Made by a program: the position numbers and the translations under genes
The notes under the pieces: model-generated
The model's database searches: none
Told to the model about the DNA's origin: nothing
What the model saw: the letters and a program-made list of their open reading frames with translations, nothing else
Part shown: positions 1 to 64,000 of the stretch, piece by piece
Position numbering within the stretch: position 1 is the first letter of the stretch
Layout of the letters: every line of letters begins with the position of its first letter
Source of the DNA: Sanguibacter suaedae
Lineage (GTDB): Bacteria; Actinomycetota; Actinomycetes; Actinomycetales; Cellulomonadaceae
Length of the DNA stretch: 64,000 bases
Assembly (NCBI RefSeq): GCF_016342785.1
Contig: NZ_JAEINH010000003.1
Coordinates: 1 to 64,000 of the forward strand
Reading direction: 5' to 3'

Positions 1-1152
1 GGCGCGGGGTACGTCCCCGCCCCCCCGGGGGTGCCGCAGGTCGGCCCCGCTCGACGCACCGAAGTACGTCGCCCGGACGCGCGGGCCCGTCCGGGCGAAC
101 GCCCGGGCGACGGCGTCCCTCCCCGCGAACGGTCGGGACGGTCCCATGGTCCGGGCGAGCACCGCCTCCGGACCCCGACGGGTCCTGAGGACCACGTCGA
201 GGAGAGGGCTGCCGAGGACGTTCAGCTCCGCCCGGGACACCGGTGCGCCGTGCGCGGCGCTCGCGGCCAGCACGAGACCCTGCGCGCCGACGTCGTCGCG
301 GACAGCCGCGGACAGCGCGACGAGTCCCCCGCCCGAGTGGCCGACGAGCACGACGTCCCCGACACCGGCCCCGTCGAGGACGGTGACGAGGTCGCGCGTG
401 AGGAGGTCGATCGTCACGGGGGTGCCGCCGAGGGGCGTGGCGCCGTGCCCCCGGAGCTCGACGCGCAGGACGGGGACGCCCTCCGCGACGAGGGCGTCGG
501 CCACGTCGTCCCACGCCTCGGGACCGGACGCCCAGCCGTGGACGAGGACCACGTGGACGTCCGTCGAGCGGCGGAGCGGCTCGGTGACCAGCGCGCGCAG
601 CTCGAGGCCGTCGTCCGCGGTGACGGTCGTCGTGGTGGCACGTGCCACGTCGGCGACCGAGGGCCGCTCCCCCGCACCGTCGACGGTCAGGCGGGCCGCG
701 AGGGCGTCGAACGCGGTGCGCACGCCGATCGAGTGCTGCGCGCCCACGTCCACGACGCGCGCGAGGCCCCGGACCCATCCCTGGGGGACCGCGTCGAACG
801 TCACCGAGAGGCGCGAGGCCGCCCCGTCCGCGAGCGCCTCGACGTCGAACCGCCAGGAGCCGCGGAAGCACCCGTCGACGAAGTCCATCGCGAGGCGGCG
901 GTGCGGCTCGACGGTGCGCGTGGTGGCGACGAACGTCAGGACGGGGCCGCGCGAGTCGCGCCCGCCCGGCCGGACCTCGACGCGCAGGCTCGCGCCCACG
1001 CGGTCGACGGGTCCCGACAGCGGGACGAAGGTGTTGTTGGGCAACCACCACCGGGAGCCGCCCGCGAGCTCGGCGAGGAGCTCGCGCCACACGTCCGCGG
1101 GTGGCGCCGGGAGCTCCACCTCGTCGCGGAGATGGTACCGGGGCGCGGTCAT
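1..1152 (-). CDS. SRPBCC domain plus alpha/beta hydrolase fusion (C-terminus cut by window edge)
   Basis: The frame is open from an ATG at 1152 to the window edge, giving 384 codons without a stop. Residues about 1-165 read as a SRPBCC/START-like hydrophobic-ligand domain: a YHLRDEVELPAPPADVWREL start and a later segment of the form RLSVTFDAVPQGWV. From about residue 195 an alpha/beta hydrolase follows (VHGWASGPEAW oxyanion-loop region, then the nucleophile elbow GHSGGG with Ser273). The ATG overlaps the TGA of the upstream flavin oxidase (ATGA), so it is translationally coupled as the last visible gene of a three-gene leftward operon. By family it should hydrolyse an ester, lactone or similar bond; the fused SRPBCC domain could hold a hydrophobic substrate (inference). 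The catalytic His lies at or beyond the edge and cannot be checked. Confidence 0.85.
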   Translation of the reverse strand, partial: MTAPRYHLRDEVELPAPPADVWRELLAELAGGSRWWLPNNTFVPLSGPVDRVGASLRVEVRPGGRDSRGPVLTFVATTRTVEPHRRLAMDFVDGCFRGSWRFDVEALADGAASRLSVTFDAVPQGWVRGLARVVDVGAQHSIGVRTAFDALAARLTVDGAGERPSVADVARATTTTVTADDGLELRALVTEPLRRSTDVHVVLVHGWASGPEAWDDVADALVAEGVPVLRVELRGHGATPLGGTPVTIDLLTRDLVTVLDGAGVGDVVLVGHSGGGLVALSAAVRDDVGAQGLVLAASAAHGAPVSRAELNVLGSPLLDVVLRTRRGPEAVLARTMGPSRPFAGRDAVARAFARTGPRVRATYFGASSGADLRHPRGGGDVPRA

Positions 1153-2699
1153 CCGAAGAAGCCCTGTCCGGGAGTGAGGATCGACCGCGGGTCGTACGCC
1201 CTCTTGAGCCTCTTGAACGCGGCGTAGGTGGAGCGGCCCCAGTGGCGTTCCCAGTCGCGGGCCGTCATCCGCGGGATGGCACCGATGATGTACCGCTTCC
1301 CACCGAGGGCGACGAGCGCGTCGTAGAGCCTGCGGTTGCGCTCGAGCATGGCGTCGATGGCAGCGGGATCGGTCGTCGGGTGGGGGAACGCGAGGAGGTC
1401 GAAGAAGAACGCGGTGCCGTCCGCGCCTCCCTGGAGCGCGAAGAGCGGGGCCCGGACCCGCGCCGGGTCGATCGGGGACAGCAGGCAGAACCCGGCGCCG
1501 AGGTCGTCGGCCGTGAGGTCGGGCAGGACGGTCGCGAGGAAGCTCTCGACCTTGTCGCTGGGGACGAGGAGGCTCAACCACGGCTTGCGCTGCGTCCAGT
1601 AGCCCCCGGCGAGGAGGCCGGGCATGAGCGGCGCGAGCCGGAAGGCCCAGTCGCGGTAGGGCAGGGAGAACTCCTGGCGCTCGGCGGCGACGTCGCCCAG
1701 CCGGGCGAGGACGTCGTCGACGGCGGGCGCATGCTCGGTCGAGTGGTAGCTGCCGACCTCCATCTTGAAGCGCCAGGACGTCCCGTCGGCCGACCGGACG
1801 ATCTCCCCGGCCTGGTAGTCGAAGCGCTGGGTGCCCATGACGAGGGTCTGGTCCGCGAGGAACCGCCGGATGTCGTCGTAGTAGAAGGACCGCATGGTCG
1901 CGGTGGTCTCGGCGGGGACGAGGGCGAGCTCGACCTTGGTGATGACGCCCACCTGGCCGCCGCCTGCGAGGACGGCGTCGAAGAGCGCGGAGTTCCGCCG
2001 GGCGGTCGCGGTGACGAGCCGCCCTGCCCCGGTGACCACCTCGACGGACCGGACCATGTCGGCCTGGAGGCCGGCCCGCTGCACGTTCCCGCCGATCCCC
2101 CCGACGGAGATGGTGCCGCCGACGGAGAGGTTGAGGTAGTCCGGCAGGGAGGCGACCGTCGACCCGACGGCCAGGGCGGCGTCGACGACCTCGCCCCAGG
2201 TGGCTCCCGCGCCGACGACCGCGCACGTCGCGTCGACCTTCTCGATGGTCCGGAACGAGCGGGCGTCGATCTGGATACCGCCGGGGGTGAGCGCCTGCCC
2301 GTAGTTCGAGTGGGACTCGAGGACCCCGGGTTCTCCGCTCTGCCCGTTGACTGCCACGGAGATGCAGTGGCGGCGCGCGAAGGTGATCATCGCGACGATG
2401 TCGGCCGTCGACCCGGGCCGCAGGACGGCCCAGGGCTCGGCGCGCACGAAGCCCCCGAAGTCGCTGTCGAACCCGGCGGGGACGCCGACCTCGAGGGTGC
2501 CGTCGAGGCGGGGGACGTCGGCGCGGCTCGACGAGGCGTGCGCCGTGTCGGCGGTGAGCCACCCGGAGCCGACGAGGCTCCAGGCGACGACGGTCGCGCC
2601 GGCCGCGAGGAAGGCGCGCCGCGACGTGCCCTCCCCCGTCGGCCCCACCTCCTGGGTGGTCATGGGGTCGACGGGTCCTGCTGCATCGGTTGCGTACAT
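1149..2699 (-). CDS. Tat-exported FAD-linked oxidase, cytokinin dehydrogenase-like
   Basis: A 516-residue flavoprotein. A twin-arginine signal (SRRAFLAAG, Arg27-Arg28, then a hydrophobic stretch ending near TAHA) predicts folded export. The PCMH-type FAD domain follows (RPGSTADIVAMITFARRH). The segment SHSNYGQA around His130 matches the GHSxxGQ covalent-flavin motif of cytokinin dehydrogenases, with the first Gly changed to Ser. The C-terminal half resembles the cytokinin-binding domain (KPWLSLLVPSDKVESF), and the end RAYDPRSILTPGQGFF is typical of the family. The start at 2699 has GAGAGG 8 nt upstream; an ATG at 2663 would also keep the Tat signal. It lies 5 nt after the monooxygenase gene. 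Substrate unknown: the family oxidises amine or alcohol carbons with O2 or an electron acceptor, and here the substrate is probably the cluster product. Confidence 0.85.
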   Translation of the reverse strand: MYATDAAGPVDPMTTQEVGPTGEGTSRRAFLAAGATVVAWSLVGSGWLTADTAHASSSRADVPRLDGTLEVGVPAGFDSDFGGFVRAEPWAVLRPGSTADIVAMITFARRHCISVAVNGQSGEPGVLESHSNYGQALTPGGIQIDARSFRTIEKVDATCAVVGAGATWGEVVDAALAVGSTVASLPDYLNLSVGGTISVGGIGGNVQRAGLQADMVRSVEVVTGAGRLVTATARRNSALFDAVLAGGGQVGVITKVELALVPAETTATMRSFYYDDIRRFLADQTLVMGTQRFDYQAGEIVRSADGTSWRFKMEVGSYHSTEHAPAVDDVLARLGDVAAERQEFSLPYRDWAFRLAPLMPGLLAGGYWTQRKPWLSLLVPSDKVESFLATVLPDLTADDLGAGFCLLSPIDPARVRAPLFALQGGADGTAFFFDLLAFPHPTTDPAAIDAMLERNRRLYDALVALGGKRYIIGAIPRMTARDWERHWGRSTYAAFKRLKRAYDPRSILTPGQGFFG

Positions 2700-2704
2700 G
2701 GGGA

Positions 2705-4276
2705 TCACCTCTCGGTCACGAGGTCCCGCGCGCGCGCGGAGACCGTCGTCAGCTGGTAGTCGGACGGGACGAAACTCTTGGTCATGCGTGCGAACCGCGC
2801 GGTCGTCATGGGCCACACGGACGGGTTGCGGCCGGAGGCGTCGGCGTACCAGCTGCGGCACCCGCCGTCCTCCCAGACGGTGCCGGTGAACCGACGGCGC
2901 AGCATCGCGTCGAACCGGTCCTGCACCTCGGTGCGGACCTCGAAGGCGGCGACGGACCGGTCGTCCATGCACCGCAGCGCGGAGAGGAGGTAGCCGACCT
3001 GGGCCTCGATCATCACGGTCTGCGAGGAGTGCCCGAGGGCCGTGTTGGGGCCGAGGACGAGGAAGAGGTTCGGGAAGCCGGCGACCGTGGACCCCAGGTA
3101 GGCGGACGCCCCGCCGGCCCAGTGCTCGGCGAGCGTGCGGCCGTCGGCGCCCTCGACGAGCCGCGCCACCGGGCGCTCCACGGAGCGGAACCCGGTGGCG
3201 AAGACGAGCACGTCGACGTCCCGGACGTCGTCCCCGGCGAGGACGGACGACCCGTGCACCGAGTCCACCCCGGCCGCGACGACGTCGACGCCGGGGCTCG
3301 TGAGCGCCTGGTAGTACGTGTTGGAGAACAGCACCCGCTTGCACCCGGCCACGTAGTCCGGGGTGAGCGCGTCACGCAGCGGGCCCTCCGGGACCGTGGC
3401 GTGCAGGTGCGCGAGGGCGGACGACTGGAGCGTCTTGCGCATGAGGTCGGGCCGGGCCATGAGGCCGACGACGATCTCGCGGCCCCGCTTGTTGAACTCC
3501 CGGCGGAAGCGCTGGTAGCCGGGGACGTTGCGGCGCAGCCACAGCTGACCCGGGCCGATCGCCTTGTCGGGCTTGGGTGCCACCCATGCCGGGGTCCGCT
3601 GGTAGACGGTGAGGCTCGCGACGTCCGGCTGGATGCTCGGGATGATCTGGATGGCGGAGGCACCGGTACCGACCACCGCGACGCGCTTGCCCCGGACGTC
3701 GAGCGTCGGGTCCCAGCGGGACGAGTGCACGACGGTCCCCTCGAAGCCCTCGAGGCCGGGCAGGTCCGGGACGGCGGGCTCGCTGAGGTACCCCGTCCCC
3801 AGGACGAGGACGTCCGCCGTCCAGGCACCCCGGGACGTCGTGACGTGCCAGAGCTTGCGGTCGTCGTCCCAGCGCGCCCGCTCGAGGGCGTGGCCGAAGC
3901 GGATGTGCGGGCGCAGACCGAAGGCGTCCGTCGTGCGCCTCAGGTACTCGAGGATCTCCGAGCGTGTGCCGAAGGTCCTGCGCCACTCCGTGGACGGCGC
4001 GAACGAGTACGAGTAGAGCAACGACATGACGTCGCACGCCGCTCCCGGGTAGTCGTTCTCGCGCCACGTGCCGCCGACGTCCTCGGCGCGCTCGAGGACG
4101 ACGAAGTCGTCCCGCCCCGCGGCGAGGAGCCGGATGGCGGTCCCGAGGCCGGAGAACCCGGCCCCGACGATCGCCACGCGGGTGTGCGGCACGTCGCCCG
4201 GCCGCCCGGGGGCGTGCCCGCTCGGGGCACCGCCTGAGTTGGTCCGCCGGGCTTCGTCGGCGCTGGGCTCGTCCAC
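2705..4276 (-). CDS. Flavin-containing monooxygenase, Baeyer-Villiger type
   Basis: A 523-residue protein with a FAD Rossmann motif GAGFSG (residues 38-43), the complete Baeyer-Villiger fingerprint FxGxxxHxxxW (F178 to W188, followed by Asp), and an NADPH Rossmann motif GTGASA (203-208). These three in this order define type I BVMOs, which insert oxygen next to a ketone to give an ester or lactone using NADPH and O2. The GTG start at 4276 has a strong GGAGGAGAGG 7 nt upstream; the frame stays open far upstream but without comparable signals. It is first gene of the leftward operon with the FAD oxidase and hydrolase. An ester made here could be cut by the hydrolase encoded downstream (inference). 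N- or S-oxidation is an alternative activity of the wider family. Confidence 0.9.
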   Translation of the reverse strand: MDEPSADEARRTNSGGAPSGHAPGRPGDVPHTRVAIVGAGFSGLGTAIRLLAAGRDDFVVLERAEDVGGTWRENDYPGAACDVMSLLYSYSFAPSTEWRRTFGTRSEILEYLRRTTDAFGLRPHIRFGHALERARWDDDRKLWHVTTSRGAWTADVLVLGTGYLSEPAVPDLPGLEGFEGTVVHSSRWDPTLDVRGKRVAVVGTGASAIQIIPSIQPDVASLTVYQRTPAWVAPKPDKAIGPGQLWLRRNVPGYQRFRREFNKRGREIVVGLMARPDLMRKTLQSSALAHLHATVPEGPLRDALTPDYVAGCKRVLFSNTYYQALTSPGVDVVAAGVDSVHGSSVLAGDDVRDVDVLVFATGFRSVERPVARLVEGADGRTLAEHWAGGASAYLGSTVAGFPNLFLVLGPNTALGHSSQTVMIEAQVGYLLSALRCMDDRSVAAFEVRTEVQDRFDAMLRRRFTGTVWEDGGCRSWYADASGRNPSVWPMTTARFARMTKSFVPSDYQLTTVSARARDLVTER

Positions 4277-4499
4277 GTCGTGTCCTCTCCTCCGGAGCGG
4301 ACGGGCTTCGTCCCGTCCGGCTGCCAGGCCGATCGTGTCCTCGGACCGCAAGACGACCGTAAGGAGCGCGGCGGCGGCGGGCGGTGCGGGCTCTTGCGGT
4401 CCCGTTGCACGCACCGGGTTGCATGACGGTTGCCGCGGCACCGCGGCCGCGGACCCGACCAGGGGCCGACCGAGAGCACGACAGCAGAGGAAGAGCGCA
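4277..4499. promoter_or_regulatory. Divergent promoter region of the ACP cluster with spaced TTGC repeats
   Basis: This 223-nt gap separates the leftward monooxygenase operon from the rightward ACP operon, so it must hold both promoters. Four TTGC words sit at 4394, 4405, 4419 and 4430. They form two TTGC-N7-TTGC pairs whose first members are 25 nt apart, all in the same orientation. Three of the four are extended (GTTGCA, GGTTGCA, GGTTGCC). Direct half-sites with this regular spacing are typical of an activator or repressor binding on successive helical turns. No clear -35/-10 pair was seen near them. No regulator gene is encoded in the visible part of the cluster, so one may lie left of the window. 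Confidence 0.45.
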
Positions 4500-4763
4500 A
4501 TGATCCCCACCCTCGAAGTACTCGTCGAGCAGATGCAGGCCGTCTCGGGCGCACCGTCGATCGATCCCGACGCCCCGCTCGTCGAGCTGTCCGAGATCGA
4601 CTCCATGGACCTCATGGAGTGGCTGTTCAGCTTCCAGTCGTCGCACCCCGACGCGGGCGTCGACGCCGCCGTCTTCGACAACGAGGACGGCTCCCTGACC
4701 ATCCGGACGGTGCACGAGCGTCTCGAGCGCGCCGTCTCGGCGGACGCGGTCAGCGAGCGATGA
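4500..4763 (+). CDS. Stand-alone acyl carrier protein
   Basis: An 87-residue acidic protein. The motif EIDSMDLMEWLF carries the phosphopantetheine serine at Ser35 in a DSM context, a common variant of the canonical DSL. Size and acidity fit a discrete type II ACP. The ATG at 4500 has GAGGAAGAG upstream and follows the divergent promoter region directly. Its TGA overlaps the ATG of the KAS III gene (ATGA), so the two are coupled. It should be activated by the EntD-type transferase encoded at the end of the same gene set and carry the acyl intermediate for KAS III and the ketoreductase. It is probably not the housekeeping fatty-acid ACP, which normally sits in a fabD-fabH-acpP-fabF operon (inference from context). 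Confidence 0.88.
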   Translation: MIPTLEVLVEQMQAVSGAPSIDPDAPLVELSEIDSMDLMEWLFSFQSSHPDAGVDAAVFDNEDGSLTIRTVHERLERAVSADAVSER

Positions 4764-5752
4764 CGACGTTCGGGATCACCGGGTGGGGCACCGCCCTGCC
4801 GGAACGCACCCTCACCAGCGCCGAGCTGGGCGAGCGGTTCGGTGTGGACGAGCAGTGGATCGTCAGCCGGTGCGGCATCCGTGAGCGTCGGTGGGTCGAG
4901 GACGGGCAGACGACCGCGTCGCTCGCCGTCGACGCCGGTCGCGCCGCCATGGACCGGGCCGGCCTCACGGGCGAGGACATCGCGCACCTCATCGTCGCGA
5001 CGGCCACCCCGGAGCAGCCGTCGCCCGCGACGTCGGCGTTCGTCCACCACGAGCTGGGCATCTCCGGCAGCGCGCACGACGTCAACGCCGAGTGCTCCGG
5101 GTTCGTGTACGCGCTCATCATGGCCACGGCTCTCATGCGCATCGACCCTCGCCCGATCCTCATCATCGGCAGCGACACGCACTCCCTGACGACCGCGCCG
5201 GACGACCGCGACCTGGGGATCCTCGTCGGGGACGGTGCGGGGGCCGTGGTCCTCACCCCCGGCGACGGTGAGTGGCTCCTGGGCTGGGACATGGGCGCGG
5301 ACGGGAGCCGGACGAACAGCCTCAAGGTCCTGGCCGGCGGCAGCAGGATGCCGACCACCCCGCAGACCGTCGAGGACGGCCTGCACTTCGCCACCATCAA
5401 CGGGAACGAGATCTACCTCAACGCGGTCCGGCTGACCATCGGGACCGTGCGCAGGACGCTCGCGTCCGCCGGGGTCGACGTCTCCGACGTGGACGTCGTC
5501 ATCCCTCACCAGGCGAACATCCGCATCATCAACTCGATCGCCTCGCACACGGGGATCGTCGACGAGCAGGTGTTCACGAACCTCGAGCGGTACGGGAACA
5601 CGGCGTCCGCGTCGATCCCGATCGCGCTGAGCGAGGCGCTCGACGCCGAGCGCGTCTCGGCAGGCGACCTCGTGCTCCTCGCCGGGTTCGGCGCCGGGAT
5701 GACGTGGGCGTCGGTGCTGCTGCGCTGGGGCGGCGCGGAGGTGGCCGCATGA
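4760..5752 (+). CDS. 3-oxoacyl-ACP synthase III (KAS III, FabH-like)
   Basis: A 330-residue thiolase-fold enzyme with the full KAS III triad: Cys112 (AECSGFVYAL), His250 (IPHQANIRI) and Asn280 (YGNTASASIPIAL). The N-terminal RCGIRERRW is the FabH RTGIRERR motif with Cys for Thr. KAS III condenses an acyl-CoA with malonyl-ACP to give a beta-ketoacyl-ACP. It overlaps the ACP gene upstream and the ketoreductase gene downstream, each by 4 nt. No elongating KAS II and no dehydratase gene is visible, so the pathway may make a single condensation or borrow housekeeping enzymes. Other uses of this fold, such as ester formation or head-to-head condensation, cannot be excluded. Confidence 0.93.
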   Translation: MTTFGITGWGTALPERTLTSAELGERFGVDEQWIVSRCGIRERRWVEDGQTTASLAVDAGRAAMDRAGLTGEDIAHLIVATATPEQPSPATSAFVHHELGISGSAHDVNAECSGFVYALIMATALMRIDPRPILIIGSDTHSLTTAPDDRDLGILVGDGAGAVVLTPGDGEWLLGWDMGADGSRTNSLKVLAGGSRMPTTPQTVEDGLHFATINGNEIYLNAVRLTIGTVRRTLASAGVDVSDVDVVIPHQANIRIINSIASHTGIVDEQVFTNLERYGNTASASIPIALSEALDAERVSAGDLVLLAGFGAGMTWASVLLRWGGAEVAA

Positions 5753-6498
5753 GCGCGCAGCCGGCAGGCCGTCCCGAGCGCCCCGTCGCGCTCGTCACCG
5801 GGGCGTCGAGCGGCTTCGGCCGGTCGATCGCCGTGGAGCTCGACGGCCTGGGCTTTCGGGTGGGCGTGCACTACAGGTCGTCGGAGACCGGTGCGAAGGA
5901 GACGGCGACGTCGTTGTCCAACGACTCGGCCGTCGTCGGGGGCGACGTCTCGTCGTGGGACGACGCGTTCCGGGTGCACGCCGAGGTCGTGGAGCAGCTC
6001 GGGCCCGTCGACGTCCTCGTGAACAACGGCGGGGTGCGCCACGACTCGCTCATGGCGATGCAGAACCCCGAGGAGTGGCGGTCGGTCATCGACACGAACC
6101 TCGTGGGCGCGTTCCACCTGAGCAGGTTGTGCCTGCCGTCGATGCTCACGCGGCGGTGGGGGCGGATCGTCAACGTCGTCTCACCGTCGGCCATCGTCGC
6201 CACGCCCGGCCAGACCGCCTACGCTGCCTCGAAGGCGGGACTCGTCGGGATGACCCGCACGCTCGCCGCGGAGTGCGCGGCCCGGGGCGTGACGGTCAAC
6301 GCCCTGTCCCCGGGCTTCATGATCACGGGGATGACGGAGTCGCTGCCGGACAAGGTGAAGGAGGGCATCCGCACCAAGTGCCCGATGCGACGGTTCGGCA
6401 CGACGGAGGAGATCGCCCGGTCCATCGGGTTCTTCGTCGACACGGACTACATGACCGGCCAGGTCGTGAGCATCGACGGCGGCGTCTCCATCACGTGA
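5749..6498 (+). CDS. SDR-family 3-oxoacyl-ACP reductase (FabG-like)
   Basis: A 249-residue short-chain dehydrogenase. It has the cofactor motif TGASSGFG near residue 18, the NNG motif (VLVNNGG) in place of the commoner NNAG, and the catalytic Ser followed by YxxxK (TAYAASKAG). Downstream residues PGFMITGM and the C-terminal VSIDGGVSIT are typical of FabG. It should reduce the KAS III beta-ketoacyl-ACP product to a beta-hydroxyacyl-ACP using NADPH. The ATG overlaps the KAS III stop by 4 nt, giving a tightly coupled ACP-KAS III-FabG unit that ends at a strong hairpin right after its stop codon. Confidence 0.92.
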   Translation: MSAQPAGRPERPVALVTGASSGFGRSIAVELDGLGFRVGVHYRSSETGAKETATSLSNDSAVVGGDVSSWDDAFRVHAEVVEQLGPVDVLVNNGGVRHDSLMAMQNPEEWRSVIDTNLVGAFHLSRLCLPSMLTRRWGRIVNVVSPSAIVATPGQTAYAASKAGLVGMTRTLAAECAARGVTVNALSPGFMITGMTESLPDKVKEGIRTKCPMRRFGTTEEIARSIGFFVDTDYMTGQVVSIDGGVSIT

Positions 6499-6533
6499 GA
6501 CGGGCGACCGGGCCGCGCGCCCGGTCGCCCGTC
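6499..6533 (+). terminator. Hairpin directly after the FabG-like gene
   Basis: A perfect 15-bp inverted repeat (6499-6513 with 6519-6533) and a 5-nt loop start at the base after the FabG stop codon. The stem is almost all G and C and no T-run follows, which is usual for terminators in high-GC actinobacteria. It probably attenuates rather than isolates the ACP operon, because the next two genes run in the same direction and fit the same pathway. Confidence 0.75.
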
Positions 6534-6591
6534 CCACGGGCCTCACCCGCCCGTGCTCCCTCCCCGACGACCCGACCACGAGAGGCATCCC

Positions 6592-7071
6592 GTGCCCGAC
6601 GCCCTCCACCTGCCCCTGCTCCTCCTCGCGACCGTGACCACCGGTCTCATGGCGGGGTTCTACTACGCGTTCGCGTGCGCCGTCATGCCCGGCCTCGCCC
6701 GCACCCGGGACGACGTCGTCGTCCCGGCGATGGTCGCCGTGAACACCGCCGTGCAGAACCTGCTCTTCGCGGTCGGGTTCTTCGGGTCCTTCCTCCTCGT
6801 CGCGGGGGCGCTCCTCACCGGTGTCCTCGCCGGGGGTGCGACCGTCCTGCCGACTGCTGCGGCGCTCGCCCTCTACGTCCTCTCGCTCGTCGTGACGTTC
6901 CGGGTGAACATCCCCCTCAACGTGGGGCTCGAGGTGGCCGCGACTCGCGGCGACGCCCGGGCCCGCCGCGACTTCGAGCGCCCGTGGGTCCGTGCCAACG
7001 CGGTGCGGGGCCTCTGCGCGACCGCCTCGCTCGCCTGCCTCGCCTGGGCTCTCGTCGTCCACGAGGCATGA
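6592..7071 (+). CDS. DUF1772 (anthrone oxygenase family) integral membrane protein
   Basis: A 159-residue protein with four predicted membrane helices, roughly residues 5-30, 55-80, 85-108 and 135-157. The family hallmark NIPLN is present after helix three (FRVNIPLNVGLEV), and a basic RPWVRANAVRG precedes the last helix. DUF1772 includes fungal anthrone oxygenases and many bacterial proteins of unknown role, often encoded near oxidoreductases. The GTG at 6592 has GAGAGG 7 nt upstream and was preferred to a GTG at 6553. Its stop overlaps the phosphopantetheinyl transferase ATG (ATGA). It may be an oxygenase acting on a lipid-like product in the membrane (inference). Confidence 0.8.
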   Translation: MPDALHLPLLLLATVTTGLMAGFYYAFACAVMPGLARTRDDVVVPAMVAVNTAVQNLLFAVGFFGSFLLVAGALLTGVLAGGATVLPTAAALALYVLSLVVTFRVNIPLNVGLEVAATRGDARARRDFERPWVRANAVRGLCATASLACLAWALVVHEA

Positions 7072-7835
7072 GGTCCGTGCAGGACCTGCTCGCCGGGCTG
7101 ATCCCTCCTGGTGCGGCGGCGTGCGCGTCCGCGGCCACCGTCGCGCACGAGCAGGGCGGGCCCGCGGCCCTGCCCGAGGAGGCCGGGCTCGTCGGGCCCG
7201 AGCTCTCACCACGACGGTTCCAGTCCCTCCTCGCGCGCGACTGCGCCAGGACCGCGCTCGCCCGCATCGGGGTGCGGCCCGTCGCCATCCCCCGGGGCCC
7301 GACCGGCGCCCCGGTGTGGCCGGACGGGGTGGTCGGCAGCCTCACGCACACCACAGGGCTCCAGGCCGCTGTCGTCGGGCCGCGCAGCGTCTACGCCGGG
7401 CTCGGGATCGACGTCGAACCCTGCCACCGCCTGCGGCCCGGCGTGGCGAGGACGTTCGCCGCGCCGGTCGAGCTCGCTGGAGCGGCGGAGGTCCTCGGCG
7501 ACGCGGGGCCGCTGGCCGTCTTCTGCGCCAAGGAGGCGGCGTTCAAGGCCTGGTTCCCCTCGACCGGTGCGTGGATGTCCATGACGGACGTCACGGTGGC
7601 CTTCACGCCGGACGGCACGTTCGACGTCCGGGTGAGGGCACGGGGCGCGAGCCCCGACCGGGCGACCGTGCTGGTCGGAGGGCGTGCCGCGGTGCGGGAC
7701 GGGTTCGTCGTGGCCGTGGCGGAGCGTGTGTCGCGTGTTCTCGATTCGTCGTCGCTTGGCACAGTATTTCATCCCGCGAGTGCGGCGGGACCGTCGCAGG
7801 ACCTCCGGGGTGCCGACGTCCCGGCATCCGCTTCG

Positions 7836-7838
<3 letters not shown>
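7068..7838 (+). CDS. 4'-phosphopantetheinyl transferase, EntD/Sfp superfamily
   Basis: A 256-residue protein with the EntD-type landmarks: RFQSLLARDCARTAL near residue 50, GSLTHTTG at 90-97, the Mg-binding GIDVEP at 113-118 (Asp115, Glu117) and the KExAFK motif at 155-160 (AKEAAFKAW). These enzymes move the phosphopantetheine arm from CoA to a carrier-protein serine. Its place beside a stand-alone ACP suggests that ACP is its target; it is distinct from the short AcpS used for fatty-acid synthesis. The ATG overlaps the DUF1772 stop. The last 25 or so residues look unstructured, and its TAG stop forms part of the predicted -10 hexamer of the next gene. Confidence 0.92.
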
Positions 7839-10000
<2,162 letters not shown>

Positions 10001-10058
10001 GGCTCCGACGGCACGGAGCGCTCGTCCCCGGCACTCCCTGCCCGGACCCGCCGACCTC

Positions 10059-10070
10059 TACGCTGGTGCC
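10059..10070 (+). promoter_or_regulatory. Leaderless promoter element of the DUF4241 gene
   Basis: TACGCT at 10059-10064 lies exactly 6 nt before the ATG at 10071, and no ribosome binding site is present. It fits the leaderless pattern seen at guaB1 and other genes. It would start a DUF4241-amidotransferase-kinase operon of three overlapping genes. Confidence 0.55.
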
Positions 10071-10769
10071 ATGCAGATCACACCAGACCGGTTCTTCGCA
10101 CTCCAGAACGGACAGCCCGCCGGCTGCGCACACCCCCTGACCGTCCACGACCTCGGAGAGCTCCGCGTGCCGAGCGGACAGGTCGAGGCGTGCGATCCCT
10201 TCGTCACCCTGGGCGAGTCGGGATCCTTCCCCGTGCCGCCCGGCACGTACCCGGTCCGCGTCACCGTGGCCGACGTGTCCGACGCGGGCGAGGAGAACCA
10301 CCTGCGCGAGGCGTATCTCAGCCTCGTCGTGGCGGACGGGGACGTCGCCGAGGTGCGACCTGCGGAGCTCGCCGGGGCCGACCTCCCGGCGGAGGACCGC
10401 TACTACGGTGTGGGGGTCGACGCAGGGACCGTCGCGTTCGTGGACGCCACCGCGGCCCGCACCCTCATGCCCGAGGGGACCGACTGGTTCGAGGAGCTCT
10501 TCGACACGGGAGCCGAGTCGAGCTGGTTCGCCCGCATGGACGACCCCGACCACCTCCGCCGCGGGGCCGCGAACATCGTCCTGCCCCGGGCGACCGACGG
10601 GGAGAACGTCGTCCTGTGCCACTCCGGGTGGGGCGACGGCTTCTACCCCGTCGTCACCACGCACGACGCGACCGGCGCGCTGCTCGGGCTGCATGTGGAC
10701 CTCCTCGTCGCGGGCGATCTCGACGAGGCCGGGACGGACGAGGACGAGGACCCCCAGGTCGCCGGATGA
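10071..10769 (+). CDS. DUF4241 family protein
   Basis: A 232-residue soluble acidic protein. The central block (PSGQVEACDPFV...PPGTYPVRVTVA) and the later YYGVGVDAGTVAFVDATAAR and HSGWGDGFYPV segments are typical of DUF4241, a family of unknown function spread through actinobacteria. The C-terminal tail is very acidic (DEAGTDEDEDPQ). It has no signal peptide or membrane segment. Its stop overlaps the ATG of the amidotransferase gene, so the two are probably co-expressed. I cannot assign a biochemical role. Confidence 0.75.
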   Translation: MQITPDRFFALQNGQPAGCAHPLTVHDLGELRVPSGQVEACDPFVTLGESGSFPVPPGTYPVRVTVADVSDAGEENHLREAYLSLVVADGDVAEVRPAELAGADLPAEDRYYGVGVDAGTVAFVDATAARTLMPEGTDWFEELFDTGAESSWFARMDDPDHLRRGAANIVLPRATDGENVVLCHSGWGDGFYPVVTTHDATGALLGLHVDLLVAGDLDEAGTDEDEDPQVAG

Positions 10770-11500
10770 GGACCTCCCAGCGCCCCGTCCTCGTCGTGCA
10801 GCACGTCCCGTGGGAGGGTCCGGGGCTCGTGGGGCGGGCGCTCGACGCCCGAGGCGTCCCGTGGCGCACCGTGACCGTCCTCGACGACGACGCCCCCGAC
10901 CTGCCTGGCGTCGACGAGCTCGCCGGGCTGATCGTCATGGGGGGCGGCATGGGGGCTCTCGACGACGTGGTGCACCCGGGGCTGGCCACCGAGCGCGCGC
11001 TTCTCGCCGACGCGACCGCCGCGGACGTCCCCGTCCTCGGGATCTGCCTCGGAATGCAGCTGCTCTCCGTCGCCCTCGGCGGCGAGCTGTTACCCGCTCA
11101 CGGCGAGGAGATCGGCGTCGGCCCGGTGTCCATCACCGGGGACGGGCTGCGCGACCCGTACCTCTACCCGCTGACGGTCGACGCCACACCCGAGCCGGAG
11201 GTGGTCCACTGGCACGCTGACGCCGCCACCCTCCCTCCGGGCGGGACGGTCCTCGCGTCGACGCCGACGACGCCGGTCCAGGCGTTCCGCCACGGGAGCG
11301 CGGTCGGGCTGCAGTTCCACCTCGAGCTCGATGGTCCGATGCTCGACGTGTGGCTGTCGACCCGCGCGATGGTCGCCGACCTCACACCGGAGACGGTCGG
11401 GACGTTGCGCTCCGACGCGGCCGCGCGTTTCTCGACCCTCGTCCCTCGCGCTCTCGTGGCGTTCGGTGCGTTCGCGGACGACGCAGCACGTCGTGGCTGA
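10766..11500 (+). CDS. Class I glutamine amidotransferase domain protein
   Basis: A 244-residue class I glutamine amidotransferase. The nucleophile elbow is GICLGMQLLS (catalytic Cys), with an upstream MGGGMGALDD oxyanion strand. The catalytic His region reads LQFHLE rather than the usual FHPE, keeping His and Glu but replacing Pro with Leu. It resembles stand-alone GMP-synthase-like amidotransferases. Partner and substrate are unknown. It overlaps both neighbours: ATGA with the DUF4241 gene, and 8 nt with the downstream kinase. Confidence 0.82.
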   Translation: MRTSQRPVLVVQHVPWEGPGLVGRALDARGVPWRTVTVLDDDAPDLPGVDELAGLIVMGGGMGALDDVVHPGLATERALLADATAADVPVLGICLGMQLLSVALGGELLPAHGEEIGVGPVSITGDGLRDPYLYPLTVDATPEPEVVHWHADAATLPPGGTVLASTPTTPVQAFRHGSAVGLQFHLELDGPMLDVWLSTRAMVADLTPETVGTLRSDAAARFSTLVPRALVAFGAFADDAARRG

Positions 11501-12407
11501 CCGGCCGCCCGCCGAGGTCGAGGTGGGCCCGGGGCTCGTCCGGGCGCTGCTCGCCGAGCAGTGCCCGGTCGTCGACGGCATCGGTCCGGTGTCCGCGATG
11601 CCCGTGGAGCTCGTGGCGCAGGGCTGGGACAACTCGATGTTCCGGCTCGGCGAGGACCTGGCCGTCCGCCTGCCCCGTCGCCAGCTCGGCGCGGCCCTGC
11701 TCCGGAACGAGCAGGCGTGGCTCGGACAGGTCGCGGACCGGGTGGACGTCCCGGTCCCGGTCCCGGTCTTCGCCGGACGTCCGGGGGCCGGGTACCCGTG
11801 GCACTGGAGCGTCGTCCCGTGGATCGGCGGGCGGGCGGCGGGGACCGTCGACCGGACGGACCGACGTCGTCTCGCGGAGCCCCTCGGGCGGTTCGTCACG
11901 CAGCTCGCCGTTCCTGCACCCCCGGACGCGCCGGTGAACAGGTTCCGCGGCGTCCCCCTCGCAGCACGCGACGCCGTCGTCGACGAGCGGCTGGACCTGA
12001 TCCGTCATCCACGGACCGACGACCTGCGCTCCGTGTGGGACGAGGCGCGGTCGGCACCGGCCTGGGACGGACCTCCGCTGTGGCTGCACGGCGACCTCCA
12101 CCCGTTCAACATTATCGTCGACGACAGCCCGCTCCCCCGTCTCCGCGCAGTGGTCGACTTCGGCGACATGACCTCGGGCGACCCCGCGTGCGACCTCGCC
12201 GCCGCATGGCTCGTCCTCGACCCGGAGGGCCGCGAGACGTTCCGGCACACCGTGGATGCCGCTCGCGGTCCGGGCGAGGACGCGTGGCGTCGTGCGCGGG
12301 GGTGGGCCCTCGTCATGTCGACGTCGATGCTCGCCGACTCCGACGACGACCCGGTCTTCGCGCGACTGGGGGCCGACATCGTCGACGAGGTCCTCGTGGA
12401 CCGTTGA
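11493..12407 (+). CDS. Aminoglycoside phosphotransferase (APH) family kinase-like protein
   Basis: A 304-residue protein with the APH fold. The catalytic loop is LHGDLHPFNII (Asp as base) and the metal-binding motif VVDFGDMTSGDPACDLA corresponds to the DFG/IDxxD element. The N-lobe contains GWDNSMFRL and a Lys-poor VRLPRR strand. Proteins of this type in actinobacteria are often annotated as macrolide or aminoglycoside phosphotransferases, but many act on metabolites, so resistance should not be assumed. The GTG start at 11493 overlaps the end of the amidotransferase gene and lacks a clear ribosome binding site, suggesting coupling. A strong hairpin follows the stop. Confidence 0.8.
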   Translation: MADRPPAEVEVGPGLVRALLAEQCPVVDGIGPVSAMPVELVAQGWDNSMFRLGEDLAVRLPRRQLGAALLRNEQAWLGQVADRVDVPVPVPVFAGRPGAGYPWHWSVVPWIGGRAAGTVDRTDRRRLAEPLGRFVTQLAVPAPPDAPVNRFRGVPLAARDAVVDERLDLIRHPRTDDLRSVWDEARSAPAWDGPPLWLHGDLHPFNIIVDDSPLPRLRAVVDFGDMTSGDPACDLAAAWLVLDPEGRETFRHTVDAARGPGEDAWRRARGWALVMSTSMLADSDDDPVFARLGADIVDEVLVDR

Positions 12408-12422
12408 ACCCGCGACCGGCAA

Positions 12423-12460
12423 CGACGACGGGCGCCCACCGTGGTGGGCGCCCGTCGTCG
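12423..12460. terminator. Bidirectional terminator between the APH gene and acnA
   Basis: A perfect inverted repeat spans 12423-12460, with about 17 paired bases per arm and a 4-nt loop. It lies between two convergent stop codons (12407 on plus, 12477 on minus), so it can end transcription from both sides. The stem is GC-rich with no U-tract. Confidence 0.85.
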
Positions 12461-12476
12461 GTCGTGCGTCGTGCGG

Positions 12477-15299
12477 TCAGCTCGTGACGAGCGACCGGAG
12501 CACGTACTGGAGGATCCCGCCGTTGCGGTAGTAGTCCGCCTCGCCCGGGGTGTCGATGCGCACGACGGCGTCGAAGGTGACGACCGATCCGTCGGCCTTC
12601 GTCGCGGTGACGGCGAGCGTCGACGGCGTGGTGCCGTCGTTGAGCGCGGTCACGCCGGCGATGTCGAACGTCTCCGTGCCGTCGAGACCGAGCGAGGCCG
12701 CCGACTCCCCTGCCGGGAACTGCAGCGGGAGGACACCCATGCCGATGAGGTTCGAGCGGTGGATCCGCTCGAAGCTCTCGGTGATGACGGCCTTGACCCC
12801 GAGGAGCGCCGTGCCCTTCGCGGCCCAGTCACGGGACGAGCCGGAGCCGTACTCCTTGCCGCCGAGGATCACGAGGGGCGTGCCCTGGGCCGCGTAGTCC
12901 TGCGCAGCGTCGTAGATGAACGACTGCTCACCGGTGACGAAGTTGTACGTGTACCCGCCCTCGACGTCCTGGAGGAGCTGGTTGCGCAGGCGGATGTTCG
13001 CGAAGGTCCCGCGGATCATCACCTCGTGGTTCCCACGGCGCGAGCCGTACGAGTTGAAGTCCTTGCGCTCGATCCCGTTCTCCGCGAGGTACTCGGCCGC
13101 CGGGGTCCCGGGCTTGATCGCCCCAGCCGGGCTGATGTGGTCCGTCGTCACCGAGTCGCCGAGCTTCGCGAGCACGCGGGCGCCCGAGATGTCGGTGACC
13201 GGGTCGGGCGTCATCGTCATGCCCTCGAAGTACGGGGGCTTGCGCACGTAGGTGGACTCGGAGTCCCACGCGAAGGTGTTGCCCTCCGGGGTGGGCAGCG
13301 CGCGCCACTTGTCGTCACCGGCGAAGACGTCGGCGTAGTCCTTGGTGAACATGCCGCGGTTGATCGAGGTGTCGATGGTCGACTGGACCTCGTCGGCCGT
13401 CGGCCAGATGTCCGCGAGGAACACGTCGGTGCCGTCCTCGGCCTGCCCGAGCGGCTCGTTCTCGAAGTCGAAGTCCATGGTGCCCGCGAGGGCGTACGCG
13501 ATGACGAGGGGCGGCGACGCGAGGTAGTTCATCTTCACGTCGGGGTTGATGCGCCCCTCGAAGTTGCGGTTGCCGGAGAGGACCGACACGACGGAGAGGT
13601 CGTGCTCGTTCACGGTGGCCGAGACCTCCTCCGGGAGCGGCCCGGAGTTCCCGATGCACGTCGCGCAGCCGTAGCCGACGAGGTGGAAGCCGAGCTTCTC
13701 GAGGTACGGCCAGAGCTCGGCCTTCTCGTAGTAGTCGGTGACGACCTTGGACCCGGGGGCCATGGAGGTCTTGACCCACGGCTTGGCGACGAGACCCTTG
13801 TCGACGGCCTTCTTGGCCAGGAGGCCGGCCGCGAGCATCACGGACGGGTTCGACGTGTTGGTGCACGACGTGATCGACGCGATGACCACGTGACCGTGGT
13901 CGAGCTCCGTCCGCGTGCCGTCGGCGAGCGTCAGCGGAGTGCGCTTGTGCGGACGCGTCTCCGAGTTGCCCGCGGGGACGTCGGCAGGTGCGGCGCTGCT
14001 GTCGGCGTGCGCACCGGCGGCGATCGGGTCCGATGCGGGGAAGGTCTCCGAGACGGACTCGTCGAGCCCTCGGAAGGCGGCGGCCGAGTCGGAGTCCACG
14101 TAGTCGAGGATGGACGTCGCGAACGACTCCTTGGCCGCGGTGAGCTCGATGCGGTCCTGCGGGCGCTTGGGCCCGGCGATCGACGGGACGACGGTGGAGA
14201 GGTCGAGCTCGAGGTACTCGGAGAAGACGGGCTCGGTGTACCCCTCGGCCTGCGGGTCGTGCCAGAGACCCTGCTCCTTCGTGTACGCCTCGACGAGCGC
14301 GAGCTGCTCCTCGCTGCGTCCCGTGAGACGCAGGTAGTCCATGGTGACCTCGTCGATCGGGAAGATCGCGGCGGTCGAGCCGAACTCGGGGCTCATGTTC
14401 CCGATCGTCGCACGGTTGGCGAGCGGCACTGCCGCGACGCCCTCGCCGTAGAACTCGACGAACTTGCCGACCACGCCGTGCTGGCGCAGCTGCTGCGTGA
14501 TGGTGAGGACGACGTCGGTGGCGGTCACGCCGGACGGGATCTGTCCGGTGAGCTTGAAGCCGACGACGCGCGGGATGAGCATCGACACGGGCTGTCCGAG
14601 CATCGCGGCCTCGGCCTCGATGCCGCCGACCCCCCAGCCGAGGACTCCGAGCCCGTTGACCATGGTGGTGTGGGAGTCGGTCCCGACGCAGGTGTCAGGG
14701 TACGCGCGGACGACACCGTCGACCTCGCGGGTCATGACGGTCCGGGCGAGGTACTCGATGTTCACCTGGTGGACGATGCCGGTACCCGGGGGGACGACCT
14801 TGAAGTCGTCGAACGCCGTCTGGCCCCACCGCAGGAACTGGTAACGCTCGAAGTTGCGCTCGTACTCGAGGTCGACGTTGCGCTGGAACGCGTCCGCGCG
14901 ACCGGCGACGTCGATCTGCACGGAGTGGTCGATGACCAGCTCGGCGGGAGCGAGGGGGTTGATCCGTGCGGGGTCACCGCCGAGGTCGGCGACGGCCTCG
15001 CGCATCGTGGCGAGGTCGACGACGCACGGCACGCCGGTGAAGTCCTGCATGATCACGCGGGCGGGCGTGAACTGGATCTCGGTGTCGGGCTGGGCCGACG
15101 GGTCCCAGGCGGCGATGGCCCGGACGTGGTCGGCGGTGATGTTCGCACCGTCCTCGGTGCGGAGAAGGTTCTCGGCGAGGACCTTGAGGCTGAACGGGAG
15201 ACGGTCCGTCCCCTGCACTGCGGAGAGCCGGTAGATCTCGTACGAGGCGTCTGCGACCTCGAGAGTTCCCTTCGACCTGAACGTGTCGACGCTGCTCAC
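12477..15299 (-). CDS. acnA: Aconitate hydratase A (monomeric)
   Basis: A 940-residue aconitase of the AcnA/IRP1 type. The three [4Fe-4S] cysteines are visible: Cys479 (SCTNTSN), Cys545 and Cys548 ([12 protein letters not shown]). [16 protein letters not shown] and the C-terminal swivel domain motifs [13 protein letters not shown] and [13 protein letters not shown] are all present. It interconverts citrate and isocitrate in the TCA cycle. A low-complexity insert of about 40 residues (around 415-455, Ser/Ala/Asp-rich) is common in actinobacterial forms. The GTG at 15299 has GAAGGAG 7 nt upstream; an ATG at 15330 is a weaker alternative. A palindromic operator overlaps its predicted promoter. 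No acnR-type repressor gene lies next to it, unlike in several other actinobacteria. Confidence 0.97.
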
Positions 15300-15454
15300 G
15301 AACGCTCCTTCTTCTGTTGCGGGTGACATGCTCCGCTCCCGAGCCACGGCGTCGGCCGTCGTCAGGGTCCGGGACATCTGGTTCTGGGGCTGCTGTCCAG
15401 CCTACGCCGGACGCGTGCCGTGGCGACCTGCGCGGTCCCCCCACGGCCGTGGCC

Positions 15455-15485
15455 AGCATACCCCATGTATCTTGACGTCAAGATA
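15455..15485 (-). promoter_or_regulatory. acnA promoter with overlapping 18-bp palindromic operator
   Basis: TATCTTGACGTCAAGATA at 15468-15485 is a perfect 18-bp palindrome about 170 nt upstream of acnA. Its lower strand supplies TTGACG (15476-15481), and TATGCT follows at 15455-15460, so operator and -35 box coincide. The spacer is 15 nt, shorter than optimal. Such a site fits a TetR- or MarR-type dimer that would block RNA polymerase. AcnR represses acn in corynebacteria, but its published site differs from this one as far as I recall, so the regulator is unknown. Confidence 0.7.
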
Positions 15486-15595
15486 GTTAGGGCAGGCTCA
15501 CGTCGCACGACGGTTCACCGCGGTCGCGTGCGCGAGGACCAGGACGGCCGTCATCACGAGCAGCTCTCCCGCCGTCTCCGTGAGCGTCATGAGCG

Positions 15596-15635
15596 CGACG
15601 AGCCCTCGACCGGGTGATGGGTCGAGGGCTCGTCG
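15596..15635 (-). terminator. Terminator of the pectate lyase gene
   Basis: A perfect 16-bp inverted repeat (15596-15611 with 15620-15635) with an 8-nt loop lies about 60 nt past the pectate lyase stop on the minus strand. It separates that gene from the acnA promoter. Confidence 0.8.
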
Positions 15636-15697
15636 GCCGCGGAAGACGGTCTTCCTGCCCGGGCACGGCAACCGTCACCCAGGCAGGCCTGTGGTCG

Positions 15698-16990
15698 TCA
15701 CTTGTAGACGACGGCCTCGCGCGTGTAGATGCACTGCGAGCTGGGCCCGTTGCCGAGCTTCTTGGCGTCGCCACCCTGGCTCTTGAGGATGCCCCTGTAC
15801 CACTCGCACACGGGGATCTTCTTGGAGGGGTCGCCGACGACGGTGAGGTTGGAGATGGTCGCCGTGTCGCCGTAGTTCGTGTTGAGACCCACGATCGACC
15901 CTGCCGGGGCGATGACGCGGACGTTGTCGACGATCACGTGGCGCTTGTGCTGCGTGGCGCAGTTGCCGCAGGACCGGTAGAGCTTCCCGATGTCCTCGAC
16001 CTCGAAGTTCTTGATCACGAAGGTCCCCGGGCCGTTGTGCTGGAAGACCTTGTCGTGGGCCTTGCGAGCGCCACCGCCGTTGATGGTGAACGTCTGGGTC
16101 GCCTTGGTGCCCTTGAACGTGGCGGCGTCCTCGCCGACGTCCTCCCACCAGACGTTCTCGAGCGTGCAGGTGCCGAGGCAGTGCACGCCGTCGCCGGCGC
16201 CGGTGCCGATGATGACGTTCTTGAGGGTCGCGCCGTCGGCCAGCTGGAACATGGCGGGCTGCGACTCGCTCTGGTCACCGGCGGAGATCCCGTAGTAACG
16301 CCTGAGCTTGCCGTCGAACGACGTCGGGACCTTCTGGGTGGACGACACCTTGACGTCCGAGGTCGCCTTGGGCCACGCGCCCACGGCGGGGGTCGAGGGC
16401 GCGGTCACGGGCGCTCCGCCGGAGACCTTCACGAGCTGCCACTGCTGGTTGTACTGGTTGTTGTCCTTGGACTGCGTGATCGTGGCGCTGTTCTTGGTCG
16501 ACCGGTCGGTGACCCCGATGGCCATGCCCGAGTTCTGGTTGACGAGGCGGACTCGGCCCCCCTCGGCGTCGACGAGCCGGAAGCGCTGGTTGGCTCCACC
16601 GAGGTCGGTGAACTGGCGGACCTCGGCACCGGAGGTCGTGCTCCACTCCCAGACGTCGAGGACCTTGCCGGAGCTGCGGCTCTTGACACGGTAGGTCCCG
16701 TCACCGTTCGCGATGAGCTGGAACTGCTGGTTGGCCGCATCGGTGCGGGTCCACTGGATGATCTTGGAGCCGTCGGCGCTGGACTTGCCCGAGACGTCCA
16801 TGGCCTTGCCGCTCTGGCGGTTGACGAGCACGTACCACGCGCCCGAGTCGACCGTCGCGGCGCTGGCGGCCGTCGGGAGCGCGAGGGTGCCGACGACGGC
16901 GAGGGCTGCGGTGAGCACCGCGGCGAGCGCGGCGCGGAGCGGACGGCGGCTCGCTCCGCGGGGACTGGTTGCGCTGTGTGTTCGGCGCAT
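15698..16990 (-). CDS. Secreted pectate lyase, PL3 family, with N-terminal ricin-type lectin domain
   Basis: A 430-residue secreted enzyme. A basic N-terminus and hydrophobic core (about residues 18-44, ending TAASAA) form a Sec signal peptide. Residues about 48-190 are a beta-trefoil CBM13/ricin lectin: three repeats with the pattern LVNRQSGKAMDV...QW, as in SGKVLDV...QF and SGMAIGV...QW. After a Pro/Ala linker, residues about 215-430 match family PL3 pectate lyases (DGVHCLGTCTLENVWWEDV, AHDKVFQHNGPG, RSCGNC). PL3 enzymes cut polygalacturonate by calcium-dependent beta-elimination. The ATG at 16990 has GAGAGG 8 nt upstream. A LacI-like operator overlaps its promoter, so it is probably induced by a plant-polymer sugar. 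Confidence 0.93.
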   Translation of the reverse strand: MRRTHSATSPRGASRRPLRAALAAVLTAALAVVGTLALPTAASAATVDSGAWYVLVNRQSGKAMDVSGKSSADGSKIIQWTRTDAANQQFQLIANGDGTYRVKSRSSGKVLDVWEWSTTSGAEVRQFTDLGGANQRFRLVDAEGGRVRLVNQNSGMAIGVTDRSTKNSATITQSKDNNQYNQQWQLVKVSGGAPVTAPSTPAVGAWPKATSDVKVSSTQKVPTSFDGKLRRYYGISAGDQSESQPAMFQLADGATLKNVIIGTGAGDGVHCLGTCTLENVWWEDVGEDAATFKGTKATQTFTINGGGARKAHDKVFQHNGPGTFVIKNFEVEDIGKLYRSCGNCATQHKRHVIVDNVRVIAPAGSIVGLNTNYGDTATISNLTVVGDPSKKIPVCEWYRGILKSQGGDAKKLGNGPSSQCIYTREAVVYK

Positions 16991-17052
16991 AGGGGTTCCT
17001 CTCGACCTGCTGGAGGCCCGTGCCAGGACCAGATCGCCTGGCCACGGGGGTA

Positions 17053-17093
17053 GTACAACGTTGTACCGTAGCCATGTGGGGCATCCCCGTCAA
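17053..17093 (-). promoter_or_regulatory. Pectate lyase promoter with LacI-family operator
   Basis: On the minus strand, TTGACG (17088-17093), a 17-nt spacer and TACGGT (17065-17070) form a near-consensus housekeeping promoter. The 14-bp palindrome GTACAACGTTGTAC (17053-17066) starts inside the -10 box and covers the predicted transcription start. A palindrome with a central CG is the hallmark of LacI/GalR-family operators, and this position fits repression relieved by a sugar ligand. The regulator gene is not next to it. Confidence 0.8.
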
Positions 17094-17158
17094 AGGTGGA
17101 CAGACTTGACGGATCGCGCGAGGCGACCCGCACCGGCCCGCAGCCGCCGGACACAGCA

Positions 17159-17193
17159 CGAGGCGCCGGGGACCAGTGGTCCCCGGCGCCTCG
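17159..17193 (-). terminator. Terminator after the 29-residue peptide gene
   Basis: A perfect 16-bp inverted repeat (17159-17174 with 17178-17193) with a 3-nt loop begins 11 nt after the stop codon of the small gene at 17205-17294. It would also terminate readthrough from the methyltransferase gene upstream. Confidence 0.8.
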
Positions 17194-17204
17194 GACGCCT
17201 CGGC

Positions 17205-17294
17205 TCAGAGCCGGACGCGCTTCGGGTTGCTCACCGAGCGCAGCTCGTCACGCCCCGTCTCGATCCCTCGGCCCTGGTCGTCGGTCTCGTTCAT
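17205..17294 (-). CDS. Putative 29-residue peptide
   Basis: A short frame encodes a hydrophilic, highly charged peptide that begins MNETDDQGRGIETGRDELRS and ends in a basic SNPKRVRL. The ATG at 17294 has GGGGAG 6 nt upstream, and a strong terminator starts 11 nt after the stop, so the unit looks like a real gene and not a chance frame. It lies 101 nt downstream of the RNA methyltransferase gene on the same strand. The peptide has no Cys, no signal and no membrane segment. It could be a stand-alone small protein or a leader-like or precursor peptide. No modifying enzyme is encoded nearby. I do not recognise it. Confidence 0.45.
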   Translation of the reverse strand: MNETDDQGRGIETGRDELRSVSNPKRVRL

Positions 17295-17395
17295 AACCAT
17301 CTCCCCCCGGATGTGGTGCCAGTGCATCCAGTGTGCCGCAGCACTCGTTTCGCGCACGTCCTACGGAGGTGAAATCGGTGTGACGCAGGCCTCTC

Positions 17396-18718
17396 CTAGC
17401 GGGTGAGGACCGCCACGCACTCCACGTGGTGCGTCATGGGGAACAGGTCGAAGGCCCGCAGGTCGGAGAGGTTGTAGCCTGCCTCCGCGAAGTAGGCGAC
17501 GTCGCGAGCCAGCGCCGCCGGGTCGCAGGCCACGTACACGACCCGTGACGGGGAGAGCGCCACGACCTCTCTCACCGTCTTCGCCCCGGCGCCCGTGCGC
17601 GGGGGGTCGAGGACCACGACGTCCGCGCCACCCACGGCACCGTGCCCGGACGTCCGCAGGACGGTCGCGACCTGGCCGTGGTGGATCTCCACCTGCTCGT
17701 AGGCGTGGGCGTTGCGCCGGGCGTCCTTGGCGGCGCGCTCGTCCCCCTCGACCGCGACCACGCGGCCCACCGGGCCGACGGCGCGCGCGAGGGGGACCGT
17801 GAAAAGGCCGGCGCCGGAGAAGAGGTCGAGCACCGTCGCGTCCGTGAGGTCTCCGTCGGCACCGCCCCTGGCCGCGTCGAGCACGACCTGCGCGAGGAGC
17901 GAGGGCGCCTCCCGGTGGACCTGCCAGAACCCGTCGGCCGCGACCCGGAAGTCGAGGTCCGTGCCGTCGACCCGCACCGACTCGGTGACGGTGCGCCGCG
18001 CGTTGGGGCGCTTGTCCACGTGCCCGCTGCGCCACACGAGACCGTCGACGAGCACCAGGGGGTCGGCGCCCGAGGCAGGTGCCACGACCTCGATGCGGGA
18101 CCCGGCACGCCAGCGCCGCGAGAACACGCGCTCCGCCTCGGCCGCCTCGAGGACCTGCTCGGTCGCGAGCGGCATGGTGTGCAGCGGCAGGACGTCGTGC
18201 GAGCGTGGGCGGCGCATGCCGGCCCGGCCCTCGTCGTCGGCGACGAGCTCGATCCTCGTGCGCCACCCGAGGCCGCCGCGAGCGTCGTCCCCCGGCGCGC
18301 CCTCGACGACGACGTCACGCTCCAGCTTCGCCAGCCGGCTCATCTGCTCGGCGACGACGGAGGCCTTCCAGGTGCGCTGCGCGTCGAGCGACACGTGCGC
18401 GAGCTCGCCTCCGCCGACCCCTCCGGGGCCCGCCTGGGGCCAGGCGGACCGTACTCGGTCCGGGGACGCCTCGAGGACCTTCACCGCGTCGGCGCGCCAG
18501 AAGCTCGCCGCCTCCCCCGTGTCCGTGAGCCGCGCGAGGACCTTCTCCCCCGGCAGCGCGTGCCGCACGAACACGACCCGGCCCTCGTGCCGCGCCACGC
18601 AGTGGCCGCCGTGCGCGACGGGGCCCACCTCAAGCTCGACGGGTTCGGCCGGGGTCTCCGGGAGGGCGGCGGAAGTCGGGTCGGTGGGAACGGTCACGTC
18701 GGACGGGTCGGTAGGCAC
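17396..18718 (-). CDS. Class I SAM-dependent RNA uridine C5-methyltransferase (RumA/TrmA family) with TRAM domain
   Basis: A 440-residue protein. Residues about 24-85 form a TRAM domain (ELEVGPVAHGGHCVARHEGRVVFV). The Rossmann fold follows with SAM motif I DLFSGAGLFTVPLA, the VVLDPPRTGAG motif and the catalytic-Cys motif YVACDPAALARD, all diagnostic of RNA m5U methyltransferases. The four Fe-S cysteines of E. coli RlmD near the N-terminus are not evident, as in many actinobacterial members. Orthologous position: next to an APC permease and the two TrkA genes, as Rv2689c in M. tuberculosis. The GTG start at 18718 is preceded by GATACT and 6 nt (leaderless pattern). Whether it modifies 23S rRNA or tRNA cannot be told. 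Confidence 0.88.
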   Translation of the reverse strand: MPTDPSDVTVPTDPTSAALPETPAEPVELEVGPVAHGGHCVARHEGRVVFVRHALPGEKVLARLTDTGEAASFWRADAVKVLEASPDRVRSAWPQAGPGGVGGGELAHVSLDAQRTWKASVVAEQMSRLAKLERDVVVEGAPGDDARGGLGWRTRIELVADDEGRAGMRRPRSHDVLPLHTMPLATEQVLEAAEAERVFSRRWRAGSRIEVVAPASGADPLVLVDGLVWRSGHVDKRPNARRTVTESVRVDGTDLDFRVAADGFWQVHREAPSLLAQVVLDAARGGADGDLTDATVLDLFSGAGLFTVPLARAVGPVGRVVAVEGDERAAKDARRNAHAYEQVEIHHGQVATVLRTSGHGAVGGADVVVLDPPRTGAGAKTVREVVALSPSRVVYVACDPAALARDVAYFAEAGYNLSDLRAFDLFPMTHHVECVAVLTR

Positions 18719-18724
18719 GCCCCC

Positions 18725-18730
18725 AGTATC
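18725..18730 (-). promoter_or_regulatory. Leaderless -10 element of the RumA-like methyltransferase gene
   Basis: GATACT (minus strand) ends exactly 6 nt before the GTG start, and the 6 nt are GGGGGC. The DUF3093 gene has GACAAT and the same GGGGGC before its ATG. There is no room for a Shine-Dalgarno leader. Confidence 0.55.
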
Positions 18731-18755
18731 CCCCGACGCCCCGGCGACGCGGGAC

Positions 18756-18785
18756 GACCGCGACCGCGACCGCGACCGCGACCGC
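18756..18785. repeat. Hexanucleotide tandem repeat (GACCGC)5
   Basis: Five perfect copies of GACCGC lie in the 76-nt gap between the permease stop and the methyltransferase start. On the minus strand this places a GCGGTC array 26-55 nt upstream of the predicted -10 of the methyltransferase gene. Copy-number change by slippage is plausible and would alter promoter spacing (inference). Confidence 0.85.
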
Positions 18786-18794
18786 GCGAACCTG

Positions 18795-20804
18795 CTAGTA
18801 GCCGCGCTTGCGGCCGCTCGCGCCGTACCCCGTGCCCTCGAGCCCTGTCTGGCCGCGGATGGACTCGAGCTGCCACGGCACGGAGGCGACGACCACGCCC
18901 GGGGTGAAGAGCAGGCGCCCCTTGAGGCGCAACGCGCTCTGGTTGTGCAGCAGCTGCTCCCACCAGTGCCCCACCACGTACTCGGGGATGTACACGACCA
19001 CGAGGTCGCGCGGGCTCTCCCGTCGCACGGAGCGCACGTACCCGAGGATCGGGCGTGTGATCTCCCGGAACGGGGAGTCGAGGACCCGCAGCGGCACCGG
19101 GAGGTCCAGACCCTCCCACTCGGCCGTGAGCCGGGCGATCGACTCCGGGTCCACCCCGACGGTGACGGCCTCGAGCGTGTTGGGGCGCGACGCCCGCGCG
19201 TACGCCACCGCGCGCATCGTCGGCTTGTGGAGGCGCGACACGAGCACGATGGCGTGGACCCTGCTCGGGAGCGCGCGGAGGGCCGCCGGGTCGTCCCCGA
19301 GCGCGAGCTCCTCCGACACCCGGTCGTAGTGCCTGTGGATCGCCTTCATGAGCGCGTAGCCGAGCCCCATGGCGAGGAGGGCCACCCATGCGCCGTGGGT
19401 GAACTTCGTGACGAGCACGATGACGAGGACGCTGGCCGTCATGGTGAGGCCGATGCCGTTGATGACGCGAGAGCGCTGCATGCGCGCCCGCTCCCGCGGC
19501 TCGGCCTCGGTCCGCAGGTGCGACGTCCAGTGCTTGACCATCCCCAGCTGGGAGAGCGTGAACGAGACGAACACCCCGACGATGTACAGCTGGATGAGCC
19601 TGGTGACCTGGGCGTCGAACACCACGATGAGGAACATGGCCGACGCAGCGAGCGTGATGATGCCGTTCGAGAAGGCGAGGCGGTCCCCGCGGGTGTGGAG
19701 CTGGCGGGGCAGGTAGCCGTCCTTCGCGAGGATCGACCCGAGCACCGGGAAGCCGTTGAACGCGGTGTTCGCCGCGAGCACGAGGATGAGCCCCGTGACG
19801 GCCGACACCAGGTAGAAGGCCGGCGGCAGCCCGCTGAAGACGGACTCGGCGAGCTGGCTGATCACAGGGTGCTGCACGTGGTCCGACGGCAAGGGTGCAC
19901 CATCGAGCGTCAGCTGGGTGTGCGGGTCCTCGGCGTACCGCACCCCGGTCACCCGTGCGAGGTAGAGGATCGACATGATCATCGCCGCCGAGATCAGCCC
20001 GAGGAGGGCGAGCGTCGTGGCCGCGTTCCTCGACTTGGGCTTCTTGAACGCCGGCACCCCGTTGCTGATGGCCTCGACGCCCGTGAGGGCCGAGCACCCG
20101 GACGCGAAGGCGCGGGCCACGAGGAAGGCGCCGGCGATCCCGACGAGCCCCTCGTCGACCCCCGGCTGCGCCACCAGCTCGAAGGACGCGCTCTCCGCGG
20201 GGGGCAGACCACCGGCCAGGTGCCGGACGAAACCCACCACGGCCGTCGACCCGATGGCCGCCATGAAGAGGTACACCGGGAGCGCGAAGAGCCGCCCGGA
20301 CTCCCGGACGCCGCGGAGGTTCGCGACGGTGAGGACCACCACGAGCCCCACCGCGACGGCGGTCTCGTGGTCGCGCAGGACGGGGATCGCGCTGGAGGCG
20401 TACTGGGCGCCCGCGGAGATGGAGACGGCGACCGTGAGGACGTAGTCGACGAGGAGCGCGCTCGCGACGCCGACCCCGGCGTTCGCGCCGAGGTTCACGG
20501 TCGCGACCTCGTAGTCCCCACCTCCCGACGGGTAGGCGCGCACGTTCTGCCGGTAGGAGGCGACGACCGTGAGCAGGACGACGACCACCACCAGCCCCAC
20601 CCACGGGGAGACGGCCGTGGCGGTGAACCCGGCGACCGCGAGGGTGAGGAGGATCTCGTCCGGCGCGTAGGCGACCGACGAGAGCGCGTCCGAGGAGAAC
20701 ACCGGCAGGGCGATGCGCTTCGGGAGGAGTGTGTGCCCCAGGCGATCGCTGCGGACAGGGCGTCCGAGCAGCAGGCGTTTGGCGGCATCGACGATGTCCG
20801 ACAC
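18795..20804 (-). CDS. APC-superfamily permease, KimA-like potassium importer
   Basis: A 669-residue membrane protein with about 12 transmembrane helices (to about residue 450) and a cytoplasmic C-terminal domain of roughly 200 residues. The N-terminus AKRLLLGRPV followed by KRIALPVFSSDALSSVAYAPDEILL closely resembles Bacillus KimA (YdaO), a high-affinity K+/H+ symporter of the KUP/APC group controlled by c-di-AMP. The neighbours fit: two TrkA/RCK genes are divergently transcribed 100 nt away, and no TrkH or KtrB channel gene is present. M. tuberculosis has the same order (Rv2690c, ceoB, ceoC). GTG at 20804 was chosen because TAGCAT lies 8 nt upstream and the protein then starts like KimA. 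Amino-acid transport is the alternative annotation. Confidence 0.85.
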   Translation of the reverse strand: MSDIVDAAKRLLLGRPVRSDRLGHTLLPKRIALPVFSSDALSSVAYAPDEILLTLAVAGFTATAVSPWVGLVVVVVLLTVVASYRQNVRAYPSGGGDYEVATVNLGANAGVGVASALLVDYVLTVAVSISAGAQYASSAIPVLRDHETAVAVGLVVVLTVANLRGVRESGRLFALPVYLFMAAIGSTAVVGFVRHLAGGLPPAESASFELVAQPGVDEGLVGIAGAFLVARAFASGCSALTGVEAISNGVPAFKKPKSRNAATTLALLGLISAAMIMSILYLARVTGVRYAEDPHTQLTLDGAPLPSDHVQHPVISQLAESVFSGLPPAFYLVSAVTGLILVLAANTAFNGFPVLGSILAKDGYLPRQLHTRGDRLAFSNGIITLAASAMFLIVVFDAQVTRLIQLYIVGVFVSFTLSQLGMVKHWTSHLRTEAEPRERARMQRSRVINGIGLTMTASVLVIVLVTKFTHGAWVALLAMGLGYALMKAIHRHYDRVSEELALGDDPAALRALPSRVHAIVLVSRLHKPTMRAVAYARASRPNTLEAVTVGVDPESIARLTAEWEGLDLPVPLRVLDSPFREITRPILGYVRSVRRESPRDLVVVYIPEYVVGHWWEQLLHNQSALRLKGRLLFTPGVVVASVPWQLESIRGQTGLEGTGYGASGRKRGY

Positions 20805-20904
20805 GTTGAGCAATGCTAGGCCTCTGCCGGGGAAAGTCCACCGGCGCGCGCACGGGTCACCCGCGGATGTCCCCTCGGCTGAACCTGGTATAGCGTTCCC
20901 AGTT

Positions 20905-21570
20905 GTGCACTTCGTCATCATGGGCTGCGGGCGCGTCGGCGCCACGCTCGCCCACTCCCTCGAGAGCTACGGGCACTCCGTGGCCGTCATCGACCAGAAC
21001 GCCGAGTCCTTCCGGCGCCTGCCGTCGGACTTCGGCGGCAAGAAGGTCACAGGCCTAGGGTTCGACCGGGACACCCTCCACCAGGCGGGCATCGACGACA
21101 CGTTCGCGTTCGCCGCGGTCTCCGACGGCGACAACTCGAACATCCTCGCCGCCCGGGTGGTCCGGGAGACGTACGGGATCGAGAACGTGGTCGCCCGGAT
21201 CTACGACCCGCACCGCGCGGAGATCTACCAGCGCCTGGGCATCTCCACCGTCGCCACCGTCCGCTGGACCGCCGACCAGGTGCTCCGCCGCATGCTCCCC
21301 CTCGGGGCGACGGACGAGTACCGCGACCCGTCGGGCCGTGTCCGTCTCTGCCAGGTGGACGTCCACCCCGGGTGGTTCGGGCGGTCCGTCCGGACGATCG
21401 ACGAGGCGAGCGGTGCACGGTCCGCCTTCGTCACCCGGTACGGCGACGGCGTCGTCGTGGCACCGGACACCGTCCTCCAGGAGAACGACATCCTCCACAT
21501 GCTCGTCGACGCCGACCACGCGGCCACGATGGAACGTGTCCTCACCCACGCACCGAACCTGGAGGACTGA
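20905..21570 (+). CDS. ceoB: TrkA/CeoB-type RCK potassium regulatory protein (first copy)
   Basis: A 221-residue cytosolic protein. It opens with the NAD(H)/nucleotide-binding Rossmann motif GCGRVG (VIMGCGRVGATLAHSLE), with Asp at the end of beta-2 (VIDQN), forming a TrkA-N/RCK-N domain. A TrkA-C domain occupies the last 80 or so residues. Single-domain-pair TrkA proteins form rings that gate K+ transporters in response to NADH or ATP; their usual membrane partner is TrkH/KtrB, absent here, whereas a KimA-like permease is divergently encoded. The GTG start at 20905 is preceded by TATAGC 10 nt upstream, so the leader would be very short. The stop overlaps the next gene by 1 nt. Confidence 0.9.
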   Translation: MHFVIMGCGRVGATLAHSLESYGHSVAVIDQNAESFRRLPSDFGGKKVTGLGFDRDTLHQAGIDDTFAFAAVSDGDNSNILAARVVRETYGIENVVARIYDPHRAEIYQRLGISTVATVRWTADQVLRRMLPLGATDEYRDPSGRVRLCQVDVHPGWFGRSVRTIDEASGARSAFVTRYGDGVVVAPDTVLQENDILHMLVDADHAATMERVLTHAPNLED

Positions 21571-22319
21571 TGCGCGTCGTCATCGCCGGAGCCGGGTCGG
21601 TCGGCCGGTCCATCGCCCGTGAGCTGCTCCTCAACGACCACGACGTGACGATCATCGACAGGCAGCCGACGTCGATGCGCGTCGCCCAGGTGCCCGACGC
21701 TGACTGGCTCCTGGCCGACGCCTGCGAGCTCCCCACCCTCCGCGAGGCCAAGGTCGACGAGTGCGACGTCATCGTCGCCGCCACGGGTGACGACAAGGCG
21801 AACCTCGTCGTGTCACTGCTCGCCAAGACGGAGTTCGGGGTGCCGCGCACCGTGGCCCGGGTGAACAACCCCAAGAACGAGTGGATGTTCGACGAGTCCT
21901 GGGGGGTGGACGTCGCGGTGTCGACGCCGCGGATCATGACGGCGATGGTCGAGGAGGCCGTGGCCGTCGGCGACCTGGTGAAGATCTTCACGTTCCACCA
22001 GTCCGGGGCGGACATCCTCGAGATCACCCTCCCGGAGGAGTCCCCCGTGACGGGGCTGCGCGTGGGTCAGATCGTGTGGCCCACGGACACCGTGCTCGCG
22101 GCGATCGTCCGTGGCGAGCAGCCGATCGCCCCGAGCATCGACGACACCTTGGAGGTCGGGGACGAGCTCCTCATCGTCACGGGCCGTGACGCGTCGGAGT
22201 CGGAGCTCCACGACCTCCTGGTCGGCGGACGAGGATCCAGGTTCCCCACAGCACCAGCGCCCACAGAGGGATCCCCATCACCAGACGCGCCGTCCCCAGC
22301 CACCCAGCCTGGCCCGTGA
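21570..22319 (+). CDS. ceoC: TrkA/CeoC-type RCK potassium regulatory protein (second copy)
   Basis: A 249-residue paralogue of the preceding protein. It has the Rossmann motif GAGSVG (MRVVIAGAGSVGRSIARELL), acidic beta-2 end IIDRQ, RCK-N to about residue 130 and a TrkA-C domain to about 220. The C-terminal 28 residues are Pro/Ser/Thr-rich and probably disordered. That tail is encoded opposite the end of the convergent DUF3159 gene, a 143-bp coding overlap. The ATG shares one base with the ceoB TGA. Paired, non-identical RCK subunits suggest a hetero-oligomeric ring. Confidence 0.9.
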   Translation: MRVVIAGAGSVGRSIARELLLNDHDVTIIDRQPTSMRVAQVPDADWLLADACELPTLREAKVDECDVIVAATGDDKANLVVSLLAKTEFGVPRTVARVNNPKNEWMFDESWGVDVAVSTPRIMTAMVEEAVAVGDLVKIFTFHQSGADILEITLPEESPVTGLRVGQIVWPTDTVLAAIVRGEQPIAPSIDDTLEVGDELLIVTGRDASESELHDLLVGGRGSRFPTAPAPTEGSPSPDAPSPATQPGP

Positions 22320-22983
22320 CCCACAGGGGGTACTGCACGGCCAGTCGGACCGCGAAGAGCCCGATCCACAACCACGTGGCGAGCAGGTAGCGGCGCATCA
22401 GGAACGGGTCCCTGCGCCACTCGGTGGGCCAGACAAGCGCCGTGGCCGGTCCCGGGTCGCTGGGCGTCTGCTCCGCGGCGTCGTGCTCGGCGGCAGCAGG
22501 ACCTGTCACCGGGTCGGTCTTCCCGGGCGCGGCGCCGAACCCCGCGCGTAGCGCCTCGACCACAACGCCCACGGCGGGCCACCGGATGAGCACGGTCAGG
22601 AGGAGCGCCACGAGGTAGCCCAGGTTCGTCCACAGCCCGACGAGGTAGTAGTCGCTCGCGTCACCGGAGCGCCACGCCCAGAAGACGCCCACGGCGACCC
22701 CGAGGAGGCCGCCGAAGGCCTGGGTCATCGGCGTCCGCTGCAGGAGCCTAGCCGCAACGGCCAGCAGGGCGACCCCGAGCGAGGACACGAGAGCCGGGGT
22801 GAGCTCCTTCGTGATGACGTACACGACGACGAAGACGAGCCCCGGCGCCATCGCCTCGACGACTCCCCGAACACCCCCCACCGAGTCCGCGATGGAGAAC
22901 TCGTCAGCGGTGAGCGACCGGACGCCTGGCCCCCCGGTCGTGACCTCGTCGGGAGCGTCGTCGCTCGGCGCTGGGACCGTCAT
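22177..22983 (-). CDS. DUF3159 family membrane protein
   Basis: A 268-residue protein with six or so membrane segments (for example MAPGLVFVVVYVITKELTPALVSSLGVALLAVAARLL). The N-terminal SIADSVGGVRGVVEAMAPGLVFV is the DUF3159 signature. A central acidic loop (about residues 150-185) interrupts the membrane segments. It matches Rv2693c in the conserved actinobacterial gene order. Function is not known; its constant place beside ceoC suggests a link to ion homeostasis or membrane stress (inference). The ATG at 22983 follows the OB-fold stop by 10 nt. The last 143 nt overlap ceoC antisense. Confidence 0.85.
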   Translation of the reverse strand: MTVPAPSDDAPDEVTTGGPGVRSLTADEFSIADSVGGVRGVVEAMAPGLVFVVVYVITKELTPALVSSLGVALLAVAARLLQRTPMTQAFGGLLGVAVGVFWAWRSGDASDYYLVGLWTNLGYLVALLLTVLIRWPAVGVVVEALRAGFGAAPGKTDPVTGPAAAEHDAAEQTPSDPGPATALVWPTEWRRDPFLMRRYLLATWLWIGLFAVRLAVQYPLWVTGQAGWLGTARLVMGIPLWALVLWGTWILVRRPGGRGAPTPTRHGP

Positions 22984-22993
22984 GGGTGTGCTC

Positions 22994-23362
22994 TCACTCT
23001 CCCGGTCGCGCACGGAGCTCGTACCGGGGGTTGTAGATGGTGGGTCGGCCGTGGACCATGCTGACGAGTCCTTCGATGCGCGCACGGCGTCCCGGCTCGA
23101 TGCCGGCGATGCGGCGTCGGCCCAGCCACACGAGGTCGACGGAGGCCGTGCCGTCGTAGAGCTCGGCCTCGAGCGCCGGCACTCCTTCGCGGGGTCGCAG
23201 CACGACCGACCGCACGACCCCGGACAGGACCACACGGGTGCGGTCGCCGACCCCCGCGCACGGGGTGCGACCCGTCTGCGCCGAGGAGACGGTGCGCTCC
23301 TCGTCGGCAGTGAGCTCCTCCTGCGAGGCGAGGACCGCGTGCATGGCGCTCCGGACGCCCAT
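22994..23362 (-). CDS. OB-fold nucleic-acid-binding protein
   Basis: A 122-residue protein. Residues about 45-118 form an OB fold (VVLSGVVRSVVLRP...LEAELYDGTASVDLVWLGRRRIAGIEPGRRARIEGLV), resembling the nucleic-acid-binding domains of RecG and of lysyl-tRNA synthetases. It corresponds to Rv2694c in M. tuberculosis. Its ATG overlaps the DUF3710 stop (ATGA), so it is co-translated within a leftward unit DUF3710, OB-fold, DUF3159. Probably binds single-stranded nucleic acid; the precise role is unknown. Confidence 0.82.
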   Translation of the reverse strand: MGVRSAMHAVLASQEELTADEERTVSSAQTGRTPCAGVGDRTRVVLSGVVRSVVLRPREGVPALEAELYDGTASVDLVWLGRRRIAGIEPGRRARIEGLVSMVHGRPTIYNPRYELRARPGE

Positions 23363-24072
23363 CAGCGGATCTCGGTGATCTCGGGGCCCCGGGTCAGGGG
23401 GTCGAAGCCGTTGTCGGTCCCGGGCGTCGGGACGTCGGCCGCGCGCGGCTTCCCCGGGAGCGCGAGCGCGAGGAGGTCGCGCGGGGGGCGGGCGTCGGTG
23501 CCGCGGATTACCACGGTGTCCGCGAACACGGCCTCGAGCGCCGCAGCAGCCTCGACGTCGATGGCGGCCTTCCCGCTGATCACCCCGCGGAGGAACCAGC
23601 GAGGGCCGTCGTGGCCGATGAACCGGGCAGGCCGGTGCCCGGTCCGCCCGTCGGGGGTGCGCGCGGGCAGACGGGCGAGGAGCTCCCGTCCGAAGGGCCC
23701 GGGGACATCGTCGACGGAGCCGCCCTGCTTCGTCACCGACTGCGCGATCTCGTCGCGGATCTCGTCCCAGATGCCCTCGCTGCGGGGGGCGGCGAAGGCC
23801 TGGAGCTGCAGCGCCGAGCCGTCGAGGGAGATCCCCACGCCCGTGACCCGCTGGGTCTTCTGGTCCATCTCCATGCGGAGCTCCATGCCCTGGACGCCGG
23901 GCAGCCAGATGGCGCCGAGGTCGACGCGCGCCCCTCGGTCCGCGACCTCGTCGGCGTCCCAGGGGCCGGTGCGACCGGCCGCCTGCGCGTCGTCACCGAC
24001 CTCCGGCGTCCCGGGGTCGGGGTGCTGCGCGGACGCAGCAGCATCCTTGGAACCGCGTCGAAACAGAGCCAC
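23362..24072 (-). CDS. DUF3710 family protein
   Basis: A 236-residue soluble protein. The family core is visible: GPWDADEV near residue 37, RVDLGAIWLPGVQGMELRMEMD, GSALQLQAFAAPRSEGIWDEIRDEI and the WFLRGVISGKAA strand. It corresponds to Rv2696c. The GTG at 24072 with GGAG 9 nt upstream was chosen over a longer frame opening at 24117 because ALFRRGSKD is the conserved N-terminus in relatives. It is first gene of the leftward unit. Function unknown. Confidence 0.83.
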   Translation of the reverse strand: MALFRRGSKDAAASAQHPDPGTPEVGDDAQAAGRTGPWDADEVADRGARVDLGAIWLPGVQGMELRMEMDQKTQRVTGVGISLDGSALQLQAFAAPRSEGIWDEIRDEIAQSVTKQGGSVDDVPGPFGRELLARLPARTPDGRTGHRPARFIGHDGPRWFLRGVISGKAAIDVEAAAALEAVFADTVVIRGTDARPPRDLLALALPGKPRAADVPTPGTDNGFDPLTRGPEITEIR

Positions 24073-24155
24073 CGATTCGTCTCCTTCAGGTGTGCCCGGC
24101 GCTGCCCGCGAGGGCATCCGTCACCGGGCGCTTGCGTGATAGTCCCGTGACAACC

Positions 24156-24653
24156 CTAGGCCTGGTCCGGCGCACCGGACGACTCCTCCACGACGGGCGG
24201 CGTCCCCCAGCCCCCGCTGGACCCGAAGCCCCCGGTCCCGCGGGCGGACCCTGGCAGCCGGTCGGCGACCACGAACCGTGCCCGGGCGACCCGCTGCACG
24301 ACGAGCTGGGCGATGCGGTCCCCACGTGAGAGGACGACGCTGTCGTGGGGGTCCGAGTTGTAGAGCGTCACCGCGATCTCACCCCGATATCCGGCGTCGA
24401 CGGTGCCGGGGGCGTTGACGATGGTCAGGCCGTGGCGCGCGGCGAGGCCGGACCGGGGGTGCACGAACGCCGCGTAGCCGTCCGGGAGGGCGATCGCCAC
24501 GCCCGTGGGGACGGTCCTGCGCTCGAAGGGGGCGAGCTCCACGTCGACGGTCGTCACGAGGTCGGCGCCCGCGTCACCGGGGTGGGCGTACGCCGGGACC
24601 GGGATCCCGTCGTCGAGCAGCGTGATGAGGATCTCGGGCAGGTCGGTAGTCAC
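24156..24653 (-). CDS. dut: Deoxyuridine 5'-triphosphate nucleotidohydrolase (dUTPase)
   Basis: A 165-residue trimeric-type dUTPase. All five motifs can be read: AHPGDAGADLVTT (I), PRSGLAARHGLTIVN (II-III, with the uracil-recognition APGTVDAGYRGEI), RGDRIAQLVVQ (IV) and the C-terminal glycine-rich RGTGGFGSSGGWG (V). It hydrolyses dUTP to dUMP and pyrophosphate, keeping uracil out of DNA. It matches Rv2697c. The GTG at 24653 is preceded by TAGAGT and 8 nt; the same short gap carries the divergent start of the DUF3093 gene. Confidence 0.96.
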   Translation of the reverse strand: MTTDLPEILITLLDDGIPVPAYAHPGDAGADLVTTVDVELAPFERRTVPTGVAIALPDGYAAFVHPRSGLAARHGLTIVNAPGTVDAGYRGEIAVTLYNSDPHDSVVLSRGDRIAQLVVQRVARARFVVADRLPGSARGTGGFGSSGGWGTPPVVEESSGAPDQA

Positions 24654-24696
24654 GGTGGGCCACTCTAGTGCGCGGCACGGCTGAGACAATGGGGGC

Positions 24697-25167
24697 ATGA
24701 CCCCAGCTCCTCACGCAGCCCGGCCCGACGACGTCCGCCACAGGGAGCGGCTCGTGCCCGGGCCCGGCGTGTGGGCCGGGGTGGTGGTGTTCGCGGCGGT
24801 GGTCGCGGTCGCGGTGTCCGTCGCGTCCTGGACCGTCTCGGCGGTCGTGGGGACCGTGGTGCTCGTCGTCGGCGTGGCCCTCGTCCTGTGGAGCTCCCCG
24901 GTGGTCGAGGTGGCGGCGGGTGAGCTGCGCGCGGGCTCGGCGCACGTCCCGCTCTCGGACCTCGGCGCGGTGAGCGTCCTCGACCGGGCGGGCGTCGGGA
25001 GGGCCATGGGCCCCGCGTGGGACGCCAGGGCCTTCGCGTGCCTGCGGACCTGGACGGGCGGGGCTGTCCGCGTCGAGGTGATCGACCCGTCGGACCCCAC
25101 CCCCTACTGGATCGTCTCGTCCAGGGATGCGGAAGGCCTGGCCGCCGCGATCGCAGGATCCCGCTGA
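24697..25167 (+). CDS. DUF3093 family membrane protein
   Basis: A 156-residue protein with two close membrane segments (about residues 25-68: WAGVVVFAAVVAVAVSVAS and VVGTVVLVVGVALVLW), followed by a soluble domain ending in DPTPYWIVSSRDAEGLAAAI, the family signature. It corresponds to Rv2698. The ATG is preceded by GACAAT and exactly 6 nt, with no ribosome binding site, suggesting a leaderless transcript divergent from dut. Function unknown. Confidence 0.85.
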   Translation: MTPAPHAARPDDVRHRERLVPGPGVWAGVVVFAAVVAVAVSVASWTVSAVVGTVVLVVGVALVLWSSPVVEVAAGELRAGSAHVPLSDLGAVSVLDRAGVGRAMGPAWDARAFACLRTWTGGAVRVEVIDPSDPTPYWIVSSRDAEGLAAAIAGSR

Positions 25168-25219
25168 GCGGGTCCTGCCGCGGCCGCCAGGCCGAGGTGC
25201 GTACGTCGGTGCGTCCGTG

Positions 25220-25519
25220 TCAGGCAGCGCACTCCGAGCAGATGGGCTGCCCGTTCTTCTCACCGGCCAGCTGGCTGCGGTGGTGGACGAGGAAGCAGCT
25301 CGTGCAGGTGAACTCGTCCGCCTGTCGCGGCAGCACCCGGACGGACAGCTCCTCACCGGAGAGGTCGGCGCCCGGGAGCTCGAAGCCCTCGGCCGCTTCC
25401 GTCTCGTCCTCGTCGACGACACCCGAGCTCTTGTCGGATCGGCGCGCCTTGAGCTCCTCGAGCGAGTCCTCGCTGAGGTCCTCCTCGGTCTTGCGCGGGG
25501 CGTCGTAGTCGGTTGCCAT
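25220..25519 (-). CDS. DUF4193 family zinc-ribbon-like protein
   Basis: A 99-residue acidic protein beginning MATDYDAPRKTEEDLSEDSL, diagnostic for DUF4193 (Rv2699c family). The C-terminal part has two CxxC pairs (FTCTSCF and ICSEC), suggesting a bound zinc. Proteins of this size and shape often act as accessory transcription or translation factors, but no role is established. The ATG at 25519 was chosen by the family start; an in-frame GTG at 25531 is the alternative. It converges with the DUF3093 gene. Confidence 0.88.
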   Translation of the reverse strand: MATDYDAPRKTEEDLSEDSLEELKARRSDKSSGVVDEDETEAAEGFELPGADLSGEELSVRVLPRQADEFTCTSCFLVHHRSQLAGEKNGQPICSECAA

Positions 25520-25763
25520 GTGTGGGCTCACACTCCGTTGCAGATGTAGTGGTCCGCAGGTCCCTGAGGGACGTGCGGCGTGACGCAGCTCGTCGCGTAC
25601 GCATGTAATGAACGTGACGGCCCGGTTGTTCCCGGGCCGCGATGGGATTGTGCACCATTTACGAGGCCACCGCGAACTTCCCCGAATGTGACGAAGGTCA
25701 CCGGGTGAGAAATGGTGATAAACGCGGTGGTCAGGCGACGGTGGGTCGTCCGGGTGAAGTTCC
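25520..25763. promoter_or_regulatory. Intergenic region between DUF4193 and inositol monophosphatase genes, with CRP-like site and hairpin
   Basis: The interval is noticeably richer in A and T than its neighbours. TGTGACGAAGGTCACC at 25687-25702 matches the CRP/GlxR consensus TGTGA-N6-TCACA except for the last base. An 8-bp GC hairpin at 25618-25639 (loop TTGTTC) may terminate the leftward inositol monophosphatase transcript. The DUF4193 promoter must lie here too, but no confident -35/-10 pair was found; CACAAT (minus strand) is a weak -10 candidate. A cAMP-responsive regulator binding here would act on DUF4193 (inference). Confidence 0.5.
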
Positions 25764-26624
25764 TCAGGCCCCGCTGTCGGCGTTCGCGCCCTCGAGGATC
25801 TCGACCAGTGCGCGCACCGACGCCGCCGGTCCTGCGACGGTCATGTCGGGGCTCGCACCGCGCCCGCGCAGCCCCGTCACCACGCCCCCGGCCTCCTCGA
25901 CCACGAGCCCTCCGGCCGCCATGTCCCACGGGTTGAGGCCGCGCTCGTAGGTGAGGTCCAGGCGACCGTCGGCGACCATGCACAGGTCGATCGCCGCGGC
26001 ACCGATCCTCCGGATGTCACGGACCTGCGGGAGCACCTGGGCGAGCACCCCCGCCTGGGCAGCACGCCGCTCCGCCGCGTACCCGAACCCCGTCCCCACG
26101 AGGCTCTGCGCGAGCGGCCGTGCCGGGCGCAGGGAGAGCGCCCGGCCGTCGCGCGTCGCTCCCCCGCCGCGCGAGGCGGTCCAGCAGGTGCCGTCCGGCA
26201 CCTGGACCACGCATCCGGCGAGCGCCGTCCAGCGCTCGGGCTCCGGCGGACCCGCGACGACCGCCACGGAGATCGCGTACGCCGGGATCCCGTAGAGGTA
26301 GTTCACGGTCCCGTCGATGGGGTCGAGGACCCACGTGAGACCGCTCGCACCCGCGACGTGCCCCTCCTCCTCGCCGAGGACGGCGTCGTCGGGGCGCTCG
26401 GCGAGGATGAGCCGGCGCAGCAGCGCCTCGGAGTCCGCGTCCATCTGCGTGACGACGTCCACGGGCGACGACTTGGTGGACGCCACCTCCACCTCGTCGG
26501 GCCGCGTGCTGCGCACGAGGTCGCCGGCCGCCCGGGCGACCCGCTCGGCCAGGTCACGCAGGGCGGCGATCTCGGTGGCGTCGGGCAGGTCGGTGGCGTC
26601 GGGTGCGCTCTGCGAGGTGGTCAT
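25764..26624 (-). CDS. Inositol monophosphatase family protein (SuhB-like)
   Basis: A 286-residue Mg-dependent phosphatase. Metal-binding motifs are GEEEG (E at the first metal site), DPIDGTVNYLYGIP (WVLDPIDGT signature) and NPWDMAAGGLVVEEAGG near the C-terminus. The family dephosphorylates myo-inositol 1-phosphate; actinobacteria need inositol for phosphatidylinositol and mycothiol. It corresponds to Rv2701c (suhB). FIG-type fructose-1,6-bisphosphatase or histidinol-phosphate phosphatase activity cannot be excluded. The ATG at 26624 is preceded by CAGGAT and 6 nt, a weak form of the leaderless pattern. Confidence 0.9.
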   Translation of the reverse strand: MTTSQSAPDATDLPDATEIAALRDLAERVARAAGDLVRSTRPDEVEVASTKSSPVDVVTQMDADSEALLRRLILAERPDDAVLGEEEGHVAGASGLTWVLDPIDGTVNYLYGIPAYAISVAVVAGPPEPERWTALAGCVVQVPDGTCWTASRGGGATRDGRALSLRPARPLAQSLVGTGFGYAAERRAAQAGVLAQVLPQVRDIRRIGAAAIDLCMVADGRLDLTYERGLNPWDMAAGGLVVEEAGGVVTGLRGRGASPDMTVAGPAASVRALVEILEGANADSGA

Positions 26625-26768
26625 GCGCCCATCCTGCCCGACGGCAGGCGCGAGGGGCGGACCGGGCCACCCTGGACCGACGACTGCGGAGGCGCACCGG
26701 GCCACCTCCGCACCTGGACCGCCCCGAGGTGGCACCCTGGCACTCATGCAGGTGTCACGGGAGGACGC

Positions 26769-27971
26769 ATGGTTGAGCTGAGCGCCGGCGGGCTGCGGCT
26801 CGTCGGTTTGCACGACGACGGGGAGCACCTCGTGCTGGCCGGTGCCGGGGGCGAGAAGTTCATGCTCCCGATCACCGACGCGCTGCGGGCCGCCGTCCGG
26901 CGGGACCGCCCGCAGATGGAGCAGATCCGGTCGACGTCGGCCGGCTTCCTCCCGCCCCGAGAGATCCAGGCGCGTGTGCGCGCCGGTCAGACGGCCGAGG
27001 AGATCGCGGCGGAGTCGGGCATCACCGTCGAGCAGGTCCACCGGTACGACGGGCCCGTCCTCGCCGAGCGGGAGTTCGTCGCGAGCCAGGCCGCGGCCAC
27101 CCGTGTGGGCAAGGACGACGGTTCCCCGACCCTCGGCGACCTCGTCACGGACAGGCTGGCAGCGCGGGGTGTCGACACCGACTCCCTGGAGTGGGACTCG
27201 GCGAGGCCGGACGGGCACGGCTGGATCGTCTCCGTGACGTTCGAGGTGGGCGGCACGGAGCGCGTCGCGCGCTGGACGTTCGACCACGCGACGCACACCC
27301 TGCACGCGCTGGAGGACGAGGCGCGGTGGTTGTCCGAGACGGAGATCGCCGACGAGCCGATCCCGCGCCGTCACCTCTCCGCCGTCCGCGGGGCGGTCTT
27401 CGACGTCGAGGTGGACGGCTCGGTCCGCCCCGTGCTCGACGCGGTCGACGAGACGGCGCACGGCACGGACCGCGCCCCCGTGGAGGATGACGCGACGGCC
27501 GCGCTGCTCGACGACCTCCAGGGCCGCCGCGGCGTGCGGCAGCAGGTGGACCTCGACGACGACGGTGTGTTCGAGGGCTTCGGTCCGCCGAGCACCTTCG
27601 ACCTCGGCGGGAGCGGGCACCCGCGCCACGGTGACGACGTCCCGGGCGCGCACCCGGCGGCCGGCGCGGGCGACCCCCGGTCGGCCCGCGTGTTCACCAT
27701 GCCGTCGAGCGGGCTCCGGCCCGCCGAGGAGAGCTTCGACGCGACCGGCGACACGTCCGCGCGAGGGGACGAGCGGGACGAGGGCGACGGACCGGCGAGC
27801 GGTCCGACGCCAGGTGCCGACTCGGAGGACCCTGCCGAGCAGACGGGCACCGTGCACGGTGACGGCAGCCCGGACGATCAACCTGCCCCCAAGGCCCGCG
27901 CCGCCCGTCGGGCGCGGTCGAAGGTCCCGAGCTGGGACGAGATCGTCTTCGGGGCGAAGCCCGACCAGTGA
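26769..27971 (+). CDS. sepH: Septation protein SepH (DUF3071)
   Basis: A 400-residue cell-division protein. The N-terminal DUF3071 domain (residues about 1-190) starts MVELSAGGLRLVGLHDDGEHL and includes a helix-turn-helix-like segment (PREIQARVRAGQTAEEIAAESGITVEQVHRYDGPVLAERE). A long disordered acidic linker follows, then the conserved C-terminal motif KVPSWDEIVFGAKP. In Streptomyces and mycobacteria SepH binds FtsZ and promotes filament bundling at the septum. The ATG has GGGAGGA 4 nt upstream, so this gene has a conventional leader, unlike several neighbours. It is divergent from the inositol monophosphatase gene. Confidence 0.93.
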   Translation: MVELSAGGLRLVGLHDDGEHLVLAGAGGEKFMLPITDALRAAVRRDRPQMEQIRSTSAGFLPPREIQARVRAGQTAEEIAAESGITVEQVHRYDGPVLAEREFVASQAAATRVGKDDGSPTLGDLVTDRLAARGVDTDSLEWDSARPDGHGWIVSVTFEVGGTERVARWTFDHATHTLHALEDEARWLSETEIADEPIPRRHLSAVRGAVFDVEVDGSVRPVLDAVDETAHGTDRAPVEDDATAALLDDLQGRRGVRQQVDLDDDGVFEGFGPPSTFDLGGSGHPRHGDDVPGAHPAAGAGDPRSARVFTMPSSGLRPAEESFDATGDTSARGDERDEGDGPASGPTPGADSEDPAEQTGTVHGDGSPDDQPAPKARAARRARSKVPSWDEIVFGAKPDQ

Positions 27972-28000
27972 GCGGCGCCCCAGGACGCCCGGGGCACAGC

Positions 28001-29185
28001 TCAGGTGGTGAGGGTGAGGAACGGCACGCGCATCTCCCTCGGGGTCAACGACCCGTGCACGCCGACGAGCTCGAGGGACCGCGCGGACTGCGTCCTGGAG
28101 TCCACGACGGTGCCACGACCCGTCACGGCCACGACCACGTCACCGATGTAGGGCCGCACGTGGTCCGCGACCTCCCCGAAGAGCCCGAGCTCGACGGCCT
28201 CGTCCCGGGTGGCCACGACGGCGCCGTCACCGAGGACGTCCTGCCATCGCGCGACGACGGCCGCGACACCGGCGGCCCGCCGCGCGTGGACGTGGACGGC
28301 GCGCGGCTCGCCCGCGACGAGCTTCACTCCCTCGTGCAGGCCCGCGACCTCCGCGACGTCCCACCTCCGTGAGCGGTCGACGTCGATCATCCCGTGGTCG
28401 GCGGTCACGACGATCCGTGTCCCGCGAGGGACGGTCCTCGCGAGCCGGTCGAGCTCCTGGTCGGCCTGCTCGAGGGCGTCCCCCCACTGCCAGGAGTCGG
28501 AACCCAGATGGTGGCCGACCTTGTCCACGTCGCCCCAGTAGAGGTAGACGAGCCCGGGCGTGATGAGCTCGAACGCGGCGGCGTCGACGCGCGCCTCGAG
28601 GGACTCCGCACCCCGGTACCCGCCGCCCCGGAGCGCCGCGACGGTCATCCCGGAGTCCGCGAACCGCGCCGGGCCCACCGAGGTCACCCGGACGCCGGCC
28701 TCGACGACCGACTCGAACACGGTCTGCTCGCGCTGCAGCTCGGTCGGCGACCCGACACCCTCCCAGGACACCATGTTGGCGATGCCGCCCGTGTGGGGGT
28801 TGCGCACCGTGTACCCGAGCATCCCCGTGCGGCCCGGGCACGTCCCCGTCCCGAACGTGCCGATCGAGGCGGCCGTCGTGGACGGGTACCCGCACACGAG
28901 CGCGGACCCGTCCGTGACGAGCGACCTGAGGAACGGTGCGTGGCCGCTGCGCTCCAGGAGGTTCTCCAGCCCGAGCCCGTCGACGAGGACGACGCAGACC
29001 CGCTCGGCGGGGGCCAGCCCCAGCACCTCGCGGGACCGGGCGTACCGGCCGTCCGGACCGTCGACGCCGAGCGCCGAGGCCGCGGCGGGCAGGACGGCGG
29101 CGAGGCTCCGACCGTCGTACTCGGGCAGGACGAACCCGTGCCGGACGACCGCCTCGGAGAGAGGCCCTGACGGCTCCTGCGTCAC
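28001..29185 (-). CDS. Alkaline-phosphatase-superfamily phosphodiesterase/nucleotide pyrophosphatase
   Basis: A 394-residue protein of the alkaline phosphatase superfamily. The first metal site is VVLVDGLGLENL, the nucleophile region is GYPSTTAASIGTFGTGTCPGRTGMLGY (Thr nucleophile in STTA), later metal ligands are in YLYWGDVDKVGHHLG and VTADHGMIDV. This matches the Type I phosphodiesterase/nucleotide pyrophosphatase domain. It has no signal peptide, so it acts in the cytoplasm. Its GTG overlaps the DUF5998 stop (GTGA), making a two-gene operon found in many actinobacteria. Substrate unknown. Confidence 0.87.
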   Translation of the reverse strand: MTQEPSGPLSEAVVRHGFVLPEYDGRSLAAVLPAAASALGVDGPDGRYARSREVLGLAPAERVCVVLVDGLGLENLLERSGHAPFLRSLVTDGSALVCGYPSTTAASIGTFGTGTCPGRTGMLGYTVRNPHTGGIANMVSWEGVGSPTELQREQTVFESVVEAGVRVTSVGPARFADSGMTVAALRGGGYRGAESLEARVDAAAFELITPGLVYLYWGDVDKVGHHLGSDSWQWGDALEQADQELDRLARTVPRGTRIVVTADHGMIDVDRSRRWDVAEVAGLHEGVKLVAGEPRAVHVHARRAAGVAAVVARWQDVLGDGAVVATRDEAVELGLFGEVADHVRPYIGDVVVAVTGRGTVVDSRTQSARSLELVGVHGSLTPREMRVPFLTLTT

Positions 29186-29802
29186 CGCCGTCCGCCAGCC
29201 GCGTACCCCGTCGCGGCGGACAGCGCCCGGGCGAAGGACACGGCCGACCGCACGGCGTCGCGGCCCTCGGCCTGCGCGCTGATGCGGACAAGGACGTCGT
29301 CGTTGGCGACCGATCCCGACAGGCCGTGGTCCGCCTCGCAGTGCGGGTCGGCGCACTGGGTGGGCTCGAGGTCGATGCGGGAGACCGCGCCCCAGCCGAT
29401 CGCGAGGGTGAGCTCGGCCGGCGGGTGGCCGGCCCGGTGCTTCTCCGGGGCGTTGACCATGTGCGTGAGCACGACCGACTTCACCTGCGACAGCGGGACG
29501 GCCTCGGTGGTGGCCGCGGCGCTCGCCCCGGCGTGCGGGTGCGCGTGGGGCTCCTCGCCCTCCTCGCCCGAGTGGTCGTCGACGTGGGCGAGGACCAGCC
29601 GCGACGCGGTGAGGACGAGCACGGTCACGTGCCGTCGCACCTCCGCCGTGGCGAAGGTGGTCTCGACGTGGACGAGGTGCGCCTCGACCGGCTCGTCGGC
29701 GAGGGCGACGTCGAGGACGTCGGCGACGAGCTCGGGGTAGTAGCCCGCACGGTCGAGCTGTCGGCGGAGGTCTGCACGGTGGTCAAGGGAGGACGAGGAC
29801 AC
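29182..29802 (-). CDS. DUF5998 family protein
   Basis: A 206-residue soluble protein. The conserved core runs [39 protein letters not shown], then [19 protein letters not shown] and a Cys/His cluster [16 protein letters not shown] that may bind a metal. A His-rich low-complexity patch (HAHPHAG) sits at about residue 90. The GTG start is preceded by TAGGAT and exactly 6 nt, a clear leaderless arrangement. It is coupled to the downstream phosphodiesterase gene. Function unknown. Confidence 0.85.
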
Positions 29803-29808
29803 CCGACC

Positions 29809-29814
29809 ATCCTA
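29809..29814 (-). promoter_or_regulatory. Leaderless -10 element of the DUF5998 operon
   Basis: TAGGAT on the minus strand ends 6 nt before the GTG start at 29802, with no Shine-Dalgarno sequence between them. Confidence 0.65.
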
Positions 29815-29858
29815 GTCAGTCGTCGTCGCACGACCGGTGGCCGACGTGCGGGCCACCG

Positions 29859-32621
29859 TCACTGGGGCAGCGCCCTGCGCAGGCCGTCGTTGCGGTTGGC
29901 CGCACCGAGGGTGACGCGCGCGCTGAGCACCGCCGCCCCCCGCTCGGCGACGACCACGGGGTACAGCTCGAGGGAGCTGATCTCGGGGTGGTCGTCGGCG
30001 AGCTGGGAGACGCGGGCGACGAGGTCCTCGACGGCGGCCGCGTCCGCCTCGGGCAGGCCCTTGTACCCGAAGAGGCGGGGCGCGGCGCGGATGGACCGCA
30101 CCATCTGCGCGACGTCCGTGGTGGTCAGGGGCGGGACCCCGTAGCTCACGTCGTCGAGGAGGTCGACGGCGTCGCCGGAGAGCCCGAAGGAGATCACCGG
30201 ACCGTACAGCAGGTCCTCCGTGGAGCGGACGACGCACGCCACCCCGCTGGGCGCCATGCGTTGCACCTCGAGCTGCACGTCGGCGCTCCCGTCGGGGCGT
30301 CGGGACGCCGGGACGTGCTCGGCGAGCGCCGCGCACATGGCCTCGTGGTCGGCCCGCAGCTCGGCCTCGTCGGCGATGTTCAGCCGTACGCCGCCGAGGT
30401 CCGCACGGTGGCGCAGCGACTCCGCGGTGCTCTTCAGCGCGACGGGCCACCCGAGCCGACGCGCCGCGGCGACGGCCTCCTCGACGTCCTCGACGTGCAC
30501 CGACTCCCACAGCTCGATGCCGTAGGAGGCGAGGAGGCTGCGGACGTCCTCGGTGGGCAGTGGCCCGTCGTCCGCGGACTCGATGACCCGCCTGGCCGCG
30601 AGGGCGTCGACGCCGGTCGGGGCGAGCGGCTCGCCGTGGTCGCCGGAGCGCCACGAGGCGTACCGGACGACGGAGCCGAGGGCCAGGACCGCGTCCTCCG
30701 GGGTGGAGTAGGCGGGGACGTGGACCGTCGAGCCGTCGGGCGCGGTGGCGGAGAGGGCAGGCACGATGCCGTGGTGCCCGAGGACGCTCGCGACGGTGGG
30801 ACGGCCCGTGCGCGCCGCGGCGCGGGCGACCTCGGCGCCGAACCGTGCGACGCCTCCGCCGAGGACGGGCACGTGGACGGCGACGACGACGTCGCACGCG
30901 TCGTCGTACACCGCGTCGACGACGCGTCGTGCCTCGTCGTCGGGGGCGTCCTCGTGGAGGATCCCGGGCGTGCCCGTGACGACGAGGCCGGCAGCACCGG
31001 CCGCCTCGGCGACGATCGCCGCGAGGTATTCGGAGCTGGCGAGCACACCGACGCGTCGGCCGCGGGGCAGGGGCTGGTGCGCGAGGAGCTGGACGATGTC
31101 GAGGAGCTGGTGGGTGTTCTCGGCGCGGATGACCCCGGCCTGGCGGAACATCTCCTCGAGGGTGCGCCGGGGCGCCCGGGTGGCGCGGACGGTGTGGCCC
31201 GGGGGCACGATGTGCCCGGAGCGTCCGGCGGTCACGACCACCACGGGCTTGGCGAGGCTCAGGCGTCGGGCGATCCGCGAGAACTTGCGCGGGTTGCCGA
31301 TGGACTCCAGGTAGAGGCCGACGACGGTGGTCGAGTCGTCGTCGTGCCAGAACTGCATGAGGTCGTTGCCGGACACGTCCGCGCGGTTCCCGGCGGAGAG
31401 GAACGAGGAGACGCCCAGCCCGCGCCGCTCGACGGTCGCGAGGACGGTGACGGCCGTGGGTGCGGACTGGCAGAAGAGCCCGATCGTCCCGGAGGGCAGC
31501 GGGTCGGCGCGCAGGGTCGCGTCGAAGGTGGCGTCGGGCCGCCGGGCGAACAGCCCGTACGACGCGGGCCCCACGACGCGCATCCCGCCCGCGTGGGCGG
31601 CGCGGACGAGCTCACGTTGGAGACGGACGCCCTCGTCTCCCGTCTCCGCGAAGCCCTGGCTGAGGACGACGAGCCCGCGGGGCGCCAGCCGCGACAGGGA
31701 CACGACGGCCGCCGGCACGTCGGCGGCCCTCGCGGTGACGACCACGAGGTCCACGGTGCCGGGGACCTCGTCGACGGTCTCGTACCGTTCGAAGGTGTCG
31801 CTCGTCCCGTGGGTGCCCAGGGCGTCGCGCACGGCGAGCGCGGGCAGACCGACGACGACGAGGCGCTGGCCGCGCACGAGGCCCCCTGCGAGCGCCGCCG
31901 CGGCGAGCCTCGCCTCGCGGGCATGGGCGGTGCCGCGCGCGGAGGCGAGGAGGAGCACGCTGCCAGGGGTGAAGAGCCCCAGCATGCTCCGCGCCTCGGC
32001 GCGGTGCTCGCGGTCGGCCATCACCTGGCGGGAGCGCTCGGTGGGGTCGAGGTCGATGCTCACGGTGACGATCCCGTCGTCGACGTGCTGCGTGGTCTCG
32101 TACCCGGCCTCGCGGAACACGGCGAGCATCTTGCCGTTCTGCGGGAGGACCTCGGCGGTGAACCGGGCGATGCCGACCTCGCGGGCCGCGACCGCGACGT
32201 GCTCGAGGAGCACGGACGCGAGCCCGCGTCCCTGGTGGCTGTCGCTCACGTTGAACGCGACTTCGGCCTCGTCGGCCTCGATGCGGTCGAAGCGCGCGAC
32301 CCCGATGATCTCCTCGCTGCCGTCGGGGGCGACGGTCACCGCGACGAGGGCCACACGGTCCCGGTGGTCGAGGACCGTGAAGCGCGTGAGGTCCCGCGGC
32401 GAGAGCTGTTCCATCGCGGTGAAGAAGCGCATGTACGTGGACCGCTCCGACTGACGCCGGTGGAAGCGTTGGAGGGTCTCGCGGTCGTCCGCGCGGATGG
32501 GGCGCACGTGGGCGGTGCTGCCGTCTCGGAGGACGACATCGGCCTCCCAGTCCACGGGGTACGGCTCCGCCCCGGGGGTGGTCGAGCCCTCCGCCTGGAC
32601 GTCGTCGTCTGCGCTGCTCAT
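29859..32621 (-). CDS. GNAT acetyltransferase fused to NDP-forming acyl-CoA synthetase-like domains (Pat-type)
   Basis: A 920-residue multidomain protein. Residues about 30-195 are a GNAT domain ([29 protein letters not shown], acetyl-CoA loop [17 protein letters not shown]). A CoA-binding Rossmann domain, succinyl-CoA-ligase-like domains (about 215-690) and an ATP-grasp domain (about 700-915) follow. This GNAT-first order resembles actinobacterial protein lysine acetyltransferases of the Pat/PatZ group, which acetylate and inactivate acyl-CoA synthetases. The synthetase part is usually catalytically dead; I could not confirm its phospho-histidine. In Mycobacterium the Pat GNAT is fused to a cAMP-binding domain, which is absent here. 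TAGCCT lies 6 nt before the ATG. Confidence 0.87.
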
Positions 32622-32627
32622 CGCCCC

Positions 32628-32633
32628 AGGCTA
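32628..32633 (-). promoter_or_regulatory. Leaderless -10 element of the GNAT/acyl-CoA synthetase gene
   Basis: TAGCCT on the minus strand sits exactly 6 nt before the ATG at 32621. The divergent topoisomerase gene 150 nt away has an ordinary leader, so the two starts use different translation modes. Confidence 0.6.
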
Positions 32634-32783
32634 TGCCGTGCACCGCCGGTGGCGACGGCGCACGTGCGGAGAGTCGCCCTGTGGGTGGGGCGTGCCACAA
32701 TGTGGCGCGCCCGCCACCTGCCCGGTGGAGGGGCGACGATGGACCAGACCGCACTCCACCCACCCCGTAGGAGCAGCACACCG

Positions 32784-35258
32784 ATGGCGCGTACACGGAC
32801 CGGCAGCGCACAGCCGGTCGAACCCGGTGACTACACCGAGAAGATCGTCGACATCGACGTGGCCACGGAGATGGAGGGCTCGTTCCTCGAGTACGCCTAC
32901 TCGGTGATCTACGCGCGGGCCCTGCCGGACGCGCGCGACGGGCTCAAGCCCGTCCAGCGGCGCATCCTGTACATGATGTCCGACATGGGCCTGCGCCCGG
33001 ACCGCTCGCACGTGAAGTCGGCGCGCGTCGTGGGCGAGGTCATGGGCAAGCTCCACCCGCACGGTGACACCGCGATCTACGACGCGCTGGTCCGCCTCGC
33101 CCAGTCGTTCTCCCTGCGCCTGCCCATGGTGGACGGCCACGGGAACTTCGGGTCGCTCGACGACGGCCCCGCGGCTCCCCGGTACACGGAGGCACGTCTC
33201 GCGCCCGCAGCGTTGGTCATGACCACGGGGCTCGACGAGGACGTCGTGGACTTCGTGCCGAACTACGACAACAAGCTCACCCAGCCCGAGGTCCTGCCCT
33301 CGGCCATCCCCAACCTGCTCGTCAACGGGGCGTCGGGGATCGCCGTCGGGATGGCGACGAACCTCGCGCCGCACAACCTCATCGAGGTCATCGCCGCGGC
33401 GCGCCACCTCGTGGCGAACCCGGACGCCCCGCTCGAGGACCTCATGCGGTTCGTGCCCGGGCCGGACCTGCCCACCGGCGGGAAGATCGTAGGCCTCGAG
33501 GGGATCCGTGACGCGTACCGGACGGGTCGCGGGTCGTTCAAGACGCGCGCGACCGCGAAGATCGAGAACGTCACGCCCAAGCGCAAGGGCATCGTCGTCA
33601 CCGAGCTGCCCTACCTCGTGGGCCCGGAGAAGATCATCGACAAGATCAAGGAGGGCGTGCAGTCGAAGAAGCTCTCCGGGATCACGGCGGTCACGGACCT
33701 CACCGACCGCGCGAAGGGTCTGCGCCTGGTCATCGAGGTGAAGACGGGCTTCAACCCGGAGGCCGTCCTCGAGCAGCTCTACCGCTACACGCCGATGGAG
33801 GACTCCTTCGGCATGAACAACGTCGCCCTCGTCGACGGGCAGCCCCGCACCCTGGGTCTGCGCGAGATGCTGCGGGTGTGGGTGGACCACCGGATCGACG
33901 TCGTCCGACGGCGCAGCGCGTTCCGCCTGGCGAGGAAGAAGGCGCGCCTGCACCTCGTCGAGGGGCTGCTGGTCGCGATCGTCGACATCGACGAGGTCAT
34001 CCAGGTCATCAGGTCGTCCGACGACACCGGGGCTGCGCGCGCACGGTTGCGCGAGGTGTTCGACCTGTCCGAGCTGCAGGCCGACTACATCCTCGAGCTG
34101 CAGCTGCGCCGCCTGACGAAGTTCTCGCGCATCGAGCTGGAGAAGGAGCAGCAGACGCTCGGTGAGGAGATCGCCGAGCTCGAGGCGATCCTCGCCGACG
34201 AGGCGCGCCTGCGCCGCCTGGTGAGCGACGAGATGGCCGAGGTCGCACGGGTCTACGGCACGCCGCGCCGCACCATCCTCCTCGACTCGGCGGGGGCGGG
34301 GGTGAGCGGCGCGATCGGCACGGTGAGCGTCAAGACGTCGGCCGTGCCGCTGGAGGTCGAGGACACGCCGTGCTGGGCGATGCTGTCCGCGACGGGGCTC
34401 CTGGCCCGTTCGAGCGGCGCGGACGAGCCGCAGCGCGACGACCACCGGCACGCGCACGACGTCCTGCGGTCCGTGGTGCCGACGACCGCCCGTGCGGAGA
34501 TCGGTGTCCTGACGTCCGCGGGTCGGGTGGTCCGGGTCTCCGTCCTGGAGCTGCCGTCGCTCCCGCCCACGCAGGGTGCCCCGAGCCTGTCGGGAGGTGT
34601 CCCGGTGGCCGAGGTGTGCACGCTCGAGCCCGGGGAGCGGGTCGTGACCGTCGTCAGCCTCGCCGAGGACGCCCCGACACTCGCCCTGGGGACGGCTGCG
34701 GGCGTGGTGAAGCGTGTCGCGAGGGGTGACGTCCCGAACCGGGAGAGCTGGGAGGTCATCGGCCTCAGGGACGGCGACTCGGTGGTGGGTGCCGCTCCGG
34801 TGTCGGACGAGGACGAGCTCGTGTTCGTGAGCTCCGAGGCCGCGCTGCTGCGCTACCCGGCGTCGGCCGTGCGTCCGCAGGGGCGTGCGGCCAGCGGCAT
34901 GGCGGGCATGAAGCTGCCCGACGGCCAGCGGGTGGTGTTCTTCGGGGCGGTTCCTGCGGGTACAGACGCTGCAGCGGTGGTGACGATCGCGGGTGCGAGC
35001 GATGCGCTGCCGGGCACGCAGACCGGGAGCGTGAAGACGACCGCCTTCGATGTGTTCCCCGCGAAGGGGCGTGCCACCGGTGGTGTGCGTGCCCACCGGT
35101 TCCTCAAGGGCGAGGACGCGCTCATCCTCGCCTGGGTGGGTGTCGCTCCCCCGCACGCCACCGGGTCCGCTGGACAGCCCATCGACCTCCCCGAGGCCGA
35201 CCCGCGCCGCGACGGCTCCGGTGTGGCGCTCCCAGCACCGGTCTACGCGATCGGCTGA
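32784..35258 (+). CDS. parC: Type II topoisomerase subunit A (ParC/second GyrA type)
   Basis: An 824-residue DNA gyrase/topoisomerase IV A subunit. The breakage-reunion domain has the catalytic Tyr134 ([11 protein letters not shown]) and the quinolone-site motif [12 protein letters not shown] with Thr96 at the position of E. coli GyrA Ser83. The C-terminal beta-propeller region lacks a GyrA-box (QRRGGKG), so it should not wrap DNA like gyrase, favouring a topoisomerase IV (decatenation) role. The likely B partner is encoded at 47859-49985, on the other strand. The ATG has AGGAG 9 nt upstream; the predicted leader is about 70 nt. In many actinobacteria this second pair exists beside the gyrA/gyrB pair near oriC. 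Confidence 0.9.
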
Positions 35259-35283
35259 CCGGAGCGGGGACGCGGCTGGCCGC

Positions 35284-36147
35284 TCAGGACCCGTCGTCGT
35301 CGGTGAGGAGTGTGCGGCGTTCTTCGATGGTGAGGGGGTCGGTGGTGGTCGTGGTGGTGGCGGTGCCGGGGATGGGTTGATAGGTGGTTCCGGCGTCGAG
35401 GGAGTACTCGCCGGTCCATGTGGTGGTCAAGGTGATGGTGTACGTCCCGGTGGTCGTGTAGGAGCGCGAGACGGTGTGGTCGGGGTACGGGGCGCCGGGG
35501 TCCGTGGTGACCAGGGGCGTGGACCCGTCGCCGAAGTCCCACGTGAACGACGCCGGTGTGGCGCGCACCCGCACCGGTTGGCCCAGGATCGTGGTGTCGA
35601 GGACCTGTGGGGTGTTGTCGGTGTACGTGATGGTCGCGATGTTCACCAACGACACCAGGGTCGGTGGTTGGACCTGTACCGGGGACGCGGCCAACGGCAA
35701 CGACCGGAAGTCCGCCTGCGTCACCGTGATGGGCACTGCACCCGGCGCCACGGCACATCTGACGTAGTCCACCCGGTCCCGCGTCCATTCCGATGACTCG
35801 TCCGCACGGACTTCGATCGCCCTCGGGTCGAACACAAAACCCGGCTCCATGCCGCAGTCGCGCACGACTTCACTCGCACTCCCCGTCAAACATCGGATGA
35901 TCCCCGTCGTGAGACCGATGCCCGACGTCCCCTCCACGCACTGAGCATCGACGACACGGACGTTCGGATCGTCATTCACGGGCCCTCCTCCGCTGGGGAG
36001 ACCCGCCTCGGCTGCAGCCACGCGGATTTCTACCCGATTTCGATCAACACCTTCCCCAAGACGGGAATCCCAGTCTTCGCCCGATGGTCCAGCGGTCATG
36101 AAGCTGACAGCAACAGCCCATGGCATTGCTAGAGCGAGATACCTCAC
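35284..36147 (-). CDS. Secreted PKD-domain protein
   Basis: A 287-residue protein with an N-terminal hydrophobic segment (YLALAMPWAVAVSFMTAG), probably a signal sequence or anchor. A PKD-type beta-sandwich occupies about residues 195-250 (ATPASFTWDFGDGSTPLVTTDPG...SRSYTTTGTYTITLTTTWTG, the WDFGDGS motif being diagnostic). A Thr-rich stretch and a charged tail follow. The middle has several Cys (CVEGTSG, RCLTG, DCGMEP, RCAVAPG) that could pair outside the cell. The GTG overlaps the upstream lipoprotein stop (GTGA). The 5' half is much less GC-rich than the window average. Function unknown; probably surface-exposed and adhesion- or wall-related. Confidence 0.75.
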   Translation of the reverse strand: MRYLALAMPWAVAVSFMTAGPSGEDWDSRLGEGVDRNRVEIRVAAAEAGLPSGGGPVNDDPNVRVVDAQCVEGTSGIGLTTGIIRCLTGSASEVVRDCGMEPGFVFDPRAIEVRADESSEWTRDRVDYVRCAVAPGAVPITVTQADFRSLPLAASPVQVQPPTLVSLVNIATITYTDNTPQVLDTTILGQPVRVRATPASFTWDFGDGSTPLVTTDPGAPYPDHTVSRSYTTTGTYTITLTTTWTGEYSLDAGTTYQPIPGTATTTTTTDPLTIEERRTLLTDDDGS

Positions 36148-36752
36148 TCTGCAGGCCCTGCGCTTACGTCAAAAATCCTCCAGTCACCGTCTCGGTAGAC
36201 GAAGACACTGATCGACAAGTTGGCGGCAGGAGACCGGTCAATGGTCGCGCCGTCCGAGTCGGTGACCTGCCCCTCGCTCTCACGCACATCGAAAGACACC
36301 TCAATAACTGGAGTTCCGTCGACAGGAGAAATCACTGGTTCGCCAGACCATGTCAATTCCCCACCCGTTGACCTTTCGCCGCGTTCCGCGGAAGCGTCAA
36401 CCGAGGCCGATACATTTCTGCAAAAACTGCACTCTGCGCCGCTGACACTCTTCCACAGGTCGGTCTCGCCAGACGAATAGGTGAACATGTAAGTCGAAAG
36501 AAAATACTCCGCTGCGGCCTTGGCGGCCTCGTTGTCCGTGCCGTCCATCGCGGCGGGGCGTTCGGGCGGTGTCGGGGTGGCGGAAGGTGTCGGGTCGGGC
36601 GTCTCGGTCACGGAGCTCGACGACGGCGCGACGCTCGTGGACGGTCCGGAGGGGTCCGGGGCGCTCGCGCACCCGCCCAGGGCCAGGGCTGTCAGCACCG
36701 TCGTCGCGATCATGGCTCCAGCCCGGAAGGGCGCACTTCTCCGAACACTCAT
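36144..36752 (-). CDS. DUF6318-like lipoprotein
   Basis: A 202-residue lipoprotein. MSVRRSAPFRAGAMIATTVLTA leads to the lipobox LGGC (lipidated Cys about residue 28). A Ser/Thr/Pro-rich linker follows, then a folded domain beginning AAKAAAEYFLSTYMFTYSSGETDLWKSVSGAECSFCRN, which resembles DUF6318. The ATG at 36752 is preceded by TAGGGT and 7 nt (leaderless pattern). It overlaps the PKD gene by 4 nt, so the pair are probably co-secreted partners. The second half of the gene falls in a patch of lower GC. Confidence 0.75.
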   Translation of the reverse strand: MSVRRSAPFRAGAMIATTVLTALALGGCASAPDPSGPSTSVAPSSSSVTETPDPTPSATPTPPERPAAMDGTDNEAAKAAAEYFLSTYMFTYSSGETDLWKSVSGAECSFCRNVSASVDASAERGERSTGGELTWSGEPVISPVDGTPVIEVSFDVRESEGQVTDSDGATIDRSPAANLSISVFVYRDGDWRIFDVSAGPAE

Positions 36753-36759
36753 GCGCGAG

Positions 36760-36765
36760 ACCCTA
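36760..36765 (-). promoter_or_regulatory. Leaderless -10 element of the lipoprotein/PKD operon
   Basis: TAGGGT on the minus strand lies 7 nt before the ATG at 36752, without a ribosome binding site. The 284-nt gap to metH also carries the divergent metH start; nothing else was recognised in it. Confidence 0.55.
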
Positions 36766-37023
36766 GAGGTTCCCTCTCCCCACCACACCTCACCCCCGGA
36801 ATCTGTGGACAACCGCAGGGGCGGTGAACACCGGTTCGAGCGGCACGCGGCGTGCTCTCGTGGACGGGGCGTGCGCTCTTGGGCCCGCCCGTACCAGGAA
36901 GGCACGCCGCGTCGGAACCCGGGGACGCCCCTTCGGGTACCGGGGGCCCGTCGGCCATCGGCACCCCCTGGCCAGACACCGACCATCTGGCGGGCGCCAG
37001 CATCCCTCCCACCGGACGCTGCC

Positions 37024-37036
37024 TAGACTCGATCGC
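37024..37036 (+). promoter_or_regulatory. Leaderless -10 element of metH
   Basis: TAGACT at 37024-37029 is followed by 7 nt and the metH ATG. A leaderless start leaves no room for a cobalamin riboswitch, which often controls methionine genes in other bacteria. Confidence 0.6.
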
Positions 37037-40000
37037 ATGCTGACCCCGCGCGCCGCCGCCCTGAAGTCCGCCCTGTCGGAGCGCGTCGTCGTGGCGGACG
37101 GCGCCATGGGGACCATGCTCCAGGCGTCCGACCTCACCCTCGACGACTTCGAGGGCCACGAGGGCTGCAACGAGATCCTCAACGTGACACGCCCCGAGGT
37201 GGTCGAGGCCGTGCACGACGCCTACTTCGCGGTAGGCGTCGACTGCGTCGAGACCAACACCTTCGGCGCCAACTGGTCCAACCTGGGCGACTACGGGATC
37301 GACCACCGCATCGTCGAGCTCGCCGAGGCCGGTGCGCGCATCGCCCGCCGGAGCGCCGACACCCACGCCTCGGCGGACCGGCCACGCTGGGTGCTGGGGT
37401 CCATGGGGCCGGGCACCAAGCTCCCCAGCCTCGGGCACACCACGTACGCGCACCTCAAGGACACCTTCGCCCAGCAGGCCACCGGCCTCCTGCGCGGCGG
37501 CGCGGACGCCGTCCTCATCGAGACCAGCCAGGACCTCCTCCAGGCCAAGGCCGCCATCAACGGGGCCAAGGAGGCCATGGCTACCGAGGGCCACGAGATC
37601 CTCGTCCTCGTGCAGGTCACCGTGGAGACCACGGGGACCATGCTCATGGGCTCCGAGATCGGCGCGGCGCTCACGACCCTCGCGGCGCTCGGCGTCGACT
37701 CGATCGGTCTCAACTGCGCCACAGGTCCCGCGGAGATGAGCGAGCACCTGCGCCACCTCGCCAAGCACTCCACGGTCCCGGTGACGTGCATGCCCAACGC
37801 CGGGCTCCCGGTCCTCGGGCCCAACGGCGCCCACTACCCGCTCACCCCGGAGGAGCTCGGAGCTGCGCACGCCCAGTTCGTCCGGGAGTTCGGCCTGGGC
37901 CTCGTCGGCGGGTGCTGCGGCACCACGCCCGAGCACCTGCGGCACGTCGTCGAGCGCGTCGGCGGTGTGCCCGTCGCACCGCGCTCCCCCGTACCGGAGA
38001 ACGGCGTCGCGAGCCTGTACACGCACGTCGACTTCGAGCAGGACGCGTCGTTCCTCGCCATCGGTGAGCGCACCAACGCGAACGGATCGAAGGCCTTCCG
38101 GGAGGCGATGCTCGCGGAGGACTGGGACGAGTGCGTGCAGATCGCCCGCGCGCAGACGCGCGACGGCGCTCACCTGCTCGACGTGTGCGTCGACTACGTG
38201 GGACGCGACGGGGTGGCTGACGCCCGCGAGGTCGTCTCGCGCCTGGCGAGCGCCTCGACCCTGCCGCTGGTCCTGGACTCCACCGAGCCCGCCGTCCTGC
38301 AGGCCGGGCTCGAGCTCGTCGGCGGGCGCGCCGTCGTGAACTCGGTGAACTTCGAGGACGGCGACGGGCCGACGTCCCGGTACGCGCGGATCATGCCCCT
38401 GGTCCGCGAGCACGGTGCCGCGGTGATCGCGCTGACCATCGACGAGGAGGGCCAGGCGCGCACCGCCGAGAGCAAGGTCGCCATCGCATCGAGGCTCATC
38501 GATGATCTCACCGGCGCGTGGGGCATGGCGGTCGACGACATCGTCGTGGACACCCTGACGTTCCCCATCGCGACCGGGCAGGAGGAGACACGCCGCGACG
38601 CCATCGAGACGATCGCCGCCATCCGTGAGCTCAAGGCCCGGTACCCCGGGGTGCACACCACCCTCGGGGTGTCGAACGTGTCGTTCGGGCTCAACCCGGC
38701 GGCGCGCGTCGTCCTCAACTCCGTGTTCCTCCACGAGGCCGTCCAGGCGGGTCTCGACTCCGCGATCGTGCACGCCGCGAAGATCCTGCCGCTGTCGAAG
38801 ATCCCCGACGAGCAGCGGGAGGCCGCCCTGGACCTCGTGTGGGACCACCGCCGGTTCGACGACACCGGTGCCATGACCCACGACCCCCTCGCGCACCTCC
38901 TCGACCTCTTCGCGGGCGTCGACACCGCCGCCGTGAAGGACGCGCGCGCCGCGGAGCTCGCCGCGCTCCCCCTGGGTGAGCGCCTCGAGCGACGCATCGT
39001 CGACGGCGAGCTCAAGGGCTTGGACGCCGACCTCGACCTCGCGCTCACCGAGGGGATGCGCCCCCTGGACATCGTCAACGACCACCTGCTGGCCGGCATG
39101 AAGGTGGTGGGCGAGCTCTTCGGGTCCGGGCAGATGCAGCTCCCGTTCGTCCTCCAGTCGGCCGAGGCCATGAAGACGGCCGTCGCCCACCTCGAACCGC
39201 ACATGGAGAAGACCGACGAGGCGGGGAAAGGCACGATCGTGCTCGCGACCGTGCGCGGCGACGTCCACGACATCGGGAAGAACCTCGTCGACATCATCCT
39301 CACGAACAACGGGTACACGGTCATCAACATCGGGATCAAGCAGCCCGTCGCCGCGATGATCGAGGCCGCCGAGAAGCACGACGCGGACGTCATCGGCATG
39401 TCCGGGCTGCTCGTGAAGTCCACGGTGGTCATGAAGGAGAACCTCGAGGAGCTCAACGCCCGTGGCTACGCGCAGCGGTGGCCCGTCCTGCTCGGTGGCG
39501 CAGCTCTCACCCGCACGTACGTGGAGGACGACCTCGCGGACGTGTACGACGGCGAGGTCCGGTACGCGCGGGACGCCTTCGAGGGGTTGCGGCTCATGGA
39601 GCCGCTCGTGCGCATCGCACGGGGCGAGGCGCGCGACGCCGTGGGCCTGCCGGCCCTGAAGAAGCGCCGCCACGCGACGGTGACCGTCACGGAGACGGCA
39701 CCCGAGGACCTGCCGGCCCGGTCGGACGTCGCCACGGACAACCCGGTCCCGACGCCGCCGTTCTGGGGCACCCGCATCGTCAAGGGCATCCAGCTCGCGG
39801 ACTACGCCGCGTTCCTCGACGAGCGTGCGACGTTCATGGGTCAGTGGGGCCTCAAGCCGTCGCGCGGCGACGACGCCCGGTCCTACGAGCAGCTCGTGGA
39901 GACCGAGGGACGACCACGCCTGCGTGACTGGTTGGACCGCATCAAGACGCAGGACATGTTCGACCCGTCGGTCGTGTACGGGTACTTCCCCGCCGTGTCC

Positions 40001-40567
40001 GACGGGGACGACATGGTGGTGCTCCACCACGAGGGCCCTGACGGGGGCAGCGGTGGCGAGCCGGGCACCGAACGGGTGCGGTTCACGTTCCCCCGGCAGC
40101 GGCGCGACCGGCACCTGTGCCTCGCGGACTTCGTGCGACCGCGGGAGTCGGGCGAGGTCGACGTGGTGGCGTTCCAGCTCGTCACCGTGGGCGCCCGGGT
40201 CGACACGCACACGGCACGGCTGTTCGCGGAGAACCGGTACCGCGAGTACATGGAGCTCCACGGGCTGTCGGTGCAGCTCACGGAGTCCCTCGCGGAGATG
40301 TGGCACTCGCGCATCCGCGAGGAGCTCGGCTACGCCGCCGAGGACCCGGCGGATCTCGAGGGCATGTTCAAGGTGTCCTACCGCGGTGCCCGGTACTCGT
40401 TGGGCTACCCGGCGTGCCCCGACATGGAGGACCGCCGCAAGGTCATGGACCTCCTCGACGCCGGGCGTGTGGGCGTCGTGCTCTCCGACGAGCTCCAGCT
40501 GCACCCCGAGCAGTCGACCGACGCCATCGTCTTCCACCACCCGGAGGCCAAGTACTTCTCCGTATGA
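37037..40567 (+). CDS. metH: Cobalamin-dependent methionine synthase
   Basis: A 1176-residue MetH with all modules in order: homocysteine-binding barrel (residues about 1-310; zinc ligands in LNCATG and GGCCGTTP), folate-binding pterin domain (about 330-610; ERTNANGSK), cobalamin cap and B12-binding domain (about 630-880) with the DxHxxG motif at DVHDIG (His744 as lower axial cobalt ligand), and a C-terminal SAM-dependent reactivation domain (DFVRPRESGEVD; YRGARYSLGYPACPD). It methylates homocysteine from 5-methyl-THF through methylcobalamin. TAGACT 7 nt before the ATG and no Shine-Dalgarno sequence point to a leaderless mRNA. It requires B12, which gives context to the ECF operon 1 kb downstream. 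Confidence 0.97.
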   Translation: MLTPRAAALKSALSERVVVADGAMGTMLQASDLTLDDFEGHEGCNEILNVTRPEVVEAVHDAYFAVGVDCVETNTFGANWSNLGDYGIDHRIVELAEAGARIARRSADTHASADRPRWVLGSMGPGTKLPSLGHTTYAHLKDTFAQQATGLLRGGADAVLIETSQDLLQAKAAINGAKEAMATEGHEILVLVQVTVETTGTMLMGSEIGAALTTLAALGVDSIGLNCATGPAEMSEHLRHLAKHSTVPVTCMPNAGLPVLGPNGAHYPLTPEELGAAHAQFVREFGLGLVGGCCGTTPEHLRHVVERVGGVPVAPRSPVPENGVASLYTHVDFEQDASFLAIGERTNANGSKAFREAMLAEDWDECVQIARAQTRDGAHLLDVCVDYVGRDGVADAREVVSRLASASTLPLVLDSTEPAVLQAGLELVGGRAVVNSVNFEDGDGPTSRYARIMPLVREHGAAVIALTIDEEGQARTAESKVAIASRLIDDLTGAWGMAVDDIVVDTLTFPIATGQEETRRDAIETIAAIRELKARYPGVHTTLGVSNVSFGLNPAARVVLNSVFLHEAVQAGLDSAIVHAAKILPLSKIPDEQREAALDLVWDHRRFDDTGAMTHDPLAHLLDLFAGVDTAAVKDARAAELAALPLGERLERRIVDGELKGLDADLDLALTEGMRPLDIVNDHLLAGMKVVGELFGSGQMQLPFVLQSAEAMKTAVAHLEPHMEKTDEAGKGTIVLATVRGDVHDIGKNLVDIILTNNGYTVINIGIKQPVAAMIEAAEKHDADVIGMSGLLVKSTVVMKENLEELNARGYAQRWPVLLGGAALTRTYVEDDLADVYDGEVRYARDAFEGLRLMEPLVRIARGEARDAVGLPALKKRRHATVTVTETAPEDLPARSDVATDNPVPTPPFWGTRIVKGIQLADYAAFLDERATFMGQWGLKPSRGDDARSYEQLVETEGRPRLRDWLDRIKTQDMFDPSVVYGYFPAVSDGDDMVVLHHEGPDGGSGGEPGTERVRFTFPRQRRDRHLCLADFVRPRESGEVDVVAFQLVTVGARVDTHTARLFAENRYREYMELHGLSVQLTESLAEMWHSRIREELGYAAEDPADLEGMFKVSYRGARYSLGYPACPDMEDRRKVMDLLDAGRVGVVLSDELQLHPEQSTDAIVFHHPEAKYFSV

Positions 40568-40576
40568 CGGGTGGGA

Positions 40577-40954
40577 TCACGGGGCGGTGGGTGTCCCGCT
40601 GGCACCACCGCGCAGGATCGACGTCATCCTCTTGCCGCGCGCGACCTCGTCGACGAGCTTGTCCATGTACCGGATCCTCTGCATGAGCGGGTCCTCGATG
40701 TCCTCGACCCGGTGACCGCAGATGAGCCCCGTGATGAGCGTCGCGTCGGGGTTCATGGAGGGCGCGTGCTCGAAGAACGACGCCAAGTCCCTCTCGTCCG
40801 CGAGCGCCGCCTCGAGACCGGCGTCGTCGTAGCCGGTGAGCCACCGGATCACGATGTCGACCTCGTCCTTGGTGTGCCCCTTGCGCTCCACCTTCGCCAC
40901 GTAGAGCGGGTAGATGCTCGCGAAGCTCGTCCCGAAGATCCTGTGCCCCGTCAT
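40577..40954 (-). CDS. DUF2200 family protein
   Basis: A 125-residue soluble protein. The conserved N-terminus MTGHRIFGTSFASIYPLYVA, then VERKGHTKDEVDIVIRWLTGYD and HAPSMNPDATLITGLICG, identify DUF2200, a small family of unknown function that sometimes carries an annotation of cytoplasmic hydrolase-like protein. It converges on metH with a 9-nt gap. Its ATG overlaps the stop of the upstream hypothetical gene, so both come from one leftward transcript. Confidence 0.85.
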   Translation of the reverse strand: MTGHRIFGTSFASIYPLYVAKVERKGHTKDEVDIVIRWLTGYDDAGLEAALADERDLASFFEHAPSMNPDATLITGLICGHRVEDIEDPLMQRIRYMDKLVDEVARGKRMTSILRGGASGTPTAP

Positions 40955-41409
40955 CGGTGCCCCTCGTCGGTCGCGGCGGCGCGGGTGGCGACGCCGAGCT
41001 CCAGGAGGACCTCCTCGGCAAGCGCGTCAGCGTGGAGCCGGATCGCCGCGAGGTGCCCCCTGCGTCGTCTCACTGGCTGAGTGTCCGCGAGCCGCAGGGC
41101 CGTGTCGAGGTCGGTGGCGCGGCGCCGCCACTGCTCCGCACGCTCCCTGAACGCATCGTGTCCTGCCCGGTCCTGCTCCATCGCGTCCACGGCGTCCCTG
41201 ACGATCACGAGGACGTGACGCACCCGTCCCGCGGTGCTCTGCCGGACTCGCGCACCGCGCATCTGCTCACCGATCGTGCGTGCGGTGGCAGCAGCCCGGC
41301 CTGGCGCGTCGGGGAACCGACGGTTGAGCTCGTCGAGGCCACGGACCGCGATCCCGATCCTCGGACCCCACCGGACGCCCACCTGCACCGCCTTGCTCAT
41401 CGAGACCAT
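40951..41409 (-). CDS. Hypothetical protein, Arg-rich and helical
   Basis: A 152-residue basic protein with no recognised domain. It is rich in Arg, Ala and Asp with a heptad-like pattern from about residue 45 (ARTIGEQMRGARVRQ, then VRHVLVIVRDAVDAMEQDRAGHDAFRERAEQWRRRATDLD), suggesting amphipathic helices or a coiled coil. It has no signal peptide. The ATG at 41409 has AGGAG 7 nt upstream; a second ATG at 41400 is possible. It overlaps the DUF2200 gene by 4 nt. The 137-nt gap upstream must hold its promoter, but I saw no clear one. Confidence 0.7.
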   Translation of the reverse strand: MVSMSKAVQVGVRWGPRIGIAVRGLDELNRRFPDAPGRAAATARTIGEQMRGARVRQSTAGRVRHVLVIVRDAVDAMEQDRAGHDAFRERAEQWRRRATDLDTALRLADTQPVRRRRGHLAAIRLHADALAEEVLLELGVATRAAATDEGHR

Positions 41410-41546
41410 CGGGCTGCTCCTGTCGGTGACGTCATGATGCCGCGGTGGCACGGGTGGACCGTTGCTCCGCTCATTCAACAGCGCCGAGGCGTGCCCCGCA
41501 CCTGTGCTGACGCGGTGGCGCCGTGCGGGCGGTCCTTCCCGTCGCC

Positions 41547-42326
41547 CTACCCGAACGACGCCGGTCGCCGCGCCCGGGCGAAGGTCCCGAGGACGGGCCT
41601 GCCGAGGGCGACGACAGCGACGACGCTGGTGACGGCGCGGACGGTGTCCCAGGCGAGGGATGTGGTGAGGGTGAAGAGGAGGAACCGGCGCAGGTTCTCC
41701 CCGAGCGTTCCTCCGGGCACGTAGGAGACGGCGGTGTCGCCGCCGAGGGCGAAGGGCCAGAACCAGAGGTTCATGAGGAGCCCGAAGGCGTAGGCGGCGA
41801 GCACCGCGTACGCGGCGAGCGCTGCCAGCTCGATCGTCCCGCGCGGAGCGACCCGGCCGCGGAGCAGGTGGCCGAGGATCCCGGCTCCGAGCCCCACCCA
41901 GGCGCAGGCCAGCACCTGGAACGGCAGCCAGGGCCCGACGCCTGCGGTGAGGAGCGCGGACGCGAAGAGGGAGACGGCGCCGAGGAGGAACCCGAAGACG
42001 GGCCCGAAGGCGTACCCGGCGAGGACGAGGAGGAAGAACACGAGCTCGATGCCACCGACCCCGGCTCCGACGAGCCGCAGGGCGGCGTTCACGGCGGACA
42101 GGACGCCGAGCATGGCGAGGGTGCGGGCGTCGAGGCCGCCCTGCCCGAGGTGCAGGAGCACGACGAGGACGAGGACGGGAAGGAGGACGAGGACGAGCCA
42201 CGGGGTGCTCTGCCCTCCGCCCCTGGGCGTCACGCTCGCGACGAGGGGCCAGCAGAAGACGGCGAGCCCGACGACGCTCGTCAGGGCGAGGACCACTGCC
42301 GTGGCGCGTGGGTGGGCCACGGTCAT
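41547..42326 (-). CDS. ECF transporter substrate-binding (S) component
   Basis: A 259-residue membrane protein with about seven hydrophobic segments (starting at residues about 8 and 46). The central block (ARTLAMLGVLSAVNAALRLVGAGVGGIELVFFLLVLAGYAFGPVFGFLLGAVSLFASAL) has the fold and AxxxA-rich helix 1 character of ECF S components. In ECF importers the S protein binds the vitamin in the membrane. The substrate is not fixed by sequence. The operon also encodes ATPase, T component and two exported proteins that resemble transcobalamin halves, which favours cobalamin or another corrinoid (inference). It overlaps the ATPase gene by 4 nt and is last in the operon. Confidence 0.83.
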   Translation of the reverse strand: MTVAHPRATAVVLALTSVVGLAVFCWPLVASVTPRGGGQSTPWLVLVLLPVLVLVVLLHLGQGGLDARTLAMLGVLSAVNAALRLVGAGVGGIELVFFLLVLAGYAFGPVFGFLLGAVSLFASALLTAGVGPWLPFQVLACAWVGLGAGILGHLLRGRVAPRGTIELAALAAYAVLAAYAFGLLMNLWFWPFALGGDTAVSYVPGGTLGENLRRFLLFTLTTSLAWDTVRAVTSVVAVVALGRPVLGTFARARRPASFG

Positions 42327-43921
42327 GGTGCCTGGTCCGCTCCGAGGTAGAGGTCGGCGAGGCGCATCCACGGGCGGGGGGCCATGATCCTGGCGATCTG
42401 CGGCGCGAAGCCCGGCGAGCCGGTGAGCATGGCGCGGGCGGGTCCGTCGGCGACGATCTCGCCCTGCGCCATGAGGACGACCCGGTCGGCGAGGTCGGCG
42501 GCGAGCTCGACGTCGTGGGTGGCGACGACCACCGCGGTCCCGTCGCGGGCGAGGTCCCGCAGGCGCGCGACGAGGCTGGTCTTGGCGTCGTGGTCGAGGC
42601 CTCGGGTGGGTTCGTCGAGGAGCAGGACGCGGGGTGGTGCGGCCAGGGTGAGCGCGAGGACGAGCGCGAGCCGCTGACCCTCGGAGAGGTCGCGTGGGTG
42701 CGTCGCCCCGTCGACGTCGTCGACGAGCGTCCGCAGGAGCGCCGCCGTGGTCCCGGCGGACACACCGGCGTCGCGGTCCGAGGTGGCGCACTCGTCAGCG
42801 ACGGTCTCCAGGTAGAGGAGGTCGGTGACGTCCTGCGGGACGAGGCCCACGAGCCGACGGGCGATGGTCGGCGCGACGTCGCGGGGGTCCTGGCCACGGA
42901 CGTCCACGGTCCCTGCGTGCCGCGGGCCGATGCCGCGCAGCGCCCACAGGAGGGACGACTTGCCGGAGCCGTTGCGGCCCATGAGCGCGACGACCTCACC
43001 ACCGGCCAGGTCGAGGTCCACGGACCGCACTGCGTCGACCCGCCCGTGGCGGACGCTCGTCCCCCGTGACCTGAGGAGCACCGGTCCCGCGGGTGCCGGC
43101 GCACCGCCGAGGGCACCGACAGGCTCGATGACGGCCATCGCGGCGCGGCGTCGCGCGTCGCGCACGGAGAGCGGGACGGGAGACCAACCGAGGGCGGTCG
43201 CGAGCCGCACCACGGGTGGCGCGAGCGCCGTGCCGGGCAGGATCTCCTGGGGCGTCCCCGCCGTGACACGCCCCTCGCGCACGTGGACGACTCGGTCCGC
43301 GAGCTGGACCACCCGTTCCAGGCGGTGCTCGGCGAGGACGACGGTGAGCCCGACGTCGTGGACGAGCCGGGCAAGGGTCGCGAGGACCTCCTCGGCGCCG
43401 ACGGGGTCGAGGGCGGACGTCGGCTCGTCGAGGACGAGGACGCGGGGCCCGGCCGTGAGGACGGCACCGACGGCCACCCGTTGCTGCTGCCCCGCGGACA
43501 GCGTGTCGAGGCGCCGGTCGCGCAGGTCGGCGATGCCCACGAGGTCGAGGGTCTCCTCCACGCGGCGCCGCATGGCTGCCGGGGCGACGCCCTGCTGCTC
43601 CATCCCGAACGCGAGCTCGGACTCGACGTACGCGGTGACGAAGCCGTGGGCGGGGTTCTGGCCGACGGACCCGACGAGGTCGGCCATGTCCCGCGGGTGC
43701 GTGGTGCGCAGGGACCGTCCGGCGACACGGACCTCGCCGGTGACGTGCCCGCCCGTGCTGTGCGGGACCGACCCGTTGAGGAGCCGCAGGAGCGTCGACT
43801 TCCCCGCACCGGTGGCTCCCGCCACGACGACGAGCTCGCCCTCCTCGACGTGGAGGTCGACATCGCGGAGCACCGACGGGCCGGCGTGGTGGCGCACGCC
43901 CACGGCGGCGAGCTCGATCAC
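42323..43921 (-). CDS. ECF transporter ATPase, two fused ABC domains
   Basis: A 532-residue protein with two complete ABC domains. Domain 1: Walker A GATGAGKS (about residue 35), signature LSAGQQQRVAVG, Walker B VLVLDEPTSALDP. Domain 2: Walker A GRNGSGKS (about residue 325), signature LSEGQRLALVL, Walker B VLLLDEPTRGLDHD. Each has a Q-loop and a terminal His (EH and THD switch). Fused A1/A2 subunits energise ECF importers. It is translationally coupled to the T component upstream (GTGA) and to the S component downstream (ATGA). Confidence 0.94.
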   Translation of the reverse strand: MIELAAVGVRHHAGPSVLRDVDLHVEEGELVVVAGATGAGKSTLLRLLNGSVPHSTGGHVTGEVRVAGRSLRTTHPRDMADLVGSVGQNPAHGFVTAYVESELAFGMEQQGVAPAAMRRRVEETLDLVGIADLRDRRLDTLSAGQQQRVAVGAVLTAGPRVLVLDEPTSALDPVGAEEVLATLARLVHDVGLTVVLAEHRLERVVQLADRVVHVREGRVTAGTPQEILPGTALAPPVVRLATALGWSPVPLSVRDARRRAAMAVIEPVGALGGAPAPAGPVLLRSRGTSVRHGRVDAVRSVDLDLAGGEVVALMGRNGSGKSSLLWALRGIGPRHAGTVDVRGQDPRDVAPTIARRLVGLVPQDVTDLLYLETVADECATSDRDAGVSAGTTAALLRTLVDDVDGATHPRDLSEGQRLALVLALTLAAPPRVLLLDEPTRGLDHDAKTSLVARLRDLARDGTAVVVATHDVELAADLADRVVLMAQGEIVADGPARAMLTGSPGFAPQIARIMAPRPWMRLADLYLGADQAP

Positions 43922-44925
43922 GACGCGACCGTCCGCGACGGCCGGAGGAGGACGGGCGATCCGGCGACGATCGGGGCGACCAGCCCCGCCCACGTGAGGT
44001 CGGGGACCCTGTCCGGCGCCGGGGTCCGGATGTCCGCCGGGACGAGCGCGAGGAGGCCCAGCGCGGCGAGCACGGCACAACCGACGGTGACGTTCGCACC
44101 CAGCGTCCACGGCGTGGGTCGGTACACGGTCCGGCGGGCGGACCGGTCGAGCACGACCGCGCCACCGCCGCACAGGACCGCGCACCCGACGAACGCCACG
44201 GGGGCCCACGAGGGCCAGGCGTCGTCCAGCAGACCGTACGCGGCGAACCCGAGGAGGACGGTCGCGCCGAGCACGAGCGCCGTCTGGGAGCGCGGGCGGG
44301 ACGTGCCACGGGCCCCACCGAAGCCGCGCGCCTCCATCGCCGCGGCGAGGGCGAGCGACCGGTCCATCGCTCCTTCGAGGACGGGGACGAGGGTGCCGCG
44401 GACACCGGACCGACCGCCGCGCAGGCGGGCGGCACGACGGACGTCGTGGACGGACCGCGTGAGCTGGGGGAAGACGGAGACGGCGATGACGAGGGCGGTG
44501 GACAGTCCGGCGAGCGCGGGAGGTGCGTGCTTGAGGAGCTCGAGCGGGTCGGCCAGGCAGTGGGCGGCGCCGATGGCGAGGATCATCGCGGCGAGCTGCA
44601 TTCCTCCGCTGACGCCGGAGAGGAGGGCCTCGGCGCTGACCGGCCCGAAGAGGTGGAGAGGGCCGATGTCGACGGACGGCAGGGTGAGGACGGGCTCCCC
44701 CCGGTCGGCGGGGAACACGACGCGGAAGACGGTCCGCAGGACGACGACGGAGGCCGCGACGACGAGGTAGAGGCGGAAGTCACGGCGACGGTCCGTCCCG
44801 TGGACGGACACGACGAGTCCGACGACGGCGACGAGGAGCGCGAGGACGAGGAGGTTGGTCGTCGCGGCGGCGGCTCCGACGAGCACGAGCGCCCAGACCC
44901 ACCACGCGGCGGGGTGCACGGTCAT
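43918..44925 (-). CDS. ECF transporter transmembrane (T) component
   Basis: A 335-residue membrane protein with about five to seven helices. The two conserved coupling motifs are AARLRGG (AxRxRG-type, in VRRAARLRGGRSG) and AMEARGFGG (the second ARG motif), which contact the ATPases. These motifs define EcfT. The ATG overlaps the stop of the DUF4430-like gene. T, A and S are all in one operon, so this is a dedicated (group I) ECF system and not a shared one. Confidence 0.92.
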   Translation of the reverse strand: MTVHPAAWWVWALVLVGAAAATTNLLVLALLVAVVGLVVSVHGTDRRRDFRLYLVVAASVVVLRTVFRVVFPADRGEPVLTLPSVDIGPLHLFGPVSAEALLSGVSGGMQLAAMILAIGAAHCLADPLELLKHAPPALAGLSTALVIAVSVFPQLTRSVHDVRRAARLRGGRSGVRGTLVPVLEGAMDRSLALAAAMEARGFGGARGTSRPRSQTALVLGATVLLGFAAYGLLDDAWPSWAPVAFVGCAVLCGGGAVVLDRSARRTVYRPTPWTLGANVTVGCAVLAALGLLALVPADIRTPAPDRVPDLTWAGLVAPIVAGSPVLLRPSRTVAS

Positions 44926-45644
44926 GGTCGTCGTCCGCGGGCGACGGCGACCCCGACGAGGAGCCCGACGACGACGAGCGCCAGCACAGGGACCACAGGG
45001 AACGGGGCAGCGTCCTGCTCGGGGCGCGACGTCACGTCGGGCTCGTCGCCGGGCGACGACGCCGGCCGCGCGGCCCACCCGGACGGGAGGTCCCCGGCCC
45101 GCGCAGAGGCGGGCGAGAGGTCAGGCCCCGTGGGCTCGGCGCCGCTGGTGGCGAAGGAGAGTCCGAGGACGTCCCCGGGCGCGAGCCGGAGCTCGGTGAC
45201 GCCGACCGTCGCGTACGTCCACGCGCTCGCGTCAGCGGCGTGCCACACGGACCAGTAGGCGAGCTCCGACGGTGTGCGCGCGCAGGTCTCGCGCACGACG
45301 CCCCCGCCCGGGATCGTCACGTCCTCATCGGCTGCGGGTCGTCCGTCGACGCGGCACACGAACGCCGCCCCCCACTGCGCGGTCCCCGTGACGCCCACCC
45401 CCGCCGCGTCGAGGGCGGAGGACGCGGTCAGAGGTTCCTCCCCGGGCGCACAGCCCACGGACCCTGTTCCGTCGGCGTTCGCGAGCACGCCCAGGTCGAC
45501 GACGACGGTGACACCTTCGCACGGCTGTGGCCGGTCCTCCGCCGCGGCGCCCCCGGGCGACGCCACGGCCGCGACGGCCGCGACGGCAGCCCCGAGCACC
45601 TGCGCACGCAGGCGCGGGCCGCTCACGGGCGCCGCCGTGGGCAC
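44922..45644 (-). CDS. Exported, membrane-anchored protein with DUF4430/transcobalamin-C-like domain
   Basis: A 240-residue protein. A signal peptide (RLRAQVLGAAVAAVAAVASPGGAAAE) is followed by a beta-rich domain of about 120 residues: VTVVVDLG, ASSALDAAGV, FVCRVDGRP, a YWSVWHA motif, and GVTELRLAPGDVLGLSF near its end. The order (alpha helix plus ALDAAG, InG-type strand, YW, GDV) is that of DUF4430, the C-terminal domain of transcobalamin and intrinsic factor. A Pro/Ser linker and C-terminal helix (FPVVPVLALVVVGLLVGVAVARGRR) anchor it on the outer face of the membrane. The GTG start lies 1 nt after the upstream stop. The DUF4430 call is from pattern, not alignment. Confidence 0.6.
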   Translation of the reverse strand: MPTAAPVSGPRLRAQVLGAAVAAVAAVASPGGAAAEDRPQPCEGVTVVVDLGVLANADGTGSVGCAPGEEPLTASSALDAAGVGVTGTAQWGAAFVCRVDGRPAADEDVTIPGGGVVRETCARTPSELAYWSVWHAADASAWTYATVGVTELRLAPGDVLGLSFATSGAEPTGPDLSPASARAGDLPSGWAARPASSPGDEPDVTSRPEQDAAPFPVVPVLALVVVGLLVGVAVARGRRP

Positions 45645-45645
45645 G

Positions 45646-46689
45646 TCAGGCTCCGGCGCCGAGGACCTGCGCCAGTCCGGTCCCCGCGAGGGCGATCGTC
45701 GCCTGAGCGGTCGCCCGCGCGTCCGGTTCGCCCGCGACGGCGAACGTCCCGTCCTCACCGACCTGCCCGACGAGCCAGTCCCGCCCTGCGGAGCCGTCCT
45801 GGCCCGCGTCCTCGAGCGCGCTGACGACCACGGCGGTGCTGTTGGTGTTCGGGGTTTCCTCCCCGGAGGCGGCCCACGCAGCGCCCGAGTCCTCCTGGAG
45901 CCGCACGGAGTCCAGCCATCCCAGGGCGCGGCTCACCGTCTCGGCCTCCGGGTCCTCCCCCGCCGCGACGAGCGCCGAGACGGAGAACGCCGTGGCGTCC
46001 ACGTCGCCCTCGCAGTCGCCGTCCGGCTCGTCGGCGAGCTGCGCGGGGTAGCCCCCGTCGGTGCACTGCTGGGCTACGAGGTAGGCGGTACCGCTGGGCG
46101 TCCCCTCGCCGACGGTGCTCGACGCGAGGAGCGCCCACGCCTGGGAGACGGTGTGCGAGTAGTCGTCCGCCCCGCGGTCGCTGAACCGTCCGGTGGGCGC
46201 CTCGAGACCTTCGAGCTCGGCGACGAGATCACGGCCGTCGACGTTGCGCGGGTCGAGCCCTGCGGTGTCGAGGACGGTGACGAGCTTGGCGAGAGAGCCC
46301 GCGTAGAGGGCGTCCTGGCCGTCGCCGACATACCCGAGGACGACGTCCGGTGCGGCGAGGGCCGTCGCGAGCTCTGCGGCGCCGGCGGTGTCACCGGCGG
46401 CGGTGAGCGCGAGGACGATGTCCGCGGTGAGGCCCTGGTCGGGGTACGTGGCACCGTCGAACTCCGTCTCGACGACCTGGCCGTCGCTGAGGTCGGCGAG
46501 CCACGTCGCGGAGGCCTGCGCGTGGTCTGCCGTCGTCCCGGCGTCCGCGGACACCGAGGCGGAGGGCGCGTCGGTGCCCTCGGGGTCGGACGAGCACCCG
46601 GAGAGCACGAGGGCCACGAGGCTCGCGGTGACGAGAACGGCACGGCGCCCGGGGACGGAAGGACACGAGGTGGATCGGTGTGTCAGCAC
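45646..46689 (-). CDS. Lipoprotein with terpenoid-cyclase-like alpha/alpha-toroid repeats
   Basis: A 347-residue lipoprotein. The signal RRAVLVTASLVALVLSGC ends in lipobox LSGC. The mature part has at least five helical repeats of the prenyltransferase/squalene-oxidase type, including CTDGGYPAQ...DVDATAFSVSALVAAG, LQEDSGAAWA...NTNSTAVVVSALEDAG and EDGTFAV...RATAQATIALAGTGL. That alpha-toroid also forms the N-terminal domain of vertebrate transcobalamin and intrinsic factor. Catalytic DxDD-type residues of cyclases are not evident. First gene of the ECF operon; the GTG at 46689 follows TAGACT by 7 nt. An upstream in-frame ATG at 46737 is less likely because it adds a non-signal extension. Confidence 0.8.
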   Translation of the reverse strand: MLTHRSTSCPSVPGRRAVLVTASLVALVLSGCSSDPEGTDAPSASVSADAGTTADHAQASATWLADLSDGQVVETEFDGATYPDQGLTADIVLALTAAGDTAGAAELATALAAPDVVLGYVGDGQDALYAGSLAKLVTVLDTAGLDPRNVDGRDLVAELEGLEAPTGRFSDRGADDYSHTVSQAWALLASSTVGEGTPSGTAYLVAQQCTDGGYPAQLADEPDGDCEGDVDATAFSVSALVAAGEDPEAETVSRALGWLDSVRLQEDSGAAWAASGEETPNTNSTAVVVSALEDAGQDGSAGRDWLVGQVGEDGTFAVAGEPDARATAQATIALAGTGLAQVLGAGA

Positions 46690-46696
46690 GTCGGGA

Positions 46697-46702
46697 AGTC
46701 TA
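46697..46702 (-). promoter_or_regulatory. Leaderless -10 element of the ECF operon
   Basis: TAGACT on the minus strand lies 7 nt before the GTG at 46689. The same hexamer and spacing precede metH. The gap to the upstream acetyltransferase gene is only 64 nt, so no riboswitch fits. Confidence 0.6.
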
Positions 46703-46753
46703 GGCGTGACGAGCCCGACGGGCGCGGCACGTCTCATACGCGCCCGTCCCCTC

Positions 46754-47776
46754 TCACAGCTCGAGGGAGTACATCCGTGATCCCTGGACCTTGACGAACC
46801 CCAGGCTCGAGTAGAGGCCGAAGGCCCCCGAGGGGTTGTCCGCGTCCACGTCGAGCTCCGCGTAGCCCATGCCGCTCGCGGTGTAGGCACGCATGGCTGC
46901 GGCGAGGAGGGCGACGGCGATCTTCCGCCCACGGTAGGCACGTCGCACACCGAGCGTCTCGATGTACCCGGTGGTCCGTCCCGTGACCTCCCAGTCCTGC
47001 TCGTAGCGCCCCGACAGGAGGTAGCCCACGACGTAGGGGACGTCGTCGGCCTTGCTGTCGTCGACGACGACGAAGCTCCACGTGGGCGCGAACATGCTCC
47101 TGCCGTGCTGCCACGACTCGCGGGTCGCCGGCTGGCTCCCCCAGTGGTCACGGAACGCGTCGTTGTGGGCGTGGCGAGCCGCGTCGTCGAGCTGGGACGA
47201 CCAGGGCAGGACGCGGAGGCCGTCGGCGAGCGGGACGTCGAGGACGGGCTCCGAGAGGTCCCGCTGGAGGTTCGAGTAGAACCGCATGGCCCCGTACCCG
47301 GCACGCTCGAAGAGGTGCCACTGGTCAGGGGCCGTGTCGTCGAGGAAGACCGCGATCCGCCGCGGGACGTCGTCCGTCCTCTCGGCGAGCTTCTGCCGGG
47401 CCCGGGCGGTCATCCAGGCGACGACCTCCCGACCCACTCCTGCCCCACGCACCTCAGGGTGCACGCCACCCGCCAGGAAGGCCCGGATGACGGTCGTGTC
47501 CCCGGGCGGGCACTCGACGGTGCCGTAGGCGCGGAACACGCCCGCCTCGTCGATGCCCACGAGCGTGTCCCGCGCAGGGTCCTTCCAGTCACCGACGAAC
47601 TGGTCGGCGACCTCGGCCAGGGCGGTACGGTACGGCGGCTGGTCCACGCCCTCGATCGCCGAGACCAGACCGTGGAGCGCCTCGCAGTCGGCGGGCTCCA
47701 GCGCACGCCAGCGCAGCCCGAGGTCGGACGATGGCAGCGGGACGGACGCGCGCGGACGCTCGGAGGTCTTGCTCAT
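46754..47776 (-). CDS. Tandem-GNAT N-acetyltransferase
   Basis: A 340-residue protein with two GNAT folds. Domain 1 (about residues 20-180) has GGVHPEVRGAGVGREVVAWM as the acetyl-CoA loop. Domain 2 (about 185-340) has LGVRRAYRGRKIAVALLAAAMRAY, then LDVDADNPSGAFGLYSSLGFVKV. Tandem GNATs include mycothiol synthase MshD and aminoglycoside 2'-N-acetyltransferase-like proteins; the length fits but I cannot assign a substrate. The ATG is preceded by TAGGGT and exactly 6 nt. It is upstream of the ECF operon on the same strand, but separated by its own stop and the ECF promoter. Confidence 0.83.
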   Translation of the reverse strand: MSKTSERPRASVPLPSSDLGLRWRALEPADCEALHGLVSAIEGVDQPPYRTALAEVADQFVGDWKDPARDTLVGIDEAGVFRAYGTVECPPGDTTVIRAFLAGGVHPEVRGAGVGREVVAWMTARARQKLAERTDDVPRRIAVFLDDTAPDQWHLFERAGYGAMRFYSNLQRDLSEPVLDVPLADGLRVLPWSSQLDDAARHAHNDAFRDHWGSQPATRESWQHGRSMFAPTWSFVVVDDSKADDVPYVVGYLLSGRYEQDWEVTGRTTGYIETLGVRRAYRGRKIAVALLAAAMRAYTASGMGYAELDVDADNPSGAFGLYSSLGFVKVQGSRMYSLEL

Positions 47777-47782
47777 GGCCCC

Positions 47783-47788
47783 ACCCTA
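47783..47788 (-). promoter_or_regulatory. Leaderless -10 element of the tandem-GNAT gene
   Basis: TAGGGT on the minus strand ends 6 nt (GGGGCC) before the ATG at 47776. Confidence 0.6.
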
Positions 47789-47858
47789 GGGACTCCCGGC
47801 CTCCGCGGAACAGACCTTCGGCCCGGACCATCCCCTTCCGGCCCTGTGCACCCCACGC

Positions 47859-49985
47859 TCAGGCGTCGATCCGAGCACGGTCCAGGGCGTCGGCGCCGGC
47901 GACGATGAAGTCCTTGCGGGGCGCCACGTCGGACCCCATGAGCAGCTCGAAGACCCGCTCCGCGGACTCCGCGTGGTCGGCCGTCACCCGGCGGAGCGTC
48001 CTGTGCCGGGGGTCCATGGTGGTCTCGGCCAGCTGGTCCGCATCCATCTCTCCGAGACCCTTGTACCGCTGGATGTCCTCCTTGTACCGCTTGCCGCTCT
48101 TGTCGAGCCTCTTCAGCGTCGCGGAGAGCTCCTGCTCGGAGTACGTGTAGATGAACTCGTTCTTCCTGGAGCCTGCACCGATGACCTCGACCCTGTGCAG
48201 CGGCGGTACCGCGGCATAGACACGACCGGCATCGACGAGCGGGCGCATGTACCGGAAGAACAGGGTGAGCAGGAGGGTCCTGATGTGGGCGCCGTCGACG
48301 TCGGCATCCGTCATGAGGACGATCTTCCCGTAGCGCGCGGCCTCGAGGTCGAAGGAGCGCCCGGACCCGGCACCGAGGACCTGGATGATGGCAGCGCACT
48401 CGGCGTTGCGGAGCATGTCGCTCACGGACGCCTTCTGGACGTTGAGGATCTTCCCGCGGATGGGCAGCAGCGCCTGGAAGTCGGAGCTGCGGGCGAGCTT
48501 GGCGGTCCCGAGGGCGCTGTCCCCCTCGACGATGAACAGCTCGCTGCGCTCGACGTCGTCGCTGCGGCAGTCCGCGAGCTTCGACGGCAGGGCCGAGGTC
48601 TCGAGCGCGTTCTTCCGCCGGGAGATCTCCTTCTGCTTCCGCGCGGAGAGCCGCGCGCGCATCTCGGCGACGATCTTGTCGAGGAGGATCGTTGACTGTG
48701 TCTTGTCGTCTCGCTTCGGGGACGAGAACATCGCGTTGACCTGCTGCTCGACCACCCTGGCGACGATCGCCCGCACGGGCGCGGTGCCGAGCACCTCCTT
48801 CGTCTGCCCCTCGAACTGGGGCTCGGCGAGACGCACCGTGAGGACCGCGGTGAGGCCGGCGAGCACGTCGTCCTTCTCGATGCGCTCCGCGGAGTCCTTC
48901 GTGGAGACCTTCAGCCGTCGCGCGTTCGCCTCCACCGCCTTGCGCACGACCTTGAGGAGGCCGGCCTCGAACCCGGCGAGGTGGGCGCCACCCTTGGGGG
49001 TGGAGATGATGTTCACGAAGGTGCGGACCTCGGTGTCGTAGCCCGTGCCCCACCGCATCGCGAGGTCCACCTCGCAGTCCCGCTCGACCTCCTGGGCGAC
49101 CATGTGCCCGCGCTCGTCGAGGACCGGGACCGTCTCCTTGAAGGTCCCCGAGCCGGTGAGGTGCCACGTCGCGGTGACGGGTGCGTCAGGTGCCAGGAAC
49201 TCGACGAAGTCGACCGTCCCGCCGTGGTGGACGAACGTCTCCTCGTGCGGCCCGGACTCGCCGGGCGTCCCGGGGACGCCGCGCTCGTCCCGGACGGTGA
49301 TCTGGAGGCCGGGGACGAGGAAGGTGGTCTGACGGACCCGGGTGACGAGCTCGTCGTAGGAGAAGACCGCGGACTTCGGGAAGACCTGGCGGTCGGCCCA
49401 GTACCGAACCCGCGTCCCGGTCTGTCCTCTCTTCGCCTTGCCCGCGACGACGAGCTCGGACCGGTCGGTGAACGGGGTGAACGGGGAGTCGGGCCCGATC
49501 CCCCGGGTGTCGTCGAAGTGCCCAGGCTCGCCGCGCCGGAACGTCATGCGGTGCACCTTGCTCGCCCGGTCGACCTCGACGTCGAGCCGCGACGAGAGGG
49601 CGTTGACGACGGACGCGCCGACCCCGTGGAGACCGCCCGACGCCGTGTAGGAGCCACCGCCGAACTTCCCGCCCGCGTGGAGCTTGGTGTAGACGACCTC
49701 GACTCCGCTCAGACCGGTCTTGGGCTCGACGTCCACCGGGATGCCACGGCCGTTGTCGCGGACGGTGACCGACGTGTCGGCATGGAGCACGATGCCGATC
49801 TCCGTGCAGTGCCCTCCGAGGGCCTCGTCGACGGAGTTGTCGATGATCTCCCACAGGCAGTGCATGAGGCCACGGGAGTCCGTCGACCCGATGTACATGC
49901 CCGGGCGCTTGCGAACCGCCTCCAGCCCTTCGAGGACAGAGAGGTGCCGTGCCGTGTAGCTGGATTCCGCGGATGCCGTCGTCAC
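47859..49985 (-). CDS. parE: Type II topoisomerase subunit B (ParE/second GyrB type)
   Basis: A 708-residue GHKL ATPase plus TOPRIM protein. Motifs: EIIDNSVDEALGG (Mg-binding Asn), DNGRGIPVD, GLHGVGASVVNALS (ATP lid), FIVEGDSALG and LMTDADVDGAHIRTLLL (TOPRIM), and the C-terminal RYKGLGEMDADQLAETTMDP. The long insert of enterobacterial GyrB is missing, so it fits ParE or the actinobacterial second GyrB. The A partner is probably the protein encoded at 32784-35258. The GTG at 49985 is preceded by TAGGCT and 8 nt, giving at most a very short leader. It is divergent from the DUF7455 gene. Confidence 0.93.
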   Translation of the reverse strand: MTTASAESSYTARHLSVLEGLEAVRKRPGMYIGSTDSRGLMHCLWEIIDNSVDEALGGHCTEIGIVLHADTSVTVRDNGRGIPVDVEPKTGLSGVEVVYTKLHAGGKFGGGSYTASGGLHGVGASVVNALSSRLDVEVDRASKVHRMTFRRGEPGHFDDTRGIGPDSPFTPFTDRSELVVAGKAKRGQTGTRVRYWADRQVFPKSAVFSYDELVTRVRQTTFLVPGLQITVRDERGVPGTPGESGPHEETFVHHGGTVDFVEFLAPDAPVTATWHLTGSGTFKETVPVLDERGHMVAQEVERDCEVDLAMRWGTGYDTEVRTFVNIISTPKGGAHLAGFEAGLLKVVRKAVEANARRLKVSTKDSAERIEKDDVLAGLTAVLTVRLAEPQFEGQTKEVLGTAPVRAIVARVVEQQVNAMFSSPKRDDKTQSTILLDKIVAEMRARLSARKQKEISRRKNALETSALPSKLADCRSDDVERSELFIVEGDSALGTAKLARSSDFQALLPIRGKILNVQKASVSDMLRNAECAAIIQVLGAGSGRSFDLEAARYGKIVLMTDADVDGAHIRTLLLTLFFRYMRPLVDAGRVYAAVPPLHRVEVIGAGSRKNEFIYTYSEQELSATLKRLDKSGKRYKEDIQRYKGLGEMDADQLAETTMDPRHRTLRRVTADHAESAERVFELLMGSDVAPRKDFIVAGADALDRARIDA

Positions 49986-50107
49986 GGTGTCAGAGCCTAA
50001 CGGGTCCCTCCGACACCCCCCGCCAAGGCTGCTCTCCACGGATCCGCGCGAATACGCGGGGAGCGAACCCGCCCCCACGCGGCGGAGGAAGGTGGTTTCA
50101 TGGTCAG

Positions 50108-50320
50108 GTGACTACAACGACCGAAGCCCTGACCGTGGCCGACCGCTGCGACCGCTGCGGCGCTCAGGCCTACGTGCGAGTCGTCCTCCCCTCGGGCGAG
50201 CTCCTGTTCTGCGCTCACCACGCACGAGCGCACTCCGACGCCTTCACGGGCGTCGCCACGCACATCCAGGACGAGACCGACCGTCTGCTCGAGGAGCACG
50301 GGGCCGGCGCGAGGAGCTGA
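50108..50320 (+). CDS. DUF7455 small zinc-binding-type protein
   Basis: A 70-residue protein. The core ADRCDRCGAQAYVRVVLPSGELLFCAHHARAH has a CxxC and a CxHH pair that probably bind one zinc ion. The family is found next to sigA and gyrase-type genes in many actinobacteria and has no known role. The GTG at 50108 has no good Shine-Dalgarno; TTTCAT lies 6 nt upstream and may be a -10 for a leaderless start, though it is a weak match. A very strong hairpin follows the gene. Confidence 0.8.
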   Translation: MTTTTEALTVADRCDRCGAQAYVRVVLPSGELLFCAHHARAHSDAFTGVATHIQDETDRLLEEHGAGARS

Positions 50321-50368
50321 TCTCCCGCCGGCACCCGCCGCTCGGCGTCCCTCGTCGGCGCCGATCAC

Positions 50369-50424
50369 GCACAGACGACTGATGCCCACCCCCTCACCAG
50401 GGGGTGGGCATCAGTCGTCTGTGC
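50369..50424. terminator. 25-bp perfect hairpin, bidirectional terminator between DUF7455 gene and sigA
   Basis: A perfect 25-bp inverted repeat (50369-50393 with 50400-50424) with a 6-nt loop (TCACCA). It sits between convergent stops (50320 plus, 50457 minus). It is the longest perfect stem seen in the window and less uniformly GC than the others. Confidence 0.9.
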
Positions 50425-50456
50425 CCGGGGAGCACGGCGCGAGCCGTGGGTGCCCG

Positions 50457-51953
50457 TCAGTCGAGGTAGTCGCGCAGCACCTGCGAGCGGCTCGGGTGCC
50501 GCAGCTTCGACATCGTCTTCGACTCGATCTGGCGGATCCGCTCACGCGTCACGCCGTAGACCTTGCCGATCTCGTCGAGCGTCTTGGGCTGCCCGTCCGT
50601 GAGACCGAAGCGCATGGAGACCACGCCGGCCTCACGCTCGGAGAGCGTGTCGAGGACCTGGTGCAGCTGCTCCTGCAGGAGGGTGAAGCTCACTGCGTCC
50701 GCGGGGACGACGGCCTCGGAGTCCTCGATGAGGTCGCCGAACTCGCTGTCGCCGTCCTCACCGAGGGGTGTGTGCAGCGAGATCGGCTCACGACCGTACT
50801 TCTGGACCTCGACGACCTTCTCGGGCGTCATGTCGAGCTCCTTGGCGAGCTCTTCCGGGGTGGGTTCGCGGCCCAGGTCCTGGAGCATCTGGCGCTGCAC
50901 GCGGGCGAGCTTGTTGATGACCTCGACCATGTGCACAGGGATACGGATGGTGCGTGCCTGGTCGGCCATGGCGCGCGTGATGGCCTGCCGGATCCACCAG
51001 GTGGCGTACGTGGAGAACTTGTAGCCCTTCGTGTAGTCGAACTTCTCGACCGCACGGATCAGACCGAGGTTCCCCTCCTGGATGAGGTCGAGGAAGAGCA
51101 TCCCGCGGCCGGTGTACCGCTTGGCGAGCGACACGACGAGACGCAGGTTGGCCTCGAGCAGGTGGTTCTTCGCCCGACGCCCGTCCCCGGCGATCCACTC
51201 GAGCTCGCGACGCGCCTTCGCCTCGAACTTCGTGTCGGACGCGAGGCGCTCCTCCGCGAACAGCCCGGCCTCGATGCGCTTGGCGAGCTCGACCTCCTGC
51301 TCGGCGTTGAGGAGCGCGACCTTGCCGATCTGCTTGAGGTAGTCCTTCACCGGGTCGGCGGTGGCACCTGCGGTGACGACCTGCTGGGCAGGTGCGTCGT
51401 CGTCGTCGGCGTCCGAGTAGACGAAGCCGCGTGACTCGTCGGGCTCCTCGCCGGCCTTGGCGGTGACGGTGGCCGGATCGACCTCGACGGGCTCGTCGAC
51501 GACGACGCCGTCCGCCTCCGGGACCGAGTCGGCGGCCGTCTTGCGCCGCGTGCGCTTGGCGGGGGCTGCCGCCTTCGTCGCGGGCGCCTTCCGCGGAGCC
51601 CGCTTCGTGGTGGTCACCGGCGAGGCATCAGCGGACGCGTCCGCGTCGCCCTCGACGACCTTGGTCGCAGCGGCGGCCTTGGGCTTCACCGCGCGTGCCG
51701 TGGTGCTCGTGGCGCGGGTGGACGCGGCGGCCGCGACCTTCGTCGCCGGGAGGTCGACGTCGACACCGGCGGCAGCGAAGGCACGGAACACGGCCTTGAG
51801 CCGCTTCGCGTCGGCGACCTCCGCCTGCTCGCAGGCGTCACGGAAGCTCTCGGCGTCGATACGGCCGTGGGCGGACCCACGACGGATGAGTTCTTGCAGT
51901 GCTGGGTGCTCGAATTCGCGCGGGAGGGCGGGATTCGCAGAGATGGGCGCCAC
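50457..51953 (-). CDS. sigA: Primary RNA polymerase sigma factor (SigA/HrdB)
   Basis: A 498-residue group 1 sigma-70 factor. The N-terminal 200 residues comprise region 1.1-like helices and a long Ala/Lys/Thr-rich then acidic linker, as in HrdB. Region 1.2 starts at [13 protein letters not shown]. Region 2 includes [60 protein letters not shown] (-10 recognition and melting). Region 4 ends with [30 protein letters not shown] (-35 recognition). The GTG at 51953 has AAAGG 8 nt upstream; the predicted leader is about 68 nt. This is the sigma factor expected to read the TAnnnT elements described here. Confidence 0.97.
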
Positions 51954-52028
51954 AAACGACCTTTCGGCATCTCAGGTAGGCGGTGTCCGGCTCTCTCAGG
52001 TGATCCACCGGAGGAGCCGTAAACCCCT

Positions 52029-52034
52029 ATTGTA
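52029..52034 (-). promoter_or_regulatory. sigA promoter -10 element
   Basis: TACAAT on the minus strand, followed by AGGGG, lies 75 nt upstream of the sigA GTG. The transcription start would be near 52022, leaving a leader of about 68 nt with a ribosome binding site. No convincing -35 was seen 17 nt upstream. The remaining sequence up to the universal stress gene shows nothing recognisable. Confidence 0.55.
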
Positions 52035-52225
52035 CTTTGCCGACGCGCCCCGCAGGTCCTCCGGGAGGTCTTGGGGCGTGCCGCTGGCCGACGTGCCGGG
52101 TGAGAATCCGGGGCTCCCGAGGGGATGGCACGCCGTCGGCGTGCGCTCGGACGGCCCGTGGTCCCTCTCTCCGGCGTCGTCCGGTGCAACCGTCCGCACC
52201 CACGGAGTATTCCGTGCGCACGGCC

Positions 52226-52639
52226 CTACTGGGCGGCGCCCTGCCGCTGCGGCTTGACGGCGAGGACGGGGCACGGGCTCTCGAGGAGGATGCGCTGGGC
52301 GTTCGACCCGAGGATGAGCTTGCCGACCGGGCTGCGGCGTCGCAGACCGATGACGATGACGTCGGCCCGGACCTCCTCGGCGACGGCGATGAGGTCGTCC
52401 GCGACGTCGTGACGCTCGTCGAGGACCCGCACGTCGATGCTCACCCCTGCCGCGCCCGCCTGCTCCTCGAGCCCGGCCATGTCGGCCGCGCGCTGGTCGA
52501 GGACCTCCTGGGAGGGTGAGGACGACTTCTCGCTGACGACGACCACGAGGTCGGTGGACCTGCGCCCGGCCTCGGTCACCGCCGAGGCGAGCCCCTGGCG
52601 TCCTTCCGCGGTAGCGAGATATCCCACGACGACAGTCAT
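52226..52639 (-). CDS. Universal stress protein family protein
   Basis: A 137-residue single-domain UspA protein. MTVVVGYLATAEGRQGL forms the first strand and loop; the ATP-binding-type motif near the end reads GLRRRSPVGKLILGSNAQRILLESPCPVLAVK (G-x2-G-x9-G-S/T pattern, with GKLILGSNAQ). It probably binds ATP and responds to stress or growth arrest. The ATG has GGAGGA 4 nt upstream, so it is conventionally translated. It lies upstream of sigA on the same strand. Confidence 0.9.
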   Translation of the reverse strand: MTVVVGYLATAEGRQGLASAVTEAGRRSTDLVVVVSEKSSSPSQEVLDQRAADMAGLEEQAGAAGVSIDVRVLDERHDVADDLIAVAEEVRADVIVIGLRRRSPVGKLILGSNAQRILLESPCPVLAVKPQRQGAAQ

Positions 52640-52789
52640 CAGTCCTCCGGCCTTCGGCGACGGGCGCCGGTCGGCGCCGTCGTCACCGAAACTACCCGAC
52701 TCAGGACCTCGGCGTCAGGTCGTCGCAGGTGGGCGGCACCGGCCCGGCGGTCACGGCACGCCCAGGACCGTCGCGGGCTCGCCGGAACG

Positions 52790-53908
52790 CTACCGCCCGA
52801 GCGCAGCCCACCCCGGTGGCATCCCCGCGTCGACCGCGCGGCGCAGGAGCGACGCGAGCCGGTACGAGGGGTCGGCCTGGTCCACGAGCGCGAGGAGGGA
52901 CGCCGCACGGGCCCCGTCGCCGTGCCACCAGGCGAGGAGAGCGAGGAGGGTGAGGGCGGGCGCGCGTCGGCGCCTGCTCGCGTGGGACGCGACCTGCTCG
53001 AGGATGGCGCGGTCGGTCCGGGCGCGCTCGCCAGGTCGCAGTCCGGCGACCGGGTCGACGACGGCGGCGACGGCGTCACCTACGGCGCTGCTCGTGTCCT
53101 GTCCGGCGACGTCGCGCACCACGAGGGAGGCGAGAGCGTCCCTCCCCGGGACCAGGGAGACGAGGACCGCGTCGCGGACCCGCACGTCCTCGAGAGCTGC
53201 CTGCAGCCGCCCGAGGACGACCGGCGGGAGAGGTGCGCCGGCCGGCGTGGCGACCTGGGCGGCGCGGCACTCGGACCATGCCGCGAGCGCCTCGATGCGC
53301 CACGCCGTCGTGGCTGCGTCGCCGACGAGGTGCGCGCGGCGGGCACGGTTGCGGCGAGCGGCCGCCTGCGACCGTGCCCGGGCGTCGGCGGGCACCTCGG
53401 GGAGGCGGACGAGGTCCTCACGGCTCGGCGCGACGGCCACGCCCGCGAGGACCATCTGTGCCCCCACCTGGGTCGCGTCGAGGTCCTGGACCGGACGGCC
53501 GCGCTCGGGGCAGCACGTCCGGTCCGGGCATCCCGGGGAGAAGTACGCGTCGGGCGTGACGACCCAGACGTCGAGCGTGTCGACGTCTGTGGTGGCGCGC
53601 AGGCCGCGCAGGGCACGGTCGACCTGCGGGTCGGCGTCCGCCGGTCCCGTGAGGCGATCGGTGTAGACGACGAGGACCGCCGCGGTGCCGCCGTCGTCGG
53701 CCAGGTGCGAGGCGAGGACGGCGCACACGCCCGGACCGTCGGCAGGGTCGGCGACGTCGTCGAGGTCGGCACGCACGACGAGCCCGACGCGTCGCGCAGG
53801 GCCGCGCAGGCTCACGAGGACCACGCTCCTCGTCGGTCGGAAGCCGAGCTGGTAGGGCACGAGGGCGAGGATCTCGCGGGGTTCGTCCACCCGCAGTGTC
53901 GTGTTCAT
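52790..53908 (-). CDS. DUF4192 family protein
   Basis: A 372-residue protein. The N-terminus LRVDEPREILALVPYQLGFRPTRSVVLVSL is the DUF4192 signature, and DVWVVTPDAYFSPGCPDRTCCPERGRPVQDLDATQVGAQMVLAG (with a clustered Cys pattern) is also conserved. The last 75 residues read as a helical, TPR-like segment (ALTLLALLAWWHGDGARAASLLALVDQADP). The family is nearly confined to actinobacteria and has no known function. The ATG at 53908 is preceded by GACGAT and 6 nt, a weak form of the leaderless pattern. It is divergent from the polyprenyl synthase gene. Confidence 0.85.
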   Translation of the reverse strand: MNTTLRVDEPREILALVPYQLGFRPTRSVVLVSLRGPARRVGLVVRADLDDVADPADGPGVCAVLASHLADDGGTAAVLVVYTDRLTGPADADPQVDRALRGLRATTDVDTLDVWVVTPDAYFSPGCPDRTCCPERGRPVQDLDATQVGAQMVLAGVAVAPSREDLVRLPEVPADARARSQAAARRNRARRAHLVGDAATTAWRIEALAAWSECRAAQVATPAGAPLPPVVLGRLQAALEDVRVRDAVLVSLVPGRDALASLVVRDVAGQDTSSAVGDAVAAVVDPVAGLRPGERARTDRAILEQVASHASRRRRAPALTLLALLAWWHGDGARAASLLALVDQADPSYRLASLLRRAVDAGMPPGWAALGR

Positions 53909-54037
53909 CGCCCGATCGTCGGTGCCGGGACGCCTCCACGTGAGTCGCGACGAGTCGCGGTGGGGACGAGAGGCCGGGCTCGGCACCGTGTGGGCGACGT
54001 CGGCCCGCCGGACGGCGCGGACGGCACGACGACCCTC

Positions 54038-54049
54038 TAGGCTCGGCCC
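54038..54049 (+). promoter_or_regulatory. Leaderless -10 element of the polyprenyl synthase gene
   Basis: TAGGCT at 54038-54043 is followed by exactly 6 nt and the ATG at 54050. Confidence 0.65.
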
Positions 54050-55159
54050 ATGACTTCCCAGGCGCCCTCCTTGCTCGACCTCGAGGACGTCCGGCGTGAC
54101 GTCGACGACCGGCTCGCCGCCGTCCTCGCCGACCGCCGGGCCGTGCTGCGCGGCATCAGCGCCGACACGGACCCCCTGGTCGACGCGTGGGAGCAGATGC
54201 TCCGAGGTGGCAAGCGCATGCGCGCAGCCCTGTGCTACTGGTCGTGGCGCGCACACGGCGGCGACCCCACGACGGGCGCCCGGACCGGAGTCGTCGGGGT
54301 GGGGGCGGCGCTCGAGCTGTTCCAGGCGGCCGCCCTCTTCCACGACGACGTCATGGACAAGTCCGACACCCGTCGTGGTGTCCCGACGGCGCACCGCACC
54401 TTCGCCCGACGTCACGCCGACGAGCGGTGGGCGGGCGACGGGGACCAGTTCGGGCTGTCCGCCGCGATCCTCCTCGGCGACCTCAGCCTGGTGTCGAGCG
54501 AGGACGAGTACCTCGCCGCGACCGCGGGCTTCCCCGTCGAGGCAGCAGGACCCGCCCGTGACGTCTTCACCCAGATGCGCACCGAGGTGACGGTCGGTCA
54601 GTACCTCGACATGTACGCCCAGGTCCTCCCGTGGGGTGAGGACCTCGACGCGGACGAGCACCGGGCCCGCGAGGTCATCCGAGCCAAGTCGGCGCGGTAC
54701 AGCGTCGAGTGCCCGCTCCTCCTGGGGGCGGCTCTCGCCGGTGCGAGCAGCGACGCCCTCGAGCGCTGCTCACGGTTCGGCCTGCCCCTCGGGGAGGCCT
54801 TCCAGCTCCGCGACGACCTCCTCGGCGTGTTCGGCGACCCGCGCACCACCGGCAAGCCCGCCGGCGACGACCTGCGCGAGGGCAAGCGCACCGTCCTCGT
54901 GGTCCGCGCGATGCGGGCGCTGGACGACGTGGCACGCAAGGACCTCTCGGGCGCGCTCGGGCGCCCGGACCTCGGTGACAACGAGATCGCCGGCATGCAG
55001 GACGTCATCGCACGCTCGGGGGCGGTGGAGGAGATCGAGGCGCTCATCGGGACGCTCACCGACGAGGCGTTCGGCGCGTTCGCCGCGCTCGACCTCCGCG
55101 ACGGGCCGGGTGAGACCCTCGCGGCGATCGCAAGGTCGACGGTGCGCCGCAGCGCCTGA
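54050..55159 (+). CDS. Polyprenyl (geranylgeranyl-type) diphosphate synthase
   Basis: A 369-residue trans-isoprenyl diphosphate synthase. The first Asp-rich motif is LFHDDVMD (with a DDxxD core), the second is LRDDLLGVFGD, and GGKRMRAALCYW holds the substrate diphosphate. Residues before the first motif (ALELFQAAALF) include Phe, a bulky residue that limits chain length, so a C15-C20 product is plausible. It makes prenyl diphosphates for menaquinone, carotenoids or cell-wall carriers. Its place beside Rv2175c- and PknL-like genes matches idsA2 (Rv2173) in M. tuberculosis. A leaderless start is likely. Confidence 0.93.
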   Translation: MTSQAPSLLDLEDVRRDVDDRLAAVLADRRAVLRGISADTDPLVDAWEQMLRGGKRMRAALCYWSWRAHGGDPTTGARTGVVGVGAALELFQAAALFHDDVMDKSDTRRGVPTAHRTFARRHADERWAGDGDQFGLSAAILLGDLSLVSSEDEYLAATAGFPVEAAGPARDVFTQMRTEVTVGQYLDMYAQVLPWGEDLDADEHRAREVIRAKSARYSVECPLLLGAALAGASSDALERCSRFGLPLGEAFQLRDDLLGVFGDPRTTGKPAGDDLREGKRTVLVVRAMRALDDVARKDLSGALGRPDLGDNEIAGMQDVIARSGAVEEIEALIGTLTDEAFGAFAALDLRDGPGETLAAIARSTVRRSA

Positions 55160-55227
55160 CACACCTCCCCCGGCCTGGGCCGCCTGGGCGCTGCGTCACT
55201 GCACCCGGACGGGCCGGGGCGGCGAGC

Positions 55228-55692
55228 TCAGACCACGGCCTGGCCTGCTCGGCGAACGGCGCTCTTGCGTCCGGTGAGCAGCGCGCGCATGGGGGTCTCC
55301 CCGAGCATCTCCTCCTCGGAGAACAGCCACTCGAGGATCTCGACGTCCGTCAGGCCCTGGTCGGCGAGCATGATGACCGTCCCCTGGAGCGACGGGAGGA
55401 TGACCACCTTCTCGTGCCCTCCCTCGGCCACGACGACCCGCTTGAGGTCGGCCGGGTTGGACATGTGGCTCGCGACGAGGAACACCGCGGGGATCGAGAA
55501 GATCTGCCGCTCGCCCCGCTTCACACCGACGATCCGCCGGTCGCGCAGGGCGCTCCTGACGGACGACACGCTCGTCCCGAGCCTGTCGGCGAAGCCGGGG
55601 AGGTTGAGCCACTCGCCGACGAGCGCGTCGAGACGCTCGAGATCGGCCGCGCTGCGCGCTGGGTCCTGGGGTGCGGTGTCGGAGGAAGTCAC
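55228..55692 (-). CDS. Rv2175c-family DNA-binding protein
   Basis: A 154-residue protein. A winged-helix-like DNA-binding domain (WLNLPGFADRLGTSVSSVRSALRDRRIVGVKRGERQIFSIPAVF) is followed by the conserved C-terminal domain (VVILPSLQGTVIMLADQGLTDVEILEWLFSEEEMLGETPMRALLTGRKSAVRRAGQAV). In M. tuberculosis Rv2175c is phosphorylated near its N-terminus by PknL, which abolishes DNA binding. The N-terminal tail here (TSSDTAPQDPARS) offers Thr and Ser acceptors. The cognate kinase gene lies 1.3 kb away. GTG at 55692 follows TAGGCT by 7 nt (leaderless pattern). Confidence 0.88.
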   Translation of the reverse strand: MTSSDTAPQDPARSAADLERLDALVGEWLNLPGFADRLGTSVSSVRSALRDRRIVGVKRGERQIFSIPAVFLVASHMSNPADLKRVVVAEGGHEKVVILPSLQGTVIMLADQGLTDVEILEWLFSEEEMLGETPMRALLTGRKSAVRRAGQAVV

Positions 55693-55699
55693 GTGCCAC

Positions 55700-55705
55700 A
55701 GCCTA
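55700..55705 (-). promoter_or_regulatory. Leaderless -10 element of the Rv2175c-like gene
   Basis: TAGGCT on the minus strand lies 7 nt before the GTG at 55692. The same hexamer serves the polyprenyl synthase gene upstream. Confidence 0.6.
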
Positions 55706-55889
55706 CGGCGCGCCGCGCCCCGTGAGCGCTTTCGCTCGGGGGCGTCGTCGCTTACGGTCGACCTGGACGCGGTTTCACACCAGCACCACGCTCACCACCA
55801 GCACCACCCGCACCATCACCCCCTCGCAGACTCGACACCAGACCGCACGGCCCACGAAGGACCCGTGCCCTCAGAGATCGGACCGGACC

Positions 55890-56900
55890 ATGCCGACACC
55901 CTGCGACGAGACCACCGCCACGCCCGCTCCACGCTCGTCCTCGCTCCCCCGCACCCTCGGCCGCTACGCCGTCCGGTACGGCACGACGGGCGTCGCGCTG
56001 GCCGCCGCGTCGATCGCGGCGAGCGCGTCGCCCGCTGCCGCCGACGAGACGTACGAGGTCCGGCTCGGGGACACGGTGAGCCACATCGCCCAGCGCACCG
56101 GCTCCACGACCGAGTCCATCAGGACCGCCAACGGGCTGGACTCCGAGTACCGGATCCGCGAAGGCCAACGGCTGACCATCCCCACCGCCGCGCCCGCGCC
56201 GTCGACGACATCAGGATCCGTCGCGCCCCCTCCGTCCTCGTCACCCGCGGCCATCCACCGGGTGGTCGCGGGTGACACCGTCTCGGGCATCGCCGCTCGT
56301 CACGGCACCACCGTGGCCCAGATGATCAGCCACAACGGGCTCGGCGCCGACGCCCTCATCCGGGTGGGCCAGACGCTCTCGGTGCCGACCGGCACCCCGG
56401 CTCCCGCCCTCCAGCTCGTCGGCGACACGTTCGCCGGCCGCACCTACTCGACCGACGTCGTCTCCGCGGCGAACCAGAACAAGGCCACGTTGCTGTCGAT
56501 GACGGTCCCCAGCAAGGACGAGATGCGCCAGATCGTCAGGGACACCGCCGTCGCCCACGGCGTCGACCCGGCGCTCGCGCTCGCCGTCGCCACCCAGGAG
56601 TCCGGCTTCGACCAGCGGGCGGTGTCACCCGCCAACGCCATCGGGACCATGCAGGTCATCCCGACGTCGGGCGACTGGGCGTCGGATATCGTGGGCCGCG
56701 AGCTCAACCTCCTCGACGCCAGGGACAACGTCACCGCGGGCGTCGCCATCCTCGGGCGTCTCGTCGCCACGAGCCCCACGCTCGACGCCGCGATCGCCGG
56801 CTACTACCAGGGGCAGGCGTCGGTGCGGAACAACGGGATGTACGACGACACGAGGCGCTACGTCGCGAACGTCCAGACCCTCGCGGCCAAGAACCGGTGA
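55890..56900 (+). CDS. Secreted LysM lytic transglycosylase-like cell-wall protein
   Basis: A 336-residue exported protein. After a basic N-terminus a hydrophobic stretch (TGVALAAASIAASASPAAAD) forms a signal peptide. Two LysM domains follow (YEVRLGDTVSHIAQRTGSTTESIRTANGL; HRVVAGDTVSGIAARHGTTVAQMISHNGL), each about 45 residues and joined by a Pro/Ser linker. The C-terminal domain is SLT-like: VDPALALAVATQESGFDQRAVSPANAIGTMQVIP contains the catalytic Glu in ESGFD and the GTMQ motif. It should bind and cleave peptidoglycan. No good ribosome binding site precedes the ATG. A repeated ACCAGCACCAC tract lies 80-120 nt upstream. It precedes a PASTA kinase gene, another wall-sensing protein. Confidence 0.88.
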   Translation: MPTPCDETTATPAPRSSSLPRTLGRYAVRYGTTGVALAAASIAASASPAAADETYEVRLGDTVSHIAQRTGSTTESIRTANGLDSEYRIREGQRLTIPTAAPAPSTTSGSVAPPPSSSPAAIHRVVAGDTVSGIAARHGTTVAQMISHNGLGADALIRVGQTLSVPTGTPAPALQLVGDTFAGRTYSTDVVSAANQNKATLLSMTVPSKDEMRQIVRDTAVAHGVDPALALAVATQESGFDQRAVSPANAIGTMQVIPTSGDWASDIVGRELNLLDARDNVTAGVAILGRLVATSPTLDAAIAGYYQGQASVRNNGMYDDTRRYVANVQTLAAKNR

Positions 56901-56974
56901 CCGGCCGACGCCCGCCCTCGGGACCGGCACGCCGTCCGACGTCGAGTTGTCCCTGTTATCCGGCCGTCGACCTC

Positions 56975-56986
56975 TAGAATCGAGCC
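56975..56986 (+). promoter_or_regulatory. Leaderless -10 element of the PASTA kinase gene
   Basis: TAGAAT at 56975-56980 lies exactly 6 nt before the GTG. The hexamer and the following CG match those at guaB1. Confidence 0.7.
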
Positions 56987-59077
56987 GTGGCAAGCACCCT
57001 GACAGACTCGCTCGTCGGCCGGCTGGTCGACGGACGGTACAAGGTCGACTCCCGCATCGCGCGCGGGGGCATGGCGACCGTGTACCTCGCCACCGACCGT
57101 CGGCTCGACCGGCAGGTGGCGCTCAAGGTCATGCACGCGCACCTCGCCGACGGGGCGTCCGGCGCGGACTTCGTCTCGCGGTTCCGGCGTGAGGCTCGCG
57201 CCGCCGCACGCCTCACGCACCCCGGCCTCGTCGCCGTCTTCGACCAGGGCGTCGACGGCGAGACGAGCTACCTGACGATGGAGTACGTCGACGGGACCAA
57301 TCTCCGGCGTCGGCTCCACGAGGACGGTCCCTTCGCCGTCGGCGAGGCCCTCCAGGTGGTCGGCGAGGTCCTCGACGCCCTGGCTGCCGCTCACCGCCAG
57401 AACCTCGTCCACCGCGACATCAAGCCGGAGAACGTCCTGCTCTCCACCGACGGCCGCGTCAAGGTCGCCGACTTCGGCCTGGCACGCGCTGTGACGGAGG
57501 TGACCTCCACGACGACGGGGACGATCCTCGGGACAGTCGCGTACCTGGGTCCGGAGCTCATCTCGACCGGTGCCTGCGACACGCGGACGGACGTCTACGC
57601 CGTCGGCATCATGCTCTTCGAGATGCTCACCGGCCGGCAGCCCTTCGTGGGCGAGACCCCCATCCAGGTGGCCTTCCAGCACGTCAACGACGACGTGCCC
57701 GTCCCCTCGACCGTCGTGCCGTGGCTCCCCGCGGAGATCGACGAGCTCGTGTGCGCCCTCGCGGCGCGCGCGCCGGAGGACCGCCCGCACGACGCGCCTG
57801 CCGCACTGGTCCACCTCCGCCGCGTCATGGCGCTCCTCCCCCCGGACGTCCTGGGCCGGCGGGCCGACGCCCCGCCGCCCGTGGTGTCGTTCGCCCAGGG
57901 GACCCCCGACGACACCGACGCGCCGTCGTCCGTCGGCGAGATCGACAAGATCGACGAGATCCGGGTCGGCGGCGACACCGACGAGGCCGACGGTCCCGTC
58001 AGGGGAGCTGGGGCCACCGACCACCTCACCCAGGCGCTCGACACCCGGGCCTCCGGCTCGACGATCGCCTTCACCCTGCCCGACCGGGACCGCCTCGCCC
58101 CGGCGACGGGCACCGCGCCTGCCGTCTCGACGTCCCCGACAGCACCTGTCGACGCCGACCGCCCGGGTCGCGACCGCCGACGCCCCCGGCGCCGCACTCT
58201 CGTCTCGGTGGTCTCGATCCTGTTGATCCTCGGTGCACTGGGTGGTGGCGCCTTCTGGTGGTTCGGCTACGGGCCCGGGTCCTTCACCTCCGTGCCCACC
58301 GGGCTGGCAGGGTCGACCCTCGAGGACGCCGAGGCGAGGCTCGATGCGGCTGCTCTGCTCCACGAGTCCGTCGAGGCGTTCCACGACACCGTGCCCGCCG
58401 GCGAGGTCATCTCGACGGACCCGGGTGACGGTGAACGCATCCCCAAGGACGGCACGGTCGAGCTCACCGTCTCGTCTGGCATCGAGCACTTCGTGGTCCC
58501 CGGGGGGCTCGTCGGCGCCTCGGTCGGCGACGCACGGGCCTCGCTCTCGTCGGTCGGTTTCACGGCCGTGACCGAGAGCGGGGAGTGGAACCTCGATCAC
58601 CCCGAGGGAACCGTCCTGGGGCTATCCGTCGTCGAGGGCGAGTCGTTGCCCCACAACACGCCGGTGGTCCTCGCGGTGTCGAAGGGCCCGGAGCCCGTCG
58701 TGGTCCCCCAGGTGCAGTCCCTCACCCTGGACGAGGCCACGGAACAGCTCGAGCCGTGGACCCTGGCCCCGGTGGTGGTCGAGGAGTACAGCGAGACCGT
58801 GCCGGAGGGCAAGGTCATCTCGCAGGCACCCGAGCAGGGCTCGGCAGCACTGCGCGGTGACGAGGTGACCCTCAAGGTCTCCCTCGGGATGCCCTTCGTG
58901 GAGGTCCCCGACGTCCTCTTCACACCGGTCGCCGAGGCACGCACGATCCTCGAGGACGCAGGTTTCAAGGTCGAGGTCAACTACTTCATGGGCTTCCTCG
59001 GGAACGAGGTGCGCAGCCAGAGCGAGGCTCCCGGCACGGAGGTCCGCAAGGGGTCCACCATCACGCTGGACCTCTGA
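56987..59077 (+). CDS. PASTA-domain Ser/Thr protein kinase (PknL/PknB type)
   Basis: A 696-residue transmembrane kinase. Residues about 12-275 are the kinase domain: glycine loop IARGGMATVYLA, ALKVM (ATP-binding Lys), HRDIKPENVLL (catalytic Asp), DFGLARA, activation loop with TSTTTGTILGT. A disordered linker runs to a single membrane helix (about 403-428), and four extracellular PASTA repeats follow, which bind muropeptides or lipid II. PknL is the kinase at this position in M. tuberculosis (Rv2176) although mycobacterial PknL lacks PASTA domains; here the protein combines the PknL position with PknB-like sensing. The neighbouring Rv2175c-like protein is the likely substrate. Confidence 0.93.
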   Translation: MASTLTDSLVGRLVDGRYKVDSRIARGGMATVYLATDRRLDRQVALKVMHAHLADGASGADFVSRFRREARAAARLTHPGLVAVFDQGVDGETSYLTMEYVDGTNLRRRLHEDGPFAVGEALQVVGEVLDALAAAHRQNLVHRDIKPENVLLSTDGRVKVADFGLARAVTEVTSTTTGTILGTVAYLGPELISTGACDTRTDVYAVGIMLFEMLTGRQPFVGETPIQVAFQHVNDDVPVPSTVVPWLPAEIDELVCALAARAPEDRPHDAPAALVHLRRVMALLPPDVLGRRADAPPPVVSFAQGTPDDTDAPSSVGEIDKIDEIRVGGDTDEADGPVRGAGATDHLTQALDTRASGSTIAFTLPDRDRLAPATGTAPAVSTSPTAPVDADRPGRDRRRPRRRTLVSVVSILLILGALGGGAFWWFGYGPGSFTSVPTGLAGSTLEDAEARLDAAALLHESVEAFHDTVPAGEVISTDPGDGERIPKDGTVELTVSSGIEHFVVPGGLVGASVGDARASLSSVGFTAVTESGEWNLDHPEGTVLGLSVVEGESLPHNTPVVLAVSKGPEPVVVPQVQSLTLDEATEQLEPWTLAPVVVEEYSETVPEGKVISQAPEQGSAALRGDEVTLKVSLGMPFVEVPDVLFTPVAEARTILEDAGFKVEVNYFMGFLGNEVRSQSEAPGTEVRKGSTITLDL

Positions 59078-59118
59078 GCGCCGGGAGACCCGCGATCACC
59101 TGACCCGAGGGACCATGT

Positions 59119-60468
59119 TCAGGCCTGGAGCATCTCGGCGACCTGGAACGCCATCTCGAGGGACTGCTGGTGGTTGAGTCGCGGGTCCACGAGGGTCTCG
59201 TAGCGCAGCGCGAGACCTGCGTCGTCAATCTCCTCGCTGCCGCCGAGCACCTCGGTGACGTCGTCACCGGTGAGCTCGACGTGCAGCCCGCCCGGGATCG
59301 AGCCGAGCGCGCGGTGTACCTCGAAGAACCCTCGCACCTCGTCGAGCACGTCCTCGAGCCTGCGGGTCTTGTACCCGCTGTCGGACGTGATCGTGTTGCC
59401 GTGCATGGGATCCGTCACCCAGGTCACGGGCCCGCCCTGGGCGGTGACCTTCTCGACGAGGGGCGGCAAGGCCTCCCTGATCCTCGACGCACCCATGCGG
59501 GTGATGAAGGTGAGACGCCCGGGCACCCCGTCGGGGTTGAGCTTCTCCTGGAGCGCGAGCGCGTCGTCGGCGGACGTCGTGGGACCCAGCTTGACGCCCA
59601 CCGGGTTGCTCACCCGCGACAGGAAGTCGACGTGCGCCCCGTCGATGTGCCGGGTGCGCTCCCCGATCCACAGGAAGTGCCCCGACGCGTCGTACGGGAG
59701 GCCGGACCGCGAGGAGATCCTCGTCATGGCCCGCTCGTAGTCGAGGAGCAGCGCCTCGTGACTGACGAAGAACTCGACGGTCCGCAAGGCCTCGAAGTCC
59801 GCGCCGCAGGCGGACATGAAGCGGATGGCGCGGTCGATCTCCGTCGCGGTGCGCTCGTAGCGGGAGTACGCGGGGTTGGTCATGAACCCGCGGTTCCACT
59901 CGTGCACGTGCCGGAGGTCGGCGAAGCCGCCCGTCGTCAGCGCCCGGACCACGTTGAGGGTCGCGGCCGAGATGTTGTACCCCTCGAGCAGCCGGGCCGG
60001 ATCCGGGATCCGGGCCTCCTCGGTGAACGCGTGCCCGTTGACCATGTCACCCCGGTACGCGGGCAACGTCGTGCCGTCCCTCGTCTCCTCCGTGGAGCTC
60101 CGCGGCTTGGCGTACTGACCGGCCATCCGCCCCATCTTCACGACGGGCATGCTCGCGCCGTGCGTGAGGACCACGGCCATCTGGAGGATGGTCCGGACCT
60201 TGTTCCGTATCCGGTCCGCGTTCGCCTCGGCGAACGTCTCCGCGCAGTCCCCACCCTGGAGCAGGAAGGCCTCCCCCCGCCCGGCCGCCGCGAGGCGGTC
60301 GGTGAGGGTCTCCAGCTGGGTGGGGACGACGAGCGGAGGGACCTGCGAGAGGGTCTCGCGCACCGAGTCGAGACGCTCGGCGTCCGGCCAGACGGGCTGC
60401 TGGCCGGCGACGAGCGTCCGGAAGTGGTCGAGTCCGGCTGCGACGTCCGGGTCGACGGTCACGCTCAT
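59119..60468 (-). CDS. aroG: Class II 3-deoxy-7-phosphoheptulonate (DAHP) synthase
   Basis: A 449-residue plant/mycobacterial-type (class II) DAHP synthase, the first enzyme of the shikimate pathway (PEP plus erythrose 4-phosphate). Metal ligand and substrate motifs are LLQGGDCAETF, GRMAGQYAKPRS, RGDMVNGH, WIGERTRHIDGAH, ITRMGASRIREALPPLV and DPMHGNT. Its ATG overlaps the phosphofructokinase stop (ATGA). The two genes are a tight operon in this genome, which may link glycolytic flux to aromatic synthesis. It corresponds to Rv2178c. Confidence 0.97.
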   Translation of the reverse strand: MSVTVDPDVAAGLDHFRTLVAGQQPVWPDAERLDSVRETLSQVPPLVVPTQLETLTDRLAAAGRGEAFLLQGGDCAETFAEANADRIRNKVRTILQMAVVLTHGASMPVVKMGRMAGQYAKPRSSTEETRDGTTLPAYRGDMVNGHAFTEEARIPDPARLLEGYNISAATLNVVRALTTGGFADLRHVHEWNRGFMTNPAYSRYERTATEIDRAIRFMSACGADFEALRTVEFFVSHEALLLDYERAMTRISSRSGLPYDASGHFLWIGERTRHIDGAHVDFLSRVSNPVGVKLGPTTSADDALALQEKLNPDGVPGRLTFITRMGASRIREALPPLVEKVTAQGGPVTWVTDPMHGNTITSDSGYKTRRLEDVLDEVRGFFEVHRALGSIPGGLHVELTGDDVTEVLGGSEEIDDAGLALRYETLVDPRLNHQQSLEMAFQVAEMLQA

Positions 60469-61682
60469 GACTGCGCGGGTACCAGCGGCTGGCCGATCTC
60501 GCCGAGCAGGTCCCCGAACCAGGGCTGCGAGACGTCGAAGGCCTTGCCCCCGGCGATGCGCGGGAAGGCGATGGCCTTGAGGCGATCGCCGTCCTCCTCG
60601 TCATGGCCGATGACGCCCGAGTCACCCTTGAAGGCGCAGTCCACGGCGAGGTCCGTCATCGACTTGATGAGGCGCAGGTCCTCGGCGTTCGCCGCGGCGG
60701 CCCGCGAGTAGTAGCCGGACTTCTGCACCATGGTCTTCTCGGCACCGAGGAGCTCCGCGAACTGCTTCGCGAACCAGGCACCGGGGTTGATGGTGTCGAG
60801 CTTCACGTGCCCGAAGGGGTCGCGCTCGACGGTCTCGCCGGAGGCCTCGAGCTGCGCCACGATCTCGTGCATCCCTGCTCCCTCGGAGAGGAAGATGTTG
60901 ACGTTCCCGACCTCGTCCATGACGGTCCGCAGGCGGGCTGCCTCGGCCTCGATGTCGAGCTTGAGCTCGGGCAGGAAGACGGCGTGGACGTCCCACCGCT
61001 CCTTGGACAGCCCGAGGCTGGGGACGAACTCCTGGGTGTCCAGCCACTTGCGGTACTCGGCCGCCGCAGCCGCGGTGAGCCACCCGCAGTGCCGACCCAT
61101 GACCTCGTGCACGATGAGCATGCGCGGCCCGGAACGGTGCTCCCCGATGACGTTGGCCGCGAACCCGGCCGCCTCCTCGGCGGCCGTCCATGCACCGAGG
61201 GACTGCTTGATCGGGACGACGTCGTTGTCGATGGTCTTCGGCAGACCGACGACGGTGAGGTGGTAGCCGTTCTCCTCGAGGTACGCGGCCAGGTCCGCGG
61301 CGGTCGTGTTCGTGTCGTCGCCACCGATCGTGTGGAGGACGTCGACGCCGTCGGCCTTGAGCCGCTCGGCCGCCACCGTCAGCGGGTTCTCGCCCTCGGC
61401 GACGAGACCACGCTTCACACAGTCCGCGGCGTTGGTGAGCTTGACCCGGCTGTTGCCGATCGGCGAGCCGCCGAACCGGTGGAGGAGGCCGGCCTTGGCC
61501 CGGGCCTCGTCGTCCACGACGATCTTGTTGCCCGTGAGCAGACCGTGGTATCCGTGCTGGTAGGCGATGATCTCGACCTCGGGAGCCAGCTCGGTGTAGC
61601 GCTCGATGAGCCCTCCGACGGCGGAGGACAGGCAGGGCGCGAAGCCACCAGCCGTGAGGAGCGCGACGCGACGGACCGTCAT
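60465..61682 (-). CDS. pfp: Pyrophosphate-dependent 6-phosphofructokinase
   Basis: A 405-residue group III-type phosphofructokinase. GGDD at residues 120-123 (Asp in place of the Gly that ATP-using enzymes have) and PKTIDND at 148-154 (Lys as second determinant) indicate pyrophosphate as phosphoryl donor. The fructose-6-phosphate loop is VIGEHRSGPR and MGRHCGWLT. The reaction is reversible, so the enzyme can act in glycolysis or gluconeogenesis. The ATG at 61682 has GAGAGG 8 nt upstream. It is first gene of a pfp-aroG operon. Confidence 0.95.
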   Translation of the reverse strand: MTVRRVALLTAGGFAPCLSSAVGGLIERYTELAPEVEIIAYQHGYHGLLTGNKIVVDDEARAKAGLLHRFGGSPIGNSRVKLTNAADCVKRGLVAEGENPLTVAAERLKADGVDVLHTIGGDDTNTTAADLAAYLEENGYHLTVVGLPKTIDNDVVPIKQSLGAWTAAEEAAGFAANVIGEHRSGPRMLIVHEVMGRHCGWLTAAAAAEYRKWLDTQEFVPSLGLSKERWDVHAVFLPELKLDIEAEAARLRTVMDEVGNVNIFLSEGAGMHEIVAQLEASGETVERDPFGHVKLDTINPGAWFAKQFAELLGAEKTMVQKSGYYSRAAAANAEDLRLIKSMTDLAVDCAFKGDSGVIGHDEEDGDRLKAIAFPRIAGGKAFDVSQPWFGDLLGEIGQPLVPAQS

Positions 61683-61764
61683 GGGACCAACCTCTCGTTG
61701 TGCCCACCGGCGGCGTGCGTGACGGACGTCGAGCGGGCGTGGATATCTCGTGTGGGACCGGGCT

Positions 61765-62556
61765 TCAGTCTACTGACGCACCCGGGAGATCCTGCGGGGG
61801 TTCCGGCACCTGGACGTCGGGGGCGGGACGCCCACCAGGGGCTGCGGTCGAGGGCGGCCCGCCCGTCTGCCGCACACCCGCGGCGAGCCGCGCCTTCTGC
61901 GTCGCCGCGTAGATGTCGACGTACTCCTGGCCGGAGAGGCTCATGAGCGAGTACATGATCTCGTCGGTCACCGAGCGCAGGATGAAACGGTCGCTCTCCA
62001 TGCCGGTGTAGCGGCGGAAGTCGAGGGGCTCGCCGATGACGATGCCGATCCGCATCGGGCGCGGGATGCGGCGGCCGATCGGCTGCGCCTTGTCCGTGCC
62101 GACCATCGCGACGGGCACGACCGGGGCACCGGACTCGAGAGCGAGGCGCGCGACCCCCGTCTTGCCGCGGTAGAGACGGCCGTCGGGGCTGCGCGTGCCC
62201 TCCGGGTAGATCCCGAAGAGCCCGCCCTCGTCGAGGCGCTTGAGACCCGTCCGCAACGCCGCCTCGCTCGCCTTGCCGCCGGACCTGTCGACGGGGATCG
62301 TCCCGACGCCCCGCATGAACCCTGCAGTGATCCGCCCCTTGAGGCCGGTGCCCGTGAAGTACTCGGACTTGCCGATGAAGACGATCTCCCGGTCGAGGAC
62401 CAGCGGGAGGATGAACGAGTCGATGACGGCGAGGTGGTTGCTCGCGACGATGGCGGGGCCGTCACCGGGGATGTTCTCGATGCCACGGACCCAGGGACGG
62501 AACAGCACGCGAAGCAACGGTCCGACGAGGACCCGCTTCATCAGCCAGTAGAACAA
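61765..62556 (-). CDS. plsC: 1-acyl-sn-glycerol-3-phosphate acyltransferase family protein (PlsC-like)
   Basis: A 263-residue membrane-associated acyltransferase. The catalytic NHxxxxD motif is SNHLAVID, followed by the glycerol-phosphate motif YPEGTRSPDG and a VPVAMVGTD strand. A hydrophobic N-terminus (VLVGPLLRVLFRPW) attaches it to the membrane. It probably makes phosphatidic acid. The start is TTG at 62556: AGGAGG stands 4 nt upstream and the protein then begins MFYWLMK as in relatives; the ATG at 62541 would be too far from the ribosome binding site. The last 35 residues are Pro-rich and disordered. It corresponds to Rv2182c. Confidence 0.92.
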   Translation of the reverse strand: MFYWLMKRVLVGPLLRVLFRPWVRGIENIPGDGPAIVASNHLAVIDSFILPLVLDREIVFIGKSEYFTGTGLKGRITAGFMRGVGTIPVDRSGGKASEAALRTGLKRLDEGGLFGIYPEGTRSPDGRLYRGKTGVARLALESGAPVVPVAMVGTDKAQPIGRRIPRPMRIGIVIGEPLDFRRYTGMESDRFILRSVTDEIMYSLMSLSGQEYVDIYAATQKARLAAGVRQTGGPPSTAAPGGRPAPDVQVPEPPQDLPGASVD

Positions 62557-62602
62557 CCCGCCTCCTCATGCGCCTCGCATTCGCGGGACTCTCATCCGAC
62601 TC

Positions 62603-62615
62603 TAGAGTGATCCCC
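62603..62615 (+). promoter_or_regulatory. Leaderless -10 element of the small membrane protein gene
   Basis: TAGAGT at 62603-62608 is followed by 7 nt and the ATG at 62616. The divergent plsC gene, only 59 nt away, has a strong Shine-Dalgarno site instead. Confidence 0.6.
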
Positions 62616-63152
62616 ATGCCAGGAACCACCGACGACCCCGAGAACGTGCCGGACGACGCCGCACCGTCCGGGTCGGGCCCTGCGAGCGACCCGTCCGACC
62701 GGAGCACGACCGACGAGGCCTGGGCCCGGATCGTCGCGGAGCTCTCCGATCTTTCCACGGATCCCGAGCCGGAACGAACTCCGTCCGGCGAGGACGGCCC
62801 TCCCCCGGCCGAGGTCCTCGGATTTCCGACCGCCCCGTGGGTCGGCTCCCCACGCACCCCGCGACCGTCGGCCTCGGGCCCTCGCGACTGGGACGGGGAC
62901 GACGGCGACGAGGGCGAGTTCGTGCCTCCCGACCCCGGTTTCCGTCTCGGGGACGACAAGGTCAGGAACCTGGGATGGGCGGCCGTCGTCGCCGCTCCCC
63001 TGCTCGGTGTCCTCGCCGCGATCTTCTGGAGGACCGCACCGACAGAGCTCTTCGTGGCCGCGACCGCCGTGTTCCTCACCGGCGTCGGTGTACTCGTGTG
63101 GCGGCTTCCGACCGACCGGGACGACCCGGGCGACGGCGGTGCCGTCGTCTGA
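62616..63152 (+). CDS. Small actinobacterial membrane protein of unknown function
   Basis: A 178-residue protein. Residues 1-125 are acidic, Pro/Ser-rich and probably disordered, with EGEFVPPDPGFRLGDDKVRN before the membrane part. Two hydrophobic helices follow (about 128-150, WAAVVAAPLLGVLAAIFW, and about 152-170, FVAATAVFLTGVGVLVW), with both ends likely cytoplasmic. The EFVPPDP motif before two helices occurs in a widespread unnamed actinobacterial family. It converges with the ROK kinase gene (2-nt gap). Function unknown. Confidence 0.75.
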   Translation: MPGTTDDPENVPDDAAPSGSGPASDPSDRSTTDEAWARIVAELSDLSTDPEPERTPSGEDGPPPAEVLGFPTAPWVGSPRTPRPSASGPRDWDGDDGDEGEFVPPDPGFRLGDDKVRNLGWAAVVAAPLLGVLAAIFWRTAPTELFVAATAVFLTGVGVLVWRLPTDRDDPGDGGAVV

Positions 63153-63154
63153 GA

Positions 63155-64000
63155 TCAGAGGCGAGCGAGGTCGGCCGCGCCGACGATCCCGGCCTCGTTG
63201 CCGAGCGCGGCGAGCTCGATCCGCGCCTCGGGCCGGTGACCGCGGGCCGGGAGTGCCTCGGCGTAAGCCTCGCGGGCCGGCTTGAGGAGGAGGTCCCCCG
63301 CGGCACCGACGCCGCCGCCCACGACGATGAGCTCGGGGTCGAGCAGGGCGGCGACGGACGCCGAGCCCTCACCGATCCAGCGCCCGAGGTCCGCGAGGAG
63401 CTCGATCGAGAGTGCGTCGCCCGACTGCGCGGCGAGGGTGACGAGCGGACCGGTGATCGCCTCGGCGACCCCTTCCGCCAGGTCGAGCAGGTACGCCGCC
63501 TCCCTGGGGCGCGAGATCGCTGCGGCCCGCGCGTCGCGGACGAGCGCCGAGCCGGAGGCGTACTGCTCCCAGCAGCCCTCGTGCCCGCACCCGCAGTAGT
63601 GGCCGCTCGGGACGACCCGCATGTGTCCCACCTCCGCGGCCATACCCCACCGTCCGCGCACGAGCTCGTTGCCGACGACGACCGCGCCGCCGAGCCCCGT
63701 ACCCACCGTGAGCATGAGCATGTCTGTCGCCTCGCGGCCCACACCGAAGCGGAACTCGGCCCAGCCCGCGGCGTTCGCGTCGTTCTCGACGACGATCGGG
63801 ACGTCGTCGCCCAGGAGCGCTCCCACGCGCCTGGCGATCGGGTAGTCCCTCCATGCGATGTTCGGTGCGAACAGCACGGAGGTCCGGTCGGGGCTGACGA
63901 ACCCTGCAGCGGCGAGACCGACGGCCCCCACCTCGTGGTCGCGCGACAGCACCGCATACACCTCGGCGATCGCACGGTCGATGCTCGACGCGTCGTCGGG
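63155..64000 (-). CDS. ROK-family glucokinase (N-terminus cut by window edge)
   Basis: The frame runs from beyond the right edge to a stop at 63155, giving 281 visible codons. Features: catalytic Asp in ENDANAAGWAEF, glycine loop GTGLGGAVV, and the ROK zinc motif HYCGCGHEGCWEQYASG. A VGGGVGAAGDLLL motif near the C-terminus completes the ATP site. These mark a polyphosphate- or ATP-dependent glucokinase, as in Streptomyces GlkA; the DNA-binding N-terminus of ROK repressors cannot be ruled out because the start lies outside the window, but the spacing to the edge favours a kinase. Confidence 0.9.
   Translation of the reverse strand, partial: PDDASSIDRAIAEVYAVLSRDHEVGAVGLAAAGFVSPDRTSVLFAPNIAWRDYPIARRVGALLGDDVPIVVENDANAAGWAEFRFGVGREATDMLMLTVGTGLGGAVVVGNELVRGRWGMAAEVGHMRVVPSGHYCGCGHEGCWEQYASGSALVRDARAAAISRPREAAYLLDLAEGVAEAITGPLVTLAAQSGDALSIELLADLGRWIGEGSASVAALLDPELIVVGGGVGAAGDLLLKPAREAYAEALPARGHRPEARIELAALGNEAGIVGAADLARL

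Follow-up and report, generated by a model that had tools for sequence, protein, structure and literature searches.

A five-gene operon in a contig of the actinobacterium Sanguibacter suaedae (NZ_JAEINH010000003.1, positions 1 to 64,000, the whole of which was analysed and is called the window here) probably encodes a group I ECF importer dedicated to corrinoids, in which an SLBB protein and, optionally, a toroid protein would capture the ligand outside the cell and pass it to the S component. Its assignment as a corrinoid importer with transcobalamin-like exported proteins is well supported by riboswitch linkage, B12-salvage neighbours, natural gene fusions and structure comparison.

Organization of the Operon

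All five genes lie on the minus strand in the order toroid lipoprotein, SLBB protein, T component, A1-A2 ATPases and S component, with 1 bp between the first two genes and overlaps of 4 bp at the last three junctions. The toroid lipoprotein (SCO2321-like; 45646 to 46689) starts with a signal peptide carrying the lipobox LSGC, which is followed by a predicted alpha/alpha-toroid domain, while the membrane-anchored SLBB/transcobalamin-beta-type protein (SCO2322-like; 44922 to 45644) begins like a signal peptide and carries a membrane segment at its C-terminus, both features being read off the sequence by eye. They are followed by a CbiQ-like ECF T component (43918 to 44925; CbiQ E 4.4e-5, below cut-off), the fused ECF ATPases A1-A2 (42323 to 43921; ABC_tran E 1.2e-50) and the substrate-specific S component (41547 to 42326; ECF_trnsprt E 4.7e-9). 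A preliminary description of this DNA had reported S, fused A1-A2 and T in one overlapping operon together with two exported proteins, and every one of them was recovered; dedicated S, T and A genes within a single operon are what characterizes a group I ECF transporter. The S component is conserved across Actinomycetota, where at least 544 genomic stretches encode a relative. Its family profile search gave matches to ECF_trnsprt and a riboflavin-type family, no CbiM-type family was listed among them, and its profile had no match at E ≤ 1 among the S components of solved PDB structures.

Upstream of the operon, a probable -10 promoter element, TAGACT (46697 to 46702, minus strand), stands 7 bp ahead of the start codon of the lipoprotein gene; we take it to be a -10 box, and the lipoprotein transcript would be leaderless if 46689 is the start. 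The box is kept in five Sanguibacter relatives, once as TAGAAT, with 44 to 136 nt between it and the candidate start codons. The pattern TAGACT-N7 occurs three times in the 64 kb on both strands together, twice at 7 bp before a start codon. It had been proposed as a start signal shared by the operon and metH, the gene of the B12-dependent methionine synthase outside the operon (37037 to 40567, plus strand; TIGR02082, 1403.7 bits). It is indeed present before both, but a B12-specific role was rejected, given its resemblance to an ordinary -10 box and its variable spacing in the relatives.

Family Relationships of the Exported Proteins

The toroid lipoprotein gave only weak Pfam matches (SQHop_cyclase_C 0.0073, Prenyltrans 0.034) and matched the NCBIfam model SCO2321_fam (NF053823) with E 2.7e-26 at 92.4 of 300 bits, below the curated cut-off. 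The SLBB protein likewise matched SCO2322_fam (NF040672) with E 2e-6 at 28.2 of 85 bits, below its curated cut-off. Both exported proteins are diverged relatives of the two families, with clear homology despite the sub-threshold scores. For the family HMMs, 42 rows were used for SLBB and 28 for the toroid, with Sanguibacter sequences excluded, and E-values were calculated for the 681 open frames of the window; each HMM found its own protein as the only match up to E 10 (toroid E 1.3e-51, SLBB E 3.1e-33).

The toroid family profile matched squalene-hopene cyclase in the PDB (E 2.2e-25), in line with the earlier reading of the first gene as a lipoprotein with a terpenoid-cyclase-like toroid. No B12 carrier was among the 49 PDB matches of this profile up to E 10, and only one of 49 family members matched the eukaryotic cobalamin-binding protein family PF01122, with an E-value of 0.042. 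The second exported protein had been described as showing a DUF4430-like pattern, and the motifs ALDAAG, YW and GDV are present; the DUF4430 label found no support in Pfam profile searches and was rejected on that ground, since PF14478 matched neither the window protein (E ≤ 1) nor any of 45 members of the family (E ≤ 0.1). Single proteins used as queries against PDB sequences returned nothing useful, and the SLBB profile had no match there up to E 10.

Predicted Structures

An AF2 model of the window SLBB protein has a mean pLDDT of 80.8, with 13 of the 15 ten-residue blocks between residues 41 and 190 at 90 or above. Its first 19 PDB ranks comprise 17 chains of animal B12 carriers (transcobalamin, intrinsic factor and haptocorrin) and two chains of the bacterial structure 3u7z, a match that is weak by E-value (best 0.018, none below 0.001) and has a probability of 0.96-0.99 for the first three. 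In the model of this protein alone, a helix (H74-80) precedes two strands (E85-88 and E92-99), which might correspond to the B12-contacting beta-hairpin insert of the transcobalamin-like clade.

A natural toroid-SLBB fusion from a relative was modelled with a pLDDT of 92.1, and every PDB rank from 1 to 14 is taken by transcobalamin or intrinsic factor, with E-values between 4.1e-10 and 1.8e-8. The alignment with transcobalamin spans 466-487 columns, yet TMq reaches only 0.34-0.39 and the rmsd is about 20 Å, and the predicted domain orientation differs between the two. Terpene cyclases attain a higher TMq against the fusion model (up to 0.49) with worse E-values than transcobalamin. According to both models, the SLBB protein has the predicted beta-grasp fold of the transcobalamin-like clade of the SLBB superfamily, and each of the two exported proteins seems to fold like one of the halves of transcobalamin. 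The resemblance to these halves put forward in the preliminary description is thereby well supported by structure comparison, as it is by the natural fusions.

Conservation and the Role of the Toroid Protein

The operon type is common in Actinobacteria: among 296 genomes of the class, 125 have a SCO2322_fam match at E ≤ 0.001, and 102 of these exceed the cut-off. Of 140 fetched loci, 35 were dropped for being under 14 kb or having no S match; among the 105 complete ones, some of them chosen by SLBB and counted with an SLBB HMM trained partly on the same loci, 103 contain SLBB, and the toroid never occurs without it. When loci were picked by S alone, SLBB was present in 55 and the toroid in 44 of 57 complete loci. 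No recognisable toroid was found in 28 of the 105 loci, in which the SLBB protein is present, and when 21 genomes with a toroid-free fetched locus were searched for SCO2321_fam (E ≤ 0.001), 20 gave no match (the exception, G167, has a weak one). Because of these toroid-free loci, a clamp of two domains is not the general mechanism and is optional at best. Five loci encode both domains in one open frame (L101, L104, L116, L130 and L139), and tandem toroid-SLBB pairs occur in Micromonospora and Dactylosporangium. The SLBB copies in Nocardioides-type loci are diverged.

These data bear on how the two exported proteins might share the work. It could be that the system is a widespread actinobacterial split transcobalamin, whose separately tethered toroid and beta-grasp proteins enclose one corrinoid between them and deliver it to S, and whose single-chain versions are bacterial counterparts of animal transcobalamin that bear on the origin of the animal carriers; we hold this to be slightly less likely than not. 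In a clamp-free corrinoid importer, the SLBB protein alone would capture the ligand and the toroid would do other work, such as taking corrinoid from other binders or docking to the cell wall. The near-constant presence of SLBB, the toroid's dependence on it and its absence from more than a quarter of the loci favour such a division of labour, as does the domain orientation unlike that of transcobalamin, whereas the natural fusions, the tandem pairs and the long fold match to transcobalamin speak against it; it seems to us a real possibility, if one we would rather doubt.

Riboswitch Linkage and B12 Genes

Of 80 genomes that carry the operon, at least 55 have a match to the cobalamin riboswitch 158-1858 bp upstream of it on the same strand; of these upstream matches listed, 24 score over the Rfam cut-off and 31 below it. 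Among the matches listed, 40 genomes have a single one, and in 37 of them it is upstream of the operon; the upper bound for such a placement by chance is about 0.001 per genome. In the other three, the operon lies at a contig edge (G057), the match is on another contig (G286) or an AdoCbl-II match is found at the operon (G101). Of the 25 genomes outside the group of at least 55, four show weak matches to RF00174 or AdoCbl/AdoCbl-II at the operon, and in five without a near match the contig extends no more than 1.7 kb beyond the upstream side of the operon. No riboswitch was found in the window, its genome, five genomes of the same genus or two further genomes (G022 and G029), and the idea of an overlooked riboswitch was rejected for the window and for four Sanguibacter loci, as none appeared even at relaxed thresholds. 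The upstream cobalamin riboswitch that would mark a B12-regulated transport operon was hence not found in the window or its genus. Since the exported proteins appear to have transcobalamin-like folds and many relatives carry a B12 riboswitch upstream, the most likely function of the operon is the capture and import of B12-type molecules.

Gene neighbourhoods were sampled as 101 downstream proteins from a crude gene caller, of which the 92 of up to 600 residues were scanned; they include CobT in 15, CobU in four and CobS in one. In three of 14 genomes the distance between CobS and the SLBB gene is some 5 to 7 kb. Neither CbiC nor CobS was found in any of the eight riboswitch-free genomes searched (host genus, family and order), the host genome included. 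The host has B12-dependent MetH, likely a user of the imported corrinoid, and also B12-independent MetE.

A cobalt importer under B12 control, akin to CbiMNQO, would account for the CbiQ-like T component, and cobalt transporters too are known under cobalamin riboswitches, as stated in the part of PMC3766115 available to us; we nevertheless consider it very improbable, as the family matches of S are of the ECF_trnsprt and riboflavin type with none of the CbiM type listed, the predicted extracellular domains resemble B12 carriers, and the failure to find CbiC or CobS in the host genus leaves no sign of B12 synthesis for cobalt to feed. Import of another vitamin or of a lipid-derived molecule, with the toroid as an enzyme related to terpene cyclases, would fit the squalene-hopene cyclase match and the higher TMq of cyclases and is hardly credible given that the salvage neighbours are cob genes and that the only riboswitch families matched by eight loci in a scan against all of Rfam (E ≤ 0.1) belong to the cobalamin clan (mir-610 and IRES_Bip also matched, but each scored under its cut-off).

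Proposed Mechanism and Implications

Returning to the corrinoid importer, we infer corrinoid binding, a clamp in some loci and hand-over to S from the operon, its conservation, linkage and neighbours, the predicted folds and the fusions. The cargo would be B12 and, in relatives with CobT, CobU or CobS, probably also cobinamide-type precursors. The membrane-tethered SLBB protein would be the central corrinoid binder outside the cell; in loci with a toroid lipoprotein, the latter may cover the ligand from the opposite side, much like the transcobalamin toroid. From there the ligand would go to the S component, with T and A1-A2 driving it inward. If this is correct, the phylum has a B12 capture system of its own, in which an ECF importer works with corrinoid-binding partners outside the cell, and bacteria offer a tractable model of how the B12-holding pair of toroid and beta-grasp domains arose in animals.

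Comparison With Known Systems

The principle was predicted in Gram-positive bacteria by Burroughs et al. (2007; PMC1796856), who, in the portion consulted, describe SLBB proteins that are exported, frequently carry a fused toroid and are encoded in operons alongside genes resembling CbiO and CbiQ, and propose them as B12 scavengers. That portion names low-GC Gram-positives, planctomycetes and euryarchaea, not Actinobacteria, for the transcobalamin-like SLBB clade; compared with the systems described there, the domains are usually separate genes here, the operon also contains an S gene, and linkage to a riboswitch is a further feature. The names of the SCO2321_fam and SCO2322_fam models give no function, and the window proteins fall below their curated cut-offs. 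Among the titles, abstracts and passages of open-licence papers that we consulted, none deals with the operon's exported proteins as B12 binders in Actinobacteria.

In freshwater acI Actinobacteria, ECF genes behind cobalamin/AdoCbl riboswitches in strains without B12 synthesis have been proposed as cobalamin transporters (PMC5301498, as excerpted); judged without a gene-by-gene comparison, this module is probably of the same operon type, although exported binding proteins go unmentioned in that excerpt. ECF-CbrT of Lactobacillus delbrueckii is an ECF-type B12 importer demonstrated biochemically that also takes cobinamide, and according to the sections seen (PMC5997447) one ECF module there serves several S components, whereas the operon of the window is dedicated.

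Unlike in the animal B12 carriers, the domains in the window belong to two distinct proteins, each tethered at the cell surface and coupled to an ECF importer; searches found no sequence match to those carriers, the predicted orientation differs and the toroid is optional. Like transcobalamin, intrinsic factor and haptocorrin, the system combines an alpha/alpha toroid with a beta-grasp domain, and in two of the fusions (L101 and L139) both are joined in one frame and in the same order.

Operon Genes and Their Family Assignment

The five genes of the minus-strand operon (41547-46689) lie where the preliminary description had placed them. The ECF components are securely assigned by Pfam, with the exception of T, which scores slightly under the CbiQ cut-off. 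Of the two exported proteins, the first is a toroid-bearing lipoprotein; in the second, a compact domain can be read from the sequence between a signal peptide and a C-terminal membrane segment. The DUF4430 label earlier given to the latter is not borne out as a profile match; the closest named families of the pair are NCBI SCO2321 and SCO2322, with scores under the cut-offs of both. HMMs from other genera retrieve the toroid lipoprotein (1.3e-51) and the SLBB protein (3.1e-33), with no third match among the 681 open frames of the window. Immediately upstream of the operon, a double-GNAT acetyltransferase gene (46754-47776, minus strand; weakly mycothiol-synthase-like) occupies a position that it shares in five other Sanguibacter-genus genomes and the relative G022, and a DUF2200 protein (40577-40954, minus strand; E 4.7e-49) is encoded between metH and the operon.

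Predicted Folds of the Exported Proteins

Toroid and SLBB occur in a single open frame in five loci (stop-to-stop frames, hence putative genes), two of which, L101 and L139, have the transcobalamin domain order. The 455-residue toroid-SLBB part of the L101 fusion was modelled with a pLDDT of 92.1 and a pTM of 0.82, and in a search of 350,542 PDB chains ranks 1-14 were filled entirely by transcobalamin and intrinsic factor chains, with E from 4.1e-10 to 1.8e-8, in alignments of 466 to 487 columns that must therefore cover both domains. Terpene cyclases rank after these B12 carriers, with worse E but higher TMq (up to 0.49 versus 0.34-0.39). The rmsd to transcobalamin is ~20 Å, so the predicted mutual placement of the domains is different from that in B12-bound animal carriers. 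The toroid of the window is linked to this fusion model via sequence. The SLBB protein of the window was modelled directly (pLDDT 80.8; at least 90 in 13 of the 15 ten-residue blocks of residues 41-190). Animal B12 carriers account for 17 of its top 19 PDB matches (14 transcobalamin chains, three of intrinsic factor or haptocorrin), and the other two come from 3u7z, which is a putative metal-binding protein of Ruminococcus gnavus with two chains; the best E is 0.018 and no PDB match falls below 0.001.

Spread and Gene Content

The SCO2322_fam profile matches in 125 of the 296 genomes of the class at E<=0.001, and over its cut-off in 102. An S-component search of named genomes returned at least 544 stretches encoding a relative, 80 of which were kept; together with 60 unnamed loci, those having S and at least 14 kb gave 105 loci. 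SLBB is present in 103 of these, with the toroid in 75 and without it in 28; the toroid without SLBB was found in none, and two have neither. Since the unnamed loci were selected by SLBB, the named set gives the less biased figure (SLBB in 55/57, toroid in 44/57).

Two tandem toroid-SLBB pairs precede a single ECF set in L114, L127, L129, L133, L140, L149, L163 and L175, from Micromonospora, Dactylosporangium and Virgisporangium. Toroid proteins of about double length occur in some Amycolatopsis and Phytohabitans (L103, L123), and in the Streptomyces loci L105, L118, L126, L150, L153 and L162 the toroid gene lies downstream of S rather than first. Among 92 downstream proteins of the fetched loci, the cob genes are represented by CobT (15), CobU (4) and CobS (1); GcvT-like proteins (16) and leucyl aminopeptidase (7) also recur next to the operon.

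Riboswitch Linkage and Host B12 Metabolism

At least 55 of 80 operon-bearing genomes have a match to the cobalamin riboswitch family RF00174 158-1858 bp upstream of the operon on the same strand; 24 of the 55 listed reach the Rfam cut-off and 31 fall under it. Forty genomes have just one match genome-wide, and in at least 37 of these it is the one upstream of the operon. In four further genomes of the 80 the operon has a match of another grade or family, namely a weak RF00174 match in two and AdoCbl or AdoCbl-II in the other two; L060, from a genome outside this set, likewise has an AdoCbl match there. The remaining 21 comprise eight genomes with no match anywhere (those of the host genus together with G022 and G029), five in which a contig end cuts the upstream region, and eight with no upstream riboswitch among the matches listed. 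Rescanning three of these last eight (G075, G055 and G286) at relaxed thresholds gave no upstream match. Extra SCO2322-like copies apart from the main one (G198:C10:64234, G267:C16:462106) likewise have a cobalamin riboswitch match ~0.5 kb upstream.

Neither CbiC nor CobS was found in the six host-genus genomes, G022 or G029; all eight have MetE, whereas searches for methylmalonyl-CoA mutase gave no match in any of them. Because metH adjoins the operon in the window, MetE is present and CbiC and CobS were not found, the host probably scavenges B12, using it in at least one enzyme and having an alternative that does without it.

Proposed Mechanism and Comparison With Known Systems

Linkage, conservation, predicted folds and fusions are what the analysis shows. 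The substrate is very probably a corrinoid, which we infer to be bound and delivered to S. In these loci SLBB is often alone but the toroid never is, a pattern in keeping with SLBB as the core binder and the toroid as an optional lid; where both proteins exist, the chances that they close on one corrinoid as a clamp are about even.

Burroughs et al. (2007; PMC1796856) describe a transcobalamin-like SLBB clade in Gram-positive bacteria, with toroid fusions and operons containing CbiO- and CbiQ-like genes, and propose that it scavenges B12 and that the animal carriers originated in bacteria. In acI genomes, a 2017 paper reports cobalamin and AdoCbl riboswitches upstream of an ECF module (PMC5301498), and a further report presents ECF-CbrT as a biochemically proven ECF B12 importer (PMC5997447). 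Literature searches, mostly outside subscription journals, found no treatment of the exported proteins of the actinobacterial operon. Because of the SLBB, acI and ECF-CbrT literature, the operon is not wholly new and is best called a usually split, ECF-linked, actinobacterial and riboswitch-tied version of a system already described.
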